Origin: an uncultured Erythrobacter sp.
GTDB lineage: Bacteria > Pseudomonadota > Alphaproteobacteria > Sphingomonadales > Sphingomonadaceae
Reading direction: 5' to 3'
DNA: 64,000 nucleotides
Assembly (NCBI GenBank): GCA_947498065.1
Contig: CANMIS010000003.1
Location: 124,001 to 188,000, forward strand
How positions within the stretch are numbered: the stretch's first letter is position 1; every line of letters starts with the position of its first letter. This document shows, in pieces, positions 1-64,000 of the stretch. The notes under the pieces were generated by a model. It was not told the origin of the DNA. It worked only from the letters and a program-made list of their open reading frames with translations, and ran no database searches. The translations under genes and the position numbers were made by a program.

Positions 1-615
1 GATTGGCGCGGCATTGTGATCGCCGTAATGGTCGCGATCTGGTGCATCCGGCTGGGAAGCTTCCTCTATATCCGCATTCACGCCATGGGCGGGACCGACA
101 GCCGGTTTGAGAAGATCAAGGTCAATCCCGCGCGCTTCCTCGTCGCGTGGACATTACAGGGCCTGTGGGTGCTTCTGACGGCTTCGGCTGCTCTGGTGGC
201 GATTACCGCAACGGACCGCGCGCCAATCGGTGTGTTCTTCTGGCTGGGCGCCGCGGTTTGGCTGCTAGGCATTACGTTTGAAGCGGTCGCCGATGCGCAG
301 AAAAGTGCGTTTAAGAAAGACCCTGCGAACAAGGGCAAATTCATCAATGTTGGCCTATGGAAGTGGTCGCGCCATCCCAATTATTTCGGCGAAATCACCC
401 TTTGGACCGGCATCTTGATTATGGCTCTGCCGGTGCTGTCCGGCTGGTCTTGGCTGGTGGTGATATCGCCGATCTTCGTGACGTTATTGCTGACCAAGGT
501 GAGCGGTATAAACCTGCAGGAAAAGCAGGCCAAAGAGCGCTGGGGCGATGACCCAGCCTATCAGGAATATCGCAAGAACACGCCCGCGCTGATCCCGAGC
601 CCGCCAAAGGAGTGA
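1..615 (+). CDS. DUF1295 family membrane protein (5' end outside window)
   Basis: The frame is open from the first base of the window, so the start lies upstream; only a GTG at 16 is available inside. The visible part has several hydrophobic segments. Its C-terminal half carries the motif typical of the DUF1295 / steroid 5-alpha-reductase-like family: NVGLWKWSRHPNYFGEI, followed by a membrane span and a polar tail with EYRKNTPALIPSPPK. Related enzymes (isoprenylcysteine methyltransferase, steroid reductases) bind a cofactor near this RHPNYFGE segment. The substrate here is unknown. Family members run to about 260-300 residues, so roughly a quarter is missing. The family call is firm; the reaction is not. 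Confidence 0.85.
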   Translation, partial: DWRGIVIAVMVAIWCIRLGSFLYIRIHAMGGTDSRFEKIKVNPARFLVAWTLQGLWVLLTASAALVAITATDRAPIGVFFWLGAAVWLLGITFEAVADAQKSAFKKDPANKGKFINVGLWKWSRHPNYFGEITLWTGILIMALPVLSGWSWLVVISPIFVTLLLTKVSGINLQEKQAKERWGDDPAYQEYRKNTPALIPSPPKE

Positions 616-634
616 TGCGCCGAGTTTAGGCCCG

Positions 635-1030
635 CTAGATCAGGCCTAACCGTTCCAGCTTGCCGGCGAGTTTGCCCGGCAAGACATCGCCAGCATCTTC
701 GCCCTCAGCCAGATCGGCGGGTGCGTTTTCTTCTTTGAGATACCGCCAGCCCTGATGCGCGCGCTTGCGCTGTTGGTGGACGCGGATCAGCTTGGGTTCG
801 AGCTCAATGTGCCAGCGCCCATCGCCAGTCTCAGAGAAGCAAATGATCGGTGAGCGCGCGACCAGCGAATGGTTCAAAATCCAGAACAGCGATCCGCCCA
901 CCATTTCCGCATGGCGGGTCGGGCGATATTTCGTCGTCAGCAATTTGGGATTGGGGCTGTTTTCATACCAACCGGCAAGGTCATCCCAGCTTTTCGCGCC
1001 GAACGCGATCTTGGTCATGTGGAGCGGCAT
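635..1030 (-). CDS. DUF1489 family protein
   Basis: About 131 residues beginning MPLHMTKIAFG, the usual start of DUF1489 proteins, which are short cytosolic alphaproteobacterial proteins of unknown function. Other recognisable stretches are YRPTRHAEMVGGSLFWI and a basic C-terminal region with WRYL. The frame stays open upstream to 1090, but that extension would overlap the end of mgtE and lacks family sequence, so I place the start at the ATG at 1030. It lies 31 bases downstream of mgtE on the same strand and may be cotranscribed. No catalytic residues can be named. Confidence 0.85.
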   Translation of the reverse strand: MPLHMTKIAFGAKSWDDLAGWYENSPNPKLLTTKYRPTRHAEMVGGSLFWILNHSLVARSPIICFSETGDGRWHIELEPKLIRVHQQRKRAHQGWRYLKEENAPADLAEGEDAGDVLPGKLAGKLERLGLI

Positions 1031-1061
1031 AGAAGGTAAGATAGGGCGCTGAGCGAATTGC

Positions 1062-2525
1062 TCAAGCGGCCGGAACCAATCCACTAACAACTGCGAGGCC
1101 GAGGAACGCCAAAAAGCCCATTGAGTCGGTGATCATCGTTACAAACACACTGCTCGCGACCGCCGGGTCCTGGCGCAGGCGCTCGAAAATCACTGGCACC
1201 AGCACACCGGCCAGCCCCGCGACCACGATATTGATGATCATAGCTGCTGCGATTACCGCGCCCATCATCGGGCTAAACAGGAAGGCGGCGGCAATCCCGA
1301 TAAGCACCGCGATTGTTGCGCCGTTGAGGATCGCAACGCGCACCTCGCGCCACACGGTTCGCCAGGTGTTTGCGCGGGTCAGCTGATTGGTCGCAATCGC
1401 CCGCACGGCCACCGCCATGGTCTGCGTGCCCGCATTGCCGCCAATGCTGGCGACGATCGGCATGAGCACAGCGAGGGCCACGAGTTTCTCAATCGCCGCT
1501 CCAAAGAACGCGATGATTGCGCTCGCAACAACGGCGGTGCCAAGGTTTGCGACCAGCCAGCGAACGCGGCTGGAATAGGCTTCTCTGATCGGTTCGTTGA
1601 TGTCGCCATCACCTGCGCCGGAGAGCAGCAGGGCGTCTTCGCCCGCTTCTTCAGAGATAATGTGGACGATGTCATCCACCGTCACCTGCCCAACCAGACG
1701 CCCGCTCTCATCGACAACAGCGGCGGAAATCAGCGCGTATTTCTGAAACATCAGAGCGACCTCTTCCTGATCCGTCGTCACCGGGATCAGGGTTTGGTCG
1801 CGCTTCATTAGATCGGTCAGTTTGATATTGCGCGGGGTGGTGAGGATCCAATTGAGCGCGCAGGTACCCACGGGATGGTGGCGCTGATCGACCACGAACA
1901 CCTCCCAGAAATCATGCTCCAGATCGCCGGTTTTGCGCAGAAAATCAATGAGGTCGCCGACCGTCATATGCTCCGGCACCGCCATGAAATGACGGTTCAT
2001 CAGGCGCCCGGCGGTCTCCTCTGGATAGGACAGAGCGCTGGTGACGGCGGCCTGCGTCTCCGGCTCCAGCTCGGCGATAATGGCGCGCTGGTCGTCCTCG
2101 TCCAAATCCTCCAGCAGCTGAACCGCGTCATCGGTCTCAAGCTGTTCGGCAATGCTCGCAACCGCTTCCGGTTCGAGCGCCTCCATCATGTCTTCGCGAA
2201 CGTGATCGTTGAGCTCGGCCACCACCTCGCTCGACATCAGATCGCTCATCGCGCCGGCCAGACCCTGCCGCTCGTCAGAATCGAACAATTCGAGCAAATC
2301 GGCCACGTCGGCCGGGTGCAGCGGTTCGACCAGCTCGTGCAGAGCGGTGTTGTCTCCGCTTTCAAACGCGCGCCGCACAGAGCGAACAAAGCGCGGCTTC
2401 AGCCGGTTTTCTTCGTCGTGCCGCTCATCATCGATCCGGTCGTCCGGGCGCGCGCCATCATCGCCGCCATCTTGCGACAGATCAGCGACCAACAGGTCTT
2501 CATCAAGGCGAGCATCATCAGACAT
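1062..2525 (-). CDS. mgtE: magnesium transporter MgtE
   Basis: About 487 residues with the full MgtE layout. An acidic N-terminal superhelical MgtE_N domain (with LHPADVADLLELF) is followed by two CBS motifs (around PEHMTVGDLIDFLRKTGD and QVTVDDIVHII). A membrane domain of about five helices follows, starting near VRWLVANLGTAVVA and containing the pore motif ASIGGNAGTQTMA. MgtE is an Mg2+-gated Mg2+ channel of the inner membrane; the N and CBS domains sense cytosolic Mg2+. The ATG at 2525 is preferred. An in-frame TTG at 2561 would add 12 residues but has no better ribosome-binding site. The DUF1489 gene follows on the same strand. Confidence 0.93.
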   Translation of the reverse strand: MSDDARLDEDLLVADLSQDGGDDGARPDDRIDDERHDEENRLKPRFVRSVRRAFESGDNTALHELVEPLHPADVADLLELFDSDERQGLAGAMSDLMSSEVVAELNDHVREDMMEALEPEAVASIAEQLETDDAVQLLEDLDEDDQRAIIAELEPETQAAVTSALSYPEETAGRLMNRHFMAVPEHMTVGDLIDFLRKTGDLEHDFWEVFVVDQRHHPVGTCALNWILTTPRNIKLTDLMKRDQTLIPVTTDQEEVALMFQKYALISAAVVDESGRLVGQVTVDDIVHIISEEAGEDALLLSGAGDGDINEPIREAYSSRVRWLVANLGTAVVASAIIAFFGAAIEKLVALAVLMPIVASIGGNAGTQTMAVAVRAIATNQLTRANTWRTVWREVRVAILNGATIAVLIGIAAAFLFSPMMGAVIAAAMIINIVVAGLAGVLVPVIFERLRQDPAVASSVFVTMITDSMGFLAFLGLAVVSGLVPAA

Positions 2526-2656
2526 TTGCGCAAGGTCTAGGCTGCGCTGCTTCAAAAGCAAGCGTGTAGGGGCGGCTGGCCCACCGCTATGCTGGGGGGT
2601 GACTCGGTTTCAGATATGCGTATAGCGAGGGCCAAATTCATCAGGAGACACTTTAC

Positions 2657-3118
2657 ATGGCCGAAACACTCACATTCACCCTCGACTGCGGCGATGGCAA
2701 AACCGGCGATGTCGTCATCAAATTGCGCGCGGACCTGGCACCTGGCCACGTTGAGCGCATTGCTGAACTGGCCGCCGAAGGCTTTTACGACGGCGTCATT
2801 TTCCACCGCGTAATCGACGGGTTTATGGCGCAAGGGGGTGACCCAACCGGCACCGGCATGGGCGGCAGCGACAAGCCTGACCTGAAGGCAGAATTCAATT
2901 CAGAGCCGCACGTTCGCGGCACCTGCTCAATGGCGCGCTCGCAAATGCCAGACAGCGCGAACAGCCAGTTCTTCATCTGCTTCGGCGACACTGAATTCCT
3001 CGACGGGCAATACACCGTATGGGGCCAAGTGACTGAAGGCATGGACTTTGTCGACGCCCTGCCAAAGGGCGAACCACCTGCAAGCCCGGGTAAGATCGTT
3101 AAAGCGACGGTCGCTTAA
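2657..3118 (+). CDS. cyclophilin-type peptidyl-prolyl cis-trans isomerase
   Basis: 153 residues, the size of a small cytosolic PpiB-like cyclophilin. Characteristic segments are FYDGVIFHRVIDGFMAQGGD (active-site Phe-His-Arg and the FMxQGGD loop), SQFFICF and LDGQYTVWGQV. There is no signal peptide. It catalyses proline isomerisation during protein folding. The ribosome-binding site AGGAGA lies just upstream of the ATG. The gene is divergent from mgtE and is followed 23 bases later by the lipase-like lipoprotein gene on the same strand. Confidence 0.95.
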   Translation: MAETLTFTLDCGDGKTGDVVIKLRADLAPGHVERIAELAAEGFYDGVIFHRVIDGFMAQGGDPTGTGMGGSDKPDLKAEFNSEPHVRGTCSMARSQMPDSANSQFFICFGDTEFLDGQYTVWGQVTEGMDFVDALPKGEPPASPGKIVKATVA

Positions 3119-3141
3119 GCTAGCACGAGACAGGAGATCAG

Positions 3142-4083
3142 GTGACGCTACGCCGCGCAGCATTGGCACTTTTGCTGCTCACTTTGAGCGGCTGCGTCAC
3201 CTATCCCAACATCAATCAATCGCGCAGTCCGTGCCGGATGGATCCGGGCGGGTGGTGCGGCTTTGTGCGTGAGGCGGCGGAGGTCAGCTATCCTTACGCT
3301 CTGGCCGCGACCAATGCCTATGTTGGCGACAGCGACGTCTACGCTGAGCTTAGCGACTCTCTGGTTCGATTGGAGCGTTTGCCGATCGAAGAGGAAGATG
3401 CAGACACCGGATTTGATTATCAGGTTTTTGCGCAGTTCACGCCTCCACAAGGTGAGGCCCTGGATGATGCGGATAAGCGGAAACCCGATGCCTATATCAT
3501 GGCGTTTCGCGGCACGGACTTCGATGGCCCGGCCGATATCTTCTACGGCACCGTGCGCGATGATCAGCTAGAGCTGGCACACAAATATTTTGACCTTGAG
3601 CGCGCGCGTTTTGACGAGGACGCAAAGTGGATCACAACGGGCCATTCTCTCGGCGGAGCATTGGCTGCGGAAATCTCGATCCGGCACGCGGATGTGAAGG
3701 CGTGGATGTTCAATGTTTCGCCATTTTACCGCGGCAAATCTATGGTCAATGACGGCAATCGCACTGTTATCAACGAGCGCGGTGAGGCGCTGAGAAGCCT
3801 GCGAAAATTCCGCGCGGCCCCCGCATCCGATCTGTTCGTGATCAATTGCACGCCGCAAGCGGGCCGTTTCACCAAGCACAAGATCCGCCCGTTGGCCGAC
3901 TGCATCACCTGGATCGCCGCTTATGAGAGCAAGGATGCCCTAAGCGTCGTCAAAGCAAACGACGTGCGCAAACCGGCGGTTGAGTGCGGCGATGACGGCA
4001 AAAAGCACCCTGGCCCCGGCACCACGCAAACCGAGCCATGCGTGCATATCGCCCGCCGCGATGAGGATGCTGACGACGAGTGA
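3142..4083 (+). CDS. lipase (class 3)-like lipoprotein
   Basis: 313 residues starting at GTG, with AGGAG about 8 bases upstream. The N-terminus is a lipoprotein signal peptide with lipobox LSGC (Cys at residue 18). The motif TTGHSLGGALAAE near residue 165 is the GxSxG nucleophile elbow of alpha/beta-hydrolases of the class 3 lipase type, and MAFRGTD upstream fits the oxyanion-hole segment of the same family. It is probably a membrane-anchored esterase or lipase facing the periplasm; the substrate is unknown. The C-terminus is rich in Lys, Asp and Cys. It sits 40 bases before miaB. Confidence 0.75.
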   Translation: MTLRRAALALLLLTLSGCVTYPNINQSRSPCRMDPGGWCGFVREAAEVSYPYALAATNAYVGDSDVYAELSDSLVRLERLPIEEEDADTGFDYQVFAQFTPPQGEALDDADKRKPDAYIMAFRGTDFDGPADIFYGTVRDDQLELAHKYFDLERARFDEDAKWITTGHSLGGALAAEISIRHADVKAWMFNVSPFYRGKSMVNDGNRTVINERGEALRSLRKFRAAPASDLFVINCTPQAGRFTKHKIRPLADCITWIAAYESKDALSVVKANDVRKPAVECGDDGKKHPGPGTTQTEPCVHIARRDEDADDE

Positions 4084-4123
4084 TTGAACGCGGCGCGTAT
4101 TCCCGCTAGACGCGCGGCCAATC

Positions 4124-5455
4124 ATGAAACCTACAAATCCTCCCAAGACCTACCGCGTCAAAAACTTCGGCTGCCAGATGAACGTCTATGATGGCGATCG
4201 GATGGGCGAATTGCTGAGCGAGCAAGGCATCACCCCTGCGCCAGAGGGCGAGGATGCTGATCTGGTCGTGCTCAATACCTGCCACATTCGCGAGAAGGCG
4301 GCGGAGAAGATCTATTCCGACATTGGCCGCCTGACCAAGGGTAAGACGCAGAAGAAAGCGCCGATGATCGCGGTGGCTGGCTGCGTCGCCCAGGCAGAGG
4401 GCGAAGAGATCATGGCGCGTGCGCCGGCGGTCTCCATGGTGGTTGGCCCGCAGGCTTATCACCGCCTGCCAGATATGCTGGACAAGGCGGTTAAGGGCGA
4501 GCGCGCGACCGACACCGATATGCCCGCGATTGCGAAATTTGGCGCTCTGCCAAAGCGTCGGCGGACGGCGCCCAATGCGTTTCTGACGGTGCAGGAAGGC
4601 TGCGACAAATTCTGCACCTATTGCGTCGTTCCGTACACGCGCGGCGCGGAAATTTCGCGTCCGTTCAGCGATCTGACCGAGGAAGCGCGCAAGCTGGTTG
4701 ATGCCGGAGCGCGCGAGATCACGCTGCTGGGGCAGAATGTGAACGCCTGGAGCGGAGAGGATGATGCGGGCAGGGCGGTTGGTCTGGCCGGTCTGATCCA
4801 CAATATCGCGCGGATCGATGGGCTTGAGCGCATTCGCTACACCACATCGCACCCCAACGACATGGATGACGCCCTGATCGAGGCGCATGGCGAAGTCGAT
4901 AAGCTGATGCCGTATCTGCATCTGCCCGTGCAATCGGGCAATGACCGCGTGCTCAAGGCGATGAACCGCTCGCACACCGCCGAGAGCTATCTCAAACTGT
5001 TGGAGCGGTTCCGCAAAGTGCGCCCTGACATCGCTCTGTCAGGCGATTTTATCGTTGGTTTCCCGGGTGAAACCGATGCCGAGTTTGAAGACACGCTGAA
5101 GCTGGTCGACGAAGTCCGCTACGCTCAGGCTTACAGCTTCAAATACTCGCCGCGCCCCGGAACGCCCGCCGCGACGATGGACAATCAGATTGCGAAAGAA
5201 GTGATGGAAGAGCGGCTGGCCCGCCTACAAAACGCGCTCAGCCGTGATCAAATGGCCTTCAACGCCGCAAGCGCGGGCAAGACCTGCGACGTTCTTGTTG
5301 AGCGTAAGGGTAAGCTGCCCGGCCAATGGCTCGGCAAATCGCCGTGGCTGCAAAGCGTGTGGTTCGAAGGCGATGTGCAAATCGGCGACATGGTCCGCAC
5401 GCATATCGTCGAAGGCCGCCCCAGCTCACTGCGCGGCGAGTTAGTCTCAGACTAG
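4124..5455 (+). CDS. miaB: tRNA-2-methylthio-N6-dimethylallyladenosine synthase MiaB
   Basis: 443 residues, full length. The N-terminal MTTase domain starts KNFGCQMNVYDGDRM and carries the cysteines of the auxiliary [4Fe-4S] cluster (GCQMN, NTCHIR, AGCVAQ). The radical-SAM motif is CDKFCTYCVVPYTRG, and the C-terminus is a TRAM RNA-binding domain. The enzyme methylthiolates i6A37 in tRNAs that read codons beginning with U. In related genomes miaB is followed by phoH, ybeY and corC; here that series is interrupted by two opposite-strand genes. Confidence 0.97.
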   Translation: MKPTNPPKTYRVKNFGCQMNVYDGDRMGELLSEQGITPAPEGEDADLVVLNTCHIREKAAEKIYSDIGRLTKGKTQKKAPMIAVAGCVAQAEGEEIMARAPAVSMVVGPQAYHRLPDMLDKAVKGERATDTDMPAIAKFGALPKRRRTAPNAFLTVQEGCDKFCTYCVVPYTRGAEISRPFSDLTEEARKLVDAGAREITLLGQNVNAWSGEDDAGRAVGLAGLIHNIARIDGLERIRYTTSHPNDMDDALIEAHGEVDKLMPYLHLPVQSGNDRVLKAMNRSHTAESYLKLLERFRKVRPDIALSGDFIVGFPGETDAEFEDTLKLVDEVRYAQAYSFKYSPRPGTPAATMDNQIAKEVMEERLARLQNALSRDQMAFNAASAGKTCDVLVERKGKLPGQWLGKSPWLQSVWFEGDVQIGDMVRTHIVEGRPSSLRGELVSD

Positions 5456-5462
5456 CATCGGG

Positions 5463-6395
5463 TCACGGCTGAGCTTGAGCCAACTCCATATTGGCAGCGG
5501 TTGCCGCGATGCTGCTGTAATACCTTTTTGGCGGGGCATTGCGCGACTTGCTGTAAAGCCCAGAGATAAGTGCCTCATCGAAGATGGTCAGCCCTTCCGG
5601 CGCGGCATCGTCCTGAAACAAGGTGAGGATCGTTTGCGCGGCGGGAATGCTATCCGCGTCGATCTCGCCAGTTGAAGCAAGCGCGCGCATGGTCGCGTAG
5701 TCGGCCAATTGCTGGAGCGTTTTTCCATTGGCACTGACTAGTTCGATCAGCACTGCGGCTGACCTAATCTCTGTGGTCGTCGGGTTGCGCAATCGCGAGG
5801 TTGAGCGCAGGCGGTTTTGGGCTTGCTGGAACCTGCTGTAACTCCTCTCAGGTATGGGTATCCCGTCTGCGCTTCGTATTTGTATGGTGTTCCAGGCGCG
5901 AACTGGGTCCTCTTCTTCAAGGACCCAAATCCGCTGATAGCTGAGCAGATGACTGAGTTCGTTAGAATCGTAAGTCAGCCAGTCCACCGGCTCGCCCTTT
6001 TCGGGTGGAACGAATTCCACCAGCACATTGTGGATGCAAGGGGCCGAGGGATCGCGGCGGTTTGCGCCTAGTCGGGCGGCATTTTCCTCGATACGCGCTT
6101 TTATGACTTTCGCTGCATCATCGGGCAGGCCTACGATTTTTGGACAGATAGCCTCGAAAAAAGTTCCGGCTGTGCGGCACCGCCGAGGCATGCGGAAAAT
6201 CTCGGTTACCATCTTCTTGAGTTCGCGCTGCCGTTCGAGCTTAGTGGCCGGAGCCTCAACCACAATCGTGACCTGGTCTGCTGCCGCGATCGTTTCTGAT
6301 TGATCGGTCGTGGGCTGGGCGGCTTCTTGCGCGTCGTAGCTCGCAGGCGTTGCGGCCAAGAAGCCAGCGCTGATCAATAAATGCAGCATACTCAT
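5463..6395 (-). CDS. putative secreted protein, paralogue of the 6869-7819 gene
   Basis: About 310 residues with an N-terminal hydrophobic stretch (MSMLHLLISAGFLAATPAS) that looks like a signal peptide. I place the start at the ATG at 6395 rather than the longer frame opening at 6422. I do not recognise a named domain. It aligns by eye with the gene at 6869-7819: a conserved Cys after an aromatic pair (TFFEAIC versus RYFDSLC), a mid-protein Cys in APCIHNVLVEF versus EGCAPNALVAI, and a shared C-terminal pattern (ILTLFQDDAAPEGLTIFDEALISGLY versus ILSLFTDPIGTPPGLSRFDKAMLQGLY). The two are tandem paralogues of a secreted family of unknown role, lying in reverse orientation between miaB and phoH. 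Confidence 0.7.
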   Translation of the reverse strand: MSMLHLLISAGFLAATPASYDAQEAAQPTTDQSETIAAADQVTIVVEAPATKLERQRELKKMVTEIFRMPRRCRTAGTFFEAICPKIVGLPDDAAKVIKARIEENAARLGANRRDPSAPCIHNVLVEFVPPEKGEPVDWLTYDSNELSHLLSYQRIWVLEEEDPVRAWNTIQIRSADGIPIPERSYSRFQQAQNRLRSTSRLRNPTTTEIRSAAVLIELVSANGKTLQQLADYATMRALASTGEIDADSIPAAQTILTLFQDDAAPEGLTIFDEALISGLYSKSRNAPPKRYYSSIAATAANMELAQAQP

Positions 6396-6551
6396 CGTGT
6401 TTTCACTCCACCAATGAACCAAACACTCTTCGAAAACATAACTGACCTTGCGGCGTTTGGCGAGGCCGGGCTTTCCCCGCAGAATGACAACGTCCTACTT
6501 GTTTTGCTTCTCAACCAGCTACCCTTTCCGATTCGAGCACAAGCCTAAATG

Positions 6552-6622
6552 CAAAGGATCCTATGGACCGCAGACCTTCTGATACAATCGATCCGGCGGC
6601 GTTGCCCGCGCCATTTTTTTAA
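6552..6622 (+). pseudogene. 5' fragment of a duplicated phoH
   Basis: Bases 6552-6607 match the true phoH start region at 8069-8124 with only three substitutions. The match includes the ribosome-binding site AAGGAT, the ATG and the first 15 codons (MDRRPSDTIDPAALP versus MGRRPSDTIDPAALP). After that the similarity stops and the frame runs into TAA at 6620-6622. It is a dead 19-codon remnant left by duplication or rearrangement, not a functional gene. Confidence 0.8.
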
Positions 6623-6731
6623 GCTGAGTGCGACGCTCTCTGGGTTCGACCGGGGCAGTGACTACAATTCCATTCTCGGCTCGCTCTTGCTGCTCCGCTG
6701 ACGCAGGTTGAGGGGCTGCCGCGTACTCATA
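6561..6731 (-). pseudogene. N-terminal fragment of a third paralogue of the flanking secreted proteins
   Basis: Read on the minus strand, 6722-6561 gives about 53 residues resembling the N-terminal third of the 5463-6395 product. GIVVTAPVEPRERRTQLKKM matches the neighbour's TIVVEAPATKLERQRELKKM, and RLYQKVC parallels the family's aromatic-x-x-x-Cys motif. The frame has no signal peptide: a stop lies directly upstream of the Tyr at about 6731. It ends at a TAG inside the phoH-like fragment, on the opposite strand to that fragment. I read it as a truncated paralogue. Part of the resemblance near the Cys could be fortuitous, because that stretch is the antisense of the phoH copy. Confidence 0.55.
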
Positions 6732-6868
6732 TCAGGCAACTTGATCAGCGGATAAAACTCTCTCTGTTTTACACTATCTGTGATGGGCCAAGCACTCGCA
6801 ATCCCGCGTGTCCGGCTCACCTACTAAGCTGACCAAATAGAGAAGACTGCAAGCGATAAGCGCGTCAG

Positions 6869-7819
6869 CTACTCCGCGCTCTCAAGGTCAACACCAAGCT
6901 CATCTGCAAGTAACTTGCGGTAAACGCTTGAAGTGGCTTCATACATTGCTGTGTAACGCGCGGATGCGGGAAGACCGTAAAGTCCTTGGAGCATCGCCTT
7001 ATCAAACCGGGACAGCCCAGGTGGCGTTCCAATTGGATCGGTGAAGAGCGATAGGATCGTCGAGAATTGCGGCGGCGAATCTTCCTCCGCCTCGTATGTT
7101 TGAGCGAGCAAACGCATGGTCGCAAAGTCAGAAAGCTGCGTTAAAGAAGCGCCGTTCAACGCATCTATGTCGAAAAGAACAACCGACATGATCATGTCGC
7201 GCCGAACCGTATCATTAAGGCGGCCGCCAGAGGTTTGCTGATTGAGAGCCACGTCTCGTCCGGCGCTTTGTCCGCCACCCGTTCCGCCGTCAATGCCAAT
7301 TTCAATCGATTGGAAGGGCCGGCCATCTCGGCCGCGGCTCTCCACCACATTCCATGAACGAACTGCGCTCGCGCCTCTTTCTGCACGGGCGATCTGGTAC
7401 TTTTTCAGATCGCCAAAGACATAGCCGTGCTCGTCCTTCAAGCGTGCAAAATCCGTTTCAACATCCTTGACGATTGCTACAAGAGCGTTTGGTGCGCAGC
7501 CTTCTTCAGCCAGTTTGACACCGGCCTCTTCAGCATTCGCTTCAATGCGTTGCTGGATGATTTTCGCAAATCGTTCGGAAATGTTCCAAGTCGTCAAACA
7601 TAGGGAGTCGAAATACCGAGCGACCGGTGCACTTGTGCGTGTCGGGCGGATCAGAGCTTTGCTCTGGTCTTCGATCTTTTCCTGTTCTTTCTCCCAAGCC
7701 TCGCCAATCACGACGATTGAGTTTCCTTCAGCGGGCGTCTCATTTGATTGCGCTGTAGCAGGTGCGGCAAATAAGGCTGGCAGCGTTGCCCCGATAATAG
7801 CTTTGGCCAAAGTGCGCAT
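6869..7819 (-). CDS. putative secreted protein, paralogue of the 5463-6395 gene
   Basis: 316 residues with a clear signal peptide (MRTLAKAIIGATLPALFAAPATAQ, probable cleavage after ATAQ), so probably periplasmic or exported. No named domain was recognised. Shared family features are ARYFDSLC near residue 70, EGCAPNALVAIVKD in the middle and a C-terminal pattern ILSLFTD followed by RFDKAMLQGLY. A Gly-rich linker (GIDGGTGGGQSAG) sits in the centre. GGAGCAGG precedes the ATG at 7819. It lies back-to-back with phoH, and its gap to phoH of about 260 bases carries the promoters of both. Confidence 0.75.
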   Translation of the reverse strand: MRTLAKAIIGATLPALFAAPATAQSNETPAEGNSIVVIGEAWEKEQEKIEDQSKALIRPTRTSAPVARYFDSLCLTTWNISERFAKIIQQRIEANAEEAGVKLAEEGCAPNALVAIVKDVETDFARLKDEHGYVFGDLKKYQIARAERGASAVRSWNVVESRGRDGRPFQSIEIGIDGGTGGGQSAGRDVALNQQTSGGRLNDTVRRDMIMSVVLFDIDALNGASLTQLSDFATMRLLAQTYEAEEDSPPQFSTILSLFTDPIGTPPGLSRFDKAMLQGLYGLPASARYTAMYEATSSVYRKLLADELGVDLESAE

Positions 7820-8079
7820 AAAACCTGCTCCAATTGTGTGTTCGCTGACGAATTATTTGTTTAGGATAAATATGCTCGTGGCCGCCAATATCAATCGACC
7901 AAGAGCAATTGACGACCAATGAAACGCATGATTACTCATGAGTTGAGACGTTTGGCGTCATAATCAGCCAGTATCTGTGAATTGAGACTTTCCACCGTTC
8001 GTGCGGCGAGGGATGCTTGCCATTGCGCGCATCCGGCTTACCTTCACGACTCAAGCAATTGGCACAGACAAAGGATCCT

Positions 8080-9129
8080 ATGGGCCGCAGACCTTCTGAT
8101 ACAATCGATCCGGCCGCATTGCCCGGTTCCATCAATGCTGATGATGATGCATCGGCTGCTGACGCCCAAGGCGCGAAGGCAGAGCTGAGCTTTGAAAACC
8201 AGTCGCTGCTTGGCCCTTTGTTTGGACAGTTTGATGCCAATCTGGTGCAGGTTGAAAACCGGCTGAGCGTGATGATCCATGCGCGCGGCGATAAGGTCCT
8301 CATCGAAGGACCAGCGGACAATGTGGCGCGGGCAAGAGAAACGCTGACCACGATGTATGACCGGCTGGCTCAGGGGCAGGAGCTCGATTCTGGCGCGATT
8401 GAATCGCTGATTGCCATGTCGCACGAACCCACGCTGGAGGGGATTATCTCAGGCGAAGAGAAGAACCCGCCGATCATGATCCGTACCCGGCGCAAGACGA
8501 TTGTGCCGCGCTCGGCCAATCAGATCCCTTACATGAAGCAGCTCTCGCGAGATGAGCTGATCTTTGCGCTTGGTCCGGCGGGCACGGGCAAGACCTATCT
8601 CGCGGTGGCACAGGCGGTTAGCCAGCTAATCTCTGGCAGCGTCCAGCGATTGATCCTGTCGCGGCCAGCGGTGGAGGCGGGCGAAAAGCTCGGCTTTCTG
8701 CCCGGTGATATGAAGGAAAAGGTCGATCCTTATCTGCGCCCGATTTACGATGCGCTGTATGATTGCATGCCGCCGGAACAGGTGGAGCGGCGGATCGCCA
8801 GCGGCGAAATTGAGATTGCGCCGATTGCCTTTATGCGCGGTCGGACTTTGGCCGATGCCTTTGTGATCCTGGACGAGGCGCAAAACACGACGCGTGAGCA
8901 GATGAAGATGTTCCTCACCCGGTTTGGCCAGAACAGCCGGATGGTGATCTGCGGCGATCCGCGTCAGGTCGATATTCCGGGCGGTGACCGCATGAGCGGC
9001 CTGGCCGATGCGGTCGACCGGTTGGAAGGTGTGGATGGCATCGCCGTCACCCGCTTCACCGCAGCGGACGTGGTGCGGCACCCAATCGTGGGCCGCATTG
9101 TTGAGGCCTATGAAGGTCCGGGCGCGTAA
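8080..9129 (+). CDS. phoH: PhoH family ATPase (YbeZ-type)
   Basis: 349 residues. An N-terminal KH-like portion (FGQFDANLVQVENRLSVMI) precedes a PhoH P-loop domain with Walker A GPAGTGKTYLA and Walker B VILDEAQNTT. YbeZ/PhoH proteins are RNA-associated ATPases that work with YbeY in rRNA processing. The start at ATG 8080 is fixed by AAGGAT four bases upstream; the frame extends back to 8017 without a better signal. ybeY starts 12 bases after the stop. The first 45 bases of this gene are duplicated at 6563-6607. Confidence 0.95.
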   Translation: MGRRPSDTIDPAALPGSINADDDASAADAQGAKAELSFENQSLLGPLFGQFDANLVQVENRLSVMIHARGDKVLIEGPADNVARARETLTTMYDRLAQGQELDSGAIESLIAMSHEPTLEGIISGEEKNPPIMIRTRRKTIVPRSANQIPYMKQLSRDELIFALGPAGTGKTYLAVAQAVSQLISGSVQRLILSRPAVEAGEKLGFLPGDMKEKVDPYLRPIYDALYDCMPPEQVERRIASGEIEIAPIAFMRGRTLADAFVILDEAQNTTREQMKMFLTRFGQNSRMVICGDPRQVDIPGGDRMSGLADAVDRLEGVDGIAVTRFTAADVVRHPIVGRIVEAYEGPGA

Positions 9130-9141
9130 GCTCTGAGCGCC

Positions 9142-9630
9142 ATGCAACTCGACATCGACATTGAAGATTGGCCCGCTGGCGAGTGGGAGGCGCTTGCTGA
9201 ACGTGTCGCAGAAGCGGTCCAAGGCGTAACCGAAGAGCTCGCCAATCCGCGTCTCAGCGTCAGCCTGCTGTTCACCAACGACGCAGAGGTGCACACGCTC
9301 AACCGCGAATGGCGAGACCGGGACAAGCCGACCAATGTGCTGAGCTTTCCCATGCTCGCACGCGATGATTTGCTGGCGCTTTCAGATGAAGGGCCGCCAG
9401 AAATGCTCGGCGATCTTGCTCTTGCGCATGAGACTTGCGCGCGCGAAGCGGCGGACAAGGGCATTAGTGTAGAGCATCACACAGCGCATCTGATCACCCA
9501 TGGCCTGCTGCATCTGGCGGGATATGACCATGAAACATCGGACGAAGACGCCGACACAATGGAGTCTCTGGAAATTGCAATCCTTGCAAAAATGGGTATC
9601 GCAGACCCATATGCTACGCCCAGCACTTAA
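9142..9630 (+). CDS. ybeY: endoribonuclease YbeY
   Basis: 162 residues with the defining zinc motif HGLLHLAGYDH near residue 115, preceded by a conserved NVLSFP segment. YbeY is a metal-dependent endoribonuclease needed for 16S rRNA 3' maturation and ribosome quality control. It is placed between phoH and a corC-like gene, the usual arrangement, and is very probably cotranscribed with both. Confidence 0.97.
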   Translation: MQLDIDIEDWPAGEWEALAERVAEAVQGVTEELANPRLSVSLLFTNDAEVHTLNREWRDRDKPTNVLSFPMLARDDLLALSDEGPPEMLGDLALAHETCAREAADKGISVEHHTAHLITHGLLHLAGYDHETSDEDADTMESLEIAILAKMGIADPYATPST

Positions 9631-9663
9631 GGAGCACTCCCGCGAAGGGGCTCAAAACTGACA

Positions 9664-10599
9664 ATGCCCGATTCTCAATCCCCCGCCGGAGACGCGGACA
9701 GTAGCAGCGGCGTCCTCAGCAATCTGGGGACCGCATTTCGAAAACTCATCGGCGCCGGCGACGGTGATCGGTCTCTGCGCGCGCAGCTTGAAGACGCGAT
9801 CGACGAGCACGAAGACGAAAACCACGATGAAGACCGCGAGGACAGCAGTAATGGCAATGGCGATCTCTCGCCGGTTGAACGCCAGATGCTGCGCAACTTG
9901 CTGCATTTCAGCGAGCATGACGCCGATGATGTTGCGGTTCCGCGCGGCGAAATCATAGCGGTTGATGCCTCGATCAGCTGGGAAGAATTGGTCGCCAGCT
10001 TTAGCGAAAACGGCCATTCACGCATGCCGGTCTATCGCGAAACGCTCGATGAAGTGATCGGTATGGTGCACATCAAAGACGTGTTCCCATACCTTGCCAA
10101 CGGCAAACCACCGCCAAAGGATTGGACGACCCTGATGCGTCAGCCGATCTATGTGCCGCAAGTCCGAGGCGCGCTCGACGTGCTGGCCGACATGCGCGCG
10201 CGGCGCGTTCACTTGGCGATTGTGCTCGATGAATTTTCCGGGACTGACGGTCTCATTACGATTGAGGATTTGGTCGAGGAAATCGTCGGCGATATCGAAG
10301 ATGAGCACGATGAGACACCAGAGGCACTGATCGTCGCAATTGGCGAGGGCATGTGGGATTGCGATGCCCGCGCGGAACTCGATGATGTGGCCGAACTGGT
10401 CGATCCGCAGCTCGCTGAAGTTGAAGAATCGGTCGACACCTTGGGCGGGCTCGCCTTCGTCCTGGCAGAGCAAGTGCCATCCGTCGGCACGCGGTTGGAA
10501 CATCCCAGCGGCTGGCGGATTGAAGTAACAGCGGCGGATGAAACACACGTCAAACGGCTGCGTCTGCACGCCCCGGTACGTGAGGAAATCACAAGCTAG
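9664..10599 (+). CDS. CorC/HlyC-type CBS domain protein
   Basis: 311 residues. An acidic, Asp/Glu-rich N-terminal region leads to a CBS pair (DVAVPRGEIIAVDASISWEEL and LAIVLDEFSGTDGLITIEDLVEEIVGDIEDEHDE). A C-terminal CorC/HlyC domain with the DTLGGLAFVLAEQVP region follows. There are no membrane helices, so it is the short soluble type associated with magnesium/cobalt efflux (CorC) in the inner-membrane periphery. Third gene of the phoH-ybeY-corC series, 33 bases after ybeY, with GGAGC upstream of the ATG. Confidence 0.93.
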   Translation: MPDSQSPAGDADSSSGVLSNLGTAFRKLIGAGDGDRSLRAQLEDAIDEHEDENHDEDREDSSNGNGDLSPVERQMLRNLLHFSEHDADDVAVPRGEIIAVDASISWEELVASFSENGHSRMPVYRETLDEVIGMVHIKDVFPYLANGKPPPKDWTTLMRQPIYVPQVRGALDVLADMRARRVHLAIVLDEFSGTDGLITIEDLVEEIVGDIEDEHDETPEALIVAIGEGMWDCDARAELDDVAELVDPQLAEVEESVDTLGGLAFVLAEQVPSVGTRLEHPSGWRIEVTAADETHVKRLRLHAPVREEITS

Positions 10600-10680
10600 C
10601 TAAGAATTATTCGCAGTTAGTTCGATTTTTTGCATCTTTTCTTCTGGCGTTCCGTAGCTCCTTATAACAAGGAGTTAGAC

Positions 10681-11565
10681 ATGCCATCCCGCCGACTACC
10701 CCCACTTCGCGCACTTGAAGCCTTCATGCGAACCGTGCGTCTTGGTTCTGCCCGTGCTGCTGCGGAAGAGATCGGGCTAAGCCCATCTGCTTTGTCGCGC
10801 CGGATCAGCAATTTGGAAGAATTCGTCGGCAAGAAGCTGTTCACGCGCGCGCGCCAATCGATGCAGCTGACCGATGAAGGCCAAGCGTTTTACGAGGCGG
10901 TGAATCCGCATCTCGAATCGCTCGCCCGCGCGGTTGAAAGCCAGTCGGACAATATCTCGCTGCTGCGCTTGCGGCTCGGCGTGCTGCCGCTATTCGGCAG
11001 CCAGCGCCTGTTCCCAAGGCTCGGCGAACTGCGCAAGCGGCATCCGCTGCTGCATATCGACATTGATACCGGCCCGCATCTGGAAGACCGGGTGGGCGAC
11101 ACTCTGGATGCGGCGATCATCCTGTCGCGCGGTCCAGACACCGGCCTGCATGCGGTGCGGCTTGACCACAATCTTGTCCATGCGATTTGCAGCAAGGAAC
11201 TCGCCGCAGCGATTGGCACAAAGGTCGATCAGGAAGCGCTCGAGAAGCAAACCTTCCTGATCCACAACGAGCTGCCGGCGAGCTTTGAGGCGTGGAAGAA
11301 GGCGCTGGGTATGGAGGACATGGATCCTTCCGCCATCGATCATTACGATTCGGGTCAGCTGATGCTGGAAGCCGCTGCTCAAGGCCTAGGCGTGGCGATT
11401 ATGCATGATGATCACTTGCGCCGCGCGGCCGACAGCCGCTTGACTGATCTTTATGGCCTCGAGGTTGAAAGCCCATACAGCTATTGGTTTGTGTGCAAGC
11501 CAACGGCGCTGGAGCTACGCCCGGTACGCCTGTTCCACGATTGGTTGGTGCGCGCGGGCCTTTAA
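10681..11565 (+). CDS. LysR-family transcriptional regulator (GcvA-like)
   Basis: 294 residues. The N-terminal winged helix-turn-helix reads LPPLRALEAFMRTVRLGSARAAAEEIGLSPSALSRRISNLEE, followed by a LysR substrate-binding domain. The LPPLRALEAF opening is typical of GcvA-like members. AAGGAG at about 10670 supports the ATG at 10681; the frame is open from 10630 without a signal. No divergent partner gene lies alongside, so its target cannot be read from context. Confidence 0.92.
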   Translation: MPSRRLPPLRALEAFMRTVRLGSARAAAEEIGLSPSALSRRISNLEEFVGKKLFTRARQSMQLTDEGQAFYEAVNPHLESLARAVESQSDNISLLRLRLGVLPLFGSQRLFPRLGELRKRHPLLHIDIDTGPHLEDRVGDTLDAAIILSRGPDTGLHAVRLDHNLVHAICSKELAAAIGTKVDQEALEKQTFLIHNELPASFEAWKKALGMEDMDPSAIDHYDSGQLMLEAAAQGLGVAIMHDDHLRRAADSRLTDLYGLEVESPYSYWFVCKPTALELRPVRLFHDWLVRAGL

Positions 11566-11595
11566 TCTCGCGCCGTATTAGCTGGCGAGTGCGGC

Positions 11596-12468
11596 TTACT
11601 CAGCCCTCTCAACCGGCTTCTCGCCCTGTGCCTCAGCGATGCGCTGCGCCTCTTCCGGCGCTTCGTATCGGATCGGGTCGACGGTGTGGCGGAAATCGCG
11701 CAGCGGCTTGCCAAGCGTCTCCAGCAGAGCTTCTTCAATGCGGCGCCGCGCCTCGGCACCAATCTTCTTGCGCCCGCGATAATCCTCGGGGCTGAAGGGC
11801 TCCAGAAAGTTCAACCGCAACTTAAAGGTGCCGCGCCGCGACAACACGCGCTTGGCATTGTTGAGGCCCGTTTCATTGCCGATCCAGCCAATTTCCTCGG
11901 CCACATCGCCGTAGTCGAGCAAAACAGGCTGCACCATGACGCCGGGCGGTGGCGGCTCAAGCACGCTAAGCATGCTCGTCTTAAACGGGAGCAGGGATTG
12001 CCCGTCGGTGGTCGTCCCCTCGGGAAACACGGTGACGGCCCAATTGTCCGACAGGGCTTCTTTTAGAGCGTTGATCTGCTCTGCCACGCCCATCCGATGC
12101 TCGCGTTTTACAAACACTGTGCGGTTGAGCGATGCAAGCCAGCCGACCAGTGGGGCCTCGGCCAATTCGGCTTTCGCGACAAATGCCGTCCCGCAGGCGC
12201 CGGCCATGGACAGAATGTCGAGCCAAGACATGTGATTTGCGACATAAAATACATCGCGCTTCAAATGCGTGCCGACCACTTCCACCCGTGCGCCCGATGC
12301 CCAGGCGGCATAGCGCAGGAAGTACATTGGGATGGGCGAACCGTAGGCGAAGATCCGCCAGATATAATGCAGCGGCACACAGACAATCAGGCCAAGCGCC
12401 AATAGGATCGTGCGGTAGGTCAGCCTGAGCCAGCCCATTGCTGAGAGCGGTGTCGTTTCGCCGCGCAT
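11596..12468 (-). CDS. plsC: 1-acyl-sn-glycerol-3-phosphate acyltransferase (PlsC family)
   Basis: About 290 residues with one N-terminal membrane anchor (TYRTILLALGLIVCVPLHYIW). The acyltransferase block 1 motif is NHMSWLDI (HX4D) and block 3 is FPEGTTTDG. It acylates lysophosphatidate to phosphatidate at the inner membrane, or does a related lysolipid acylation. Start choice is uncertain: a GTG at 12516 overlaps the end of fur and adds 16 residues, while the ATG at 12468 is conservative. It follows fur on the same strand and is probably translationally coupled. Confidence 0.88.
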   Translation of the reverse strand: MRGETTPLSAMGWLRLTYRTILLALGLIVCVPLHYIWRIFAYGSPIPMYFLRYAAWASGARVEVVGTHLKRDVFYVANHMSWLDILSMAGACGTAFVAKAELAEAPLVGWLASLNRTVFVKREHRMGVAEQINALKEALSDNWAVTVFPEGTTTDGQSLLPFKTSMLSVLEPPPPGVMVQPVLLDYGDVAEEIGWIGNETGLNNAKRVLSRRGTFKLRLNFLEPFSPEDYRGRKKIGAEARRRIEEALLETLGKPLRDFRHTVDPIRYEAPEEAQRIAEAQGEKPVERAE

Positions 12469-12505
12469 TGCGGCCAAGCGCCGCTCCCGGTCGAGCGTTT
12501 CGCGT

Positions 12506-12928
12506 CTAGTCGTCACGAGAGAGGCGAACCCCGTAGAGTTCCATCCGGTGGTCAACCAAGCGGTAGCCCAAACGCTCAGCGATCTGGCGCTGCAGCGATT
12601 CCACTTCTGGATCGACAAACTCAACCACTTTACCGGTTTCAACATCGATCAGGTGATCGTGATGCGCCTCTGGCACAGGCTCATAGCGCGACCGGCCATC
12701 GCCAAAATCGTGCCGGTCAAGAATGCCGGCTTCTTCAAACAGCCGCACGGTGCGGTAAACGGTGGCAATTGAGATCTTAGGATCAATCGCAGAGGCGCGT
12801 TGGTGCAGCAGTTCTACGTCAGGGTGATCATCGCTCTCCGAAAGGACGCGCGCGATTACGCGGCGCTGTTCGGTGATGCGCAAACCCTTCTCGGCGCATA
12901 ATTGTTCAAGATCGATCTTTTGCTGCAC
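12506..12928 (-). CDS. fur: Fur-family metalloregulator
   Basis: 140 residues. The winged helix (GLRITEQRRVIARVL, then ISIATVYRTVRLFEEAGIL) is followed by the dimerisation and metal-binding part with HHDHLIDVETGKVVEF. The CxxC pair that binds structural zinc in E. coli Fur is absent (DVETGK in its place), as is common in alphaproteobacterial Fur/Mur. It represses iron uptake genes, or responds to manganese or iron through other factors in some alphaproteobacteria. plsC overlaps or follows directly. Confidence 0.93.
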   Translation of the reverse strand: MQQKIDLEQLCAEKGLRITEQRRVIARVLSESDDHPDVELLHQRASAIDPKISIATVYRTVRLFEEAGILDRHDFGDGRSRYEPVPEAHHDHLIDVETGKVVEFVDPEVESLQRQIAERLGYRLVDHRMELYGVRLSRDD

Positions 12929-13100
12929 TTGTTACTCCGCCAGCTGTGCCGCCGCTGTTATTGCTGTGTTAGCCGCTATTTGCGCCGTTTCCTATCGGAT
13001 ATGCGCGCGGTCAGCCCCGCTTTAAAGGGGGCGGGCGGATTGCTCAAGTCAGGGTGGAATAGGGCGGGCATAACCTTTGGGAATGCCCCAATTGGGAACC

Positions 13101-13139
13101 AAGCGGGCCAAGGCAGGAAAGACCAACCCAGGCCCGCTT
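13101..13139 (-). terminator. hairpin downstream of mucR
   Basis: A perfect 9-bp stem (AAGCGGGCC with GGCCCGCTT) around a 21-base loop lies 8 bases beyond the mucR stop. There is no clear U tract, so it may be a transcript-end stabiliser rather than a classic intrinsic terminator. Confidence 0.45.
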
Positions 13140-13146
13140 TGCTCCA

Positions 13147-13581
13147 TTACTTCTTACGGCGACCGCGGCCCTTTACAGGCTTGCGGCCAAGACCGATTTT
13201 CTTGGCCAGATCGCGGCGTGTTTCCGCATAGTTAGGCGCCACGAGCGGATAATCGCCCGGCAGTTCCCAACGAGCACGATATTCGTCAGGTGACATATCA
13301 TGTTCAGTTGAAAGGTGCCGTTTCAGCATTTTCATCTTCTTGCCGCAATCGAGGCAAACGATGTGATCTTTCTTGACTGAAGAGCGAATTGATACCGCAG
13401 GATCAGGACGCACTTCTTCAGGTGCATCTGCTTCACCAAGGCCTGAAAGGGCCGTAAATACGTTCGTGATGAGCGAAGGCACGTCATCAACTGACACGTC
13501 ATTATTGCTGACATGCGCAGCCACGATATCGCTGGTCAGCGTTATCAGTGTTTCCTTCATCTCGATTTGCAAGTCTTCCAT
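13147..13581 (-). CDS. MucR/Ros-family zinc-finger transcriptional regulator
   Basis: 144 residues. The C-terminal half carries the Ros/MucR zinc finger: CLDCGKKMKMLKRHLSTEH (C-x2-C-x9-H-x4-H). It is followed by the family hallmark MSPDEYRARWELPGDYPLVAPNYAE and a Lys/Arg-rich tail. MucR proteins are H-NS-like AT-rich DNA binders that control exopolysaccharide, motility and cell-cycle genes in alphaproteobacteria. GAGGA lies six bases before the ATG. It appears monocistronic, with a downstream hairpin at 13101-13139. Confidence 0.95.
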   Translation of the reverse strand: MEDLQIEMKETLITLTSDIVAAHVSNNDVSVDDVPSLITNVFTALSGLGEADAPEEVRPDPAVSIRSSVKKDHIVCLDCGKKMKMLKRHLSTEHDMSPDEYRARWELPGDYPLVAPNYAETRRDLAKKIGLGRKPVKGRGRRKK

Positions 13582-13710
13582 TAGAGTTCCTCATCTCTTT
13601 TTTGTTCGGATTTTTCCGATAAATTCGACATGAACCAGCTCCTGTTACAATGCAACCAACCGAACAGATTGTTCGCAATTAAATCAAGATGAGAAACCTC
13701 CAGATCAGCA

Positions 13711-14190
13711 TTAGATTGCGCGGCCGAAAGTAATTGCGTCGACCCGTTCTCCGTTTGTCATACGGTAATATTTGGGGCGCTCACCAATCGGGGTAAAGCC
13801 GAGTTTGGCGTAGAGGTGCACCGCCGGATTGCCGCGCCGCATCTCCAGAAAAATCCTGTCAGAACCGCGGTTTCGCGCCGCTCTGAAGAGTTGCTCGATC
13901 AATATTTGGCCAAGGCCGCTGCCGCGATTTTCCGGGTGCACTGCGATCAGCAACAGCTCTTCTTCACCGGGAGCCGCGCGGGTCAGAACAAAGCCGCAGG
14001 CGCGCTGACCATCTGTATTGCCGCCTTCGTCCAATATCGTCCCATTATGGTCCACCAGCAAAGCATGCGTGTTAGACAGAGTTAGTGCGTCGGTGATTTG
14101 GCGGCGATTCCATGCCTCGCCGTAGGCTGGATCAAACGCCGCCTCCATCACGGTCATGATGTGATCGATGAAGCAGGCGGGCGCTGTCAT
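13711..14190 (-). CDS. rimI: GNAT N-acetyltransferase, RimI-like
   Basis: 159 residues with the GNAT acetyl-CoA site (LLIAVHPENRGSGLGQILIEQL) and the downstream LEMRRGNPAVHLYAKLGFTPIGERPKYY pattern of RimI. RimI acetylates the N-terminus of ribosomal protein bS18. Its start overlaps the tsaB stop by four bases, so the two are translationally coupled. This pairing is widespread and supports the call. Confidence 0.88.
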   Translation of the reverse strand: MTAPACFIDHIMTVMEAAFDPAYGEAWNRRQITDALTLSNTHALLVDHNGTILDEGGNTDGQRACGFVLTRAAPGEEELLLIAVHPENRGSGLGQILIEQLFRAARNRGSDRIFLEMRRGNPAVHLYAKLGFTPIGERPKYYRMTNGERVDAITFGRAI

Positions 14191-14810
14191 TGCGGAGCCC
14201 TTACTGCTTGCGGCTTGGCATCGGGCGCGCGGCCATAAATTGGTGAGAGGTCGGTGGTGAGCCGCGTTTCGTGCAGCAGGTTCACCTTACTGGCATCAGG
14301 CGGCAGATCGAGCGCGCGCTTGCCGCCAGAAAACATCGCTGCGAGTTCTTCGGCGCGGTTGCCGACAATTGTGTCATGCTGGCAGGCAAGTTTGGCCGCA
14401 TCCGGGGCGAGGGAGCGAACCTCGTCGCAGCCGCCGCCTTCTGCAAAGTTCTGTACGAACCATTCGCCGTGTCCGCCGTTCATGCACACAGTCACGCCGC
14501 GCGGGGTTGGTTGCCACGCGCGCACCGCGACCAGCGCCATGGTGGGATAGCCGAGGACTTCAGCCCCCCAAGCAAAGCCGAGCGCGCGGGCGGCGGCAAT
14601 GCCAATGCGCACGCCGGTAAAGCTGCCCGGGCCAAGCGAGACGAGAATACGCTCCGCGCGGCCTTTGTTTGGCAGTTCAGCAATCATGGGGATCAGCCGT
14701 TCAGCATGTCCGCGCCCCAGCACCGCATGCTCATGCGCGACCAAATGTGTCCCGTCGAACAGGGCAATTGAGCAGGCTTCGCTCGCCGTTTCTATCGCTA
14801 AGGTGCGCAT
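14187..14810 (-). CDS. tsaB: tRNA threonylcarbamoyladenosine biosynthesis protein TsaB
   Basis: 207 residues beginning MRTLAIETASEACSIAL and containing LVSLGPGSFTGVRIGIAAARALGF, the ASKHA-fold hallmark of TsaB. TsaB is the scaffold that joins TsaD and TsaE in making t6A37 on ANN-decoding tRNAs. The catalytic His residues of TsaD are absent, as expected for TsaB. Coupled to rimI by ATGA overlap. Confidence 0.95.
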   Translation of the reverse strand: MRTLAIETASEACSIALFDGTHLVAHEHAVLGRGHAERLIPMIAELPNKGRAERILVSLGPGSFTGVRIGIAAARALGFAWGAEVLGYPTMALVAVRAWQPTPRGVTVCMNGGHGEWFVQNFAEGGGCDEVRSLAPDAAKLACQHDTIVGNRAEELAAMFSGGKRALDLPPDASKVNLLHETRLTTDLSPIYGRAPDAKPQAVRAPQ

Positions 14811-14877
14811 GGGATTGCGCGATGCCCTAGAGCTGCGCTGCCTGCAAGTCTTAGAAATTGCGGCTCAAATGAAGGCG

Positions 14878-15486
14878 TCAGATAATTGTGTTGAACTTGC
14901 CAAAGTCGGGGCGCGGCGAGCGATCAAAGATGCTCTCTGGATCGCCATATCCGATCGAGCAAATCCAGTCGGCTTTCACGCGCGGACTGTCGGCGAAGAA
15001 CTCTGACGTCACAGCGTCAAGATCGACGCCGGACATTGGCCCGCAATCAAGCCCAATCGCGCGCGCCGCCAGCATCAGATACGCGCCTTGCAGAGCAGAA
15101 TTGCGCCGTGCTCCGTCGATACGGCCTGCCTTGTCACCGTCGAACCAGCTCTTCGCATCGGTGTGCGGGAACAGCTCTGGCAGATGCTCATGAAAGTCGA
15201 TGTCATAACCAATGATGACGCAGGCCGGGGCATTGGTGACCTTCGGCTTGTTCGCATCCATCGCGTGCTTGGCGAGGCGCGACTTTGCATCGTCCGAGGT
15301 GCACCAGATGAAGCGTGCAGGCTGCATATTGGCCGAGGTCGGCGCCATTTTTAGCAGGTCGTGGATCTGATGGATCTGCGTTTCGCTAATCGGCTTATTC
15401 AGCCAGTCGTTATAGCTGCGCGCTTCATTGAACAGCTGGTCGAGAGCGTCATCGCTCAGCACGGTGCCGTGAAATTGCTTGGTCAT
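14878..15486 (-). CDS. nitroreductase family protein (malonic semialdehyde reductase RutE/HadB type)
   Basis: 202 residues of the FMN-dependent nitroreductase fold. Features are SYNDWLNKPISETQIHQIHDLLKMAPTSANMQPARFIW near the N-terminus (FMN site), PHTDAKSWFDGDK in the middle and a C-terminal PRPDFGKFNTII. This pattern resembles the RutE/HadB malonic semialdehyde reductase branch rather than classic NfsB. No other rut genes are nearby, so the physiological substrate is open. It starts 23 bases downstream of the NifU-type gene, with GGAG before the ATG. Confidence 0.82.
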   Translation of the reverse strand: MTKQFHGTVLSDDALDQLFNEARSYNDWLNKPISETQIHQIHDLLKMAPTSANMQPARFIWCTSDDAKSRLAKHAMDANKPKVTNAPACVIIGYDIDFHEHLPELFPHTDAKSWFDGDKAGRIDGARRNSALQGAYLMLAARAIGLDCGPMSGVDLDAVTSEFFADSPRVKADWICSIGYGDPESIFDRSPRPDFGKFNTII

Positions 15487-15509
15487 TTCAGCTCCAAAGG
15501 TCTGATAAA

Positions 15510-16088
15510 TTATGCTGCGCGTACTTCAACGACCTCAGGGACATAATGTTTCAGCAGGCCTTCAATCCCTTGCTTGAGCGTCGCGGTGCTGGATGGGCAG
15601 CCAGCACAGGCCCCCTGCAAAGTGAGATAGACAACCCCGTCGCTAAATCCGCGATAGGCGATGTCGCCGCCATCGCCCGCCACCGCTGGGCGAACGCGCG
15701 TTTCGAGCAGTTCGTTGATCGCAGCGATGATCTCTGCGTCTTCGTCCGATTCCTCGACCACATGCTCCACGTCAGCTGGAACCGAGATGTCGCCTGCCGT
15801 CGCGGCATTGAACAGCGGAGCCTCTGACACGAAGTGATCCAGCAAAATGGCCACCACTTGCGATTTGAGCGATCCCCAATCCGCACCGGGAGCCGCCGTG
15901 ACAGTGACAAAATCGCTGCCGAAGAACACGTTGATCGTCTCGCCCGTATCAAAGATCGCTTGGGCAAGCGGACTGGCCTCTGCCGATTCTGGACTAGAAA
16001 ATTCGCGCGTGCCGGCAGTCATCACTGTCCGTCCGGGCAGGAATTTGAGGCTGGCAGGGTTCGGGGTGGTTTCGGTTTCTATGAACAT
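15510..16088 (-). CDS. NifU/Nfu-type iron-sulfur scaffold or carrier
   Basis: 192 residues starting MFIETETTPNPASLKFLPG, the start of the Nfu N-terminal domain. The C-terminal NifU domain carries the cluster-binding CxxC in GACAGCPSSTATLKQGIE. Nfu proteins take up [4Fe-4S] clusters and pass them to client enzymes such as lipoyl synthase or MiaB. The frame is open back to 16196, but the family start is at the ATG at 16088. Confidence 0.93.
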   Translation of the reverse strand: MFIETETTPNPASLKFLPGRTVMTAGTREFSSPESAEASPLAQAIFDTGETINVFFGSDFVTVTAAPGADWGSLKSQVVAILLDHFVSEAPLFNAATAGDISVPADVEHVVEESDEDAEIIAAINELLETRVRPAVAGDGGDIAYRGFSDGVVYLTLQGACAGCPSSTATLKQGIEGLLKHYVPEVVEVRAA

Positions 16089-16235
16089 GCTGACGTATTT
16101 AGGGTCGCTGCGAAGCCGCCACAAGGCGTGGCCGCGCTCAAACTCGATAATAAAACCGCGCAAAATGACGCACAATCGCGTCTTATTGAGCAGCATTCAC
16201 TATCCCTTCACACCATGCTTGCCTATATTCCGCCG

Positions 16236-19200
16236 ATGAACGCGATTTTTCGGGCGCCCAAGGCCCTTCTCCTGCTTGCTGCTTCGGCGGCTTTGACATT
16301 CCCAGCGACGGCGCAAAATATAGAGCCCAACAGCTCTGACGAAGCGCCGCCGGCAACGATCAGCGTGCCGAGCGCTGATCCGATCATCCCTCAGCCGAAA
16401 AAGCTGCAAGGGGCGGATGAAGTCCCGTGGCTCTATGAAAACAGCAATATTCCGGTCGACCGTGAGTGGCTGTTCGGTAAGATGGACAATGGCCTGCGTT
16501 ATGCTGTGCGCAAAAATGGCGTGCCGCCCGGACAGGTTTCGATCCGTGTGCGGATTGATGCAGGCTCCTTGCACGAGCGCGATTCTGAACAAGGCTATGC
16601 GCACTTGCTGGAACACTTGCTGTTCCGTGAGAGCAAATATCTGGGCCAAGCAAAAGCGATTGAAACGTGGCAGCGGCTGGGCGCGACCTTTGGTAGTGAT
16701 GCCAACGCGGAGACCAGCCCGACGCACACCGCTTATAAGCTCGATTTGCCGGGCGTAACGCGCGGGAAACTAGCGGAGAGTTTCAAGCTGCTCTCCGGCA
16801 TGATCAAATCGCCGGTGCTGAGCGATGAGAATGTCGCGGCGGAATTGCCGATTGTGCTCGCGGAAAAGCGCGAGCGCGGCGGCGCAGCGGAGCGCGTGGG
16901 CGAGTTTACCCGCTCTGTGCTGTTCGCAGGCCAGCGTTTGGCCACCCGCACACCGATTGGCACTGAGGAAACCCTGCGCGGCGCGAATGGCGCTTTGGTG
17001 CAGAACTTCTACGACCGCTGGTATCGCCCGGAAAACACCGTGATTGTTGTCGTCGGTGATGCCCCGCCAGAGATTTTGGCGGGCCTGATCGAGCAATGGT
17101 TTGCCGATTGGGAAGGGACCGGCGAGGCCGGTGTCGCGCCAGATTTTGGCGATCCCGTGCCGCCAGCTGATGCGGCGAACACGCAAAGCGAGAGCGGTCC
17201 GATTGGCGAGATCGGGGTGATGGTGGAGCCTGACCTGCCGCGCAGCCTGACCTATGCCGTGATGCGCCCTTGGCGGCAGGTGGAAGACACCATCGTTTAT
17301 AACGAAGGGCTGATGATTGATGCGGTTTCGCAGGCGATCATCAACCGCCGTTTGGAATCGCGCGCGCGATCTGGCGGCAGCTATCTTTATGCGCAAGTGC
17401 AGCAGGACGACGTCTCGCGCTCAACCGATGCGACATTTGTGACCTTCGCGCCGCTGTCCGAAGATTGGGATGCAGCGATGACCGATGTGCGCGGCGTTAT
17501 TGCCGATGCGCTGGAAAGCGGGCCGACCCAAGAAGAGATTGACCGCGAAGTCGCGGAATTCGACATCGCTTTTGCCAATCAGGTGGAGCAGCGCACCGTC
17601 ATCGCCGGATCGAACCTGGCCGATACTCTGATCAATGCGGTCGACATTCGCGAGACTACCGCTTCTCCTGAAGTGGTGCTGGACGTGTTTCGCGGGACGA
17701 AGCCGCGCTTTACGCCTGATGAAGTGCTCGCCGCGACACGTAAGCTGTTCCAAGGCGATGTGGTGCGCGGCATTTATGTGACGCCGTCCGCTGGTGAAGC
17801 GGATGAGGGCGCAGTTCGCCTGGCGCTGGAACGCGCCGCGACCAGCGATGGCAGCTCGCGCTTGGCCGCCAGCACTGTGTCATTTGACGAGCTGCCCGCC
17901 GTGGGCGAGCCGGGCACAATCGCCTCGCGCGCTCCGATTGGTCTGCTCGACATTGAACAGGTCGATTTTGACAACGGCGTTCGCGCGCTGCTGTGGTCCA
18001 ACAATGCAGAGCCAGGACGCGTCGTCGTCAAGGTCCGCTTTGGCGCTGGCTACCGCGCATTTGATGATCAAACCGCGCCTTATGCCGCATTGGGCACGAC
18101 CGCATTGGTCGGATCAGGCCTCGGCGAATTGGGCCAGGAAGAGCTCGACCGTCTGGCGACGGGCCGCAAGCTTGGCTTTGAATTCCAGATCGACGACGCT
18201 GTCTTCACCTTCACCGCGCGCACGCGCTCTGCCGATGTGGCCGACCAGCTGTATCTGTTCGCTGCGAAGCTGGGCATGCCGCGCTGGGACAAAGACCCGG
18301 TGATCCGCGCCCGCGCTGCGGCTCAGCTGGCGTATAATGCCTTTGCCACCAGCCCTAATGGCGTGATCAACCGCGATCTTGAGTACCTGCTCACCAATCG
18401 CGATCCGCGCTTTGCAACGCCTGATCCCGATGCTCTGGCGGAGTTGACGCCAGAAGGTTTCCGCGAAGTGTGGGAGCCTCTGCTGTCGCAAGGGCCGGTT
18501 GAGGTTCTGGTGTTCGGCGAGTTTGACCGCGATGCCACGGTGGAGGCCCTGCGCACCACCTTTGGCGCGCTGGGTGAGCGCGATCCGGTGCCCGCCGATG
18601 TCGCTGCGCGCGTGCCTGAATTCCCGGCTGGCGCTGGCGAGACGACGGTTCTCAATCACCGCGGTGACAAGAACCAGGCCGCCGCTGTGATCGCTTGGCC
18701 AAGCGGTGCGGGCGTTCAACGACTGCGCGAATCCCGTCAGCTCGAAATCCTGATCCAGGTCTTCAACAACCGCCTGCTGGAGGCGATGCGGGAGCGCGCC
18801 GGCGCAAGCTATGCGCCTCAAATCCTCTCCAATTGGCCAACCGATTTGGAAAGCGGCGGGACGATCACCGCGCTCGCTCAATTGCAGCCGCAAGACGTGC
18901 CCGTGTTCTTCAGCGAAGCGGACAAGATCGCGCGCGATCTCGTCAACACGCCGCCCACCACGGAAGAGCTCGACCGGGTGACCGAACCGCTGCGGCAATT
19001 GTTCAGCCGTGCATCCACTGGCAACACCTTCTGGCTGTACCAGCTCGAAGGCGCGACCACGGATCGCCGCCGGATTGCTTTGCTGCCGAGCCTGCTCAAT
19101 GACTATTCGCAGACGACACCGCAGGTGATGCAAGTGCTCGCCGGGCGGTATTTCGGGCGTCAGCCCGGTTGGCGATTGGCGGTAATTCCTGAGGGCACCG

Positions 19201-19292
19201 AACTGGCCGAGGCTTTGCCAGTGCCAGCGGGTGAGGGCGCTCCGGCGGCCGCCGCCGCGCCTGCGCCGCGCCCAGAGGTGATCGGGCGATAG
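16236..19292 (+). CDS. M16 family zinc metallopeptidase, exported
   Basis: About 1018 residues. A signal peptide (MNAIFRAPKALLLLAASAALTFPATAQ) precedes the first M16 catalytic domain. The inverted zinc motif HLLEH is at residues 123-127, followed by the distal Glu region. Three more M16-like repeats form the usual pitrilysin clamshell; a second N-domain-like repeat begins near GLLDIEQVDFDNGVRALLW. The C-terminus ends in an Ala/Pro-rich tail. It is a periplasmic protease expected to degrade peptides or small proteins. The ATG at 16215 is an alternative start that adds seven residues. Confidence 0.92.
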   Translation: MNAIFRAPKALLLLAASAALTFPATAQNIEPNSSDEAPPATISVPSADPIIPQPKKLQGADEVPWLYENSNIPVDREWLFGKMDNGLRYAVRKNGVPPGQVSIRVRIDAGSLHERDSEQGYAHLLEHLLFRESKYLGQAKAIETWQRLGATFGSDANAETSPTHTAYKLDLPGVTRGKLAESFKLLSGMIKSPVLSDENVAAELPIVLAEKRERGGAAERVGEFTRSVLFAGQRLATRTPIGTEETLRGANGALVQNFYDRWYRPENTVIVVVGDAPPEILAGLIEQWFADWEGTGEAGVAPDFGDPVPPADAANTQSESGPIGEIGVMVEPDLPRSLTYAVMRPWRQVEDTIVYNEGLMIDAVSQAIINRRLESRARSGGSYLYAQVQQDDVSRSTDATFVTFAPLSEDWDAAMTDVRGVIADALESGPTQEEIDREVAEFDIAFANQVEQRTVIAGSNLADTLINAVDIRETTASPEVVLDVFRGTKPRFTPDEVLAATRKLFQGDVVRGIYVTPSAGEADEGAVRLALERAATSDGSSRLAASTVSFDELPAVGEPGTIASRAPIGLLDIEQVDFDNGVRALLWSNNAEPGRVVVKVRFGAGYRAFDDQTAPYAALGTTALVGSGLGELGQEELDRLATGRKLGFEFQIDDAVFTFTARTRSADVADQLYLFAAKLGMPRWDKDPVIRARAAAQLAYNAFATSPNGVINRDLEYLLTNRDPRFATPDPDALAELTPEGFREVWEPLLSQGPVEVLVFGEFDRDATVEALRTTFGALGERDPVPADVAARVPEFPAGAGETTVLNHRGDKNQAAAVIAWPSGAGVQRLRESRQLEILIQVFNNRLLEAMRERAGASYAPQILSNWPTDLESGGTITALAQLQPQDVPVFFSEADKIARDLVNTPPTTEELDRVTEPLRQLFSRASTGNTFWLYQLEGATTDRRRIALLPSLLNDYSQTTPQVMQVLAGRYFGRQPGWRLAVIPEGTELAEALPVPAGEGAPAAAAAPAPRPEVIGR

Positions 19293-19504
19293 CGGTAGGC
19301 CGGGCGCTTTTCAGGCGGTTTTTGACCGCTTTGAGGTGTCCAACAATCGGTTGAAGCGATCACAGCGACGCGAAATAATGTTGTCGCTGGGGCTATTGCG
19401 GCTTTACACATGTAACCTAGGGGCGATAACGGCGCTCCCTACAGGCGAGGGCATTCGGCAGTACCGCCATGCCCTTTGCTACAATTTTGGAAGAAGAATT
19501 CGAC

Positions 19505-20878
19505 GTGTCAAACAATTGGTCCCCTGAAAGCTGGAAGTCCCACGAAGCAAAACATTTGCCGAAGTATGAGGACCTGTCCGAATTGGCTGAGGCAGAGGCG
19601 ACATTGGCGGCCTATCCGCCGCTGGTTTTTGCCGGGGAGGCGCGCGCGCTGAAATCCGATTTGGCGGACGTTGCAAATGGCAAAGCGTTTTTGCTGCAAG
19701 GCGGCGATTGCGCCGAGAGCTTTGCAGAGTTCCACCCGAACAACATTCGCGATACCTTTCGCGCGCTGTTGCAAATGGCGGTGGTGCTGACTTTCGCCAG
19801 CAAGCATCCAGTGATCAAGGTTGGCCGGATGGCGGGCCAGTTTGCCAAGCCGCGTTCCTCCGACACGGAGACGGTCGGCGATGTGACCTTGCCGAGCTAT
19901 TTCGGCGACAACATCAATGGGATCGAGTTTGATCCGGTTCAGCGCCGCAATGATCCTGGCCGGATGGTGCGCGCTTATTCTCAAGCCGCGGCGACGCTCA
20001 ATCTGCTGCGAGCCTTTGCGGGCGGCGGCTATGCAAATCTGCGTCAGGTTCACCAATGGACGCTCGACTTTATGGGACGCACGCCTTGGACGACTAAGTT
20101 CGCGCAAATGGCGGATCGCATCGGAGAGTCGCTTGATTTTATGGAGGCCTGCGGCGTTGATCCTGCGACGGTTCCGCAGCTTCAAGGCACCAGCTTTTAC
20201 ACCAGCCACGAAGGTCTGCTGCTGCCGTATGAGCAAGCGCTCACGCGGCAAGATTCGCTAACCGGTCAATGGTTTGCGACCAGCGCACATATGCTGTGGA
20301 TTGGTGATCGCACCCGCTTCCCGGGCAGCGCGCATATTGAATTTGCGCGAGGCATTGGCAATCCGCTGGGCATGAAGTGCGGACCGAGCCTTGAGCCCGA
20401 TGCTCTGATCGAATTGCTCGATATCCTTAACCCATCGCGCGAAGCGGGCCGGATCACGCTGATCTCTCGCTTTGGCCATGATAAAGTCACCGAAGGCCTG
20501 CCGAAGCTGGTCCGCGCGGTTGAGCGCGAGGGCCATCCCGTGGTGTGGAGCTGTGATCCGATGCACGGCAATGTCGTGAAGTCTGAGACCGGATTTAAGA
20601 CGCGGCCATTCGACCGTATCCTGACCGAGGTGAAAGGCTTCTTTGATGTGCACCGCGCAGAGGGAACGCATCCGGGCGGCATCCATATTGAGATGACCGG
20701 ACAGGACGTGACCGAATGCGTCGGCGGCGCGGTGGCAATCACTGATGAGCGCCTGGGCGATCGTTATCACACGCATTGCGACCCGCGTCTCAATGCAGAG
20801 CAATCGCTCGAACTGGCGTTTTTGCTAGCTGAGATGCTTAACCAAGAAGTTGTCGGACGCCAAGCCAACGCGGCGTAA
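19505..20878 (+). CDS. class II 3-deoxy-7-phosphoheptulonate (DAHP) synthase
   Basis: 457 residues from a GTG start ([19 protein letters not shown]). An upstream frame reaches 19469 but lacks family sequence. Hallmarks of the class II (plant/Mycobacterium-like) enzyme are [51 protein letters not shown] and [17 protein letters not shown]. It condenses PEP and erythrose-4-phosphate, the first step of the shikimate pathway. GAAGAAG precedes the GTG. Single-gene unit between the M16 protease and a diguanylate cyclase. Confidence 0.95.
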
Positions 20879-21061
20879 TCGCCCTGCGTTCTAAGCCGAA
20901 CTGACTGATTTCACTGCGGCGGCGAGCATTATGTTTGCTGCGCGGTAAAACGCGCGCCTCCATGCATTAGGTGAAAACCCGCATACGGCCCCGGCCAAGC
21001 GGTTGACGCTTTCCCGCTAACGCCTGGCGATTATGGATCGAGGGCACACCACGGGGCCGGT

Positions 21062-22123
21062 ATGTTGACCGGGGAAGTAGGGAACAGCGCGCTGTTTGCC
21101 GTCTGCGTCCTTTTGGGTGTGGTCGCGATGGTGTTTGTGGTCGCCACGGTAAACGCGCGCCGCGAAACCCGCTTTGCCGCGCGCATCGCTCGCGAACGCG
21201 GCGAACGCATGAGTGAGCTGCTCCGCACGGTGCGCATGGCGGAAAGCATCGCTGACCTTGGCATCTGGCAATTTGATCCGGCGAGCGGCGTCCAGCAATG
21301 GTCCGATGGCATGCGCACGCTGTTTGGCATGGCGAAGGATGAAGAGTTCATCGAGGGCGACGCCGAAACCGTCCTATTCGCCAATGACATTGACCTTGTT
21401 GGTCAAGTCACTGCGCGGGCCAAAGAAGTTGGCCCTTATGAGCTGCATTATGACATTCACGGCTACGACGGCATGCCGCGCTCGATCTCGGTTCAGGCGT
21501 GCAATCTGCACAATGGCTCTGGCGAGGTCGCGCGCGTTGTCGCCGTGGTGCGCGATGTGACCGACCAGGTTCAGCGCGAACGCAAGCTGGAGCGCTCGCG
21601 CGTTTCGGCGCTGCAAGAGGCGAGTGTTGCCCGCAAGCTAGCCGAAACCGATCCGTTGACCGGGCTCGCCAATCGCCGCCGGGTGATGGCGGTGCTTGAT
21701 CAGCACGTGGTGCAATCTCAGAAGAACGGCGAGCCGCTCTCGTTGATCCTGTTTGATATTGATCACTTTAAATCGGTGAACGACACCTATGGCCATCCGC
21801 ATGGTGACCGCGTGCTGCAAGAGGTAGCCAAGATCGCGATGGAGCAAGCGCGCGAAGGCGATGTCGTTGGCCGGGTTGGCGGCGAGGAATTCGTCTGGAT
21901 CGTCCCGGGCGCTGACAATTCCTATACGCGGATCATTTCAGAGCGTTTGCGGCTGGCGATTTCCATGGGCACCGCGATAGAGGACAAGCCTCCGGTGACG
22001 ATCAGCGTCGGTTTCACCAGCCTTGTCGCGGGCGACGCGCCGCTCAAATTGTTCGCCCGCGCGGATACGGCTTTGTATGATGCAAAGGGCGCGGGGCGTA
22101 ACCGCGTTCGTATGGCGGCTTAA
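21062..22123 (+). CDS. PAS-GGDEF diguanylate cyclase
   Basis: 353 residues. One N-terminal membrane helix (about residues 9-28) is followed by a PAS-like sensor (about 55-165, starting MAESIADLGIWQFDPASG) and a C-terminal GGDEF domain (about 195-353, starting ETDPLTGLANRRR). The active-site motif is an intact GGEEF, and REGD five residues before it forms the RxxD inhibitory site. The enzyme should therefore make c-di-GMP and be product-inhibited. No EAL domain is present and no partner gene is adjacent. Confidence 0.93.
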   Translation: MLTGEVGNSALFAVCVLLGVVAMVFVVATVNARRETRFAARIARERGERMSELLRTVRMAESIADLGIWQFDPASGVQQWSDGMRTLFGMAKDEEFIEGDAETVLFANDIDLVGQVTARAKEVGPYELHYDIHGYDGMPRSISVQACNLHNGSGEVARVVAVVRDVTDQVQRERKLERSRVSALQEASVARKLAETDPLTGLANRRRVMAVLDQHVVQSQKNGEPLSLILFDIDHFKSVNDTYGHPHGDRVLQEVAKIAMEQAREGDVVGRVGGEEFVWIVPGADNSYTRIISERLRLAISMGTAIEDKPPVTISVGFTSLVAGDAPLKLFARADTALYDAKGAGRNRVRMAA

Positions 22124-22243
22124 GCAACTCAGGCCAGCAAGTTTGCAACCTATTGTTGCGGGCTGTGCCTTTTAATTTTCACAAGTTTCGGGCATTGCGC
22201 CATTGCTGAGCGATTGGAAACGCTCGCAAATTGGGAGGCGCGC

Positions 22244-23554
22244 GTGCCGCTGACATCGCCGGAACACCCAGTACGCAAGGCGGAGCCTCGGCCTGAATTG
22301 GCCGAGCGATATTGCTCAACCCGGGCGCTGATGGAGGCTTTGACCGAGCGATTGTCGGATGCCGATGCGACGGTGCAATCCATGGAAGACGCCTCGCCAG
22401 CGAAATGGCATTTGGCGCACACTAACTGGTTTTGGGAGACGTTCCTGCTGCGCGATTACGCGCCGGATTACACGCTCTATAACGAAGACTGGCCGTTCCT
22501 GTTCAACTCTTACTATGAGGCGGAAGGGGAGCGGATTGCGCGCTTTTCCCGCGGAGCATTGTCGCGCCCGACGCTGGATGAAATCCGCGATTGGCGCAGA
22601 GCCGTCGATCGCGCGATGGAGCCGCTGATCGCTGACCCAGAGCGCGCTGATCTGATTGCTTTGGGCATCGCGCATGAGCAGCAGCACATCGAATTGCTGC
22701 TAACCGATATCAAACACGCATTGTTTCAAAATCCGCTCGGTCCCGCGATGTGGGACGGGTCGCCAGAGGCAGCGATGTCGGCGGGCGGTGCAGGCGGCGT
22801 TGCCGATGCGGGTTGGAATGAGCATCCCGGTGGCATTGCTCTGATCGGGCATGACCATAACGAGAGCGCCGAATTTGCGTTCGACAATGAGCGGCCGCGC
22901 CACCGCGTCCTGCTGGAGCCGTTCGCCATGTCGCGCCGACTGGTGACGAACCGGCAATGGGACGAATTTATCGCCGATGGCGGCTACACCACCGCATCTT
23001 TATGGCTGTCAGACGGTTGGTCTTGGGTGCGGGAAAACGGCATCACCGCTCCGCTCTATTGGCGTGAGCGAGATGGCGCGGCTCAGCATTTCACCCACCA
23101 AGGTTGGCAGCCGCGCGATCCCGATGCGCCGGTGACCCATATATCTTATTTTGAGGCGGATGCCTTTGCCAGCTGGGCGGGAATGCGCTTGCCGACCGAG
23201 TTTGAATGGGAGGCAATTGCGCGCGGCCAGGATGGGGAGGGCAGCGCGCCTGCACATGATGCCTCGTCCGGCAACCAATTGGACGGCGCCCATGCCCCGG
23301 CTCAGCATGGCGGAGAGGCGCTGTTTGGCGATTGCTGGCAATTCACGCGCTCGGCCTATCTGCCATACCCCCGCTTTGCGCCCGCAGGCGGCGCGGTGGG
23401 CGAATACAACGGCAAATTCATGAGCGGTCAGTTCGTTCTGAAGGGCGCCAGCTGCGCCACCGTGCGCGGCCATTCGCGCGCGTCCTATCGCAATTTCTTC
23501 TACCCGCATCAGCGCTGGCAATTCACCGGTCTGCGCCTTGCCAAAGATCTTTAA
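22244..23554 (+). CDS. egtB: ergothioneine biosynthesis sulfoxide synthase EgtB
   Basis: About 436 residues. The N-terminal DinB-like domain supplies the iron ligands (HLAHTNWFWE and HEQQHIE). The C-terminal FGE-sulfatase (formylglycine-enzyme-like) domain contains RLPTEFEWE and the end segment VRGHSRASYRNFFYPHQRWQFTGLRLA. It joins cysteine or gamma-glutamylcysteine to hercynine as a sulfoxide. I choose GTG 22244 because GGGAGG lies five bases upstream; the frame is open from a TTG at 22214. egtD follows after 15 bases, giving the usual two-gene egtBD operon. No egtA, egtC or egtE is nearby. Confidence 0.95.
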   Translation: MPLTSPEHPVRKAEPRPELAERYCSTRALMEALTERLSDADATVQSMEDASPAKWHLAHTNWFWETFLLRDYAPDYTLYNEDWPFLFNSYYEAEGERIARFSRGALSRPTLDEIRDWRRAVDRAMEPLIADPERADLIALGIAHEQQHIELLLTDIKHALFQNPLGPAMWDGSPEAAMSAGGAGGVADAGWNEHPGGIALIGHDHNESAEFAFDNERPRHRVLLEPFAMSRRLVTNRQWDEFIADGGYTTASLWLSDGWSWVRENGITAPLYWRERDGAAQHFTHQGWQPRDPDAPVTHISYFEADAFASWAGMRLPTEFEWEAIARGQDGEGSAPAHDASSGNQLDGAHAPAQHGGEALFGDCWQFTRSAYLPYPRFAPAGGAVGEYNGKFMSGQFVLKGASCATVRGHSRASYRNFFYPHQRWQFTGLRLAKDL

Positions 23555-23569
23555 GGCCAAGGATAATTG

Positions 23570-24556
23570 ATGAGTTCTCAAGAAGGCATTGCGCTCGTGA
23601 ACCGTGATGATGATGGAGTGGATACCGCGTTTCGCAGCGATGTTCTGACCGGGCTGTCGCAGCCGCAAAAGGCGATTTCGGCGCGCTGGCTGTATGACGA
23701 TGCCGGATCGCAATTGTTCGAAGACATCACGCAGATCCCGGAATATTATCCGACCCGCGCTGAGACAGAGATTTTGCGAGAGCGCGGCGCAGAATTTGCT
23801 GAGCTGATCGGGCCGGGCCGCGCGGTGGTGGAATTTGGCTCCGGCAGCTCGGTGAAAACGCCGCTATTGCTCTCTGCGATTGAGCCGAGCGCCTATGTCC
23901 CGCTTGATATCTCGGGCGACTTTCTGCGAGCGGCGGCGGCTGATCTGGCGGCGAAATTTCCCGGTCTGCCGGTCCATCCGGTAGAGGCTGATTTTATGCG
24001 GCAAGTTGCGCTGCCCGATGCGGTCGCTGGCCTGCCGAAGCTCGGCTTTTTTCCCGGCTCGACAATTGGCAATATGGTGCCGCGCACGGCGGTCGATTTG
24101 CTGCGCAATATGCGTGAGACATTGGGTGAGGGCGCGCGCCTGCTGATCGGCATGGATCTGATCAAGGATCGCGGGGTCCTGGTCGATGCCTATGACGATG
24201 CCGCCGGGGTGACGGCGGATTTCAATCTCAATCTGCTGCGCCGGGTGAACCGTGAGCTAGGCAGCGATATTCCGACACAAGCCTTCGCCCATGAGGCGCG
24301 CTGGAACGATGATTTTGCGCGCATTGAAATGCATTTGGTGGCGCAGAGCGATCTCGATTTTTCCGTTTCAGGCACCGGTTTTTCGATGACGCGCGGTGAG
24401 ACGATCCACACAGAAAACAGTCACAAGTTCAATCGCCGCACCGCAAATATGCTGCTGCTCGCGAGTGGATGGGATCCGCAGCAGCGCTGGCTCGACAGCG
24501 AAGAGCGTTTCTCGCTGATCCTGGCCGAGGCGAAGCCGCCAAAATCTGCGCCATAA
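23570..24556 (+). CDS. egtD: L-histidine N-alpha-methyltransferase EgtD
   Basis: 328 residues. It begins with LTGLSQPQKAISARWLYDDAGSQLFEDITQIPEYYPTRAE and contains VVEFGSGSSVKTPLLL (SAM site) and FFPGSTIGNM, the EgtD/DUF2260 signature. It trimethylates histidine to hercynine, the substrate of EgtB. The start is the ATG at 23570 with AAGGA upstream; a TTG directly before it is less likely. Second gene of the egtBD operon. Confidence 0.95.
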   Translation: MSSQEGIALVNRDDDGVDTAFRSDVLTGLSQPQKAISARWLYDDAGSQLFEDITQIPEYYPTRAETEILRERGAEFAELIGPGRAVVEFGSGSSVKTPLLLSAIEPSAYVPLDISGDFLRAAAADLAAKFPGLPVHPVEADFMRQVALPDAVAGLPKLGFFPGSTIGNMVPRTAVDLLRNMRETLGEGARLLIGMDLIKDRGVLVDAYDDAAGVTADFNLNLLRRVNRELGSDIPTQAFAHEARWNDDFARIEMHLVAQSDLDFSVSGTGFSMTRGETIHTENSHKFNRRTANMLLLASGWDPQQRWLDSEERFSLILAEAKPPKSAP

Positions 24557-24621
24557 GCGCTTTCTAACAAGCCCCCCAATTTCCTTCGAAACCGAAAGGC
24601 GCGCCCGCGCGTTACCCCGCC

Positions 24622-25572
24622 ATGGCACATTCAATCGAAACCGTCGCAATCATCGGCGCTGGCATGGCTGGGCTCAGCTGCGCTGCGCAATTGTCGGCGG
24701 CGGGTAAGCAGGTCGTGATCTTTGACAAGGGACGCGGCCCCGGTGGACGCATGGCGGCAAGGCGCGCAGAGATTGCGGGCGAAACGGTCGGCTTTGACCA
24801 CGGGGCGCAATTCTTCACCGCGCGCGATCCCGCCTTCATAGAGGCTGTGCGCGAATGGCAGGAACTGGGCGTGGTCGCGGCTTGGCCAGCGGCAGGTGAC
24901 GATGCCTTTGTCGGGACGCCGGGCATGAATGGCCCGATCCGCGCGATGGGCAGCGCGCTTGGTGTCGAGTGGGGCACCCGGATAGAACGCCTGCACCGTG
25001 GTGGTGACCGCTGGAAGCTGGAGACAGGCGATAAGAGCTTTGTCGCAGATGCGATCGTGTGCGCGGTTCCGGCGGAGCAAGCGAGCGTCCTACTGGCCGA
25101 GGTCGCGCCAGAGCTGGCCGCCGCCGCTTCGCAGGTGCAATCCGCGCCGTGCTGGGCCGTGATGGCGGCGTTTGGCGAGAAGCTCGGCATTGAAGCGGAC
25201 TGCCTGCGCGATCCCGAAGCGGGGATATCTTGGGCTGCGCGCAATTCGGCCAAGCCTGAGAGGACCGGCGAGGAATGCTGGGTGCTGCACGCCAGCCCAG
25301 AGCGTAGCCGCGAATTGCTCGACCTGCCTAAGGAGGAAGTGGCCGAGATATTGCTCGCCGATTTCTTCTCGCAGACTGGCGTGGCTCCGACGGTGCCAAT
25401 CCACTTAACCGCGCACCGCTGGCTCTATGCGATGGCTGAGCCAGTCGCGGGTGAACCAGCGCGTTATGACGATGACAAACGGATCGGCATTGCCGGGGAT
25501 TATCTGCACAGTCCGCGCGTGGAAGGCGCATTTCTGTCAGGCCGCGCTTTGGCCGCAAAAATGCTTGGCTAG
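24622..25572 (+). CDS. FAD-dependent oxidoreductase (renalase-like amine oxidase family)
   Basis: 316 residues with an N-terminal FAD dinucleotide motif (VAIIGAGMAGLSCAAQLSAAG), the second flavin motif KGRGPGGRMAARR, and HGAQFFTARDP, typical of the bacterial renalase-like NAD(P)/FAD oxidoreductases. The C-terminus ends with GIAGDYLHSPRVEGAFLSGRALA, the flavin-closing motif. The substrate is unknown; renalases oxidise aberrant dihydro-NAD(P)H isomers. It follows egtD by 65 bases and may share its transcript. Confidence 0.88.
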   Translation: MAHSIETVAIIGAGMAGLSCAAQLSAAGKQVVIFDKGRGPGGRMAARRAEIAGETVGFDHGAQFFTARDPAFIEAVREWQELGVVAAWPAAGDDAFVGTPGMNGPIRAMGSALGVEWGTRIERLHRGGDRWKLETGDKSFVADAIVCAVPAEQASVLLAEVAPELAAAASQVQSAPCWAVMAAFGEKLGIEADCLRDPEAGISWAARNSAKPERTGEECWVLHASPERSRELLDLPKEEVAEILLADFFSQTGVAPTVPIHLTAHRWLYAMAEPVAGEPARYDDDKRIGIAGDYLHSPRVEGAFLSGRALAAKMLG

Positions 25573-25639
25573 AATTGCTGGCGGCGCGAGCGCGCTCGTT
25601 CATGGAAAAGCATGGCGATTGTTCCTATGTTTAGGGGCA

Positions 25640-26317
25640 ATGAGCCTCGACAACCTCTTTTCCAACATCGCTGGCGCGTTCACCGCTGTTCCGCGCTCGG
25701 AATTGTTGATGCTCGCGGTGGCTGCGGTGATGGCCGGCGTGCTCGGCTCGCTGATGATCCGCCGCGAGGTTGCCTTCGGCAAGTTCGTTCGCGCGGGCAG
25801 CACTTTGGTGCTGGTCGGCATTCTGTGCACCGTCATCATTCAGCTGTCGCGCTTTGATCCGCGCATTGAAGTGGCCGTCCCGCAGCTTGGCCTGCCTCAG
25901 CAGGTGGTGGAGGGCGGGGAGACCCGCATCCCGATCAGCCGAGATGGGCATTTCTGGCTGCGCGCGGAGCTGAATGGAGTTCCGGCTAATTTTCTGGTCG
26001 ACACCGGCGCGACGCTGACCGCGATATCGCAAGGTCTGGCGGATCAGGCGGGGATAGAGCCGCGCACGGGCGGGCTGCCAGTAACGATCGGCACAGCGAA
26101 CGGACCGGTGGAGGCATCGCTTGGTACAATTGACGAGCTGCGCTTTGGCAATGTGGCGGCGCGCGGGCTCGATGTCGTGATCGCGCCTAGCCTGGGCAAC
26201 ACCAATGTGATCGGTATGAACCTGCTCTCGCGGCTCGCGTCCTACCGGGTCGACAATCAGACCAATGAGATGATCCTGGAGCCGAACAATCCGCAAGAGC
26301 CATTGGAGCTGCGCTGA
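25640..26317 (+). CDS. retropepsin-like aspartic protease, TIGR02281 type
   Basis: 225 residues. An N-terminal membrane region (about two helices) is followed by a periplasmic retropepsin-like domain with the single catalytic motif FLVDTGATLTAIS and the C-terminal NVIGMNLLSRL. Such proteins dimerise to form an active site and are found across alphaproteobacteria; substrates are not known to me. I use the ATG at 25640 (AGGGG upstream) because the longer frame from 25427 overlaps the preceding gene. Confidence 0.87.
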   Translation: MSLDNLFSNIAGAFTAVPRSELLMLAVAAVMAGVLGSLMIRREVAFGKFVRAGSTLVLVGILCTVIIQLSRFDPRIEVAVPQLGLPQQVVEGGETRIPISRDGHFWLRAELNGVPANFLVDTGATLTAISQGLADQAGIEPRTGGLPVTIGTANGPVEASLGTIDELRFGNVAARGLDVVIAPSLGNTNVIGMNLLSRLASYRVDNQTNEMILEPNNPQEPLELR

Positions 26318-26389
26318 GGCCTGCGCAAAAGGCATGCGTTGTGGGCACCGGGTTTTAGTGCTCAGTTTCAAAGATTTGGGTAAGGAAAA

Positions 26390-26464
26390 TGGCTGGGGTG
26401 GTAGGGATCGAACCTACGAATGCCGCTACCAAAAAGCGGTGCCTTACCACTTGGCCACACCCCA
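26390..26464 (-). tRNA. tRNA-Gln (anticodon UUG)
   Basis: A 75-nt cloverleaf on the minus strand with encoded CCA. The acceptor pairs TGGGGTG with CACCCCA and the discriminator is G. The anticodon stem CCGCT/AGCGG encloses the loop TTTTGGT, giving TTG. The T-arm GTAGG-TTCGATC-CCTAC is intact. A plausible promoter lies just upstream at 26476-26503. Confidence 0.97.
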
Positions 26465-26475
26465 GCAGAGCGCGC

Positions 26476-26503
26476 TATATAGCGCCGCCATTTTATATGT
26501 GAA
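26476..26503 (-). promoter_or_regulatory. predicted promoter of tRNA-Gln
   Basis: On the minus strand, TTCACA (one mismatch to TTGACA) is followed after 16 bases by TATATA. It ends 11 bases before the tRNA 5' end, the right spacing for a sigma70-type promoter. Prediction by inspection only. Confidence 0.5.
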
Positions 26504-26538
26504 GGGGCGCAAGGCACATTTTTGCCTGTGCGCCCCTT
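26502..26538 (-). terminator. hairpin terminator downstream of yghU
   Basis: A strong stem AAGGGGCGCA/TGCGCCCCTT contains an inner AGGCA/TGCCT stem, separated by a bulged G. It lies 16 bases beyond the yghU stop and just before the tRNA promoter. Short T runs flank it on both sides, so it could work in either direction. Confidence 0.55.
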
Positions 26539-26554
26539 TTATCGCTTCTGCCGG

Positions 26555-27409
26555 TCAGATTGCCTTGCCTTCAAAGTCCGCCGCAGAGTGACGCTCTAGC
26601 AGTTGCTCGTTTTCTTCACCCCAAGCCTTGTTGACGATCCGGCCGCGTTTCACGGCCGGACGAGCGGAGATTTCCTCCACCCAGCGGGCGACGTTTTTGT
26701 ACTCATCAATCGACAGGAAGGTCTTGGCTTCATTATAGATTTTGCCTTCGACGAAAGGCGCAAGCCAGGGGTAATTGGCCATATCTGCGATGGTGTATTC
26801 TTCGCCGCCAAGGAAGCGGTTTTCGGCCAAACGCTGGTCAGCGACATCGAAAATACGCTTTGTTTCCATTGCATAGCGATTGATCGGATATTCGTATTTC
26901 TCCGGGGCATAGGCATAGAAATGGCCAAAGCCGCCGCCGATAAACGGCCCGGTGCCAACTTGCCAGAACAGCCAGCTCATTACCTCTGCGCGCGCAGCCG
27001 GTTCGGTTGGCAGGAACGCGCCGAATTTCTCTGCAAGGTGCACCAGAATAGCAGCCGATTCGAACACGCGGAACGGTTTGTCGCCGCTCTTGTCGAGTAG
27101 GGCAGGGATTTTCGAGTTCGGATTGATCTCCACAAAGCCGCTGGTGAATTGCACGCCTTCGCCGATGTTCACGGTGTAGGCGTCATATTCTGCGCCAGTG
27201 TGGCCCGCCTCCAGCAGCTCCTCCAGCATGATTGTGGCCTTCACACCATTGGGCGTCGCCAGTGAGTACAGCTGAAACGGATTGTCGCCCTGCGGCAGCT
27301 CTTTGGTCTCGCGTGCGCCCGCGGTCGGGCGGTTGATGCTGGCAAAACGTCCGCCATTTTCGGTGTCGTTCGTCCAAACGGCAGGTGGGGTGTAGGTGGG
27401 ATCGGCCAT
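26555..27409 (-). CDS. yghU: glutathione-dependent disulfide-bond oxidoreductase YghU
   Basis: 284 residues. A long N-terminal arm (YTPPAVWTNDTENGGRFASINRPTAGAR) precedes the thioredoxin-like GST N domain (LYSLATPNGVKATIMLEELLEAG, FVEINPNSKIPALLD) and the alpha-helical C domain. This length and the PNG-VK motif identify the YghU/Ure2p-like class, which binds two glutathiones and reduces disulfides or organic hydroperoxides. It is divergent from the nadE gene across a gap of about 160 bases. Confidence 0.93.
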   Translation of the reverse strand: MADPTYTPPAVWTNDTENGGRFASINRPTAGARETKELPQGDNPFQLYSLATPNGVKATIMLEELLEAGHTGAEYDAYTVNIGEGVQFTSGFVEINPNSKIPALLDKSGDKPFRVFESAAILVHLAEKFGAFLPTEPAARAEVMSWLFWQVGTGPFIGGGFGHFYAYAPEKYEYPINRYAMETKRIFDVADQRLAENRFLGGEEYTIADMANYPWLAPFVEGKIYNEAKTFLSIDEYKNVARWVEEISARPAVKRGRIVNKAWGEENEQLLERHSAADFEGKAI

Positions 27410-27544
27410 AGTTGAAGGCTCCTCTTGTGCTGGATTGCTCTTGTTGGTTCATGAGGTGGGGGATAGCGGTTACGAGCGCAAGTCCAACGCGGTGTCGCAT
27501 GCGCGCGGTTTTGCTTGTCGCGCAGAAACCATAGCTTGCGTCCT

Positions 27545-27561
27545 GTATCCTTTAGGGATAC
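27545..27561. promoter_or_regulatory. candidate operator upstream of the HTH-nadE frame
   Basis: A perfect 6-bp inverted repeat GTATCC-TTTAG-GGATAC ends 12 bases before the ATG at 27574. A second partial palindrome (GGGATACTAGTCCC, 27555-27568) overlaps it. The position just ahead of a frame encoding a DNA-binding domain suggests autoregulation. No experimental support. Confidence 0.45.
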
Positions 27562-27573
27562 TAGTCCCGTGCA

Positions 27574-27837
27574 ATGCATCTTGCTGGATACAAAATACGC
27601 CGTTGGCGCGAGAACCACGATCCGCCACTCTCCGCGCAGGAATTCGGCGCGCATTTTGGCGATGCCTGGCCCAGCCGCACGATCTATGGCTGGGAGGCCA
27701 AGGGCAAGGTTGCTCGGCCCAAAGTTCAAAGGCGGCTTGCTGAGCTTGGCGTGTGTGATCCCGCCGACTGGTTGGAACCAGCACCGACAAACCCCACTTC
27801 TGAGACCTCCAATAAACCCGCAAAGAAGGCTCCCCAA
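27574..27837 (+). other. HTH (XRE-like) coding segment in frame with nadE
   Basis: These 88 codons have no stop before the NadE start. They look like a free-standing small regulator: helical N-terminus, a recognition-helix-like TIYGWEAKGK segment, then a Pro/Thr/Ser/Lys linker. The ATG at 27574 lies 12 bases after a palindrome at 27545-27561. Whether it is made as a separate protein, as the N-terminus of NadE or both cannot be decided from sequence. Confidence 0.6.
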
Positions 27838-29913
27838 ATGAGCGATCCGACCCATCCCTTCTATGACATGCATGGACACGGCTTTGTGCGGGTGGCGACG
27901 TCCACGCCATGCTCGCGCCCTGCCGATGTGGCTTACAACACCGCTGGAGTGATCGCCGAGGCGAAGAAGGCGCATGCGCAAAATGTCGATCTGGTGGTCT
28001 ATCCAGAGCTGACTTTGTCGTCCTATGCGATTGATGACCTGCTGCTTCAGCAAGCTCTGCTGGTCCGGGTGGAAGAGGCGCTGGGCGAGGTGATCCAGGC
28101 GTCGCGCGATCTCTCCCCTGTGCTCGTAATTGGCGCGCCGCTGAAACGCGGGGACAAGGTTTACAATTGCGCCGCAGTGATTGCGAATGGCGAATTGCTG
28201 GGCGTTATCCCGAAAAGCTATCTGCCCAATTACCGCGAGTTCTATGAGAAGCGCTATTTCGCTCATGGGCGCGGCTGCGAAGATCTATGGATCGCGGTGA
28301 ACGGCGAAGAAGTTCCGTTCGGCACGGATGTGGTGTTTGCCGCGAGCAACCTTCCCGGCTTCACATTCGGCGTGGAGATTTGCGAAGATTTCTGGGCGCC
28401 CAATCCTCCGGGCACGATGGCGGCGCTCGCCGGGGCTCAGATCCTGTGCAACCTTTCTGCTTCGCCGATCACCATTGGCCGCGCGGATGACCGCCATTTG
28501 CACTGCCGATCGAGCTCTGCCCGATCGATTTGCGCCTATGTCTATTCCGCCAGCGGCCACGGCGAAAGCACCACGGATCTTGCATGGGATGGGCAGGGCG
28601 TGATTTACGAGCTGGGCGGATTGATGGCCGAAAGCACGCGCTTCGATCTGGAGCCGGAGCTGTGCGTGGTCGATATCGACACTCAGCGGATTGCGGCTGA
28701 GCGCGTTCGCAACCAGACCTTTGCCGACGCGGCAGAGGCGCATGGCCGGCCCGAGGACAGCTATCGCCGGATTGTGTTCGACCATGCCGGCGTTGCTGAC
28801 GACGGCACGCTGGATAAGGGGCTGATCCGTCCGGTTCGCCGCTTCCCATTTGTGCCGAACAACGCAAAGACGCTGGACGAGGATTGCTACGAAGCGTTCA
28901 ACATTCAGGTCGATGCTCTGATGCGGCGGATCACCGCAACGCACGCCAAGTCTCTGATTATTGGCATTTCTGGTGGTCTCGATAGCACCCATGCGCTGAT
29001 CGTGGCGGCAAAAGCCTGCGACCGGCTGGGCATGCCGCGCACCGCCATTCGCGGCTACACCATGCCCGGCTTTGCCACCTCTGACAGCACGAAGTCGAAC
29101 GCCTGGAAGCTGATGGAGGCGATGGAAATCACCGCTGAGGAGATCGACATCAAGCCAGCGGCCACGCGGATGCTGGAGGATATGAAGCACCCGTTTGCGG
29201 ATGGTGAGCCGGTCTATGATGTGACCTTTGAAAACGTTCAGGCCGGATTGCGCACCGATTATCTGTTCCGCTTGGCCGGGCAGCATTCCGGCTTTGTCGT
29301 GGGCACTGGTGATTTGTCAGAGCTGGCGCTGGGTTGGTGCACATACGGCGTTGGCGATCACATGAGCCATTACGGCGTGAACGCGGGCGTGCCGAAAACG
29401 CTGATCCAATATCTGATCCGCTGGACGATCCAGACAGAGCAATTCAGCAATGCCTGCAGCGATGTCTTGGGCGCGGTGCTCGATACTGAAATCTCGCCAG
29501 AACTGGTGCCAGCGGGCGAAGATGGCGCGATCCAAAGCACAGAAGAGCGGATTGGGCCGTATGAGCTCAACGACTTCTTCCTCCACCACATCATCCGTTA
29601 TGGTCAGCGCCCATCCAAGGTCGCGTTCCTGGCCTATCACGCGTGGCGCGATGCGCAGGCTGGCAAATGGCCCGATGGCTTCCCGGAAAATCGCAAGAAC
29701 GAATACGACCTTGCCACCATTGCTGGGTGGCTTGAGAGTTTCGTGAAACGCTTTTTCGCCTTCAGCCAATTTAAGCGGAGCGCCTTGCCCAATGGACCAA
29801 AGGTTAGCTCGCAGGGCGCATTGTCGCCGCGCGGCGATTGGCGCGCGCCATCGGATGCGGTTGCCGATGTGTGGCTGGAAGATATCAAAGCCGGGCTTCC
29901 CAGCCTAAAATGA
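27574..29913 (+). CDS. nadE: glutamine-dependent NAD+ synthetase with N-terminal HTH extension
   Basis: A single open frame of 779 codons. Residues 1-88 resemble a small XRE-like helix-turn-helix protein (KIRRWRENHDPPLSAQEFG, then RTIYGWEAKGK). The rest is a complete NadE starting MSDPTHPFYDMHGHGFVRVA at 27838. The glutaminase (nitrilase) domain has Glu in YPELTLSSY, a Lys-containing segment after PKSYLPNYREF, and Cys in EICEDFW. The synthetase domain has the ATP motif ISGGLDSTHAL. It amidates nicotinate adenine dinucleotide using glutamine. A separate NadE of 691 residues could start at 27838, with AAGAAGG upstream, so fusion and two overlapping products are both possible. Confidence 0.9.
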   Translation: MHLAGYKIRRWRENHDPPLSAQEFGAHFGDAWPSRTIYGWEAKGKVARPKVQRRLAELGVCDPADWLEPAPTNPTSETSNKPAKKAPQMSDPTHPFYDMHGHGFVRVATSTPCSRPADVAYNTAGVIAEAKKAHAQNVDLVVYPELTLSSYAIDDLLLQQALLVRVEEALGEVIQASRDLSPVLVIGAPLKRGDKVYNCAAVIANGELLGVIPKSYLPNYREFYEKRYFAHGRGCEDLWIAVNGEEVPFGTDVVFAASNLPGFTFGVEICEDFWAPNPPGTMAALAGAQILCNLSASPITIGRADDRHLHCRSSSARSICAYVYSASGHGESTTDLAWDGQGVIYELGGLMAESTRFDLEPELCVVDIDTQRIAAERVRNQTFADAAEAHGRPEDSYRRIVFDHAGVADDGTLDKGLIRPVRRFPFVPNNAKTLDEDCYEAFNIQVDALMRRITATHAKSLIIGISGGLDSTHALIVAAKACDRLGMPRTAIRGYTMPGFATSDSTKSNAWKLMEAMEITAEEIDIKPAATRMLEDMKHPFADGEPVYDVTFENVQAGLRTDYLFRLAGQHSGFVVGTGDLSELALGWCTYGVGDHMSHYGVNAGVPKTLIQYLIRWTIQTEQFSNACSDVLGAVLDTEISPELVPAGEDGAIQSTEERIGPYELNDFFLHHIIRYGQRPSKVAFLAYHAWRDAQAGKWPDGFPENRKNEYDLATIAGWLESFVKRFFAFSQFKRSALPNGPKVSSQGALSPRGDWRAPSDAVADVWLEDIKAGLPSLK

Positions 29914-29990
29914 TGACTAATGCGCTGTTAACTTGTCTTTAGGCGATCTCACGTAAAACCCTAAAAAAATATAAGAAGTTGGGGTGAGAG

Positions 29991-32282
29991 ATGGCAATCG
30001 AGATATGGCTGGCGCTGGCATGCGTGCTGGTTGCCGGAATGCAGATTGGTTTTCTGTTTTTGGAGGCTGGATTCGTCCGCTCTAAGAACAGCATCAACGT
30101 GTCGATGAAGAACCTTGCGGACTTCGTCGTCGCCGTTCTCGTGTTCCATATTGTTGGCGCGGCGATCATGTTTGGTGGCGGCTTTGGTCTCATTGGCTTC
30201 GACGCTGGCCTGCTCGGCTATTCGGGCGAAGGCTCGGTCACACTCTTCCTCCTATTCCAAGCCTTGTTCTGCGGTACGGCGGCGACCATCGTGTCTGGCG
30301 CGGTTGCAGAGCGTATGCGTTTCTCAGCCTATATTTTCATGACATTGCCGCTGACGGCGCTGATCTATCCCATGATCGGTCACTGGGCCTGGGCGAGCTA
30401 TTTGCCCGGCGGCAGTGGTGAGGGCTGGCTGCAGCAATTGGGCTTTATCGACTTTGCCGGTAGCAGCGTCGTTCACCTCGCTGGCGGCGCGGCGGCTTTG
30501 GGTATTTTGCTGGTAGTTGGCGCGCGTGATGGCCGCTTTGACCGCGGCGAAGGCGAGGATGATGACGCCATGCGCGCAATCCACGGCCACAGCCCGATCC
30601 TGACCGGGGGCGGCGCGCTGATCCTGCTCGTTGGCTGGCTCGGCTTTAACACCGGCACTTTGGAGCCGGGCAGTGATGATTTTGCCCGCGCTCTGTCCAA
30701 CACTTTGCTTGCCGGATCTGCAGCAGCCTGCGCCGCGGCTGTCACGGGGTATTACCGCGATGGCTATTACCGCGCAGACAGAATGGTCAACGGTCTGCTC
30801 GTCGGCCTGGTGGTGATCACCGCCAGCGCGCCTTACGCGCATTCATTGGGCGCGATCGGCGCGGCCGCTTTGATCGCGGTGGGCAGCGTCTTCTTCGCCG
30901 ATTGGCTGGAGCGCACGCACCGCGTCGATGATGCGGTTTATGCGGTCAGTGTGCACGGGTTTGGCGGTTTCTTTGGGACACTGGTGGTCGCCTTTATCGT
31001 GCCCGCAGATCGCCTGGCCCACGGGTTTTTCACGCAGTTTGGAGTTCAATTCCTCGGCGCGTTCAGCATTGGCGTCTTCGCATTTATGACCATGGGCCTG
31101 ATCGCAAACGCCATGCACACTCGCGGCAAATTGCGTGTGCCGTTGGAGGACGAGCGGCGCGGGCTGAACCTGTCGGAACACCGCGCTCTGCTGGGCAATG
31201 CAGAGCTGTCGCGGACCTTGAGCAAGATCAACAGCGGCGATGCCGATCTTAGCACGCGCCTTGATGTCGATCCGTTTGAAGAAGGCGGCGATATTGCAGA
31301 GGAGCTCAACGCGTTTCTCGGCCGGGTGCAAGCCACCGAAAGGATCGCGGCGGACAAATTGCGCGCGGAGCAAGATGAGCTTGCGAGCATGGTGACGCGG
31401 GAGCGCGACCGCGCGGATACCACCACCAAAGTGCTGCGCCAGTTTCAGAGAGATTTTGCCGGACTGGTGCAGCAATTGAACGCGCAGGCGCGCGATCTGG
31501 CGACCGGGTCTGAACGGCTTGCCGCCCATTCGCATGAGTCCGGCGAACAAGTCGATCATGCCAGCGCTCAGGCCGATGCAACGCTGAGCATGGCGGAGCA
31601 GATGGCCAAGGGGGCGCAGCTTCTCAGCGAGACTTTGGAGCTGGTTGGGACGCGCGTTGCCGATGCCAATGCGGCGGCCACCCATGCGGATCAAGCGAGC
31701 GATCGCGGCGCGCAAATCGCCGGTCAGCTGGAGCTGTCCGCGAAGGAAATCGGCAAGCTGGTGGCGATGATCAAATCGATCTCGGACAAGACCGGATTGC
31801 TGGCCCTCAACGCAAGGATCGAGGCCGCGCGCGCTGGCGAGGCGGGCAAGGGCTTTTCCGTGGTGTCGAGCGAAGTGGCGCAATTGTCGAAACAGACCCA
31901 GGAAGCCTCGAGCGAAATCTCGACTATCGTCGGATCGCTGTCGGAACTAATCGGCGAATCCATTGCGCAATTCCGCGCGATTGATGCCTCGATTGAAACC
32001 GTGGGTGAGATGGCCGCGGTGGCGGCAAGCTCGGTCGAACAGCAACGCACGACCAGCGCGGAACTGACCGGACTGATCGACGGTGTTCGCCGCAAGGCTT
32101 TGGACAGCGGCAGCGCGGTAGCGCAAGTGTCAGAGAACTTTGCGTTGGCCAGCAAGACGATTGATAAAATCGACAACAGCTCAGGCCAATTGGAGGCCTT
32201 GGCAACGCAGATTGACCGAGAAGTTGAGAGCCTGCGTCAGCGTTTTTCAGACGATGGCTTGTCCGCGGAACCTGCCGAATAA
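29991..32282 (+). CDS. ammonium transporter (Amt) fused to a methyl-accepting chemotaxis signalling domain
   Basis: 763 residues. Residues 1 to about 370 form an 11-helix Amt domain. The twin pore histidines are present (H162 in VVHLAGG, H322 in SVHGFGG), as is the Asp of FIDFAG (D154) and the Trp and Phe/Asn of WLGFN. The Ser of the usual FNxGS ammonium site is Thr (FNTGT). A HAMP-like linker (about 375-440) joins a cytoplasmic chemoreceptor coiled coil. Its hairpin tip near residues 600-620 reads [15 protein letters not shown], followed by [15 protein letters not shown], retaining the Asn, Glu and Arg used for CheA/CheW contacts. There is no C-terminal CheR/CheB pentapeptide. GGGGTGAGAG precedes the ATG. 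No glnK or che genes are nearby. Probably an ammonium sensor or transceptor. Confidence 0.93.
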
Positions 32283-32307
32283 TTCGCCCGAGGTCCTAAA
32301 CGCAGAA

Positions 32308-32337
32308 GCGCCGGACAACTTCAAGGTCATCCGGCGC
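32308..32337. terminator. hairpin between convergent Amt-MCP and DoxX genes
   Basis: An 8-bp perfect stem GCGCCGGA/TCCGGCGC with a 14-base loop lies in the 73-base gap between the two convergent stops. The U tracts are weak, so it is a candidate bidirectional terminator only. Confidence 0.45.
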
Positions 32338-32355
32338 GCCAGCGTTGTGCAAAGA

Positions 32356-32778
32356 CTATTTCCGATCGATCGAAAATCGGCCTGGTCCGAAGGCGGCGAT
32401 GGCAAATAGGCCGCCCGCAATCGCTAGGTTTTTGAGGAAGATCGTGACCTCAGTCTGCTGGCTGAAATCATTGTGAAAGAAAACCGCGGTGAGGACGGTG
32501 AAAATCCCCAAAGCGCCTGCGCCATAGCGGGCCTTGAAACCCAGCGCGACCATCAACCCGCCGACGATCTCAATGGCTACCGTGCCGAAATAGACGAGCT
32601 CTGGCATCGGCATTCCGACCGATGCGATGTAGCCGACGGTCTGCTCCATCGAACTCTGTTTGTTGATGCCAGCAAGGATGAAAAGAGCGGCGAGCAAGAG
32701 GCGGGCGGCGAGGGCGAGGGTGTCTTGCGATTTGCTTGATCCGCCCAGTTCAGCGCTTTTTGTTCCGACAGTGGTCAT
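32356..32778 (-). CDS. DoxX family membrane protein
   Basis: 140 residues with four hydrophobic helices. The family sequence is LAARLLLAALFILAGINK, with a closing NLAIAGGLFAIAAFGPGRFSIDRK. DoxX proteins are small inner-membrane proteins, sometimes linked to thiosulfate:quinone oxidoreductase or to resistance to oxidative and thiol stress. It lies 24 bases after the azoreductase gene on the same strand, which suggests a joint role in quinone or electrophile detoxification. Confidence 0.88.
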   Translation of the reverse strand: MTTVGTKSAELGGSSKSQDTLALAARLLLAALFILAGINKQSSMEQTVGYIASVGMPMPELVYFGTVAIEIVGGLMVALGFKARYGAGALGIFTVLTAVFFHNDFSQQTEVTIFLKNLAIAGGLFAIAAFGPGRFSIDRK

Positions 32779-32802
32779 GGCGTTTCTCCGAATTTAGGGG
32801 TG

Positions 32803-33396
32803 TTAGGCTGCGATGGCTTCGATTGCGGCGTGGGCTGCGGCGATTTTCTCCTCGCCATCCCGGCCCATGATCCCATCGGCTGCGATGATTTCTACATCGG
32901 AAATGCCGAGGAAGCCGAGGAAGAATTTGAGCCACGGGGTCATATGGTCGAAATCGCTGCCCACTGGCGTGCCGCCGGATGCGACCGTGATGTAGGCTTT
33001 CTTGCCCTCGAGCAGTCCAACCGGGCCATTCTCAGTGTATTTGAATGTGGTCCCAGCGCGGGCGACCAAATCTGCCCAGGCTTTGACCGATGCGGGCACT
33101 CCAAAATTGTAGATCGGCACGGCAAAGACGATGGTGTCAGCCGCTTGCAGCTCTTCGATCAGAGTGTCAGCAATGCTCGCAAGTTCTGCCTGCTCCGGCG
33201 TGCGGTCAGCCATTGGCGCGAGGTTGGCGGCGAAACGGTCTGCATCGATGAAGGGCAGGTCATTCCGGCTGAGATCGCGCGCCGTCACGGCGGTATCTGT
33301 GCCTGCGCTCAGGCGCTCGACTAGCTTGTTGCCGAGGCCGCGTGAGACCGAGCTGTCGCCTTGGATGCTGGCGGATACGTAAAGAATATTGGTCAT
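32803..33396 (-). CDS. FMN-dependent NADH-azoreductase
   Basis: 197 residues of the flavodoxin-like AzoR family. The FMN phosphate-binding loop is SASIQGDSSVSRGLGNKL, and the core motifs are FAVPIYNFGVPASVKAWADLVARAGTTFKYTENGPVGLLEGKKAYI and SDFDHMTPWLKFFLGFLGI. It reduces quinones and azo compounds by two electrons. AGGAGA is nine bases before the ATG. The upstream pirin gene is separated by a strong hairpin (33434-33470), so azoR-doxX may have its own promoter or receive read-through. Confidence 0.93.
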   Translation of the reverse strand: MTNILYVSASIQGDSSVSRGLGNKLVERLSAGTDTAVTARDLSRNDLPFIDADRFAANLAPMADRTPEQAELASIADTLIEELQAADTIVFAVPIYNFGVPASVKAWADLVARAGTTFKYTENGPVGLLEGKKAYITVASGGTPVGSDFDHMTPWLKFFLGFLGISDVEIIAADGIMGRDGEEKIAAAHAAIEAIAA

Positions 33397-33433
33397 TGAA
33401 ACTCTCCTGGGAAGTGATGCTGAAAGGAAAAGA

Positions 33434-33470
33434 AGAGCTGGCCGCTGAGGGGGAATTCGCGGCCAGCTCT
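33434..33470 (-). terminator. intrinsic terminator after the pirin gene
   Basis: A perfect 12-bp stem AGAGCTGGCCGC/GCGGCCAGCTCT with a 13-base loop is followed on the minus strand by the U-rich run TCTTTTCCTTT. It lies just beyond the pirin stop, so the pirin transcript ends here at least in part. Confidence 0.75.
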
Positions 33471-33477
33471 CAAGAGG

Positions 33478-34203
33478 TTAAGCGGCGTCCACGAGGACAA
33501 TTTCGCTGTCTTCAAGGGCGGTGATCGTCACTTGGCCAAGCTGAGTGATCGCAACGCCGTCACGTGCTTCGGCCTCGACATCCTCGACGCGGACCTTGCC
33601 GGTGGCAGGGACCAGATAGAGGTGCCGCGATGGGTCGGCGACATCGTAGGTTACGCTTTCGCCAGCCTTGATCGTTGCGCCCAGCACGCTTGCATCGGTG
33701 CGGATTGGAAGCGCGCCGTCATCATTGGCAGCCTCGTTTTCAGTTCCGCTGGCAAGGGTCACGAATTTGCCCGCCCGGTCACCTTTTGGGAAAGGAGCCG
33801 CGCCCCAATTGGGCTTGCCGCCACGCTCGGTTGGGATAATCCAGATTTGGAAGATTTCGGTGTCTTCATCTTCGCGGTTGTATTCTGAATGCTGCACGCC
33901 GGTTCCAGCGCTCATCACTTGGACATCGCCGGCCTCTGTGCGGCCTTCATTGCCCATGCTGTCGCGGTGGGTAATCGCGCCTTTGCGGACATAGGTGATG
34001 ATTTCCATGTCCTCGTGCGGGTGGGTGGGAAAGCCGGTGCCGGGAGCGATTGTGTCATCGTTCCAAACGCGTAGGCTGCCCCAATTGACGCGGGCGGGAT
34101 CGTGATAGCCGCCAAAGGCAAAGTGATGGTGGGCATCCAGCCAGCCGTGATTGGCAGCGCCCAGGGAATTGAAGGGACGAAGTTCGATGATAGGTGCGCT
34201 CAT
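33478..34203 (-). CDS. pirin family protein (YhhW-like quercetin dioxygenase type)
   Basis: 241 residues of the bicupin pirin fold. The metal-binding residues are in FPTHPHEDMEIITYV (two His and a Glu) and SAGTGVQHSEYN (His). It starts with SLGAANHGWLDAHHHFAFGGYHDP, typical of YhhW. Members oxidise flavonols in vitro or act as redox sensors; the in vivo role here is unknown. It is divergent from a LysR gene, with two palindromes in the shared gap, which suggests control by that regulator. Confidence 0.93.
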   Translation of the reverse strand: MSAPIIELRPFNSLGAANHGWLDAHHHFAFGGYHDPARVNWGSLRVWNDDTIAPGTGFPTHPHEDMEIITYVRKGAITHRDSMGNEGRTEAGDVQVMSAGTGVQHSEYNREDEDTEIFQIWIIPTERGGKPNWGAAPFPKGDRAGKFVTLASGTENEAANDDGALPIRTDASVLGATIKAGESVTYDVADPSRHLYLVPATGKVRVEDVEAEARDGVAITQLGQVTITALEDSEIVLVDAA

Positions 34204-34285
34204 GGTCTGTCTCCTATTTGTGCTGATCGGTTCGTGTTTGGATCAGCATGTTTGCGTTGAGACAGGGGATAGGCGGTGTTTGGTA

Positions 34286-34301
34286 ATCGCATAAGTGCGA
34301 T
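34286..34301. promoter_or_regulatory. candidate LysR operator 1 (pirin/lysR intergenic)
   Basis: A perfect 6-bp inverted repeat ATCGCA-TAAG-TGCGAT lies in the divergent 142-base gap. It fits the LysR-type T-N11-A box (T at 34287, A at 34299 or 34300 by choice of register). Candidate only. Confidence 0.55.
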
Positions 34302-34313
34302 AAAACTTGATAA

Positions 34314-34336
34314 AATGTTCAGATTATCCGAACATT
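34314..34336. promoter_or_regulatory. candidate LysR operator 2 (pirin/lysR intergenic)
   Basis: A perfect 7-bp inverted repeat AATGTTC / GAACATT with a 9-base spacer ends 9 bases before the lysR ATG. Its position suggests repression of lysR itself. It is distinct in sequence from operator 1. Confidence 0.5.
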
Positions 34337-34345
34337 AGTGCTATT

Positions 34346-35236
34346 ATGCGTTTGGGCGACCCCACTCTCGATCAATTGCGCATCTTCCTGGCGGTGGCGG
34401 AAGAGGGCAGCTTTGGCGGCGCTGCGCGGCGGATGGGCCGGGCGGTGTCGGCGATCAGCTATGGGATTGCTCAGCTGGAGGCGCAGCTGGCGGTCACTCT
34501 GTTCGCGCGCGAGGGCTCTCGCAAACCTGTGCTGACCGAGGCGGGTAATGGCTTGCTGGCTGAGGCGCGCGCGGTGTCTGACGGTGTCGATGCGCTCCTT
34601 GCCAAGACGCAAAGCCTGCATGCTGGATTGGAGAGCACGGTCTCACTGGTGCTTGATGTGATGGTGCCCGGCGATGTGACCGCGCGGGTCTTGCGCGATT
34701 TTCGCGCGATGTTTCCAACGGTTGCTTTGAGGCTGCAGATTGAGGGGCTGGGGGCGGTTGCGGCGTGTCTGATCGACGAGGAAGTTGATCTTGCGATTGG
34801 CGGTCCAGAGATCGCTGACCAGCCTGATCTGGAGCGGCAAGTCATTGGCGGCGTTGAGTTAATTCCTGTGGCCGCACCAAGCCATCCGCTCGCGGCACCA
34901 AATATCAAGCCGGGAGAGACCCGCAAGCATTTGCAACTGGTCCTGTCTGATCGTTCAACGCTGACTGAGGGACGCGAGTTTTCTGTGCTCAGCCCAACAA
35001 CTTGGCGGCTGGGCGATCTGGGCGCGAAGCACGCTTTGCTGAAAGAGGGGCTGGGATGGGGCAATATGCCGCGCCACCAAGTGGAAGGCGATATTGCGAG
35101 CGGCGCATTGGTGGAGCTCGACCTGCCGGAAAAGCCCGGCGACATTTACCCATTCAGCGCTCTGTGGCGCCGTGATGCGCGGCCAGGCCCAGCGGCGAGC
35201 TGGCTGATCGATGCGTTAAGGCAGCAATTGGGTTAG
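34346..35236 (+). CDS. LysR-family transcriptional regulator
   Basis: 296 residues. The winged helix is LDQLRIFLAVAEEGSFGGAARRMGRAVSAISYGIAQLEAQLAVTLF, followed by the LysR effector domain. I use ATG 34346; the upstream TTG at 34307 would place a palindrome inside the coding region. It is divergent from pirin-azoR-doxX. LysR regulators placed this way usually control the divergent genes in response to a quinone or electrophile; that function is an inference. Confidence 0.92.
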   Translation: MRLGDPTLDQLRIFLAVAEEGSFGGAARRMGRAVSAISYGIAQLEAQLAVTLFAREGSRKPVLTEAGNGLLAEARAVSDGVDALLAKTQSLHAGLESTVSLVLDVMVPGDVTARVLRDFRAMFPTVALRLQIEGLGAVAACLIDEEVDLAIGGPEIADQPDLERQVIGGVELIPVAAPSHPLAAPNIKPGETRKHLQLVLSDRSTLTEGREFSVLSPTTWRLGDLGAKHALLKEGLGWGNMPRHQVEGDIASGALVELDLPEKPGDIYPFSALWRRDARPGPAASWLIDALRQQLG

Positions 35237-35249
35237 TAAGCTGGCCGGA

Positions 35250-35633
35250 TCAACGATTCGCGCGCAGCCATGTCAGCGCGTCGGATTTTTCATCGAAGAA
35301 ATCGACATCAATGCCTTCGCTCAGGCGCTTATATTGCAGCTTAGCCAGCGGGGATGCACCCAAGATTGCAACGCGCTTCAGCCCAAACTTTTGCGACATC
35401 AACAAATGGTCACGAATGGCGTCGCCTGTTTCGCGATCTTGCGGCAAGAACCCGGAGAAATCGACCAGAGCATAGATTGGCGAGCGTGATTTCACCAATG
35501 GCACGGCCACTTCATTGACCGTCTCGAAATAGGTCTGGATCGTCTCTACGTTCCAAAATCCGCTGACGACGGAATGGGTTTCACAATGCTGTTCTAGCAG
35601 GGTGGCGGAGTGGAATGGTTCGTTGCTTGTCAT
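35250..35633 (-). CDS. STAS/SpoIIAA-like protein, tandem paralogue 3
   Basis: 127 residues, no signal peptide or membrane helix. Pattern: VVSGFW, then a helix, YALVDFSGFLPQDRETGDAIRDHL, LKRVAILGASPLAKLQYKRL, then VDFFDEKSDALTWLRA. The strand-helix order and the closing FF-(x)n-AL-x-WL resemble SpoIIAA-like/DUF3478 (STAS-fold) proteins; I am not certain of the family. It is one of three adjacent same-strand paralogues (with 35716-36099 and 36184-36555), each with its own gap of about 80 bases. The role is unknown. Confidence 0.72.
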   Translation of the reverse strand: MTSNEPFHSATLLEQHCETHSVVSGFWNVETIQTYFETVNEVAVPLVKSRSPIYALVDFSGFLPQDRETGDAIRDHLLMSQKFGLKRVAILGASPLAKLQYKRLSEGIDVDFFDEKSDALTWLRANR

Positions 35634-35715
35634 GAGTTTGATTTAGCCCGTTAAGGTAAATTTCGGGTAAAAACCTATGACGCGGTTCAGTGTTTTGCCG
35701 CCGTGTTCGAGCCGA

Positions 35716-36099
35716 TCAGAGCGGCTGGCGGATCCATTCAAGTCCGCTGATGCGATCGTCGAAAAACTCAACCTCAATCCCGTCGCTCAGTCGCTTATAT
35801 TGCAGCCTTACCAGCGGTGAGGCGCCCAGCGCGGCGATGCGCTTTAGGCCAACCTCGCCAGCTCCAGCCAAGTGATTGCGAATGGCGTCGCTGGTTTCGC
35901 GGTCCTGCGCAACGAAGTCGGTAAAGTCGACAAGAGCGACGATTGGCCCGGGGTTCTTGATCAGAGGGAATGCCTCTGCATTGACCGCAGTTATGTAGCC
36001 ATCGATTTCCTCACGCGTCCAAAAGCCCGAGATCGAGGTGTGGATCTCGCGTTTGTCGACCAGCACGGAAATGCTGTGGGAGGGGGCCTTCGTTGCCAT
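35716..36099 (-). CDS. STAS/SpoIIAA-like protein, tandem paralogue 2
   Basis: 127 residues, clearly homologous along its length to the genes on either side (SGFWTREEIDGYITAVN, VALVDFTDFVAQDRETSDAIRNHL, LKRIAALGASPLVRLQYKRLSDGI, EFFDD). The conserved core is the VDF-x-x-F-x-x-QDR-x-T segment. It is probably a cytosolic STAS-fold protein. Such proteins can regulate through phosphorylation or lipid binding, but no Ser or Thr phosphosite can be assigned with confidence. The 82-base gap to the next copy suggests separate translation signals. Confidence 0.72.
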   Translation of the reverse strand: MATKAPSHSISVLVDKREIHTSISGFWTREEIDGYITAVNAEAFPLIKNPGPIVALVDFTDFVAQDRETSDAIRNHLAGAGEVGLKRIAALGASPLVRLQYKRLSDGIEVEFFDDRISGLEWIRQPL

Positions 36100-36183
36100 A
36101 CTTAGAGGTCTAGCAAGGAAAGCTGAAGTTTTGGTAAAATGCGGCGGTGCGCGGCAAGGCTCTGGCCTGCGGTGCTGGCCTGC

Positions 36184-36555
36184 TTAGTCTTGGCGCAGCC
36201 ATTCCTTGGCCGCTTGCGGCTCTTCGAAGAACTCTGCGTTCAAGCCTTCGGTGATGCGGCGATATTGCAGCTTTACCAGCGGAGATGTGGTGACCAGCGC
36301 AAGGCGCTTCACACCGTAATTCAAAGCCTCTTTGTTGCTGTTTTCAATCGCGGCGGCGGTCGCGCGGTCTTGCGGCACGAATTCGCGCAGGTCGCCTAGC
36401 AGGCTGTAAGGCTTGCCGGTTTCGACCAGTGGCGCGGCGACTGTATGAGCCTCTTGCAAGAAGTCTTGCACCAGCTCTTCATTCCAAAAACCACTAAGAG
36501 AAAAGTGGAGTTCAGAGTGATCAAGGTCGATTGAAATAGAGTGCTTGGGTTCCAT
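36184..36555 (-). CDS. STAS/SpoIIAA-like protein, tandem paralogue 1
   Basis: 123 residues, the most diverged of the three (LSGFWNEELVQDFLQEAHTVAAPLVET, SLLGDLREFVPQDRATAAAIENS, VKRLALVTTSPLVKLQYRRITEGL, EFFEEPQAAKEWLRQ). Being first in transcription order, it probably shows the promoter of the set: on the minus strand its upstream region contains GGTTTAACCATAC, close to a TTAACC-type motif. No known function. Confidence 0.7.
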   Translation of the reverse strand: MEPKHSISIDLDHSELHFSLSGFWNEELVQDFLQEAHTVAAPLVETGKPYSLLGDLREFVPQDRATAAAIENSNKEALNYGVKRLALVTTSPLVKLQYRRITEGLNAEFFEEPQAAKEWLRQD

Positions 36556-36591
36556 ACTAGGCGATCCTACTAGTGTATGGTTAAACCTTTA

Positions 36592-37254
36592 TTATTGCGC
36601 AGTCATACTTTCTGCAGGCCCAAAACGCGTTGGTTGATCGCCCGCTTTCCAAGGGTCGAGCTTGGGCATGATGCTCTTGAAAATGCCCGAGGATAGATGC
36701 CCCTCCAGCCAATTTTGCAAATGCGGGATCGGCTGCGCATCGAACCATTCGCGGTCCGTATTGGCGAATTGCCGAATAAACGGGAACAGCGCCATATCGG
36801 CCAGCGTGCGGGTTTCACCGCACAGAAATGCCTGAGTGGAAAGCCGCGTATCAAGGTCTTGCAGGATCGCGAAGCCTTCCGCGCGGTGATCGACCTGGCC
36901 GTGATCGGCCTCATCCTCATAGCGCGACGGATACTTGTAGCGGTCGAGGTGATGCTTAAACACGCCGTCATTGCGCGCGATCAGCTCCTGATCATCGCCC
37001 GCCAGCCAGCCTTCTGGATCATTCTTGCCCAGCGCCCAGCGCATGATCTCAATGCTTTCCTCCAGCACCGGACCATCGACCGAAATCAGCACCGGCACGG
37101 TCGCCTTGGGCGAGATTTCGATCAGGGCAGGGGGCTTATCCGACAGCTTCACCTCGCGCAGGATCACGCCGATTTCCGCCACCCACAGGGCCATGCGCGC
37201 ACGCATCGCATAGGGGCAGCGGCGGAAGGAATAGAGGATCGGCGGATGCGTCAC
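36592..37254 (-). CDS. glutathione S-transferase family protein
   Basis: 220 residues. The N-terminal thioredoxin-like domain starts [18 protein letters not shown], with a CPYA motif that puts Cys at the position of a glutaredoxin or omega-class GST active site. [23 protein letters not shown] and the cis-Pro/ESIEI glutathione site follow. The C domain is helical. It may act as a thiol transferase rather than a conjugating GST. Its start overlaps the end of trhO by four bases (ATGA), so it is the last gene of the ilvE operon. Confidence 0.88.
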
Positions 37255-38288
37255 TTCGGATCGCTCAGCGTGTCTGGCGCAAGGCCGCCGGGGAAGTTTG
37301 CCTCCCAGCTTTCGCCTGTGTCGAAACCGTCTTCGCCCGCGTCTCCCGCTGAGGTCTCAATCGGCTTGCCGATATGTGCCTCGCCGCGCTGCTTGGCGAG
37401 TTCCTTTTGTCGCTGCCGCTCAACATAGCGGGCGCGCTGCTCATCATCGCGGGCATCGATGCAATGCGGGCAGCTGATCCCCTCGGCATAGTCGGGCGAG
37501 GCCATCTCCTCCGCGCTCAGCGGATGGCGGCAGGCAAAGCATTGTCCGTATGATCCAAGCTCCAGCCCGTGTTTCACCGCAACACGTTGATCAAATACGA
37601 AGCATTCGCCGTGCCACAAGCTTTCGTCTTCCGGCACGTTTTCTAGGTATTTGAGAATGCCGCCCTTGAGGTGATAGACCTCGTCCACGCCTTCGCTGCG
37701 CAGGAAGCTGGTCGATTTCTCGCAGCGAATGCCGCCGGTGCAATACATCGCGACTTTGGGGGTTTTGCCTTCGCCCAGCAGCTCTTCGCGGCGTTCGCGA
37801 AACCAGGCGGGAAAATCACGAAAGCTCGGGGTCTTGGGATCAATCGCGCCTTCGAACTGGCCGATCGCGACCTCATAATCATTGCGCGTGTCGATCACGA
37901 TGGTGTCCGGATCGCTGATCAATTCGTTCCAATCGTTAGGATCGACATAGCGGCCTACGCTCGCGCGCGGATCAATTCCCGGCTCGCCCATGGTGACGAT
38001 TTCACGCTTCAGCCGTACCTTCATCCGGTGAAACGGCATGCTTTCGGCATGAGAGTATTTGACGTCAAAAGTCTCGCAATCCGGCAGGGTGCGGATGTGC
38101 GCGAGCACGGCCTCGATACCCTCTGGCGTGCCAGCGATGGTGCCGTTCACGCCCTCTGGCGCGAGCAGAATAGTACCGCGCGTTCCCGCCGCATCGCATG
38201 CCGCCTGCAAGGGCCCTTGCAGCGCAGAGGGGTCATCAAAGGGCGCGAAATTATAGAGCGCTGCAACTTGGATGGGGTTGTTGGTCAT
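37251..38288 (-). CDS. trhO: tRNA uridine 34 hydroxylase TrhO (rhodanese-type)
   Basis: 345 residues. The N-terminal domain has the TrhO opening ([23 protein letters not shown]). The rhodanese domain carries the active-site Cys in [18 protein letters not shown]-terminal Cys-rich segment ([12 protein letters not shown]) may bind metal. TrhO hydroxylates U34 of some tRNAs using prephenate or oxygen pathways. It overlaps its neighbours at both ends by four bases, so it is translationally coupled within the operon. Confidence 0.93.
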
Positions 38289-38647
38289 GAGTTCGATTTC
38301 AAGGAAGTTTGGCAGGCTTCAGGTGCCACTCGCAAATGTGTATCGCGGCGTTCAAGAACGACCTCCATACCTATTCTGCAAGTTCTTTGCACGCGCGGTG
38401 CAATCGTGATCTCTCGCGTGCTGCCCTGTTCTGTTTTCACAGTCATGGTTGGGTGGTTGCCATCAAAGTCGGCGTGAGTCCCGAACGAGAGAACGGTCGC
38501 TGATACAAGAACTGGATCAGTGTTGACGACCTGCTCGGCCCGGACCGCAAACAGCGCAATCACCCCAAGCAGTCCTGCCATTAGAGCGTAAAACGCCCAG
38601 CTGCGCTTCATCCTATCTACAAAAGTAGGGGCCAGAGGGTCCGTCAT
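38285..38647 (-). CDS. conserved membrane-anchored hypothetical protein
   Basis: 120 residues. A short cytosolic N-terminus is followed by one membrane helix ([19 protein letters not shown], about residues 18-36) and a periplasmic domain of beta-strand character with two Cys (TCRIG and EACQT) that may pair. No named family was recognised. Its ATG shares one base with the ilvE stop (TAATG), and its stop overlaps trhO by four bases. It is therefore a fully coupled member of the ilvE-trhO-GST operon and probably a genuine protein. Confidence 0.75.
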
Positions 38648-39741
38648 TATCCGACCAGCTTCACCCAGCCATGCGTGTCATCCACGCTGCCGCGCTGGAT
38701 GCCGACCAGCTTCTCGCGAATTTTGCTCGTCACTGCGCCGGGGCCGCCATTGCCGATTACGAATTCGCCATCAGCGCTATCGACTTTACCAACCGGAGTG
38801 ACAACCGCCGCCGTGCCGCAGGCCATCACCTCGACGAGATCGCCGCTGGCCGCATCGCTGCGCCATTGCTGGATCGAATAGGGTTCCTCGCGCACACTCA
38901 GCCCTTCTTCGCCCAGCAGGGTGATCAGGCTGTTGCGGGTGATCCCGGGCAGGATCGTGCCGGTTAGCGGCGGAGTAACAACGCTGCCATCGCGCATGAC
39001 GAAGAACAGGTTCATGCCGCCCAGCTCCTCGACCCATTTCTTCTCGACCGCATCGAGGAATAGGACCTGATCATGGCCGCGTTTGAACGCCTCGCCGGTG
39101 GGCACCAGGCTGGCCGCGTAATTGCCGCCGGTCTTCGCCGCGCCTGTGCCGCCGGGGGCCGCGCGGGTGTATTCCGATTGCCAAATGCTGACCGCTGGCG
39201 AGCCAGATTTGAAGTAATTGCCCGCCGCGCTCAGGATGACGATAAACTTATATTGCTTGGCCGGGCGCACGCCCAGAAACGCCTCGGTCGCGAACATGAA
39301 CGGGCGGATGTAGAGCGAGCCGCCTTCAACGCTGGGAAACCACTTGGCATCTGCGGTGACCGCTTTGTTTACGGCCTCTAGAAACAGCTCCTCAGGCAGT
39401 TCAGGCATCGCCATCCGCCGCGCGCTGGCGTTGAACCGGCGGGCATTTTCCTCTGGGCGGAACAAGGCGAGCTCGCCATCCGCCAGGCGGTAAGCCTTCA
39501 TTCCTTCGAAAATTTCCTGCGCATAGTGCAGAACGCTGGCCGCCGGATCGAGCGCAATGGGTTCGCGCGGGCCAATGCGCGGGGAATGCCAGCCGCCACC
39601 GACACTGCCCTCTGCACCCTCATCATAGTCAATCGTGACCATGTGATCGGTGAAGACCGTGCCAAAACCAGGATCGGCGATGGCGGCTTCGCGCGCATCA
39701 TCAGCCATTGGCGAGGGGTGTGGGATCGTCTCAAATTGCAT
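38647..39741 (-). CDS. ilvE: branched-chain amino acid aminotransferase (class IV PLP)
   Basis: About 364 residues. Fold-type IV PLP motifs are SVLHYAQEIFEGMKAYR, SLYIRPFMFATEAFLGVRPAKQYKF, KTGGNYAASLVPTGEA (catalytic Lys in the GGNYA region) and NLFFVM. The length and EGMKAY pattern match the large BCAT (IlvE type II). It makes or degrades Ile, Leu and Val. I start at ATG 39741 (MQFETIPHPSPM); the longer frame to 39849 runs into the intergenic repeat at 39803-39921. First gene of a four-gene coupled operon. Confidence 0.93.
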   Translation of the reverse strand: MQFETIPHPSPMADDAREAAIADPGFGTVFTDHMVTIDYDEGAEGSVGGGWHSPRIGPREPIALDPAASVLHYAQEIFEGMKAYRLADGELALFRPEENARRFNASARRMAMPELPEELFLEAVNKAVTADAKWFPSVEGGSLYIRPFMFATEAFLGVRPAKQYKFIVILSAAGNYFKSGSPAVSIWQSEYTRAAPGGTGAAKTGGNYAASLVPTGEAFKRGHDQVLFLDAVEKKWVEELGGMNLFFVMRDGSVVTPPLTGTILPGITRNSLITLLGEEGLSVREEPYSIQQWRSDAASGDLVEVMACGTAAVVTPVGKVDSADGEFVIGNGGPGAVTSKIREKLVGIQRGSVDDTHGWVKLVG

Positions 39742-39802
39742 GGGCAAGCGCGTAATACCGTGAGCTCGCAAGGGCAAGATTTGTGTGAGGTTGGGGTGTG
39801 TT

Positions 39803-39921
39803 TGTTTGTTTTTCGCAAGCGCATCCGCGCTCGCGATTTCCTCGCTCACGCGATCAAAGATCGCGTCGCTGCGGGCGGGCGGTCGCCCTTGCGGCGCTGC
39901 GCGCCGTGCTCCGCGACCAAG
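39803..39921 (-). repeat. dispersed structured repeat, copy R1a
   Basis: Oriented towards ilvE. In this orientation the layout is stem 1 (CGGCGC-GCA-GCGCCG), core GCAAGGGCGACCGCCCGCC, stem 2 (GCGATC-TTT-GATCGC), GAGGAAATCGC, stem 3 (GCGAGCGC-GGAT-GCGCTTGC), then AAAAACAA. It is the same design as the other five copies, with different stem sequences. It forms the ilvE upstream region. Confidence 0.85.
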
Positions 39922-39941
39922 ACGGATGTCAGGCAGTGGAT

Positions 39942-40056
39942 CGAACCCGATAGGGTTCGCAAGGCCGACTGGCCGTCCGCAGCGATGCGACTTTCAGGTC
40001 GTAAGAGCGAGGATAACCAAGCGAACGGATGTAAGCGCTGGCGCTTGAAGCCCATC
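39942..40056 (+). repeat. dispersed structured repeat, copy R1b
   Basis: Head-to-head with R1a. Stem 1 is CGAACCC-GATA-GGGTTCG, then the core GCAAGGCCGACTGGCCGTCC, stem 2 GCGAC/GTCGT, GAGGATAACC and a weaker third module. It ends just before the minus-strand terminator at 40057-40100. Confidence 0.75.
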
Positions 40057-40100
40057 AAAAAACTGAGAAGGGCAGCCCCGCCTCAGCGGAACTGCCCTTC
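40057..40100 (-). terminator. intrinsic terminator of the small gene at 40137-40222
   Basis: A perfect 9-bp stem GAAGGGCAG/CTGCCCTTC with a 16-base GC-rich loop is followed on the minus strand by TCAG and six T residues. Strong canonical terminator. Confidence 0.85.
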
Positions 40101-40136
40101 GCATGGTCAGCGGCCGGAAGTGCCGCTCACAAAGCC

Positions 40137-40222
40137 TTACTCGGCGTCTTTTTCCGCGAGGGAAACTACCGAATATGCTCCGTAGGGATCTTCACCGACC
40201 TCGCTACTGAACCATGAGACAT
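40137..40222 (-). CDS. small peptide gene with extended SD; frame discrepancy
   Basis: An ATG at 40222 sits seven bases after GGAGG within AAGGAGGTGATCC (40236-40224), a 13-base perfect complement to the 16S rRNA 3' tail. From that ATG the frame is only 18 codons (MSHGSVARSVKIPTEHIR, stop at 40166). The -1 frame is protein-like for 27 codons and ends at TAA 40137: WFSSEVGEDPYGAYSVVSLA, then EKDAE. It has no canonical start of its own. One extra base after codon 3 would join start and body into MSxWFSSEV and so on. It could be a frameshifted gene, a programmed -1 shift or a base-call error. A strong terminator follows. Confidence 0.5.
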
Positions 40223-40386
40223 CGGATCACCTCCTTTCGCGCTATTAAGCCAAGACCCTGCCGTATCATCGGGGGGCCGAGTACTGCGTTCGCCGCTGAA
40301 CTCGAGGATCAATCTGAGTCGTTTTGGGTTCGAACACAAGTCTTGTAAAAAACTTTTCCCACGTCAGAATAGATCGCCTCGCGCGA

Positions 40387-40971
40387 TTACCTACAATCCT
40401 CGATCACGCGGGTCACTTCGGCCCACGCGGGCAGGTACAGCGTCGGCATCCCAGCTGTCTCAATCGCAAAGCGCCCCTTTGACAGCGCCATTGCATCCAG
40501 CACCGGATCATTCGCGTTCATCTCAAAGGCGACCAAAGGCTGTCCGCTGTCGCGCGTGGTTGCCATATCTTCCTTCGCCCGAGTTTCAGAGCGAATCCGC
40601 ATTGCCGCGGCGCTCGCGGCTAGGCCAAACCGGCCAATGCCCACTTGGCGCGTTTCCAAATCGCAGCGGATGATCGCCTGCGCGTTTTGAACGCTGCTGC
40701 CGAACAGAGCAAAGGTCTCATTGCGCTCCACGATGTAGCGCCAATTGCCTGGGGTTTGCGGAGCATCAAGAAAGGACAATCCGCCGGTGAGCGGCGGCAA
40801 GGTTGCTGCGGGCTTGGGCGGTGCTGGCAAGGGGCTGGGCGCGGGTGCAGGCGTACTCGTCGTCGCCGGAGCGGAGGTTGCGACGCTGGGCGGCTCTGAG
40901 GATGGCACGCAGGCGGCAATGGTAAAACTGAGAGCGACGGCGCCGATGGCGTTGAGGTAGATTGCTTTCAT
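40387..40971 (-). CDS. putative lipoprotein of unknown function
   Basis: 194 residues. The signal sequence ends in the lipobox IAAC (Cys at residue 21), followed by a Ser/Thr/Pro/Ala-rich linker (about residues 22-60) and a globular domain of about 130 residues. That domain has a core GNWRYIVERNETFALFGSS and CDLETRQVGIGRFG. The linker suggests a tether to the outer or inner membrane. No named family was recognised. Its start is 34 bases from the divergent tlyA start. Confidence 0.75.
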   Translation of the reverse strand: MKAIYLNAIGAVALSFTIAACVPSSEPPSVATSAPATTSTPAPAPSPLPAPPKPAATLPPLTGGLSFLDAPQTPGNWRYIVERNETFALFGSSVQNAQAIIRCDLETRQVGIGRFGLAASAAAMRIRSETRAKEDMATTRDSGQPLVAFEMNANDPVLDAMALSKGRFAIETAGMPTLYLPAWAEVTRVIEDCR

Positions 40972-41005
40972 GCCGCATCAATGCGCGCTAACGAGGCCCT
41001 CGTCT

Positions 41006-41782
41006 ATGCCGAAAACACCGAATTCCTCAGCGAAATCCGCTCCTAAAGCAAAAAAGAAGCGCGTCGATCACTTGCTGGCTGAGCGCGGCCTGGCGGAAAG
41101 CCGCACGCGCGCTCAGGCGCTGGTGATGGCGGGTGCGGTGTTCGTCGGCGAGCAAAAGGTGACCAAGCCGGGACAGCAAATCGCCGAGGATGCGCTGCTT
41201 GAGGTGCGCGGGCGCGATCACCCCTGGGTCAGCCGCGGCGGGATTAAGCTCGCCCATGCGATTGAGCATTTTGGGCTCGATCCCAAAGGCGCGACGGCGA
41301 TGGATGTCGGGTCATCGACCGGCGGGTTTACTGACGTGCTGCTGACACATGGAGCGGCGCATGTCTTTGCGGTCGACAGCGGGACCAATCAACTCGCCTG
41401 GAAGCTGCGCCAAGACGATCGCGTCACCGTCTATGAACAGACCAGCGCGCGGGTGCTGACGCCGGATCACATCACTCAGCCGTTCAGTTGGGTGGTGTGC
41501 GATGCGAGCTTTATTAGCCTAGTCAAAGTGCTGGAGCGGCCGCTGGAATTGGCGTCTTCGGAGTGCCAGCTGGTGGCGCTGATTAAGCCGCAGTTCGAGG
41601 TCGCCCGCGCGGAAGTGGGCAAGGGCGGGGTGGTGCGCGATGCGGCGCTGCATGCCCGCGTCTGCGACGAGGTGCGCGAATGGCTGGAGCAGGCTGGGTG
41701 GCGCATCCAGGGTATTGTCGAGAGCCCGATCACCGGTCCGCAAGGCAATGTTGAGTTTTTGGTGAGTGCGAGAAGATCCTAG
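41006..41782 (+). CDS. tlyA: TlyA family rRNA (cytidine-2'-O)-methyltransferase
   Basis: 258 residues. A basic N-terminus precedes an S4 RNA-binding domain (KRVDHLLAERGLAESRTRAQALVMAGAVFVG) and an FtsJ-like SAM methyltransferase domain with MDVGSSTGGFTDVLL and CDASFISL. TlyA methylates 16S C1409 and/or 23S C1920; older annotations call it hemolysin A. I use the ATG at 41006, the family start. A repeat copy (R2) follows its stop. Confidence 0.93.
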   Translation: MPKTPNSSAKSAPKAKKKRVDHLLAERGLAESRTRAQALVMAGAVFVGEQKVTKPGQQIAEDALLEVRGRDHPWVSRGGIKLAHAIEHFGLDPKGATAMDVGSSTGGFTDVLLTHGAAHVFAVDSGTNQLAWKLRQDDRVTVYEQTSARVLTPDHITQPFSWVVCDASFISLVKVLERPLELASSECQLVALIKPQFEVARAEVGKGGVVRDAALHARVCDEVREWLEQAGWRIQGIVESPITGPQGNVEFLVSARRS

Positions 41783-41784
41783 TT

Positions 41785-41897
41785 CCGCACTCGCATCCGC
41801 GAGTGCGATATCCTCGCTCATGCGATCAAAGATCGCGTCGCTGCGGGCGGGCGGTCGCCCTTGCGGTCAGCTGCGCTGACCGAGCTCCGCGACCAAG
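41785..41897 (-). repeat. dispersed structured repeat, copy R2
   Basis: The cleanest copy. Stem 1 is CGGTCAGC-GCA-GCTGACCG, then the core GCAAGGGCGACCGCCCGCC, stem 2 GCGATC-TTT-GATCGC, GAGGATATCGC, and stem 3 GCACTCGC-GGAT-GCGAGTGC. It fills the gap between the convergent tlyA and 41910-42566 genes. Confidence 0.85.
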
Positions 41898-41909
41898 CCT
41901 GTAACCTTC

Positions 41910-42566
41910 TTAATCCAGATCGAGCGCTGAAATCTTCTCGTCGAGATCAATCGGGATGGAGCTTAGCACCTCTACCCCGCAGTCCTTCTCATAGCCCTTT
42001 GAACCATGCTCAGCGACCAGCTCGGCCTGACGGACATCGCGCTGGCGCAGCAGCTCGGCGATCTCTTCGCGGTAGAGCGCGACCATGGCGGTGACCAGGC
42101 GGTTCACCAACTCATCTTCCTGTGTCTTATCAACATTGTAGAGCTTCAGATGCTTGATCATCGTCTCTGCGGGATAGAGAAATTCGTTGGTGACAAAGCG
42201 GTTGGTGGTGAACCACGACATTGGAATGCCGCTCGTATCCACCGACAGCGCGACCAGATGGGTCACATGCGCTTTGGCTTTCTCGCCTTCCGGCGGCATC
42301 ACGGCGACCTGACTGCCCTTGATCAATTGATCGCGGTGCAGGAATAGGTGGAAATGGCCGTGTTCGTTCGCATCGCGCTGACCCGGCGCGTGCACGTGGT
42401 AATACCAGCGCGATTTAGTCTTGGCGTCGCGCGCGTCTTTATCCGGATAATGCTTCCAGAAATGCACGTCTTCGGCGGGCAATACGCGCGCCATCAGCGG
42501 GCGCTGTTCGCTGGCCATTTGCGTGATCGTTTCAATAACGGTGAGCGCGGCTTCTTCAGGTGTCAT
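41910..42566 (-). CDS. hypothetical protein (possibly DUF6969-like)
   Basis: 218 residues, soluble, no signal peptide. Distinctive segments are VHFWKHYPDKDARD, RWYYHVHAPGQRDANEHGHFHLFLHRDQL and WFTTNRFVTNEFLYPAE. The three His of EHGHFHLF could bind a metal. The pattern resembles a DUF family of alphaproteobacteria that I tentatively place as DUF6969; no function is known to me. It ends near repeat R2 and starts 10 bases before the terminator of the Cys-rich lipoprotein gene. Confidence 0.75.
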   Translation of the reverse strand: MTPEEAALTVIETITQMASEQRPLMARVLPAEDVHFWKHYPDKDARDAKTKSRWYYHVHAPGQRDANEHGHFHLFLHRDQLIKGSQVAVMPPEGEKAKAHVTHLVALSVDTSGIPMSWFTTNRFVTNEFLYPAETMIKHLKLYNVDKTQEDELVNRLVTAMVALYREEIAELLRQRDVRQAELVAEHGSKGYEKDCGVEVLSSIPIDLDEKISALDLD

Positions 42567-42576
42567 AGGCTGTGTC

Positions 42577-42618
42577 TAAAAAACAAAGAGGCCGGCGACA
42601 ACCACGTTGTCACCGGCC
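42577..42618 (-). terminator. intrinsic terminator of the Cys-rich lipoprotein gene
   Basis: A 13-bp stem GGCCGGTGACAAC/GTTGTCGCCGGCC (one G-T pair) with a GTG loop is followed by TCTTTG and a run of T on the minus strand. It lies 28 bases after the stop of the 42646-42924 gene. The start of the next minus-strand gene follows it. Confidence 0.85.
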
Positions 42619-42645
42619 CACATTGTTTAGCTTTGCTGAGCTGAA

Positions 42646-42924
42646 TTATTCAGCAGCGGCACAGCATGCAGCTGCACAGCAAGCAGCAGCACAGCAGCCT
42701 TCAGCCGCACATGCAGATGCTTCACAACCTTCAGCTGCACAAGCAGATGCTTCGCAACCTTCAGCAGCACAGCAACCAGCGGCACAGCATGCAGCTGCAC
42801 AGCAAGCCACTGCAGTGGTGTCTGCGTCGGTGCTTGCTTCGTCAGCAGGTGCTGAACACGCAGCAGTAGCGATTGAAAGGCCGCCAGCGATCGCCATCAT
42901 CGATGCGAGTTTGGTCTTTTGCAT
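42646..42924 (-). CDS. Cys/Ala-repeat lipoprotein
   Basis: 92 residues. A lipoprotein signal sequence (MQKTKLASMMAIAGGLSIATAACSAP) has its lipid-carrying Cys at residue 23, followed by an acidic linker of about 15 residues. The rest is a repeat of CCAA and GCEASACAAE units with 16 Cys in about 53 residues and almost no other side chains except Glu. A 30-base unit encoding AAEGCEASAC is repeated in the DNA. The protein is likely to bind soft metal ions or form many disulfides at the membrane surface. No homologue is named. GAGG precedes the ATG by 10 bases and a strong terminator follows, so this is a real expressed unit. Confidence 0.8.
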   Translation of the reverse strand: MQKTKLASMMAIAGGLSIATAACSAPADEASTDADTTAVACCAAACCAAGCCAAEGCEASACAAEGCEASACAAEGCCAAACCAAACCAAAE

Positions 42925-43231
42925 AGAAATTTTACCTCATTGGGTTGAGCGCCCCACTCCAACGTTCCTCACCGTCGTGCGCTCAAGAATCACGGCAAGA
43001 ATGTGGCAGGCCTAGCAGATGGTTTGAAAGTGGCCCAATGGTTTTGTTGATAATTTGGTAATAAATTGCGCTGAGCTGCGTTTCTTCCCCGACGATCTAA
43101 CGTTTCGGCGACCGGGCGTGATTGGCGCGCGCTGCGGCGATGTGTATCCCCGCTGGCTCTGATCGCACCCGCGAATCGCGCCGTATTCTGTCCGAATTAT
43201 GGCCGTTTGCGCGGCTCTCTCGAGGATGGAT
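42925..43231. other. 307-base divergent intergenic region
   Basis: Lies between the Cys-rich lipoprotein gene (minus) and tspO (plus), so it must hold both promoters. I see GAGG before the lipoprotein ATG and GAGGA before tspO, but no convincing -35/-10 pair, repeat or RNA. Confidence 0.5.
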
Positions 43232-43780
43232 ATGAGTTTTCTCGCTTCCAAAGCGCAATTGCGGGCCAGCTTGCTGCGCTGGACATTGTTTCTGGTGCCC
43301 TTGATCGTCTTGCTGGGTTTCGTCGCTGGCCAGTTGGGCAGCCCGAACACGGCCTGGTTCCAAGGTCTGACTAAGCCGAGCATTTTTCCGCCGCCTGCCG
43401 CATTCGGCATCGTCTGGACCATCCTCTACGTTATGATCGGCTTTGCTCTGGCCTTGGTCGTCAGCTCTTGGGGTGCCTATGGCCGGGGCCTGGCGGTCGG
43501 CCTGTTCGCGGTGCATTTCGTGCTCAACTTGGCGTGGACACCGACGTTTTTCGGCGCTCAGAATATTGTTGGCGGGCTGATCGTGCTCAGCCTGGTTTGC
43601 GTGACATTGCTGGCCGTGATCTGGGCGTTTTACCGGGTTCGCAAGCTCGCGGCTTTGCTGTTGCTGCCATATCTCGCCTGGGTGATATTCGCGACCGTCC
43701 TCAACTATCAATTCATGGTGGAGAACCCGGACGGCGGCACATCAGGCGAGGGCGCCGCGGCCCAGCGGATTGAGTTGTAA
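43232..43780 (+). CDS. tspO: TspO/MBR family protein
   Basis: 182 residues with five membrane helices. The TspO signature is PSIFPPPAAFGIVWTILYVMIGFAL and NLAWTPTFFGAQN, then LPYLAWVIFATVLNYQF. TspO proteins bind porphyrins and cholesterol-like ligands and regulate tetrapyrrole or stress responses in alphaproteobacteria. I choose the ATG at 43232 (AGGA upstream); an ATG at 43226 adds two residues. Confidence 0.92.
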   Translation: MSFLASKAQLRASLLRWTLFLVPLIVLLGFVAGQLGSPNTAWFQGLTKPSIFPPPAAFGIVWTILYVMIGFALALVVSSWGAYGRGLAVGLFAVHFVLNLAWTPTFFGAQNIVGGLIVLSLVCVTLLAVIWAFYRVRKLAALLLLPYLAWVIFATVLNYQFMVENPDGGTSGEGAAAQRIEL

Positions 43781-43895
43781 GAAAGGCTCGTGGCTTGTGT
43801 CTCTTGCGGGTGGCCTGGCAACGGACCGGTTGGATAAGCGAGGCGCGCACAACACTCCTCTGGACAAATCCCGCTCGCTTCACCATCTGAAGCCC

Positions 43896-44147
43896 ATGCA
43901 AAGTGAAAACCCGATCATCGCCGACTTCGTCAAACTCGCAAACAGCGCCGCTGGCACCATGGCCGGCATGACGCGCGAGGCCCGCGAGGGTGCGCGTGAG
44001 AAAATGCGCGAAGCCTTGGGCGGGGTCGATTTTGTGAGCCGCGAAGAGTTTGAGACGGTCAAGCTGATGGCGCAAAAGGCACGCGAGCAAAACGAAGCGC
44101 TCGAGGCGCGGATCAAGCAGCTCGAAGCCAAGCTCTCCAAGAAGTAG
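43896..44147 (+). CDS. ubiK: ubiquinone biosynthesis accessory factor UbiK (BMFP domain)
   Basis: 83 residues. An amphipathic N-terminal helix (NPIIADFVKLANSAAGTMAGM) is followed by a coiled coil (VSREEFETVKLMAQKAREQNEALEARIKQLEAKL). This is the UbiK/YqiC-type membrane fusogenic protein that assembles the UbiJ-UbiK lipid-binding complex for coenzyme Q synthesis. The frame is open from 43770, but the family start is the ATG at 43896. Confidence 0.9.
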   Translation: MQSENPIIADFVKLANSAAGTMAGMTREAREGAREKMREALGGVDFVSREEFETVKLMAQKAREQNEALEARIKQLEAKLSKK

Positions 44148-44237
44148 TCTGCCCAAAAATACCGGCCACGGCGGGATTGCAAGCCTGCGGCGTTCCTTTA
44201 GGTTCGCGGGCAATTGCTCCGCTATGAAAGGCCGTCC

Positions 44238-46229
44238 ATGCTTCGCACATCGCTCCTTGCCGCCACTGGCATAATTGCCCTCTTGCCTGCCGCCGTCTTG
44301 GCGCAAGACGCAGAGGAAAGTTTCGGCGGCGCTCAGGGTGCAGACCTCTCTATCGAAGCGATGGAACCCGACGGTAGCGACGTGTCGATAGGCCGTGCAG
44401 GAGAGCATCCGGCGGACATTGCGCGCTATCTGCTGGCAAATGGTCCAGGCGCAGCCAACCTTTCGCCCGATGGCGAAACAATCGCGTTTAGCTGGGATGT
44501 AACCGGACAATCGGAATTGTGGGTGATGCCCGCCAGCGGCGGCGTGCCAAAGCAAGTGACCTTTAAGACCGGGGTGAGCGCGCCGGTGTGGACGCCCGAT
44601 GGATCGCGCCTGTTCTATGCCGCCGACCGTGATGGCAATGAGCAGCCAGGCTATTTCACCATCACTCCAGACGGGAAAGAAGAGACCGAAGTGCTGCCAG
44701 CGGCGCGCGGCGATTTTCGCGTGTTCGGTGATTTTGCGAGCGATAGCAGCTTTGTCTACGCCTCCACCGTGCGCGGGGCAGGGGTGTTCGACATTTATCG
44801 CGGCACCATGGCTGGCGAAAGCGAGCTGATTGTCGAGAGCGAGTTGGGCCTCATTCCGGAATCGATCTCGCCGGATGGGAAATACGCCATCGTCACCGAA
44901 ACGGTGGGCGAGGATGCCGACAATCTCTATCTACTCGATCTCGCGACCAAGGAAATGACCACGATTTCCAAGCCGCCCGTGGATGACCGCGCGAGCCATA
45001 CGGTCGGCGGCTTTGAATGGGGCGAGAATTCAGAAGCAGTCTATTTCTCGACCAATCTGGGCCGTGAATATGCCGCCTTGTCGCGCTATGATCTGAGCGA
45101 TGGCGAGATCAAAACCGCCTTTCGCCCGAAAGCCGACGTCGAGAATGTTGAGCTGTGCGGGCCTGGCGGCAGCGTCATCGCTTACACCGAGAACCACAAC
45201 GGGTTTGACCGGCTTTTCATACGGAGCAAGGACGAGGGCCTGCAGCTGACCGTGCCCAAATTGCCCGATGGCAATTACACGCTCGATTGCGAGGGGGAGG
45301 CTGATCCCAAGCTGATGGTGCGGGTGAATGGCTGGCAAACGCCGGGTGAGCTCTGGATGATCGATCCGCTGGAAGGGACAGCGGAAAAGGTGATGGAGGC
45401 CAACCTCGCTGGGCTTGATCCGGCCCGCCTGATTTGCCCACGAGTTGTTCGCTATGAGGCCCGCGATGGCCTGGAATTGCAGGGGCTGCTCTATCTGCCA
45501 GAGGGCGCAGGCACAGCCGAAAACGCGCCGCCGGTCGTCTTCTCGGTGCATGGCGGCCCCACGGCTCAGTCGCAGGCAACCTTTGATGCGATTGCGCAAT
45601 ATCACGTTGCGCGGGGCGTTGCGGTGTTTGAACCCAATGTGCGCGGCTCCACCGGGCTAGGGCGGACTTATACGACGCTGGACGACCGCGAAAACCGCTT
45701 GGATTCGGTGCGCGACTTGGTTGATTTGAAGAACGCACTAGCCGCCGACGGCCTGATCGACGGCGACAGGGCGGCGGTAATGGGCGGCTCTTATGGGGGC
45801 TATGCGGTCAATGCAGTGCTGGCGGAATATCCGGGCGAATTTGCCGCCGGGGTCTCGCTGTTCGGCGTGGCGGATTGGGTCACCGCGCTAGAGATTGCCT
45901 CGCCTGCGCTCAAAGCCTCTGACAAAATCGAATATGGCGATATCGAAGAGGATCGTTGGCGCGAATATTACACGGTGAACTCGCCCATCCGCAAAGCCGA
46001 TCAGATCAATGTGCCGGTGCTCTATTCCCACGGCGTCATGGACCCCCGGATCGATATCATGGAGACCGAAACCATGGTGAAGACGCTGCGCGCAAACGGT
46101 GTGCCAGCGCCCTTCATCCGTATTCCAGACGAGGGGCACGGATGGCGCAAGCTCAGCAATCAGCTGTTTTATTTCCGCAAGCAGGCCGAGTTTATCGAAC
46201 AGCATCTGGGGCTGAGCGAGGGGCAGTGA
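44238..46229 (+). CDS. S9 family peptidase (acylaminoacyl peptidase-like), exported, copy 1
   Basis: About 663 residues. A signal peptide (MLRTSLLAATGIIALLPAAVLAQ) precedes a WD40-like beta-propeller (about residues 60-400) and a C-terminal alpha/beta-hydrolase. The hydrolase has the Ser motif MGGSYGGYAVNAVL, the Asp in SHGVMDPRID and the His in DEGHGWRK. The propeller restricts substrates to short peptides, so this is a periplasmic oligopeptidase. A TTG at 44214 is open but unlikely. A second, more distant S9 gene is at 56055-58079. Confidence 0.93.
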   Translation: MLRTSLLAATGIIALLPAAVLAQDAEESFGGAQGADLSIEAMEPDGSDVSIGRAGEHPADIARYLLANGPGAANLSPDGETIAFSWDVTGQSELWVMPASGGVPKQVTFKTGVSAPVWTPDGSRLFYAADRDGNEQPGYFTITPDGKEETEVLPAARGDFRVFGDFASDSSFVYASTVRGAGVFDIYRGTMAGESELIVESELGLIPESISPDGKYAIVTETVGEDADNLYLLDLATKEMTTISKPPVDDRASHTVGGFEWGENSEAVYFSTNLGREYAALSRYDLSDGEIKTAFRPKADVENVELCGPGGSVIAYTENHNGFDRLFIRSKDEGLQLTVPKLPDGNYTLDCEGEADPKLMVRVNGWQTPGELWMIDPLEGTAEKVMEANLAGLDPARLICPRVVRYEARDGLELQGLLYLPEGAGTAENAPPVVFSVHGGPTAQSQATFDAIAQYHVARGVAVFEPNVRGSTGLGRTYTTLDDRENRLDSVRDLVDLKNALAADGLIDGDRAAVMGGSYGGYAVNAVLAEYPGEFAAGVSLFGVADWVTALEIASPALKASDKIEYGDIEEDRWREYYTVNSPIRKADQINVPVLYSHGVMDPRIDIMETETMVKTLRANGVPAPFIRIPDEGHGWRKLSNQLFYFRKQAEFIEQHLGLSEGQ

Positions 46230-46257
46230 CGCCCCGTACGCTACATCACAGACTGCC

Positions 46258-46860
46258 ATGAATATCAGAGCGCCAGCCATCCTTGTCGCCTCGCGCGCTC
46301 ATGGGGAGAGCGCCGCGATTGCGCGCATGCTTACCGAGGAGCATGGGCTCGTCGCAGGCTATGTCGCGGGCGGGCGCGGTCGGCGGCTGCGCCCGGTGAT
46401 GATCCCGGGCAATTCAATAGAGGCGGAGCTGCGCTCCAAATCGGACAGCCAGTTGCCGTTTGCGCGGATCGAACTGTCGGAAAGCCGCGGGCCGTGGATG
46501 ACCGAGCCCTTGCCAGCCGCCGCGATCACATGGGTCTGCGCGCTCACGGCGACCGCTCTGCCAGAGCGCAATCCCTATCCCAGCCTCTACCAAGCGCTGA
46601 ATGCGCTGCTCGGCGCGATATGCCATGCGCCCTCAGCGCGCGGATGGCTGTCTGTGCTGGTCACTTACGAGGCGATGTTGCTGTGCGAGCTCGGATATGG
46701 CGGCGGAAAGCCTGATCCAAACGGCGACTTGGCCGAGCAAATGGCGCAATTTAAGGCGCTTGAGGCGCCGCTTGCGCGATACGTGCTTGCCGAGCGTGAC
46801 CGCGATGTTATGGCCGCGCGAACGCTGCTCACAGAGCGGCTGGCCCGAATGATGACGTGA
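46258..46860 (+). CDS. recO: DNA repair protein RecO
   Basis: 200 residues. An N-terminal OB fold (AILVASRAHGESAAIARMLTEEHGLVAGYVAGGRGRR) is followed by a helical domain. It is shorter than E. coli RecO (242) and lacks a zinc-binding Cys cluster, which is usual for alphaproteobacteria. It loads RecA on SSB-coated DNA with RecR. It lies 28 bases after the S9 peptidase and 10 before leuB. Confidence 0.9.
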   Translation: MNIRAPAILVASRAHGESAAIARMLTEEHGLVAGYVAGGRGRRLRPVMIPGNSIEAELRSKSDSQLPFARIELSESRGPWMTEPLPAAAITWVCALTATALPERNPYPSLYQALNALLGAICHAPSARGWLSVLVTYEAMLLCELGYGGGKPDPNGDLAEQMAQFKALEAPLARYVLAERDRDVMAARTLLTERLARMMT

Positions 46861-46870
46861 AAGTTTGCCA

Positions 46871-47932
46871 ATGAAAATCGCAGTTTTGCCAGGTGATGGG
46901 ATTGGCCCAGAGGTGACCAAAGAGGCCTTGCGCGTGCTTGATGCGCTTTCGCTGCCCGGCCTTACCCTGTTTGAAGGTGATATTGGCGCGATCGCTTATA
47001 AGCGCCACGGCCATCCTCTGCCCGCAGAGACGCTGGAGATGGCCCGAGCCGCCGATGCTGTGCTGTTCGGCGCGGTGGGCGACCCCTCGTGCGACACTTT
47101 GGAGCGGCATTTGCGCCCGGAGCAGGCAATCTTGGGCCTGCGCAAAGAACTTGATCTGTTTGCCAATCTGCGTCCTGCCAAGGTGTTTGACGGGCTGGAG
47201 GAGCTTTCTCCGCTCGCGCCGGAGCAGGCGGCGGGTTTTGACCTGTTGATCGTTCGCGAGCTGACCGGCGATGTCTATTTCGGCGACAAGGGCGAGCGCG
47301 TAAACGACGCGGGCGAGCGCGAGGGGTGGGATATGATGTCCTACTCCGTCAGCGAGGTCCGCCGGATTGCAGCCATCGCCTGGAACGCGGCCAAGACACG
47401 CGGCGGGCGGGTGACGAGCGTAGACAAGGCCAATGTGCTGGAGACTAGCCGTATCTGGCGCGAAACCGTGCTGGAATATGCCGCTGAGCAGGGCGCAAAC
47501 ATCGCGCTCGATCACATGTATGTCGACAACGCCGCGATGCAGCTCGTCACTGGCCCATCGCAATTTGACGTGATCGTCACCGGCAATTTGTTCGGCGATA
47601 TTTTGTCCGATCTCGCCAGCGCGGCGGTCGGCTCAATCGGCCTGTTGCCCAGCGCCTCCATGGGCTCACGACAAACTGAGCACGGCACGTTCGGCCTGTA
47701 CGAACCAATCCATGGCAGCGCGCCCGATATTGCCGGGCAGGGCAAGGCCAATCCGATGGCGACGGTCCTGTCAGCGGCGATGATGCTGCGCCATTCCTTC
47801 GGGCTGGAGGCAGAGGCAGCGCGGATTGAGGCTGCGGTGGCTAAAGCGCTGGCCGACGGCATTCGCGGCGGCGATTTGGGCGGCTCGCACGGCTGCGAGG
47901 CGATTGGAAGCGCGATTATCGAGCGGCTGTGA
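46871..47932 (+). CDS. leuB: 3-isopropylmalate dehydrogenase
   Basis: 353 residues. The start is MKIAVLPGDGIGPEVTKEALRVL and the motifs are LRKELDLFANLRPAKVF, RELTGDVYFGDKGER, LDHMYVDNAAMQL, VTGNLFGDILSDLAS and GTFGLYEPIHGSAPDIAGQGKANP. It performs the NAD-dependent oxidative decarboxylation step in leucine synthesis. ATG 46871 is chosen over the TTG at 46865. The other leu genes are not in the window. Confidence 0.96.
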   Translation: MKIAVLPGDGIGPEVTKEALRVLDALSLPGLTLFEGDIGAIAYKRHGHPLPAETLEMARAADAVLFGAVGDPSCDTLERHLRPEQAILGLRKELDLFANLRPAKVFDGLEELSPLAPEQAAGFDLLIVRELTGDVYFGDKGERVNDAGEREGWDMMSYSVSEVRRIAAIAWNAAKTRGGRVTSVDKANVLETSRIWRETVLEYAAEQGANIALDHMYVDNAAMQLVTGPSQFDVIVTGNLFGDILSDLASAAVGSIGLLPSASMGSRQTEHGTFGLYEPIHGSAPDIAGQGKANPMATVLSAAMMLRHSFGLEAEAARIEAAVAKALADGIRGGDLGGSHGCEAIGSAIIERL

Positions 47933-47953
47933 GCGCTAGGGGCTGCATCAAAA

Positions 47954-49063
47954 ATGACGGCCGGGCTTGAACTTGCGATTATCCTGCCGACGCTGAACGA
48001 GCGCGGCAATCTGGCGCCCTTGGTGGAGCGAATTGATGCTGCGCTGACCCCGATTTTGGGCGCGAACGGCTGGGAAGTGCTGATTATCGACGATAACAGC
48101 GCCGATGGCACGGCGGATGAGGCGCGCGCGATTGCGCTGGGCGATGCGCGGGTGCGCGTGATCCAGCGGATTGGCCGGCGGGGCCTAGCCAGCGCGGCCA
48201 TCGAAGGATTTTGCGCCACCGCCGCGCCATTCGTCGCGGTGATGGACGCTGATCACCAGCACGACCCGGAATTGCTCGGGAGTATGCTGGATGCTGTGCG
48301 CCGCGAGGAGGCTGACGTAGCGGTCGCTTCACGTTTTGCTCCGGGAGCCAGCACACAGGATTGGGCAGCGCCAGAGAGAGAGCGGCTGTCCAGCTTTGCG
48401 AATGCGATGGCGCGGCGTTTAACCGGGGCCGACCTAACCGATCCGATGAGCGGCTATTTCCTGCTGCGCAGTGAGACGGCGCGCGCGCTAGTCCCGCGTC
48501 TGTCGGGCATTGGTTTCAAGATCCTGCTCGACTTGCTGGCGACCTCTGGCAAGACGTTGAGTGTACAGGAATTTCCGCTCAAATTCGCCAAGCGCCGCGA
48601 GGGCGAAAGCAAGCTTGACCGCGCGATCCTGTTCGACTTTTTGGCCGGACTTTATGACAAGACTCTGGGCCGCGTAATCCCGACCCGGTTTGCGCTGTTC
48701 GGCACGGTCGGGGCGCTAGGTGTGATCGTGCATATGGCGGTGCTGGCGCTGCTGCTGCTGTGGCTGGAAGAGGCCTTCACCATCGCGCAAGCGGGCGCCG
48801 TTTTCGCGGCGATGAGCTTCAATTTCTGGCTCAACAATTGGCTGACCTACCGTGATCAGCGGCTGCGCGGGCCGGGCGCGGTGCTGCGCGGATGGCTTGG
48901 CTTTTGTGCGACCTGCGCAGTGGGCGCCTTTGCCAATGTCGCGGTGGCGACGCTGCTGGAAAGCCAGGGCATTTATTGGGCGCTGGCCGCGCTTGCTGGG
49001 ATCCTGATCGGATCGGTGTGGAATTACGCCCTATCCAGCCGGTTCGTTTGGGGAAGGTATTGA
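47954..49063 (+). CDS. GT2 glycosyltransferase with GtrA-like membrane domain
   Basis: 369 residues. The N-terminal dolichol-phosphate-mannose-synthase-like GT-A domain has IILPTLNERGNLAPLVERID, IDDNSADGTADE and MDADHQHDPELL. At about residue 240 a GtrA-like domain with four helices begins (FALFGTVGALGVIVHMAVLALLLLW). It probably loads a sugar onto undecaprenyl phosphate and flips it. The polyprenol-sugar-dependent glycosyltransferase at 49455-50729 is a plausible downstream user, which makes the two a functional pair. Confidence 0.93.
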   Translation: MTAGLELAIILPTLNERGNLAPLVERIDAALTPILGANGWEVLIIDDNSADGTADEARAIALGDARVRVIQRIGRRGLASAAIEGFCATAAPFVAVMDADHQHDPELLGSMLDAVRREEADVAVASRFAPGASTQDWAAPERERLSSFANAMARRLTGADLTDPMSGYFLLRSETARALVPRLSGIGFKILLDLLATSGKTLSVQEFPLKFAKRREGESKLDRAILFDFLAGLYDKTLGRVIPTRFALFGTVGALGVIVHMAVLALLLLWLEEAFTIAQAGAVFAAMSFNFWLNNWLTYRDQRLRGPGAVLRGWLGFCATCAVGAFANVAVATLLESQGIYWALAALAGILIGSVWNYALSSRFVWGRY

Positions 49064-49072
49064 GCCTCGTTG

Positions 49073-49102
49073 TCATTGCGAGCGAAGCGAAGCAATCCAT
49101 GG
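49073..49102. repeat. left inverted repeat of the GIY-YIG cassette
   Basis: A 30-base sequence beginning TCATTGCGAG and ending GCAATCCATGG. It matches the reverse complement of 49406-49437 except for two single-base gaps and one substitution. The start codon of the GIY-YIG gene (ATG at 49099) lies inside it. Confidence 0.85.
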
Positions 49103-49404
49103 ACCAGTCCTCAAATTTTCAGCCCGCCGTGTACATAATGGCGAACCACAAGAACGGCACGATCTACACGGGCGTGACCTCGGATCTGCCGAAGCGGGCG
49201 TGGGAACATCGCAATGGAGCGGTCGAGGGATTTAGCAGAAGGTACAATTGCAAGCGGCTCGTGTGGTTTGAACTGCACTCGACCATGGAACATGCGATAA
49301 TGCGAGAGAAGCAGCTTAAAGCTGGCTCGAGGAGGGCTAAGATTTCGCAGATTGAGGCTTCGAACCCAGACTGGAGGGACCTGTTCTTCGATATTGCACG
49401 TTAG
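49099..49404 (+). CDS. GIY-YIG nuclease domain protein
   Basis: 101 residues that are almost only the catalytic domain. AVYIMANHKNGTIYTGVTSD (GIY-YIG core as VYI and YTG) is followed by PKRAWEHRNG (Arg), a Tyr in RRYNCKRLVW and the catalytic Glu in AIMREKQLKAG, then the typical ending SNPDWRDLF. This is a UvrC-like minimal endonuclease domain found in many single-domain bacterial proteins. The ATG is inside the left inverted repeat and the TAG ends one base before the right repeat region, so gene and repeats form one compact 365-bp unit. Confidence 0.9.
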   Translation: MDQSSNFQPAVYIMANHKNGTIYTGVTSDLPKRAWEHRNGAVEGFSRRYNCKRLVWFELHSTMEHAIMREKQLKAGSRRAKISQIEASNPDWRDLFFDIAR

Positions 49405-49405
49405 G

Positions 49406-49437
49406 CCATTGATTGCTTCGCCTTCGGCTCGCAATGA
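49406..49437. repeat. right inverted repeat of the GIY-YIG cassette
   Basis: A 32-base sequence starting CCATTGATTGCTTCGCC and ending CTCGCAATGA, the inverted partner of 49073-49102. It also holds an internal hairpin CGAAG/CTTCG-like symmetry (GCTTCGCCTTCGGC). It lies two bases after the GIY-YIG stop. Confidence 0.85.
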
Positions 49438-49454
49438 CGAAGGGAGGCTATTCC

Positions 49455-50729
49455 CTACCTCCACCCCTCGATCCAAGTCCAATGGACAAAGCTCATCGGG
49501 CTATCGAGCTCTGCAGCGGTCAAGATCTTGAAAAACAGCGCAAACATCGCTGCGCTGCCGAGCAGGACTCCGTAACTCGCCCAGCGAAATTTGCTACGCG
49601 ACAGATCGCCGAGCGTCAGGGCTAGCGCGCCCAGCAGGAACAGGCTCGGCATGAAATAATGGTAGTAGAACTGGATCGGCTTGTTCGCGATCAGCCATAG
49701 CCCGAGGCTGGCGGCATAGCCCGCGACAACTGCGATCTTGGCCCAATTGCGCGTGGTCGCACCGCTGAGCGCGCACCACACGAGCGCGGGCAGGCCGAGC
49801 AGCATGGTGAGCGGATTGCCGATCAGCAGCACGCCGCGCTGAGCATTGTCAGTAAATTCATACAGATACCAAATGCCGCGCGTGTTCAGCGCCCATTGGT
49901 CCCACGTGCTTTGATAGGGGTGCGGCTGTTTGACCGATGCCTGCAGCTCTATCATCTCGCGGTGGAGGCCGATTAGGCCTTGTTCTGCCAGCGGCGAATT
50001 GAGCAGTCCGTAAGCCGGCAGATAGGTCGCGGCATAGGCGGCGAGCGGGACAATGCCGAGCCACAGGAACGCCTCGGCCAGCGAAATGCCCGGCACCGGA
50101 ATGCCGCGTGTGCTGGTGAGCAATCGCTGCCGTCCGGCGGATAGGCGCGCGGCGAAGAAAGCGATGCCTGGCAGCACCGCAATCGGCACTGCGTTCCATT
50201 TGGACGCCATCGCCAGGCCGAGCGCAATGCCGCAGGCGGCGAGCCGCCACCGTCCACGCTCTGCCTCTCTGATCGCAGCGGCGAATTGCCATGCCGCGAT
50301 GCACAGGAACGCCGCCATAAAAACGTCGAGCATTGCGATGCGGGCATGGATGAAGAGGTGAAATCCGCTGGCGACCAGCACGCCAAAGGCTATCGTCGCA
50401 AACCGGTCAAAGCTGGCCTGCCACATGGCGCGCATCGCCGCGAACAGAGCCAGAGCGCCCGCGATCATCGGCATGATGCGCCAGCCAAGCGCATTGTCTC
50501 CAAACAGAGTAATCCCCAGCGCAATCAATTGCTTGCCGAGCAGCGGATGCTCACGATTGAGATAGGCACCGTCTTCCAAAATCGCGCGTGCGGCGGGCAG
50601 ATAGTGGATCTCATCAAACATCGGACCCGAAGGGATCGTCAGCCGTACCCACGCCAAAGCGGCGAACACAGCCGTGATGCCCAGACAGGCCAGCCATGGG
50701 TCGCGCGGATGGGGAGGGGCTTCGCTCAT
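49455..50729 (-). CDS. membrane glycosyltransferase of the PMT/GT39 (ArnT-like) family
   Basis: 424 residues and about ten membrane helices. The first periplasmic loop carries the acidic motif FDEIHYLPAARAILEDGAYLNREHPLLGKQLIALG typical of dolichol/undecaprenyl-phosphate-sugar:acceptor transferases. I start at ATG 50729 (MSEAPPHPRDPW); the frame is open to 50768. It probably moves a sugar from a polyprenyl carrier, possibly the one loaded by the GT2-GtrA protein at 47954-49063, to a periplasmic acceptor. Confidence 0.9.
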   Translation of the reverse strand: MSEAPPHPRDPWLACLGITAVFAALAWVRLTIPSGPMFDEIHYLPAARAILEDGAYLNREHPLLGKQLIALGITLFGDNALGWRIMPMIAGALALFAAMRAMWQASFDRFATIAFGVLVASGFHLFIHARIAMLDVFMAAFLCIAAWQFAAAIREAERGRWRLAACGIALGLAMASKWNAVPIAVLPGIAFFAARLSAGRQRLLTSTRGIPVPGISLAEAFLWLGIVPLAAYAATYLPAYGLLNSPLAEQGLIGLHREMIELQASVKQPHPYQSTWDQWALNTRGIWYLYEFTDNAQRGVLLIGNPLTMLLGLPALVWCALSGATTRNWAKIAVVAGYAASLGLWLIANKPIQFYYHYFMPSLFLLGALALTLGDLSRSKFRWASYGVLLGSAAMFALFFKILTAAELDSPMSFVHWTWIEGWR

Positions 50730-50790
50730 TTCGGAGGAGCGATTAGCCGCGCCCCACCTCAGCGGCAAGTGTTTGGATCAGAACAAATTG

Positions 50791-51201
50791 TTATGCGGTA
50801 CCTGTTTCCGCTTGGCTTTCGAGCCAGAACAGGCGCGCGGCCATCGCCAGCAAGGCAATGCTGGCCGTGGCGAGTATCGCTAGCGTCCATAGCGGCACAT
50901 TCATGCCCATGGCCCGGGCGCGCGGCGCGATGAAAAACAGTGCGATTCCAACGGCAAACAGCAGATCCCACCATACCTGCACGCCCCACATATTGTGCGT
51001 GTGATTGGTCCAGACCGTCTGCAATCCCTCGCTGTAGATCGTCACCCCACTATAGGTCAGGAATGCGGCGCAAAGTGCAGCGGCGATGGCCGCGCTGCCG
51101 ATCTTGCGATCCGCCATCACGATATAGGCGGCGACACCGGCGATAGAGATCAAACCAGCGGCGGCCAGAATTTCGAGTGGGGACATTTCAAGCGGGTTCA
51201 T
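50791..51201 (-). CDS. four-helix membrane protein of unknown function
   Basis: 136 residues with four predicted membrane helices (about residues 8-26, 35-52, 77-94 and 101-122) and a conserved-looking polar loop NHTHNMWGVQVWWD between helices 2 and 3. No family was identified. It is divergent from a tetR gene, and two palindromic operators lie in the shared gap, so it is probably the target repressed by that TetR regulator. Confidence 0.75.
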   Translation of the reverse strand: MNPLEMSPLEILAAAGLISIAGVAAYIVMADRKIGSAAIAAALCAAFLTYSGVTIYSEGLQTVWTNHTHNMWGVQVWWDLLFAVGIALFFIAPRARAMGMNVPLWTLAILATASIALLAMAARLFWLESQAETGTA

Positions 51202-51216
51202 GGGTCGATTCTCCGT

Positions 51217-51242
51217 GCATATGTAGCGAGTGCTACATATGC
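51217..51242. promoter_or_regulatory. TetR operator 1
   Basis: A perfect palindrome with 11-bp arms (GCATATGTAGC / GCTACATATGC) and a GAGT spacer. Its 16-bp core TGTAGCGAGTGCTACA is nearly identical to operator 2. It lies 15 bases upstream of the 51201 start. Confidence 0.8.
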
Positions 51243-51253
51243 TTGTAACGTAG

Positions 51254-51269
51254 TGTAGCGTTCGCTACA
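51254..51269. promoter_or_regulatory. TetR operator 2
   Basis: A perfect 7-bp inverted repeat TGTAGCG-TT-CGCTACA lies seven bases before the tetR ATG. Its centre is 32 bp (three helical turns) from the centre of operator 1, so two TetR dimers would bind the same face of the DNA. Confidence 0.8.
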
Positions 51270-51276
51270 AGGACTT

Positions 51277-51837
51277 ATGTCAAAACTCATATCCAAGCCG
51301 CAAATGTCGAAGGAATCGCTGCTGCCACTGCTCGCGCAGCATATTCTGGAGCACGGCCTCGGCGGGGCCAGCCTGCGCCCCTTGGCAAAGGCCGCGGGCA
51401 CTAGCGACCGCATGCTGATCTATCATTTTGGCAATAAAGAACAGCTACTTACCGATGTACTGGAGCATATCGCCGGGATTTATTCCGCCGCGCTGGATGC
51501 TGGTGTGGGCGATGAACGGGCGGTGACGCGGCAGCAATGCGTCGCCCGCATCCTTGCGCAGGGCCGCGAACCGGCGATGCAGCCATTCATGGCGCTGTGG
51601 TGGGAGATTGTGGCGGGCGCGGCGCGCGGCATTCCCGGCTACCGAGAAGCGGCGGAAAGCATGATGGCGGAGCTGCTCGGCTGGCTGGAGACGCAAATGC
51701 CCGCCGATGATCCCGATCCCGTGGGCGGGGCGCGTTACCTGCTGACCCTGATCGAGGGCAGTTTGATGCTGGGCGTGGTCGGGCATGCGCGCACGGCGCG
51801 TGAAGGACTGCTTGCGAGTGATCTGTCTCCCTCTTAG
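51277..51837 (+). CDS. TetR/AcrR-family transcriptional regulator
   Basis: 186 residues. The N-terminal TetR helix-turn-helix is LLPLLAQHILEHGLGGASLRPLAKAAGTSDRMLIYHFGNKEQLLTDVL, followed by a helical ligand domain. Two matching operators in the divergent gap indicate self-repression and repression of the four-helix membrane protein gene. metZ starts 11 bases after its stop, so metZ may be cotranscribed, although no functional link is obvious. Confidence 0.93.
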   Translation: MSKLISKPQMSKESLLPLLAQHILEHGLGGASLRPLAKAAGTSDRMLIYHFGNKEQLLTDVLEHIAGIYSAALDAGVGDERAVTRQQCVARILAQGREPAMQPFMALWWEIVAGAARGIPGYREAAESMMAELLGWLETQMPADDPDPVGGARYLLTLIEGSLMLGVVGHARTAREGLLASDLSPS

Positions 51838-51847
51838 AAGCGCCCTC

Positions 51848-53065
51848 ATGAAAAAGACCACTGGAATGGACCGCGCGGCGACGCGCAATTGGCGGCCTGC
51901 AACGCGCGCGGTGCGCGGGGGAACCTGGCGCAGCGAGCATGGCGAGACGAGTGAGGCGTTGTTTCTCACATCCGGCTACACCTATGACGATGCGCAAACG
52001 GTGGCAGACCGGTTCGCGGGCGACGCGCAAGGCATGACCTATTCGCGCCTGCAAAACCCGACCGTGGCGATGCTGGAGGAGCGGATTGCGCTGCTCGAAG
52101 GGGCGGAGGCCTGCCGCGCTCAGGCGAGCGGAATGGCTGCGATGACGGCAGCATTGCTGTGCCAAGTGTCCGCCGGGGATCATGTGGTGGCGGCGCGCGC
52201 GGCGTTTGGTTCGTGCCGCTGGTTGGTTGATGAGCTGCTGCCGAAATTCGGCGTGGAAACCAGCGTCATCGACAGCGCGGATGATGCCGCGTGGGAGGCC
52301 GCGATCCGGCCAAACACCAAAGTGTTCTTCTTTGAGACCCCGGCCAATCCGACATTGGATGTGGTTGATCTTAAACATGTTTGCGCTCTGGCAAAGGCGC
52401 ATGGCATCACCAGCGTGGTCGACAATGCCTTTGCCTCGCCAGCGTTGCAGCGGCCGATGGAATTTGGTGCAGACGTTGTTGCTTACAGCGCTACCAAGCT
52501 GATGGACGGGCAGGGCCGCGTGCTCGCCGGGGCGATTTGCGGCAGCGAGGAATGGATCAATGAGACGCTGATGCCGTTTCAGCGCAACACTGGCCCGACG
52601 ATCAGCGCGTTTAACGCCTGGGTCGTGCACAAGGGGCTGGAGACGCTTGGGCTACGCGCGCACAAACAAAGCGAGCAGGCTGTGGCGCTGGGTGAATTTC
52701 TGGAGCCGCGCATATCAAAGGGCGGCGGGCATATGCTGCACCCCGGCCTACCAAGCCACCCGCGCCACAATCTCGCGAAGGCTCAGATGGATGCAACCGG
52801 GCCAATCTTTGCCTTTGATGTCGGCACACGGGCGCGAGCCTTCGCTTTGCTCGATGCGCTGGAACTAATTGATATTTCTAACAATATTGGCGATGCGCGC
52901 AGCCTAATGTGCCACCCCGCCTCCAGCACTCACGCCGGGATGAGCGAAGAAGGCCGCGCCGAAATGGGCGTGACGGAAGGCTTGCTGCGGATCAATGTGG
53001 GCTTGGAAGATCCGGCCGATCTGATGGAGGATCTGGATAAGGCCTTGGCGAAGGCCGGGCTCTAA
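51848..53065 (+). CDS. metZ: O-succinylhomoserine sulfhydrylase (Cys/Met metabolism PLP enzyme)
   Basis: 405 residues of the gamma-family PLP enzymes. The N-terminus RNWRPATRAVRGGTWRSEHGETSEALFLTSGYTYDDA is typical of MetZ. The phosphate loop is QASGMAAMTAAL, the internal-aldimine Lys is in YSATKLMDGQGRVLAG, and the C-terminal substrate-binding segment includes HPASSTHAGMSEE. It joins sulfide to O-succinylhomoserine to make homocysteine. The next gene is a SulP sulfate transporter, a plausible sulfur-metabolism neighbour. Confidence 0.93.
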   Translation: MKKTTGMDRAATRNWRPATRAVRGGTWRSEHGETSEALFLTSGYTYDDAQTVADRFAGDAQGMTYSRLQNPTVAMLEERIALLEGAEACRAQASGMAAMTAALLCQVSAGDHVVAARAAFGSCRWLVDELLPKFGVETSVIDSADDAAWEAAIRPNTKVFFFETPANPTLDVVDLKHVCALAKAHGITSVVDNAFASPALQRPMEFGADVVAYSATKLMDGQGRVLAGAICGSEEWINETLMPFQRNTGPTISAFNAWVVHKGLETLGLRAHKQSEQAVALGEFLEPRISKGGGHMLHPGLPSHPRHNLAKAQMDATGPIFAFDVGTRARAFALLDALELIDISNNIGDARSLMCHPASSTHAGMSEEGRAEMGVTEGLLRINVGLEDPADLMEDLDKALAKAGL

Positions 53066-53250
53066 ATCCTGCTCGCCAGTTAGCGAAGCAACTCCGGCCG
53101 CAAAGCACCCGTGGCCAAAGCGCCTCACGCACTGAAAACCGCCAATGAATACGCATTCGCGCGGTTGTGCGTTGCAGCATAAGAGCCTAGAGGCGCGGCA
53201 ATTCAATCGGTGAAGGGGGTCTTCGCCGCACTCAAGCTTTGGAATTCTTT

Positions 53251-54753
53251 ATGGCTGCGGATGCCACGTTCATGGGCAATTTCCGGCGCGATTGGCTGGC
53301 TCAGCCGCGCGCAGACATACTTGCCGGCATCGTTGTCGCCCTCGCTCTGATCCCAGAGGCGATTGGTTTTGCGCTGATTGCGGGCGTTGACCCGAGCGTT
53401 GGCCTGTACGCCTCGGTCGCGATTGCCATGGTGATCGCGCTGACCGGCGGGCGTCCCGGCATGATCTCTGCGGCCACCGCTGCGGTGGCCGTTGTGGTGA
53501 TCCCGCTGGTGAAGGATTATGGCCCGGAATACCTGTTTGCGGCCACCATCCTGATGGGCATTTTCCAAGGGATTGCCGCTCTCCTGCGGCTCGACCTGTT
53601 GATGCAATTCGTCAGCCGTTCGGTCATCACCGGCTTTGTAAACGCGCTGGCGATCCTCATTTTTCTAGCGCAAATTCCTCAACTTACTGGCGTCGGCTGG
53701 GAAACCTATGCGATGGTCGCCGCTGGCCTCGCGATCATTTACGGCTTCCCGCGCATCTCCAAGGCCGTGCCCAGTCCGCTGGTCGCTATCGTCCTGCTGA
53801 CGGCGGTGGCGATCTACTACAATCTGCCGGTCAACAATGTCGCGGGCGAGGGCGAGTTGCCCGATGGCCTGCCGGTGTTCGCCCTGCCTGACGTGCCGCT
53901 GACATGGGAAACGCTGAGGATTATCGCGCCCTATTCAGCGACAATGGCGGCGGTTGGCCTGCTGGAAAGCCTGCTGACGGCGCAAATCGTCGATGACATG
54001 ACCCACACAGACAGCAACAGACAGCGCGAGAGCGGCGGCCAAGGCATCGCCAATATCGTCGCTGCGTGTTTCGGCGGGATGGGCGGCTGCGCCATGATCG
54101 GCCAGTCGGTGATCAATGTCGCATCCGGCGGTCGCGGGCGTTTGTCGACCTTTACCGCGGGCGCTTTCCTGCTGTTTCTGCTCACCGTCCTGGGCAGCTA
54201 TGTTGGCCAGGTGCCAATGCCGGCGCTGGTTGCGGTAATGATCATGGTCTCAATCGGTACGTTCAGTTGGAACTCGATCCCCAATCTGCGCCGCCATCCG
54301 CCCACCAGTTCCGCCGTGATGATCGCGACCGTCGTGGTCGTGGTGTGGACGCATGATCTGGCGCTGGGCGTGCTGGTCGGTGTGCTGCTCTCGGGCATTT
54401 TCTTTGCGAACAAGGTCCGCAACCTGTTCTCGGTCGAGCGCGTTCGCCGCGAGCACAGCGCGGTATACGCCGTGACCGGCGAGATTTTCTTTGCCAGCGT
54501 CGACAAGTTCCAAAACGCGCTCGGCCCGGAAAGCCAGTATGATGACGCCGCGCATTATGTCGTGATCGATGTGTCCAAGGCGCATTTCTGGGATATCTCA
54601 GCGATTGGCGCGCTGGAAAAAGCGGTCGACCGGATGCGCCGCAATGGCCGCCACACGCGGATTGTCGGCTTGAACGCCGCGAGCGCCGACCTGTTCGATA
54701 AGTTCGCGCTGGAAGACCGCACCGGTTTGGAAACGGGGCTAGCGCCGCATTGA
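53251..54753 (+). CDS. SulP family anion transporter (sulfate permease) with STAS domain
   Basis: About 500 residues. An N-terminal SulP membrane domain has LAGIVVALALIPEAIGFALIAGVDPSVGLYASV and LLESLLTAQIVDDMTHTDSNRQRE. A C-terminal STAS domain (about residues 405-495) includes VIDVSKAHFWDISAIGALEKAV. It imports sulfate or other anions such as bicarbonate; specificity cannot be read from sequence. ATG 53251 is chosen over the TTG at 53239; an ATG at 53272 is also possible. Confidence 0.92.
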   Translation: MAADATFMGNFRRDWLAQPRADILAGIVVALALIPEAIGFALIAGVDPSVGLYASVAIAMVIALTGGRPGMISAATAAVAVVVIPLVKDYGPEYLFAATILMGIFQGIAALLRLDLLMQFVSRSVITGFVNALAILIFLAQIPQLTGVGWETYAMVAAGLAIIYGFPRISKAVPSPLVAIVLLTAVAIYYNLPVNNVAGEGELPDGLPVFALPDVPLTWETLRIIAPYSATMAAVGLLESLLTAQIVDDMTHTDSNRQRESGGQGIANIVAACFGGMGGCAMIGQSVINVASGGRGRLSTFTAGAFLLFLLTVLGSYVGQVPMPALVAVMIMVSIGTFSWNSIPNLRRHPPTSSAVMIATVVVVVWTHDLALGVLVGVLLSGIFFANKVRNLFSVERVRREHSAVYAVTGEIFFASVDKFQNALGPESQYDDAAHYVVIDVSKAHFWDISAIGALEKAVDRMRRNGRHTRIVGLNAASADLFDKFALEDRTGLETGLAPH

Positions 54754-54852
54754 TTTTGGCGAAGGCGCATCCGCGCCTTCGTCCTCGGGGCTATTCCTCC
54801 GCTTCGCTACGGGCCCCTGCGGGCGGCCAGTCGGCCTTGCGACGCCTGCGGA
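54754..54852 (-). repeat. dispersed structured repeat, copy R3b
   Basis: In its orientation the core reads GCAAGGCCGACTGGCCGCC. A stem GGGGC/GCCCC encloses a GAGGAATAG segment. Stem 3 is CGAAGGCGC-GGAT-GCGCCTTCG. It starts directly after the sulP stop and lies head-to-head with R3a. Confidence 0.75.
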
Positions 54853-54876
54853 GTCGATTTGGAGCTTCGTTGCTGG

Positions 54877-54990
54877 CTTGGTCGCGGAGCTCGGTCGGCG
54901 TCTAGCCGACCGCAAGGCCGACCGGCCGCCCGGAGCGACCGTAGGGAGTGAGGATATCGCGCTCGCGGATGCGAGTGCGCAAAACAAAAA
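54877..54990 (+). repeat. dispersed structured repeat, copy R3a
   Basis: Stem 1 is CGGTCGGC-GTCTA-GCCGACCG, then the core GCAAGGCCGACCGGCCGCC, GAGGATATCGC, stem 3 GCGCTCGC-GGAT-GCGAGTGC, and AAAACAAAAA. It points to the DsbA-like gene at 55068. With R3b it accounts for nearly all of the 314-base gap between sulP and that gene. Confidence 0.85.
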
Positions 54991-55067
54991 CTCTTGCCGC
55001 CCACTCTTGCTCTGCCAACGACCGTGTGCAACCCATTCTCCCCAACAAGAACGGGAGAAAACATCAC

Positions 55068-55697
55068 ATGGCAAACCGCGTTGAGCTCACCTTCGATTTC
55101 GTCAGCCCCAACGCCTATCTGGTGTGGTGGCCGCTGCGCGAGGTGCTGCGCCGGACCGGGGCTGAGATTGATGTGATCCCGGTTTTTCTCGCCGGAATGC
55201 ATAAGCTTACCGGCAATGCACCGCCGTTCATGCGCGATGCCGAGGTGAAGGGTAAGAATGAATATGCGATGCTGGAAATGCAGCGCTTTATCACCAAGCA
55301 CGGCCTCAGCCACTACCGCATGCACCCGCAGTTTCCGTTCAATTCGATCACATTGCAGCGGATGCTGTACGCCGCCGATCAGGACGGGCGCGGCGTCCAA
55401 TTTGTCGAAGCCATGCTGAAGGCAATTTGGGAGGAAAGCATCGACTTTACCGACCAAGAGGCCTTGGGCGCGGCGCTAAGCGCAGCAGGCTTCGACGCGG
55501 CGGATCTATTCACGCGCAGCCAGAGCGACGAAGTGAAAGAAGGCCTCGTAAAGAACACATCATCGGTGGTTGAACGCGGCGCATTTGGCATTCCAACAAT
55601 GTTTGTCGGCAAAACCGGCGCTGATCCATCCACCTACGAAATGTTCTTTGGCAAAGAGCGCTTGGATCAAGTCGAAGAAGAATTGGCGAAGGGCTAG
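55068..55697 (+). CDS. 2-hydroxychromene-2-carboxylate isomerase-like DsbA-family protein
   Basis: 209 residues of the kappa-GST/DsbA thioredoxin-like fold. VELTFDFVSPNAYLVWWPL has Ser in place of the DsbA Cys pair, as in 2-hydroxychromene-2-carboxylate isomerases. FNSITLQRMLYAADQDGRGVQFVEAMLKAIWEE and GAFGIPTMFVGK (cis-Pro loop) follow. The natural substrate is unknown because no aromatic degradation genes are adjacent. GGGAG precedes ATG 55068. The stop codon abuts the nested inverted-repeat element. Confidence 0.9.
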   Translation: MANRVELTFDFVSPNAYLVWWPLREVLRRTGAEIDVIPVFLAGMHKLTGNAPPFMRDAEVKGKNEYAMLEMQRFITKHGLSHYRMHPQFPFNSITLQRMLYAADQDGRGVQFVEAMLKAIWEESIDFTDQEALGAALSAAGFDAADLFTRSQSDEVKEGLVKNTSSVVERGAFGIPTMFVGKTGADPSTYEMFFGKERLDQVEEELAKG

Positions 55698-55965
55698 GCC
55701 CTGTTGACCAAATCCCTCGGGATCACGGTTTGAAGCAAAATCCGCATTTCACAAGGCGCGATCACGCAGGAAGTGCGGCGCACTTTCAAGTGCTCGCAAC
55801 GCCGTGAGGGCGAATTTTGGTCAAACCCCTCAGGGGCAACACAAGAAATCGCCAGCTAAGCGTCGTTCGTCCTTGAATATGCAACAGCATGTCCATCGTC
55901 CTCACTCCTTTAGCTGGCGATTTCTTGTGTCGCCGTGACCCGAGGGAGTTGGTCAACAGGGCCTA
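55695..55965. mobile_element. nested inverted-repeat (MITE-like) element
   Basis: Outer inverted repeats of about 32 bases (55696-55728 starting AGGCCCTGTTGACCAA, and 55933-55964) match with one substitution and one gap. Inner inverted repeats of 25 bases (55835-55859 and 55910-55934, core CACAAGAAATCGCCAGCTAA) match with one mismatch. A further TTGACCAAA/TTTGGTCAA pair lies in the left half. TA flanks both ends, which would fit IS630/mariner-type insertion, though the left TA is also part of the upstream TAG stop. No transposase is encoded. Confidence 0.7.
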
Positions 55966-56054
55966 AGCGCCCCGTCTATTTGCGCTTGTCTTTTGACTTT
56001 CGTTTTATAGACTTGATCATTCGCAGCGGGGGCTGCGCGTATCAGGGGTGGATC

Positions 56055-58079
56055 ATGGTTAGACGTTTGGGGTTGCTCGCGGCATTGGGGCTGATGTGCT
56101 CCCCTGCGCTTGCGCAGGATGAAGTGGCGGATGCGGCAAGCGCGCAAGACAGCGGCGCAGCGGCAGAAGCCAAAACACCGAAAATTGCGCCCCGAGAAGC
56201 TGTAAAAGCATCTGCCGCTCCGCCGACAATTCCGACGGAAAATTTCGCAGGGCGCTCGCTGTTTTGGAACGCCAAGCTGTCGCCAAATGGTTCACGCATG
56301 TCGTTTCTGCGCCGGTCAAAGGACGGGCAAGGTCAATTTGCAATCCTCCGGCTGTCCGACATGGATTTCGATCGCGTTGTCGCCCTGCCCAAAGACTATG
56401 ACATCGAATGGTATCGGTGGGTGACGGATGAAAAATTGCTCATCTCTGTCTCCACCGTAGGCAAGTTTTTCGGCGATGAAGTGCGCTACACGCGCCTGAT
56501 TTACATGAACCCGAACGATGGCAGTTTCGAACTGCTATTCAAAAAGTACGAAGCTGTTCGCGGCGACGATGTGATCCATGTCGCGGAGGATGGCTCGCAT
56601 ATTCTCGTAGCGATGCAGCGCTCGATCTATGACTATCCATCGGTGATGCGCCATGATTTGGACGCGGAGGGGAAAATCCGGGTTGTCCAGAAACCACGCG
56701 ACGGCGTGTGGAATTGGGTGGCCGATAACAATGGTACGGTGCGGATGGGCACGGGCTGGCTGCGCAAGCGGCTGCGGGTGTTTTACCGGCCTGATGCGCA
56801 GTCCAAACTCAAAGAGATCGCTCGGATCAAGCGCGAAGATGATGAGGATGGCTATTGGGACGCGGTCCAGATCGTCAGCGGGTCAGATCAGGGCTATGTG
56901 CTGTCCGAGGGTGAGAATGGACGTGTAGGCCTCCGTCTGTTCGACTTTGCCAAGCGTGAAGATGTGGAAACCGTTTACGAGCACCCCGACTGGGACATTG
57001 ATACGGTTACCCTGCGCAAGGGAAAGCCCTTCGCCGCCTTCTACACCGCCGACCGCGATGAAGTGCATTGGTTTGATGAAAAAACGGCCAAGCAATATGC
57101 GGGGCTGCGCAAGGCTCTCGGCGATTTGGAGATCTGGGTCACATCGCGCTCAAAGGATCATTCGCGCATGTTGGTGTGGGCGGGCAGCGAGTCCGATCCC
57201 GGCGTGCTGTACCTCTATGAGCCTGCAGCCAGGCGGCTTGATCAGATTGCCGAATACCGCCCCAATCTCGATTTTCGCCTGCTCGCAGTGCCCAAGCCTA
57301 TCGAATATAAGGCCCGCGATGGGGTGAACATTAAGGGCTATCTGACCCTGCCAAAGGGGCGTGAGGCGAAGAACCTTCCGCTCATTCTGCTGCCTCATGG
57401 TGGGCCATACGGCGTGCGCGATAAGCTCGCGTACAATGACGAGGTGCAATTGCTCGCCAATCGCGGATATGCGGTGCTTCAGCCGAACTTTCGCGGCTCA
57501 GGCGGATACGGCGATGCGTTCTTTGAACTGGGTGCAGGTCAGATTGGCCGAGGCATGCAGGATGACCTGGATGATGCAATGGACTGGGCGGTGGCACAGG
57601 GCATTGCCGATCCGTCGCGGGTCTGCGTCGTTGGCGGTTCTTACGGAGGCTATGCAGCGATTTGGGCGGTGCTGCGCAATCCAGAGCGCTATCGCTGCGC
57701 GGCGAGCTGGGCTGGGGTCACCGACTGGGACAAGATCATCAAATATGATCGCCAATTCTTTGGGCGCCAGAGCTTTAAACGCTGGCGCGCACGGGTGCGC
57801 GGGGAAGGGGTGGAAAGCCTCGATAGCGTCTCACCTTACCGGCTGGCTGAGGGACTGAAACGCCCGTTGCTGCTAGCGCACGGCACAGACGATACCGTTG
57901 TTCCTTTCAAACAATATCGGATGTTTGAGAAAGAAGCGCGTGGTGCTGAAATGCCGCCAACCACGCTGGTGATCGAAGATGAAGGACACGGTTTCTCCAA
58001 GCCCGAAAACGAAAAGGCATGGTACGATGCGCTGGAAAAATTCCTCGCGGAGCACAATCCGGCTGACCCCGCGAGTTAG
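56055..58079 (+). CDS. S9 family peptidase (prolyl oligopeptidase-like), exported, copy 2
   Basis: 674 residues. The signal peptide MVRRLGLLAALGLMCSPALAQ is followed by an Ala-rich linker, a beta-propeller (about residues 70-420) and an alpha/beta-hydrolase with VGGSYGGYAAIW (Ser), HGTDDTVVPF (Asp) and EDEGHGFSKPE (His). ATG 56055 has AGGGG upstream; the frame is open from 55935 but that part lies in the repeat element. Periplasmic oligopeptidase. It is only distantly related to the S9 gene at 44238. Confidence 0.93.
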   Translation: MVRRLGLLAALGLMCSPALAQDEVADAASAQDSGAAAEAKTPKIAPREAVKASAAPPTIPTENFAGRSLFWNAKLSPNGSRMSFLRRSKDGQGQFAILRLSDMDFDRVVALPKDYDIEWYRWVTDEKLLISVSTVGKFFGDEVRYTRLIYMNPNDGSFELLFKKYEAVRGDDVIHVAEDGSHILVAMQRSIYDYPSVMRHDLDAEGKIRVVQKPRDGVWNWVADNNGTVRMGTGWLRKRLRVFYRPDAQSKLKEIARIKREDDEDGYWDAVQIVSGSDQGYVLSEGENGRVGLRLFDFAKREDVETVYEHPDWDIDTVTLRKGKPFAAFYTADRDEVHWFDEKTAKQYAGLRKALGDLEIWVTSRSKDHSRMLVWAGSESDPGVLYLYEPAARRLDQIAEYRPNLDFRLLAVPKPIEYKARDGVNIKGYLTLPKGREAKNLPLILLPHGGPYGVRDKLAYNDEVQLLANRGYAVLQPNFRGSGGYGDAFFELGAGQIGRGMQDDLDDAMDWAVAQGIADPSRVCVVGGSYGGYAAIWAVLRNPERYRCAASWAGVTDWDKIIKYDRQFFGRQSFKRWRARVRGEGVESLDSVSPYRLAEGLKRPLLLAHGTDDTVVPFKQYRMFEKEARGAEMPPTTLVIEDEGHGFSKPENEKAWYDALEKFLAEHNPADPAS

Positions 58080-58222
58080 GTGTTTCCAAGGGCGGAACTC
58101 TCAATGCGGCCCTAGGCACTGTCCCTAATTTGCGGCAATTCGCGATGAATCTGGGATACAGGGGGGATTAAGCGCGTTGGTGCTCTTGTGAAGGGCCTGA
58201 GAATCGTTACCTTGAGAGACCT

Positions 58223-58627
58223 ATGAAAGAGCTGTTTCAACACGCTGCTGTGACCGACGGGGTAACCGTCCGGGTCGCTGTCAATTTTCTACCTGAGCAA
58301 TCGCAGCCGGAGGCGGGCAAGTGGTTCTGGGTCTATCACATCCGGATCGAAAACGGCTCGCACGAGACGCTGCAACTGCGCACCCGCCACTGGCGGATCA
58401 CCGATGCGCGCGGCATGGTGAACCATGTTGATGGCGAGGGTGTGGTCGGCGAACAGCCCAAGCTCGCACCGGGCGAAAGTCACGATTATGTCTCGGGCTG
58501 CCCGCTGACGACGCCGCATGGCTCGATGGAGGGTTTCTACACCTTCCTGCGCGGCGATGGATCGCCGATTGAAGTGCGCATCCCGTTCTTCCCGCTGGCT
58601 GCGCCTGAAACGGCGGATCGTTCCTAA
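58223..58627 (+). CDS. apaG: ApaG domain protein
   Basis: 134 residues of one fibronectin-type ApaG domain: VRVAVNFLPEQSQPEAGKWFWVYHIRIENGS, ETLQLRTRHWRITDARG, EGVVGEQPKLAPGESHDYVSGCPLTTPHGSMEGFY. ApaG is linked to Co2+/Mg2+ efflux and binds pyrophosphate-type ligands; its mechanism is not settled. It starts 143 bases after the S9 peptidase and is followed by a LysR gene on the same strand. Confidence 0.95.
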   Translation: MKELFQHAAVTDGVTVRVAVNFLPEQSQPEAGKWFWVYHIRIENGSHETLQLRTRHWRITDARGMVNHVDGEGVVGEQPKLAPGESHDYVSGCPLTTPHGSMEGFYTFLRGDGSPIEVRIPFFPLAAPETADRS

Positions 58628-58687
58628 GCATTAAGTGCGACGCGGCGTAAGCTTGCGCAGCTGCAAGCGGCTGGCTAGATCGGCTGC

Positions 58688-59476
58688 GTGAAACGGACCC
58701 ATCTCCCATTGAATGCGCTGCGCGTTTACGATGCAGCGGCGCGGCATCTCTCCTTTACCCGGGCGGCAGACGAACTGGCGGTGACGCCAGCGGCCGTTGG
58801 CCAGCAGATCCGCGCGCTGGAGGATCACCTCGGCGTGGTGCTGTTCCGCCGGACCAGCAAGGGCTTGGAGTTGACGCCGGAAGGTGAGGCGGGGCTCGAT
58901 CCGCTGAGAGAAGGCTTTTTGCAATTTGAGCAAAGCGTTCAGGCGATGCAGGCGGGCCAGGCTTCCGATCGCTACACAATTGCGGTCCCGCGCGAGTTCT
59001 ATGCGCAGTGGCTCGCCCCGCGCTTGGCCGAATTTCAGGCCGGGACGGACGGGGTGCAATATATCCTGGTTTCCGATGAAAATGCGGATTTTACCGAGGC
59101 TAACCTCGATCTGGCGATCCGCCTGGTCGACGGGCCCGGTGATCTGGAGGGCGCGCAATTGGCCCCGGCTCAGCGGGTAACCGTGGCCGCGCCGAATTGC
59201 CGCGACGCCTGGATCGATTGGCCGGGCGCTTCTCTACCAGAGGAGACAAAGGCGTGCATCAAGGCCGGCAATCCCGGCCAAGCGCTGAGCTCTGCACTGG
59301 CGGGAATGGGCCGCACAGTTTTGCCGCTGCCTCTTGTGGCGGAGGCGCTGGGCGATGGGCGGCTGGAAGCTCTGGAGGAACCAAGCGAAAGCCAGCGCGC
59401 CTATTGGCTGCTCGCGCCGCTGCCGCAATGGCGCCAGAAGAAGGTGAAGGCGTTGGTCGCGCATCTTACGACGTGA
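58688..59476 (+). CDS. LysR-family transcriptional regulator (GcvA-like)
   Basis: 262 residues from GTG. The helix-turn-helix is LPLNALRVYDAAARHLSFTRAADELAVTPAAVGQQIRALEDHLGVVLFRR, followed by a short effector domain. It is about 40 residues shorter than most LysR proteins because the effector domain is compact (about 165 residues), yet it ends cleanly. It lies 60 bases after apaG; repeat R4 follows. Confidence 0.88.
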   Translation: MKRTHLPLNALRVYDAAARHLSFTRAADELAVTPAAVGQQIRALEDHLGVVLFRRTSKGLELTPEGEAGLDPLREGFLQFEQSVQAMQAGQASDRYTIAVPREFYAQWLAPRLAEFQAGTDGVQYILVSDENADFTEANLDLAIRLVDGPGDLEGAQLAPAQRVTVAAPNCRDAWIDWPGASLPEETKACIKAGNPGQALSSALAGMGRTVLPLPLVAEALGDGRLEALEEPSESQRAYWLLAPLPQWRQKKVKALVAHLTT

Positions 59477-59504
59477 CACTGCATCGCGGAGAAGAGCGAG
59501 TAAT

Positions 59505-59606
59505 CGGGCCGCAGGCCCGCAAGGGCGACCGCCCGCCCGGAGCGCTTTGCGCGGAGGATAGCCAAGAGAGCGGATGCGAACGCCGGCGCTTGAGGCGCAA
59601 AAAACA
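59505..59606 (+). repeat. dispersed structured repeat, copy R4
   Basis: Stem 1 is CGGGCC-GCA-GGCCCG, then the core GCAAGGGCGACCGCCCGCC, stem 2 GCGC-TTT-GCGC, GAGGATAGCC, a degenerate third module around AGCGGATGCG, and AAAAAACA running directly into the ATG of the GNAT gene. It therefore forms the entire 5' leader next to that start codon. Confidence 0.8.
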
Positions 59607-60140
59607 ATGACCAATATTCCAACCCTCACCACAAACCGCTTCATTATGCGGCCCTTGCGCGAGGCGGATACCGCCGCGCTGTTCCCGACCTTCGCGGATG
59701 AGCAGCAGAACCTGTATATGTCGCGCGCGCATTTCACCTCAGAGGCGGAGCTGTGGGGCTGGCTGGCCGACCCCGATTGGAATGGCCGCACGTGGATCGC
59801 CGAAGACAGCGAAGGCGCGGTTCTGGGCCGGTTTGTCGCTATGCCCGCACATGAGGATGGCGTGCAGGAAATCGGCTATGTCACGGTCAAGCACCGCCAA
59901 GGTGAGGGCATCGCGCGCGCGTGCTCGGAAGCGCTTGTGAAGCACTTGCTACATGAAGGAGCGCGCAAGCTGATCGCCGAGGTGGATGTCGATAACGAGC
60001 CGTCGATCCGACTGCTCGAGCGCCTTGGTTTCACCCGCGAGGCGCATTTGCGCGAGCATGAAACGACGCATATCGGCCTGCGTGATCTGTATCTGTACGG
60101 ATTACTTGCGCGGGACCACGTTAACCCACATCAATCCTGA
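59607..60140 (+). CDS. GNAT family N-acetyltransferase (RimJ/RimL-like)
   Basis: 177 residues. The opening LTTNRFIMRPLREADTAALFPTF, the acetyl-CoA site VKHRQGEGIARACSEALVKHLL, and VDVDNEPSIRLLERLGFTREAHLRE are typical of ribosomal-protein/small-molecule GNATs of the Acetyltransf_3 group. The target is unknown. The start is directly after repeat R4, with no clear Shine-Dalgarno. Its last 20 bases overlap the convergent alcohol dehydrogenase gene. Confidence 0.88.
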   Translation: MTNIPTLTTNRFIMRPLREADTAALFPTFADEQQNLYMSRAHFTSEAELWGWLADPDWNGRTWIAEDSEGAVLGRFVAMPAHEDGVQEIGYVTVKHRQGEGIARACSEALVKHLLHEGARKLIAEVDVDNEPSIRLLERLGFTREAHLREHETTHIGLRDLYLYGLLARDHVNPHQS

Positions 60141-61170
60141 GCTTCAGCACGCCATCATCGCGGCTGTCGAACAGCTTATAGGCCTCTGCGCCTTCGCTGA
60201 GGTTGAATTGGTGACTGAACAATCCGTCCGCCTTCATTCGCCCGGACTGCACCAGTGGCACGAGATGCGGCCACATGTTTGTCACATCGCAAATCCCGCC
60301 GCGCACAGTGATATTCTTGAACATAATCAGTGGCAAAGGCAGCACATCATCGGGTTCTGGAATGCCGACAAAGCTGGCGTTTCCGCCGCGCGCGGTCAGC
60401 GGCAGCACCGCATTGATCGCACCCTTCGCGCCGCTTGCCTCGAACACTGACTGAGCGCCGCGGCCGCCGGTCGCCTCCATCACTTGCGCGTGCAGCTCTG
60501 GGCCGGGAGCAAAGGCGGTGGCGCCCAGTTTCTCCGCCATCGCGCGGCGCGCGGGCACGGGATCAATCGCGATCACCTGGCTCGCGCCCAGCAAGAACGC
60601 CAATTCCACCCCAATCAGGCCAATCGGGCCAAGGCCAACCACGGCGACACTGCCGCCGGGCTTTGGATCGGCGCGCATCAGGCCGAAATAGGCGGTCGCC
60701 ATGCCGTCGGTCAGCAGCAGCGCCTGTTCTGTCGTCAGCCCATCGGTAGAGAACAAGGTCGCATCGGCATTGGGCACGTTCACATATTCTGCCTGGCCGC
60801 CTTGCAGCTCTGTGCTGAGGCCAAAGGCGGTCGCTTTACGGCACGATGCGGCATTGCCTGTGCGGCAGGCAGAGCAGCTGCCGCAGCCTGTTCCGCCAGC
60901 GGCCAGCACCTTGTCACCGACCTTAAAGCCGTGAACATCGCAGCCGGCCTCAACAACCTCGCCAATGAATTCATGACCGACGCAAAACTTAGGAATATCA
61001 GAACCATATTCGGTGTTTCCGATATGCGCGCCGTGATACATGTGCAGATCGCTGCCGCAGATTGAGCAGCTTTCGACCTTTAGAATAACGCTGTTGTCGC
61101 TGCGCAATTTCGGGTCGGCATAGCTTTCATAGCGAATGTCTCGCGGTCCGTTGAACACCAGCGCTTGCAT
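60121..61170 (-). CDS. zinc-dependent alcohol dehydrogenase (MDR family)
   Basis: 349 residues. Catalytic zinc ligands are Cys in SICGSDLHMYHG and His-Glu in VGHEFIGEV. The structural zinc cluster is CGSCSACRTGNAASC. The NAD(P) Rossmann motif is VVGLGPIGLIG. It resembles the threonine dehydrogenase/formaldehyde dehydrogenase-like branch; the substrate is not evident. Convergent overlap of 20 bases with the GNAT gene. Confidence 0.9.
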   Translation of the reverse strand: MQALVFNGPRDIRYESYADPKLRSDNSVILKVESCSICGSDLHMYHGAHIGNTEYGSDIPKFCVGHEFIGEVVEAGCDVHGFKVGDKVLAAGGTGCGSCSACRTGNAASCRKATAFGLSTELQGGQAEYVNVPNADATLFSTDGLTTEQALLLTDGMATAYFGLMRADPKPGGSVAVVGLGPIGLIGVELAFLLGASQVIAIDPVPARRAMAEKLGATAFAPGPELHAQVMEATGGRGAQSVFEASGAKGAINAVLPLTARGGNASFVGIPEPDDVLPLPLIMFKNITVRGGICDVTNMWPHLVPLVQSGRMKADGLFSHQFNLSEGAEAYKLFDSRDDGVLKLRIDVG

Positions 61171-61332
61171 TGAATTGTCTCTCCCAAAAGTCCGTTGGCT
61201 TCCCCCATCGCCGGATCACCGGCTGACCGCAAGCGACATTCTCCTGCGCGGACGTAAAGAGCCAGACTGTCCCGCTTTATCCGATTTCGCTTGATATTCT
61301 GCGCCAGCTTTGGGAATTCACGCGCAACGAAC

Positions 61333-63162
61333 ATGCTGTCGCTTCCAACATATCACGCCATGGCTGCCATGGCCCTTACGGTCATGATGTTCGTCGGCTT
61401 TGTCCGCGGACGTATGTCGATTGAAATCGTCTCGCTGCTGACGATCGCGGTGATCGCGGTTGGCCTGTATTTCTTCCCTATCCCGAAAATCGACCCCGTA
61501 ACTGGTCTGGTAGAAGCGGGTAGCCCCACTGACGGGCTTGTCCTCGCATTTGGAGGGTTCGGGCATTACGCGCTGATCACGATTTGCGCGTTGATGGTGA
61601 TGGGCAGGGGCCTGGTTGTTACCGGCGCTCTGGAGCCTGCTGCCCGCGTGCTAGAACGGGTCTTCAAGATCAACCTCCAGCTCGGCCTGCTCGTCTCGCT
61701 GCTGATCGTTCTGTTCCTGTCCATGTTCGTCAACAACACTCCGGTTCTGGTGTTGATGATCCCCATTTTCGCCGCGCTTGCGGCGCGCGGGGCCTTGCCC
61801 ACTTCCAAAACTCTCATGCCGCTTAACGCCGCATCACTGATCGGCGGGCTGGCGACCACGATTGGCACATCGACCAATATTCTGGTGGTCTCCATCGCGG
61901 TTGATCTGGGCATGCGCGAGATGGGCGTGTTTGATTTTACGCCGATTGTGCTGGGCGCGGCGCTGATCGCGCTGCCCTATATGTGGCTGGTGATGCCGCG
62001 CCTGCTGAAAGATAATAAGGTCGCAGCGGACCAGAATGTGCGGCGGTTCCACACCCGCCTGAGGATTGCGGGCGATAGCGATCTGATCGGTCAGGATGTC
62101 TCCGACATTTTGCCCAAGCTGCCCGATGGAATCATTTTTCACGGCGAGCAAAAGGGGCCAATTCAGCCCCAACAGCGCATTCATATTTCCGGTACGCACG
62201 AGGCGCTCGAGGATGCGGTTCGTGAGCTCAAAGGAGAGCTTGCGCCAAACTGGGTGCTCGACCGGATTAAGCGCAGTTCAGCGGCGCTGGGCAGTGATAT
62301 CCTCGTCTTTGAAATGACTGTGACGGCGGATTCCCGCCTGATCACGCGGACATTGCCGTCCTCTGGCATTGCCGATCTATACGGTGTTGCGGTGCTGGGC
62401 ATTCACCGGCCAGCGCGCGTTTTGGGCGGGCCGGATCAATATTCTGATGGCGGCGATCTGCGCATCACAGAGGGCGACGTGCTGCTGGTGATGGGCATTC
62501 AGGAAGATCTGGAGGCGTTTTCGCGCGCGGACAGCCTGCTGATGCTCGATGGCGCACGCGAGATGCCGCGCCGCTCCAAAGCGCTATTGGCCGCCGCGAT
62601 CATGGGCTTTTCCGTGTTTACCGCCGCGGTGGGGATCTTCCCGATTGCGATCTCCGCTCTGGCAGGCGCGATTTTGATGTTCGTCACCGGCTGCGTGAAG
62701 TTTGACAGAGTGGGCCGGGCGCTGTCCGGCCAAGTGATCGTGCTGGTCGCGGCCAGTATCGCGATTGGCCGGATTATCGATGAAAGCGGCGCTGCCGCCT
62801 GGCTGGGTGAGGCCCTGTCATTGGGACTTATCATATTGCCGCCTGCCTTGGTGCTGGCCGCGATCATGGCATTCGTAACGGTGCTGACGAACTTTGCCTC
62901 CAACGCGACCGCTGCAACTGTCGGCACGCCGATTGCCTTTAGCATTGCGGCCCAGCTGGACCTGCCGCCAGAGCCGCTGGTGCTGGCCGTGCTGTTCGGG
63001 TGCAACCTCTGCTACGCGACCCCGATTGCCTATCAGACCAACATGCTGATCATGGCGGAGGGGAATTATGACTTCGCCGATTATGTCCGCACCGGCGTTC
63101 CGCTGGTGGTGTTGATGGTGGCGACGTTGTCGGTCCTGCTCGCGATCACCTATGGTCTGTAG
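61333..63162 (+). CDS. SLC13 family permease with two TrkA-C domains
   Basis: 609 residues. Two hydrophobic halves of about five to six helices each flank a central cytoplasmic region (about residues 235-400) with two RCK_C/TrkA_C-like domains. Transport motifs are FVNNTPVLVLMIPIFAALAARGA with GGLATTIGTSTNILVV, and in the second half FASNATAATVGTPIAF. Relatives carry sulfate, dicarboxylates or other anions; the substrate is open. ATG 61333 is used; the frame is open from 61291. Confidence 0.92.
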   Translation: MLSLPTYHAMAAMALTVMMFVGFVRGRMSIEIVSLLTIAVIAVGLYFFPIPKIDPVTGLVEAGSPTDGLVLAFGGFGHYALITICALMVMGRGLVVTGALEPAARVLERVFKINLQLGLLVSLLIVLFLSMFVNNTPVLVLMIPIFAALAARGALPTSKTLMPLNAASLIGGLATTIGTSTNILVVSIAVDLGMREMGVFDFTPIVLGAALIALPYMWLVMPRLLKDNKVAADQNVRRFHTRLRIAGDSDLIGQDVSDILPKLPDGIIFHGEQKGPIQPQQRIHISGTHEALEDAVRELKGELAPNWVLDRIKRSSAALGSDILVFEMTVTADSRLITRTLPSSGIADLYGVAVLGIHRPARVLGGPDQYSDGGDLRITEGDVLLVMGIQEDLEAFSRADSLLMLDGAREMPRRSKALLAAAIMGFSVFTAAVGIFPIAISALAGAILMFVTGCVKFDRVGRALSGQVIVLVAASIAIGRIIDESGAAAWLGEALSLGLIILPPALVLAAIMAFVTVLTNFASNATAATVGTPIAFSIAAQLDLPPEPLVLAVLFGCNLCYATPIAYQTNMLIMAEGNYDFADYVRTGVPLVVLMVATLSVLLAITYGL

Positions 63163-63389
63163 GATCGGCCGATTGGCGATTTCCTACTGCGGTGAAAATA
63201 TGCGACACCTCGCAGCATGATTTTGATGAGCCACTTTGCCGCGCGATTGATCGCTTTTTTCGATCAAACAGGCATGGTTCAATCGGATGGATTTTTGGCC
63301 TTAGACTGTGTTCCAGCTGTTCCAAGCGTGCTTCACGTGCGGCGAACGGAGCGCGGCGATGTTGGGGCGATCACAACGGGAGTGAGACG

Positions 63390-64000
63390 ATGGTTCGGGT
63401 AATTCGGAAAAGCACGGCGACACTGGGGCTGGTACTGGGCGCGATGGCGCTGGCCGTGCCGGCGCAGGCGGACGAGCTGCGTGATGCGGTGGGCGAGGAC
63501 ATGCCGGGCCTGATGGAGCTCTACAAGGACCTGCACGCCAATCCGGAGCTGTCGTTTCAGGAGTTCGAGACCGCCAAGAAGCTGGCAGCCCGCGCGCGTG
63601 ACCTCGGCTTTGAGGTGACAGAGGATGTTGGCCAGACCGGCGTTGTCGCGGTGATGCGCAATGGCGAGGGGCCAACGGTCATGCTGCGCGCCGATATGGA
63701 CGGCCTGCCGGTGACGGAGCAAACCGGGCTGCCCTATGCCTCCAAGGCGAAAGGCGTGCCGGCCTCTGGGATTGAGAGCGGCCTGATGCATGCCTGCGGG
63801 CACGACACACACATGGCGGCCTGGATCGGCGCGGCGCAGCTGCTCGCCGAGCGCAAGGACGAATGGCAGGGCACTCTGGTGATGATCCTGCAACCGGCCG
63901 AAGAGCTGGGGCTGGGCGCGCTGGCGATGCTGGAGGACGGCCTGTTCACCCGCTTTCCAAAGCCTGACTATGTGCTGGGCTTCCACGATGCCGCAGGCGC
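63390..64000 (+). CDS. M20 family amidohydrolase, exported (3' end outside window)
   Basis: 203 codons are visible before the window ends. A signal peptide (MVRVIRKSTATLGLVLGAMALAVPAQA) is followed by the M20D peptidase/amidohydrolase start LMELYKDLHANPELSFQEFETAKKLA. Metal-binding motifs are MLRADMDGLP (Asp), GLMHACGHDTHMAA (Cys and His pair) and ILQPAEELGLGA (Glu pair). Relatives cleave N-acyl or hippurate-like amides. The signal peptide implies periplasmic action. Confidence 0.92.
   Translation, partial: MVRVIRKSTATLGLVLGAMALAVPAQADELRDAVGEDMPGLMELYKDLHANPELSFQEFETAKKLAARARDLGFEVTEDVGQTGVVAVMRNGEGPTVMLRADMDGLPVTEQTGLPYASKAKGVPASGIESGLMHACGHDTHMAAWIGAAQLLAERKDEWQGTLVMILQPAEELGLGALAMLEDGLFTRFPKPDYVLGFHDAAG

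Follow-up and report, generated by a model that had tools for sequence, protein, structure and literature searches.

Tremblay and Hallenbeck are said to have discussed ammonium transporters (Amts) as sensors in 2009, and ammonium-sensing Amts linked to a kinase are already known. The available sections of the paper on Ks-Amt5 of Kuenenia stuttgartiensis (PMC5764959; PDB 6eu6) describe an ammonium sensor kinase, built from an Amt and a C-terminal signalling output, that binds two NH4+ in the membrane through Q24, E31, N47, D50, T51, T109 and T112, barely transports and has no HAMP domain. Ks-Amt5 is the only such protein named in the accessible portion of a 2021 review (PMC8534201), and the main text of a 2023 review of prokaryotic Amts (PMC10433425) contains none of the terms chemotaxis, MCP and methyl-accepting. 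A search of the literature on Amt-chemoreceptor fusions, Amt-GGDEF proteins and related structures, covering titles and the starts of abstracts with subscription journals outside its scope, found no Amt-MCP reported in any of the papers listed. The term ‘Amt-MCP’ in the part of PMC3699834 that was available denotes AMT-mcpGFP, an engineered fluorescent sensor.

Here we describe a gene, amt-mcp, whose product joins an Amt to the signalling domain of a chemoreceptor (MCP). It lies in a window of 64,000 nucleotides, positions 124001-188000 of contig C3 of a 3.2 Mb genome (G000; other G-numbers denote the genomes compared and L-numbers the loci). Like Ks-Amt5, the fusion carries its output C-terminally, but that output is an MCP hairpin and not a histidine kinase. 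Its Amt clade and kind of linker are shared with Amt-histidine kinases (Amt-HK; L062-L064, L086, L102 and L103) and Amt-GGDEF proteins (L016, L041-L045, L050-L056 and L089), from which it differs in output. With canonical MCPs such as Tsr and Tar it shares an MCPsignal hairpin with a recognisable tip; unlike them, it has no periplasmic ligand domain, no HAMP domain above threshold and a polytopic, presumably trimeric Amt as its sensor.

The gene is a single ATG-to-stop frame of 763 residues without interruption (29991-32282; this and all other features of the gene are on the plus strand), supported by orthologues and by dN/dS, and the sequence GGGGTGAGAG, a likely ribosome-binding site (29981-29990), stands immediately 5' of its ATG. 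Pfam places Ammonium_transp (PF00909) at residues 6-398 (30006-31184; 267 bits against a cut-off of 23.2, E 2.9e-79), which covers model positions 2-395 of 399 and hence the domain over its whole length, and MCPsignal (PF00015) at residues 557-719 (31659-32147; 85 bits against 34.6, E 5.5e-24). The initial annotation had read the locus as one unbroken Amt and MCP frame, which both domains bear out, and the motifs it named are all in place: D154, H162, WLGFN (216-220) and H322, the pore and structural motifs of the Amt (30450-30956), and the hairpin tip (residues 597-617; 31779-31841). It had also denied the protein a periplasmic ligand domain, and the Pfam scan of the protein showed no other ligand domain. 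Against the NCBIfam amt model TIGR00836 the fusion scores 289.8 bits, under the curated cut-off of 343.3, so it is a divergent Amt and does not class with the ordinary transporters of the TIGR00836 subfamily.

The best PDB matches of the Amt half are 8qpf/8qj3 (residues 3-453), followed by Ks-Amt5. The former entries carry the depositor's label ‘Ammonium transporter’ (661 and 644 residues) and match the fusion past the Amt domain into the linker, with no match beyond residue 453. The literature search found no paper for them. We take them to be an Amt-diguanylate cyclase. When the fusion is aligned with Ks-Amt5, Q18, E25, N41, D44, F45, T99 and S102 fall on the seven ligand positions; five of the seven are identical (Q24, E31, N47, D50 and T109 of Ks-Amt5), while T112 is replaced by S102 and T51 by F45. 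Y30 of Ks-Amt5 corresponds to L24, and bulky F21 and F28 occupy the positions of its F27 and F34.

A comparison of 56 Amts points to the same predicted NH4+ site (Q18, E25, N41, D44, T99 and S102; 30042-30296). The sample is not random, every Amt in it having been found by similarity to the window protein, and ‘fused’ here means an Amt with an extra output domain or a long tail (the eleven Amt-MCPs were assigned from their reading frames; L054, whose frame stops early, counts as GGDEF through its relationship to L055; L102 and L103 were read by eye outside the counts). The complete set of six residues is present in 29 of 29 fused Amts and in 0 of 27 free ones. Q18 and T99 each show the same 29/29 against 0/27, and D44 occurs in all 29 fused and 2 of the 27 free Amts. 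E25 and N41 are common in free Amts (24/27 and 22/27) and thus not specific to fused ones, so that only Q18, T99 and D44 discriminate. The transporter Af-Amt1 has V, Y, S and S at the positions of Q18, E25, N41 and D44. In a tree built from all 29 fused Amts and 12 of the 27 free ones, fused and free Amts fall apart with moderate support (80/93), the free rows lying on one side in 79% of bootstrap trees. At that moderate support the Amt half of the fusion groups with Amts whose output is a histidine kinase or a GGDEF domain and apart from free transporters.

We consider it probable that the fusion is an NH4+-binding chemoreceptor whose input is an Amt ammonium sensor and which controls CheA. 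NH4+ would pass by way of the extracellular vestibule of the Amt to the predicted intramembrane site, and its binding there would shift the C-terminal region of the Amt. A HAMP-like linker may relay this shift to the long MCP coiled coil, whose tip would control the CheA-CheW complex, with adaptation through CheR and CheB. On a speculative view, the output would be flagellar taxis in carriers with a flagellum and another process in those without, perhaps one linked to c-di-GMP. The view that the transporter module itself is the sensor gains support from the absence of another ligand domain, the grouping with fused Amts and the kept Ks-Amt5 site residues. If this reading is correct, a whole polytopic transporter fold would be the ligand-binding domain of a chemoreceptor, a marine-type bacterium would have a defined molecular ammonium receptor for its Che-pathway responses, and one sensor module would have been recombined with three kinds of output. 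It would also allow a direct test of a trimeric membrane domain driving dimeric receptor coils and arrays.

The architecture is not unique to the window, as the search for Amt and MCP architectures in related genomes proposed by the initial annotation made clear. The set of Amt-MCPs comprises eleven proteins: that of the window, L057-L061, L040, L085, L049, L087 and L088. Both domains exceeded the Pfam cut-offs in all nine that were scanned, and L057 and L060 were placed in the set, outside the Pfam scan, by 94% and 96% identity to the window protein. Among these, L040 and L085 come from genomes of the same family as the window and L049 from the same phylum but another class, and L087 (Phaeobacter inhibens) and L088 (Tritonibacter mobilis) are from roseobacters, both on plasmid records. 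Beyond the Erythrobacter relatives, the more distant members come from three further Sphingomonadales, two roseobacters and a single genome of a different class. A third plasmid record, H1, covers more than 80% of the query; it stands outside the set of eleven. The Phaeobacter plasmid was typed as conjugative, and its homologue adjoins recombinase and transposase genes. That homologue is annotated only as ‘ammonium transporter’, so genes of this kind are easily missed. We assume that the Amt-MCP architecture is very likely already in domain databases.

On the tree of Amt parts, three changes are required to account for the MCP label. The AU test rejects one common origin for the eleven Amt-MCPs (p 0.007) but not for the ten that remain when L049 is left out (p 0.09); the architecture therefore arose at least twice, a third origin not being certain. 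At only about 23% identity, the window protein's MCP part is less similar to those of the roseobacter Amt-MCPs than to most other MCPs of G000 (29-35%). Several candidates were dropped from the set. In Vibrio (L062-L064), tblastn rows cover both halves, but the frames are an Amt-HK gene and separate MCP genes, and for that reason these loci were removed. L086, L102 and L103, candidates by their frame lengths of 763, 774 and 770 residues, proved to be Amt-HK.

The absence of any che system from the genome would have spoken against the initial annotation; G000 has two clusters. System I, on contig C1, runs CheA-CheW-CheY-CheB-CheR and is followed by a GGDEF-EAL gene and an MCP. System II, on contig C5, holds an MCP, CheA, CheR, CheB, CheD, CheY and CheW, and a second CheB-like protein. 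G000 encodes 14 MCP-domain proteins, the fusion included. Eight Amt-MCP genomes (G000, G127, G607 and G831-G835) were searched for che and motility genes, and all eight have CheR and CheW-domain frames of CheA size (771-839 residues), confirmed as CheA by Pfam in G000 and by BLAST in G127 and G831. Five genomes (G831, G832, G833, G835 and G127) have one CheA-sized frame each; its type was read in two of these five, G831 and G127, where it is 95% and 39% identical to the CheA of system I and is followed by CheW, CheY, CheB and CheR. Because its type co-occurs with the fusion in relatives that have a single CheA, system I on C1 is likely to be the partner. Comparison of MCP sequences does not settle the choice between the systems: the fusion's MCP part shares 31-34% identity with MCPs of the system I type, and 29% and 33% with L001 and L002, which are of the system II type. 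With regard to the proposal that ammonium is coupled to CheA and CheW, the che genes are present, and the coupling to CheA is something we infer. Two details of these clusters can be added: the CheA of system I (L090:6989-9418) extends for about 250 residues past its CheW domain with no Pfam match, and the second CheB-like protein beside system II (L091:3379-4479, minus strand) consists of a receiver and a weakly matching methylesterase.

Whether the output is swimming is uncertain. Flagellin was found in G607, G831, G833 and G835, and Pfam found none in G000, G127, G832 and G834, with which a Flagellin_C search of six of the eight genomes agrees. FliF-family matches fall into a high class (174-212 bits; G000, G607, G831, G833 and G835) and a low class (111-114 bits), the latter being the only one in G832 and G834; in G000 the low-class match sits inside a type III secretion-like cluster. 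G127, which is 100% complete, gave no FliF-family, FlhA-family or flagellin match. Three of the eight genomes thus have neither flagellin nor flagellar-class FliF, although the completeness of G831-G835 is not given, and it follows that the fusion is kept in three genomes with no recognised flagella. G000 itself carries FlgI, FliF, FliI, FliP, FliR, a full-length FlhA match and hook/rod-type genes on contig C6; its flagellin may be lost, divergent or missing from the assembly. The flagellar cluster (L095; C6, 24901-44800) lies on a contig of 49.9 kb in a genome that lacks flagellin by two Pfam models, and the type III secretion-like cluster (L096; C4, 375000-394900) includes a secretin, YscD-like, YscJ/FliF-like and FlhB/YscU-like proteins, an ATPase and a FliMN_C protein. 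Ammonium taxis is accordingly not assured, given the three genomes above and the want of a recognised flagellin in G000.

These observations bear on the best-surviving alternative, in which ammonium is sensed but the Che output is not motility, CheA and CheY feeding instead into c-di-GMP turnover or attachment where flagella are absent. G127 has the fusion together with CheA, CheW, CheY, CheB and CheR and none of the flagellar families named above, and G832 and G834 have only the class of FliF that G000 has in its secretion cluster. A GGDEF-EAL gene directly follows cheR in G000 and G831, and PilT (TIGR01420) is above cut-off in none of the eight genomes, by which type IV pilus twitching was rejected as an output. 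The four genomes with both flagellin and flagellar-class FliF (G831, G833, G835 and G607) and the flagellar genes on C6 argue the other way, as does the 19.9 kb around the che cluster of G127, in which no GGDEF-EAL gene was found. We therefore hold a non-motility output to be possible but tentative. If it is correct, ammonium would in some lineages be a direct input to a Che system that does not serve motility.

Another alternative is that the fusion still works as an ammonium transporter and that its MCP tail signals flux or controls uptake. The signal would then track the transport cycle, an idea put forward for transceptors, and not the occupancy of a high-affinity site. D154, H162 and H322 are intact here and unchanged in 56/56 of the aligned Amts, and the engineered ammonium-responsive AmTrac sensors in the accessible part of PMC3699834 are all functional transporters. 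On the other side, G000 has a separate free Amt of the AmtB-like type (L101), and the fusion keeps Ks-Amt5-type residues, F21 and F28 included, although F21 is also found in 24/27 free Amts. The initial annotation had left it between ammonium binding and flux as the trigger. Of the two, binding has the better support, since the fusion retains most of the Ks-Amt5 site and Ks-Amt5 barely transports; with the pore histidines intact, transport by the fusion may still occur. On balance a flux-reporting transporter seems unlikely, and the NH4+-binding chemoreceptor remains our preferred reading.

The C-terminal region of the Amt and the linker span residues 382-450 (31134-31340), and the linker itself (about 399-450) has a pattern that recurs across the Amt-MCP, Amt-HK and Amt-GGDEF proteins, consistent with a shared transmission element. 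A HAMP-like linker in the fusion would set it apart from Ks-Amt5, but we propose this character with low confidence. Pfam gave no HAMP match in the window protein at E up to 10, three of the nine Amt-MCPs scanned (L061, L087 and L088) have a sub-threshold HAMP match at the linker (E 0.005-0.02), and a search with a profile built from 16 linkers gave no significant match to a HAMP structure. The junction structure was predicted as the initial annotation had suggested: the AlphaFold model has helices at residues 385-414, 433-618 and 622-754 with a turn at the expected tip, but its mean pLDDT of 58 is poor and it was used for helix limits only. The cytoplasmic hairpin would accordingly extend over residues 433-754 (31287-32252) in this low-confidence model. 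Candidate methylation-site stretches, for example SVEQQ at 681-685, were seen by eye only.

The tip bears on the possibility that the MCP part has lost its contact with CheA and remains as a decoy or structural tail. The tip is not canonical, with G602 at the position of N376 in Tsr. In place of R614, L058 carries N and L040 carries H, and both retain the remainder of the tip. Tip substitutions thus vary among orthologues, and the substituted positions are important in Tsr. Other MCPs of G000 also have TG or NAR in the tip. Against a decoy, N607, E611, A612, A615 and G616 are invariant in 11/11 Amt-MCPs, and the MCP part is as constrained as the Amt part. Orthologues in four uncultured Erythrobacter genomes, the nearest named relatives, share 94% (L057), 79% (L058), 67% (L059) and 96% (L060) protein identity with the fusion and lie in the same gene neighbourhood. 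Comparison of the window with each of them gave dN/dS values of 0.04-0.11 in the Amt part, 0.03-0.14 in the MCP part and 0.05-0.16 in the linker, where a single comparison could not be computed, leaving 11 of 12 overall. Purifying selection acts on both halves, and a decoy is highly improbable. That a sequencing or assembly error joined two genes has nothing in its favour and can be dismissed: the same frame and neighbourhood recur in L057-L060 and the fusion in distant genomes too, the five frames compared have no internal stop, and the dN/dS values speak against it.

Returning to the chemoreceptor reading, its geometry is of interest. Amts assemble in threes, and MCP dimers associate into trimers of dimers. 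We propose on this basis that two Amt trimers could furnish the six chains of one trimer of dimers. A wider and distinctly more doubtful hypothesis than the chemoreceptor itself is that a sensor of three-fold symmetry, derived from a transporter, was captured at least twice as an input to CheA arrays, with two Amt trimers for each trimer of dimers and a non-flagellar Che pathway in some lineages.

The Amt-MCP fusion is rare. A match across both halves was found in 0/36 other genomes of the same genus, and in 2/397, 3/396 (L086 being left out as Amt-HK) and 3/398 genomes of evenly drawn samples of the family, order and phylum, which overlap and each count G000. In the phylum sample 25 genomes matched; the output domain was read in 12 of these, and in the other 13 the match ended by residue 455.

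Other features of the window can be noted. Three consecutive ORFs on the minus strand (35250-35633, 35716-36099 and 36184-36555; 123-127 residues) are mutually alike by eye. A tRNA at 26393-26464 (minus strand) is the sole Rfam match in the window at the gathering threshold. At 42650-42814 there is an overlapping 30-nt repeat of tandem type in which GCA/CAG-like triplets are abundant. A dispersed repeat of 84 nt joins 39811-39894 and 41783-41866 with 90% identity, and about 117 bp of it match several places in L060 and L057.
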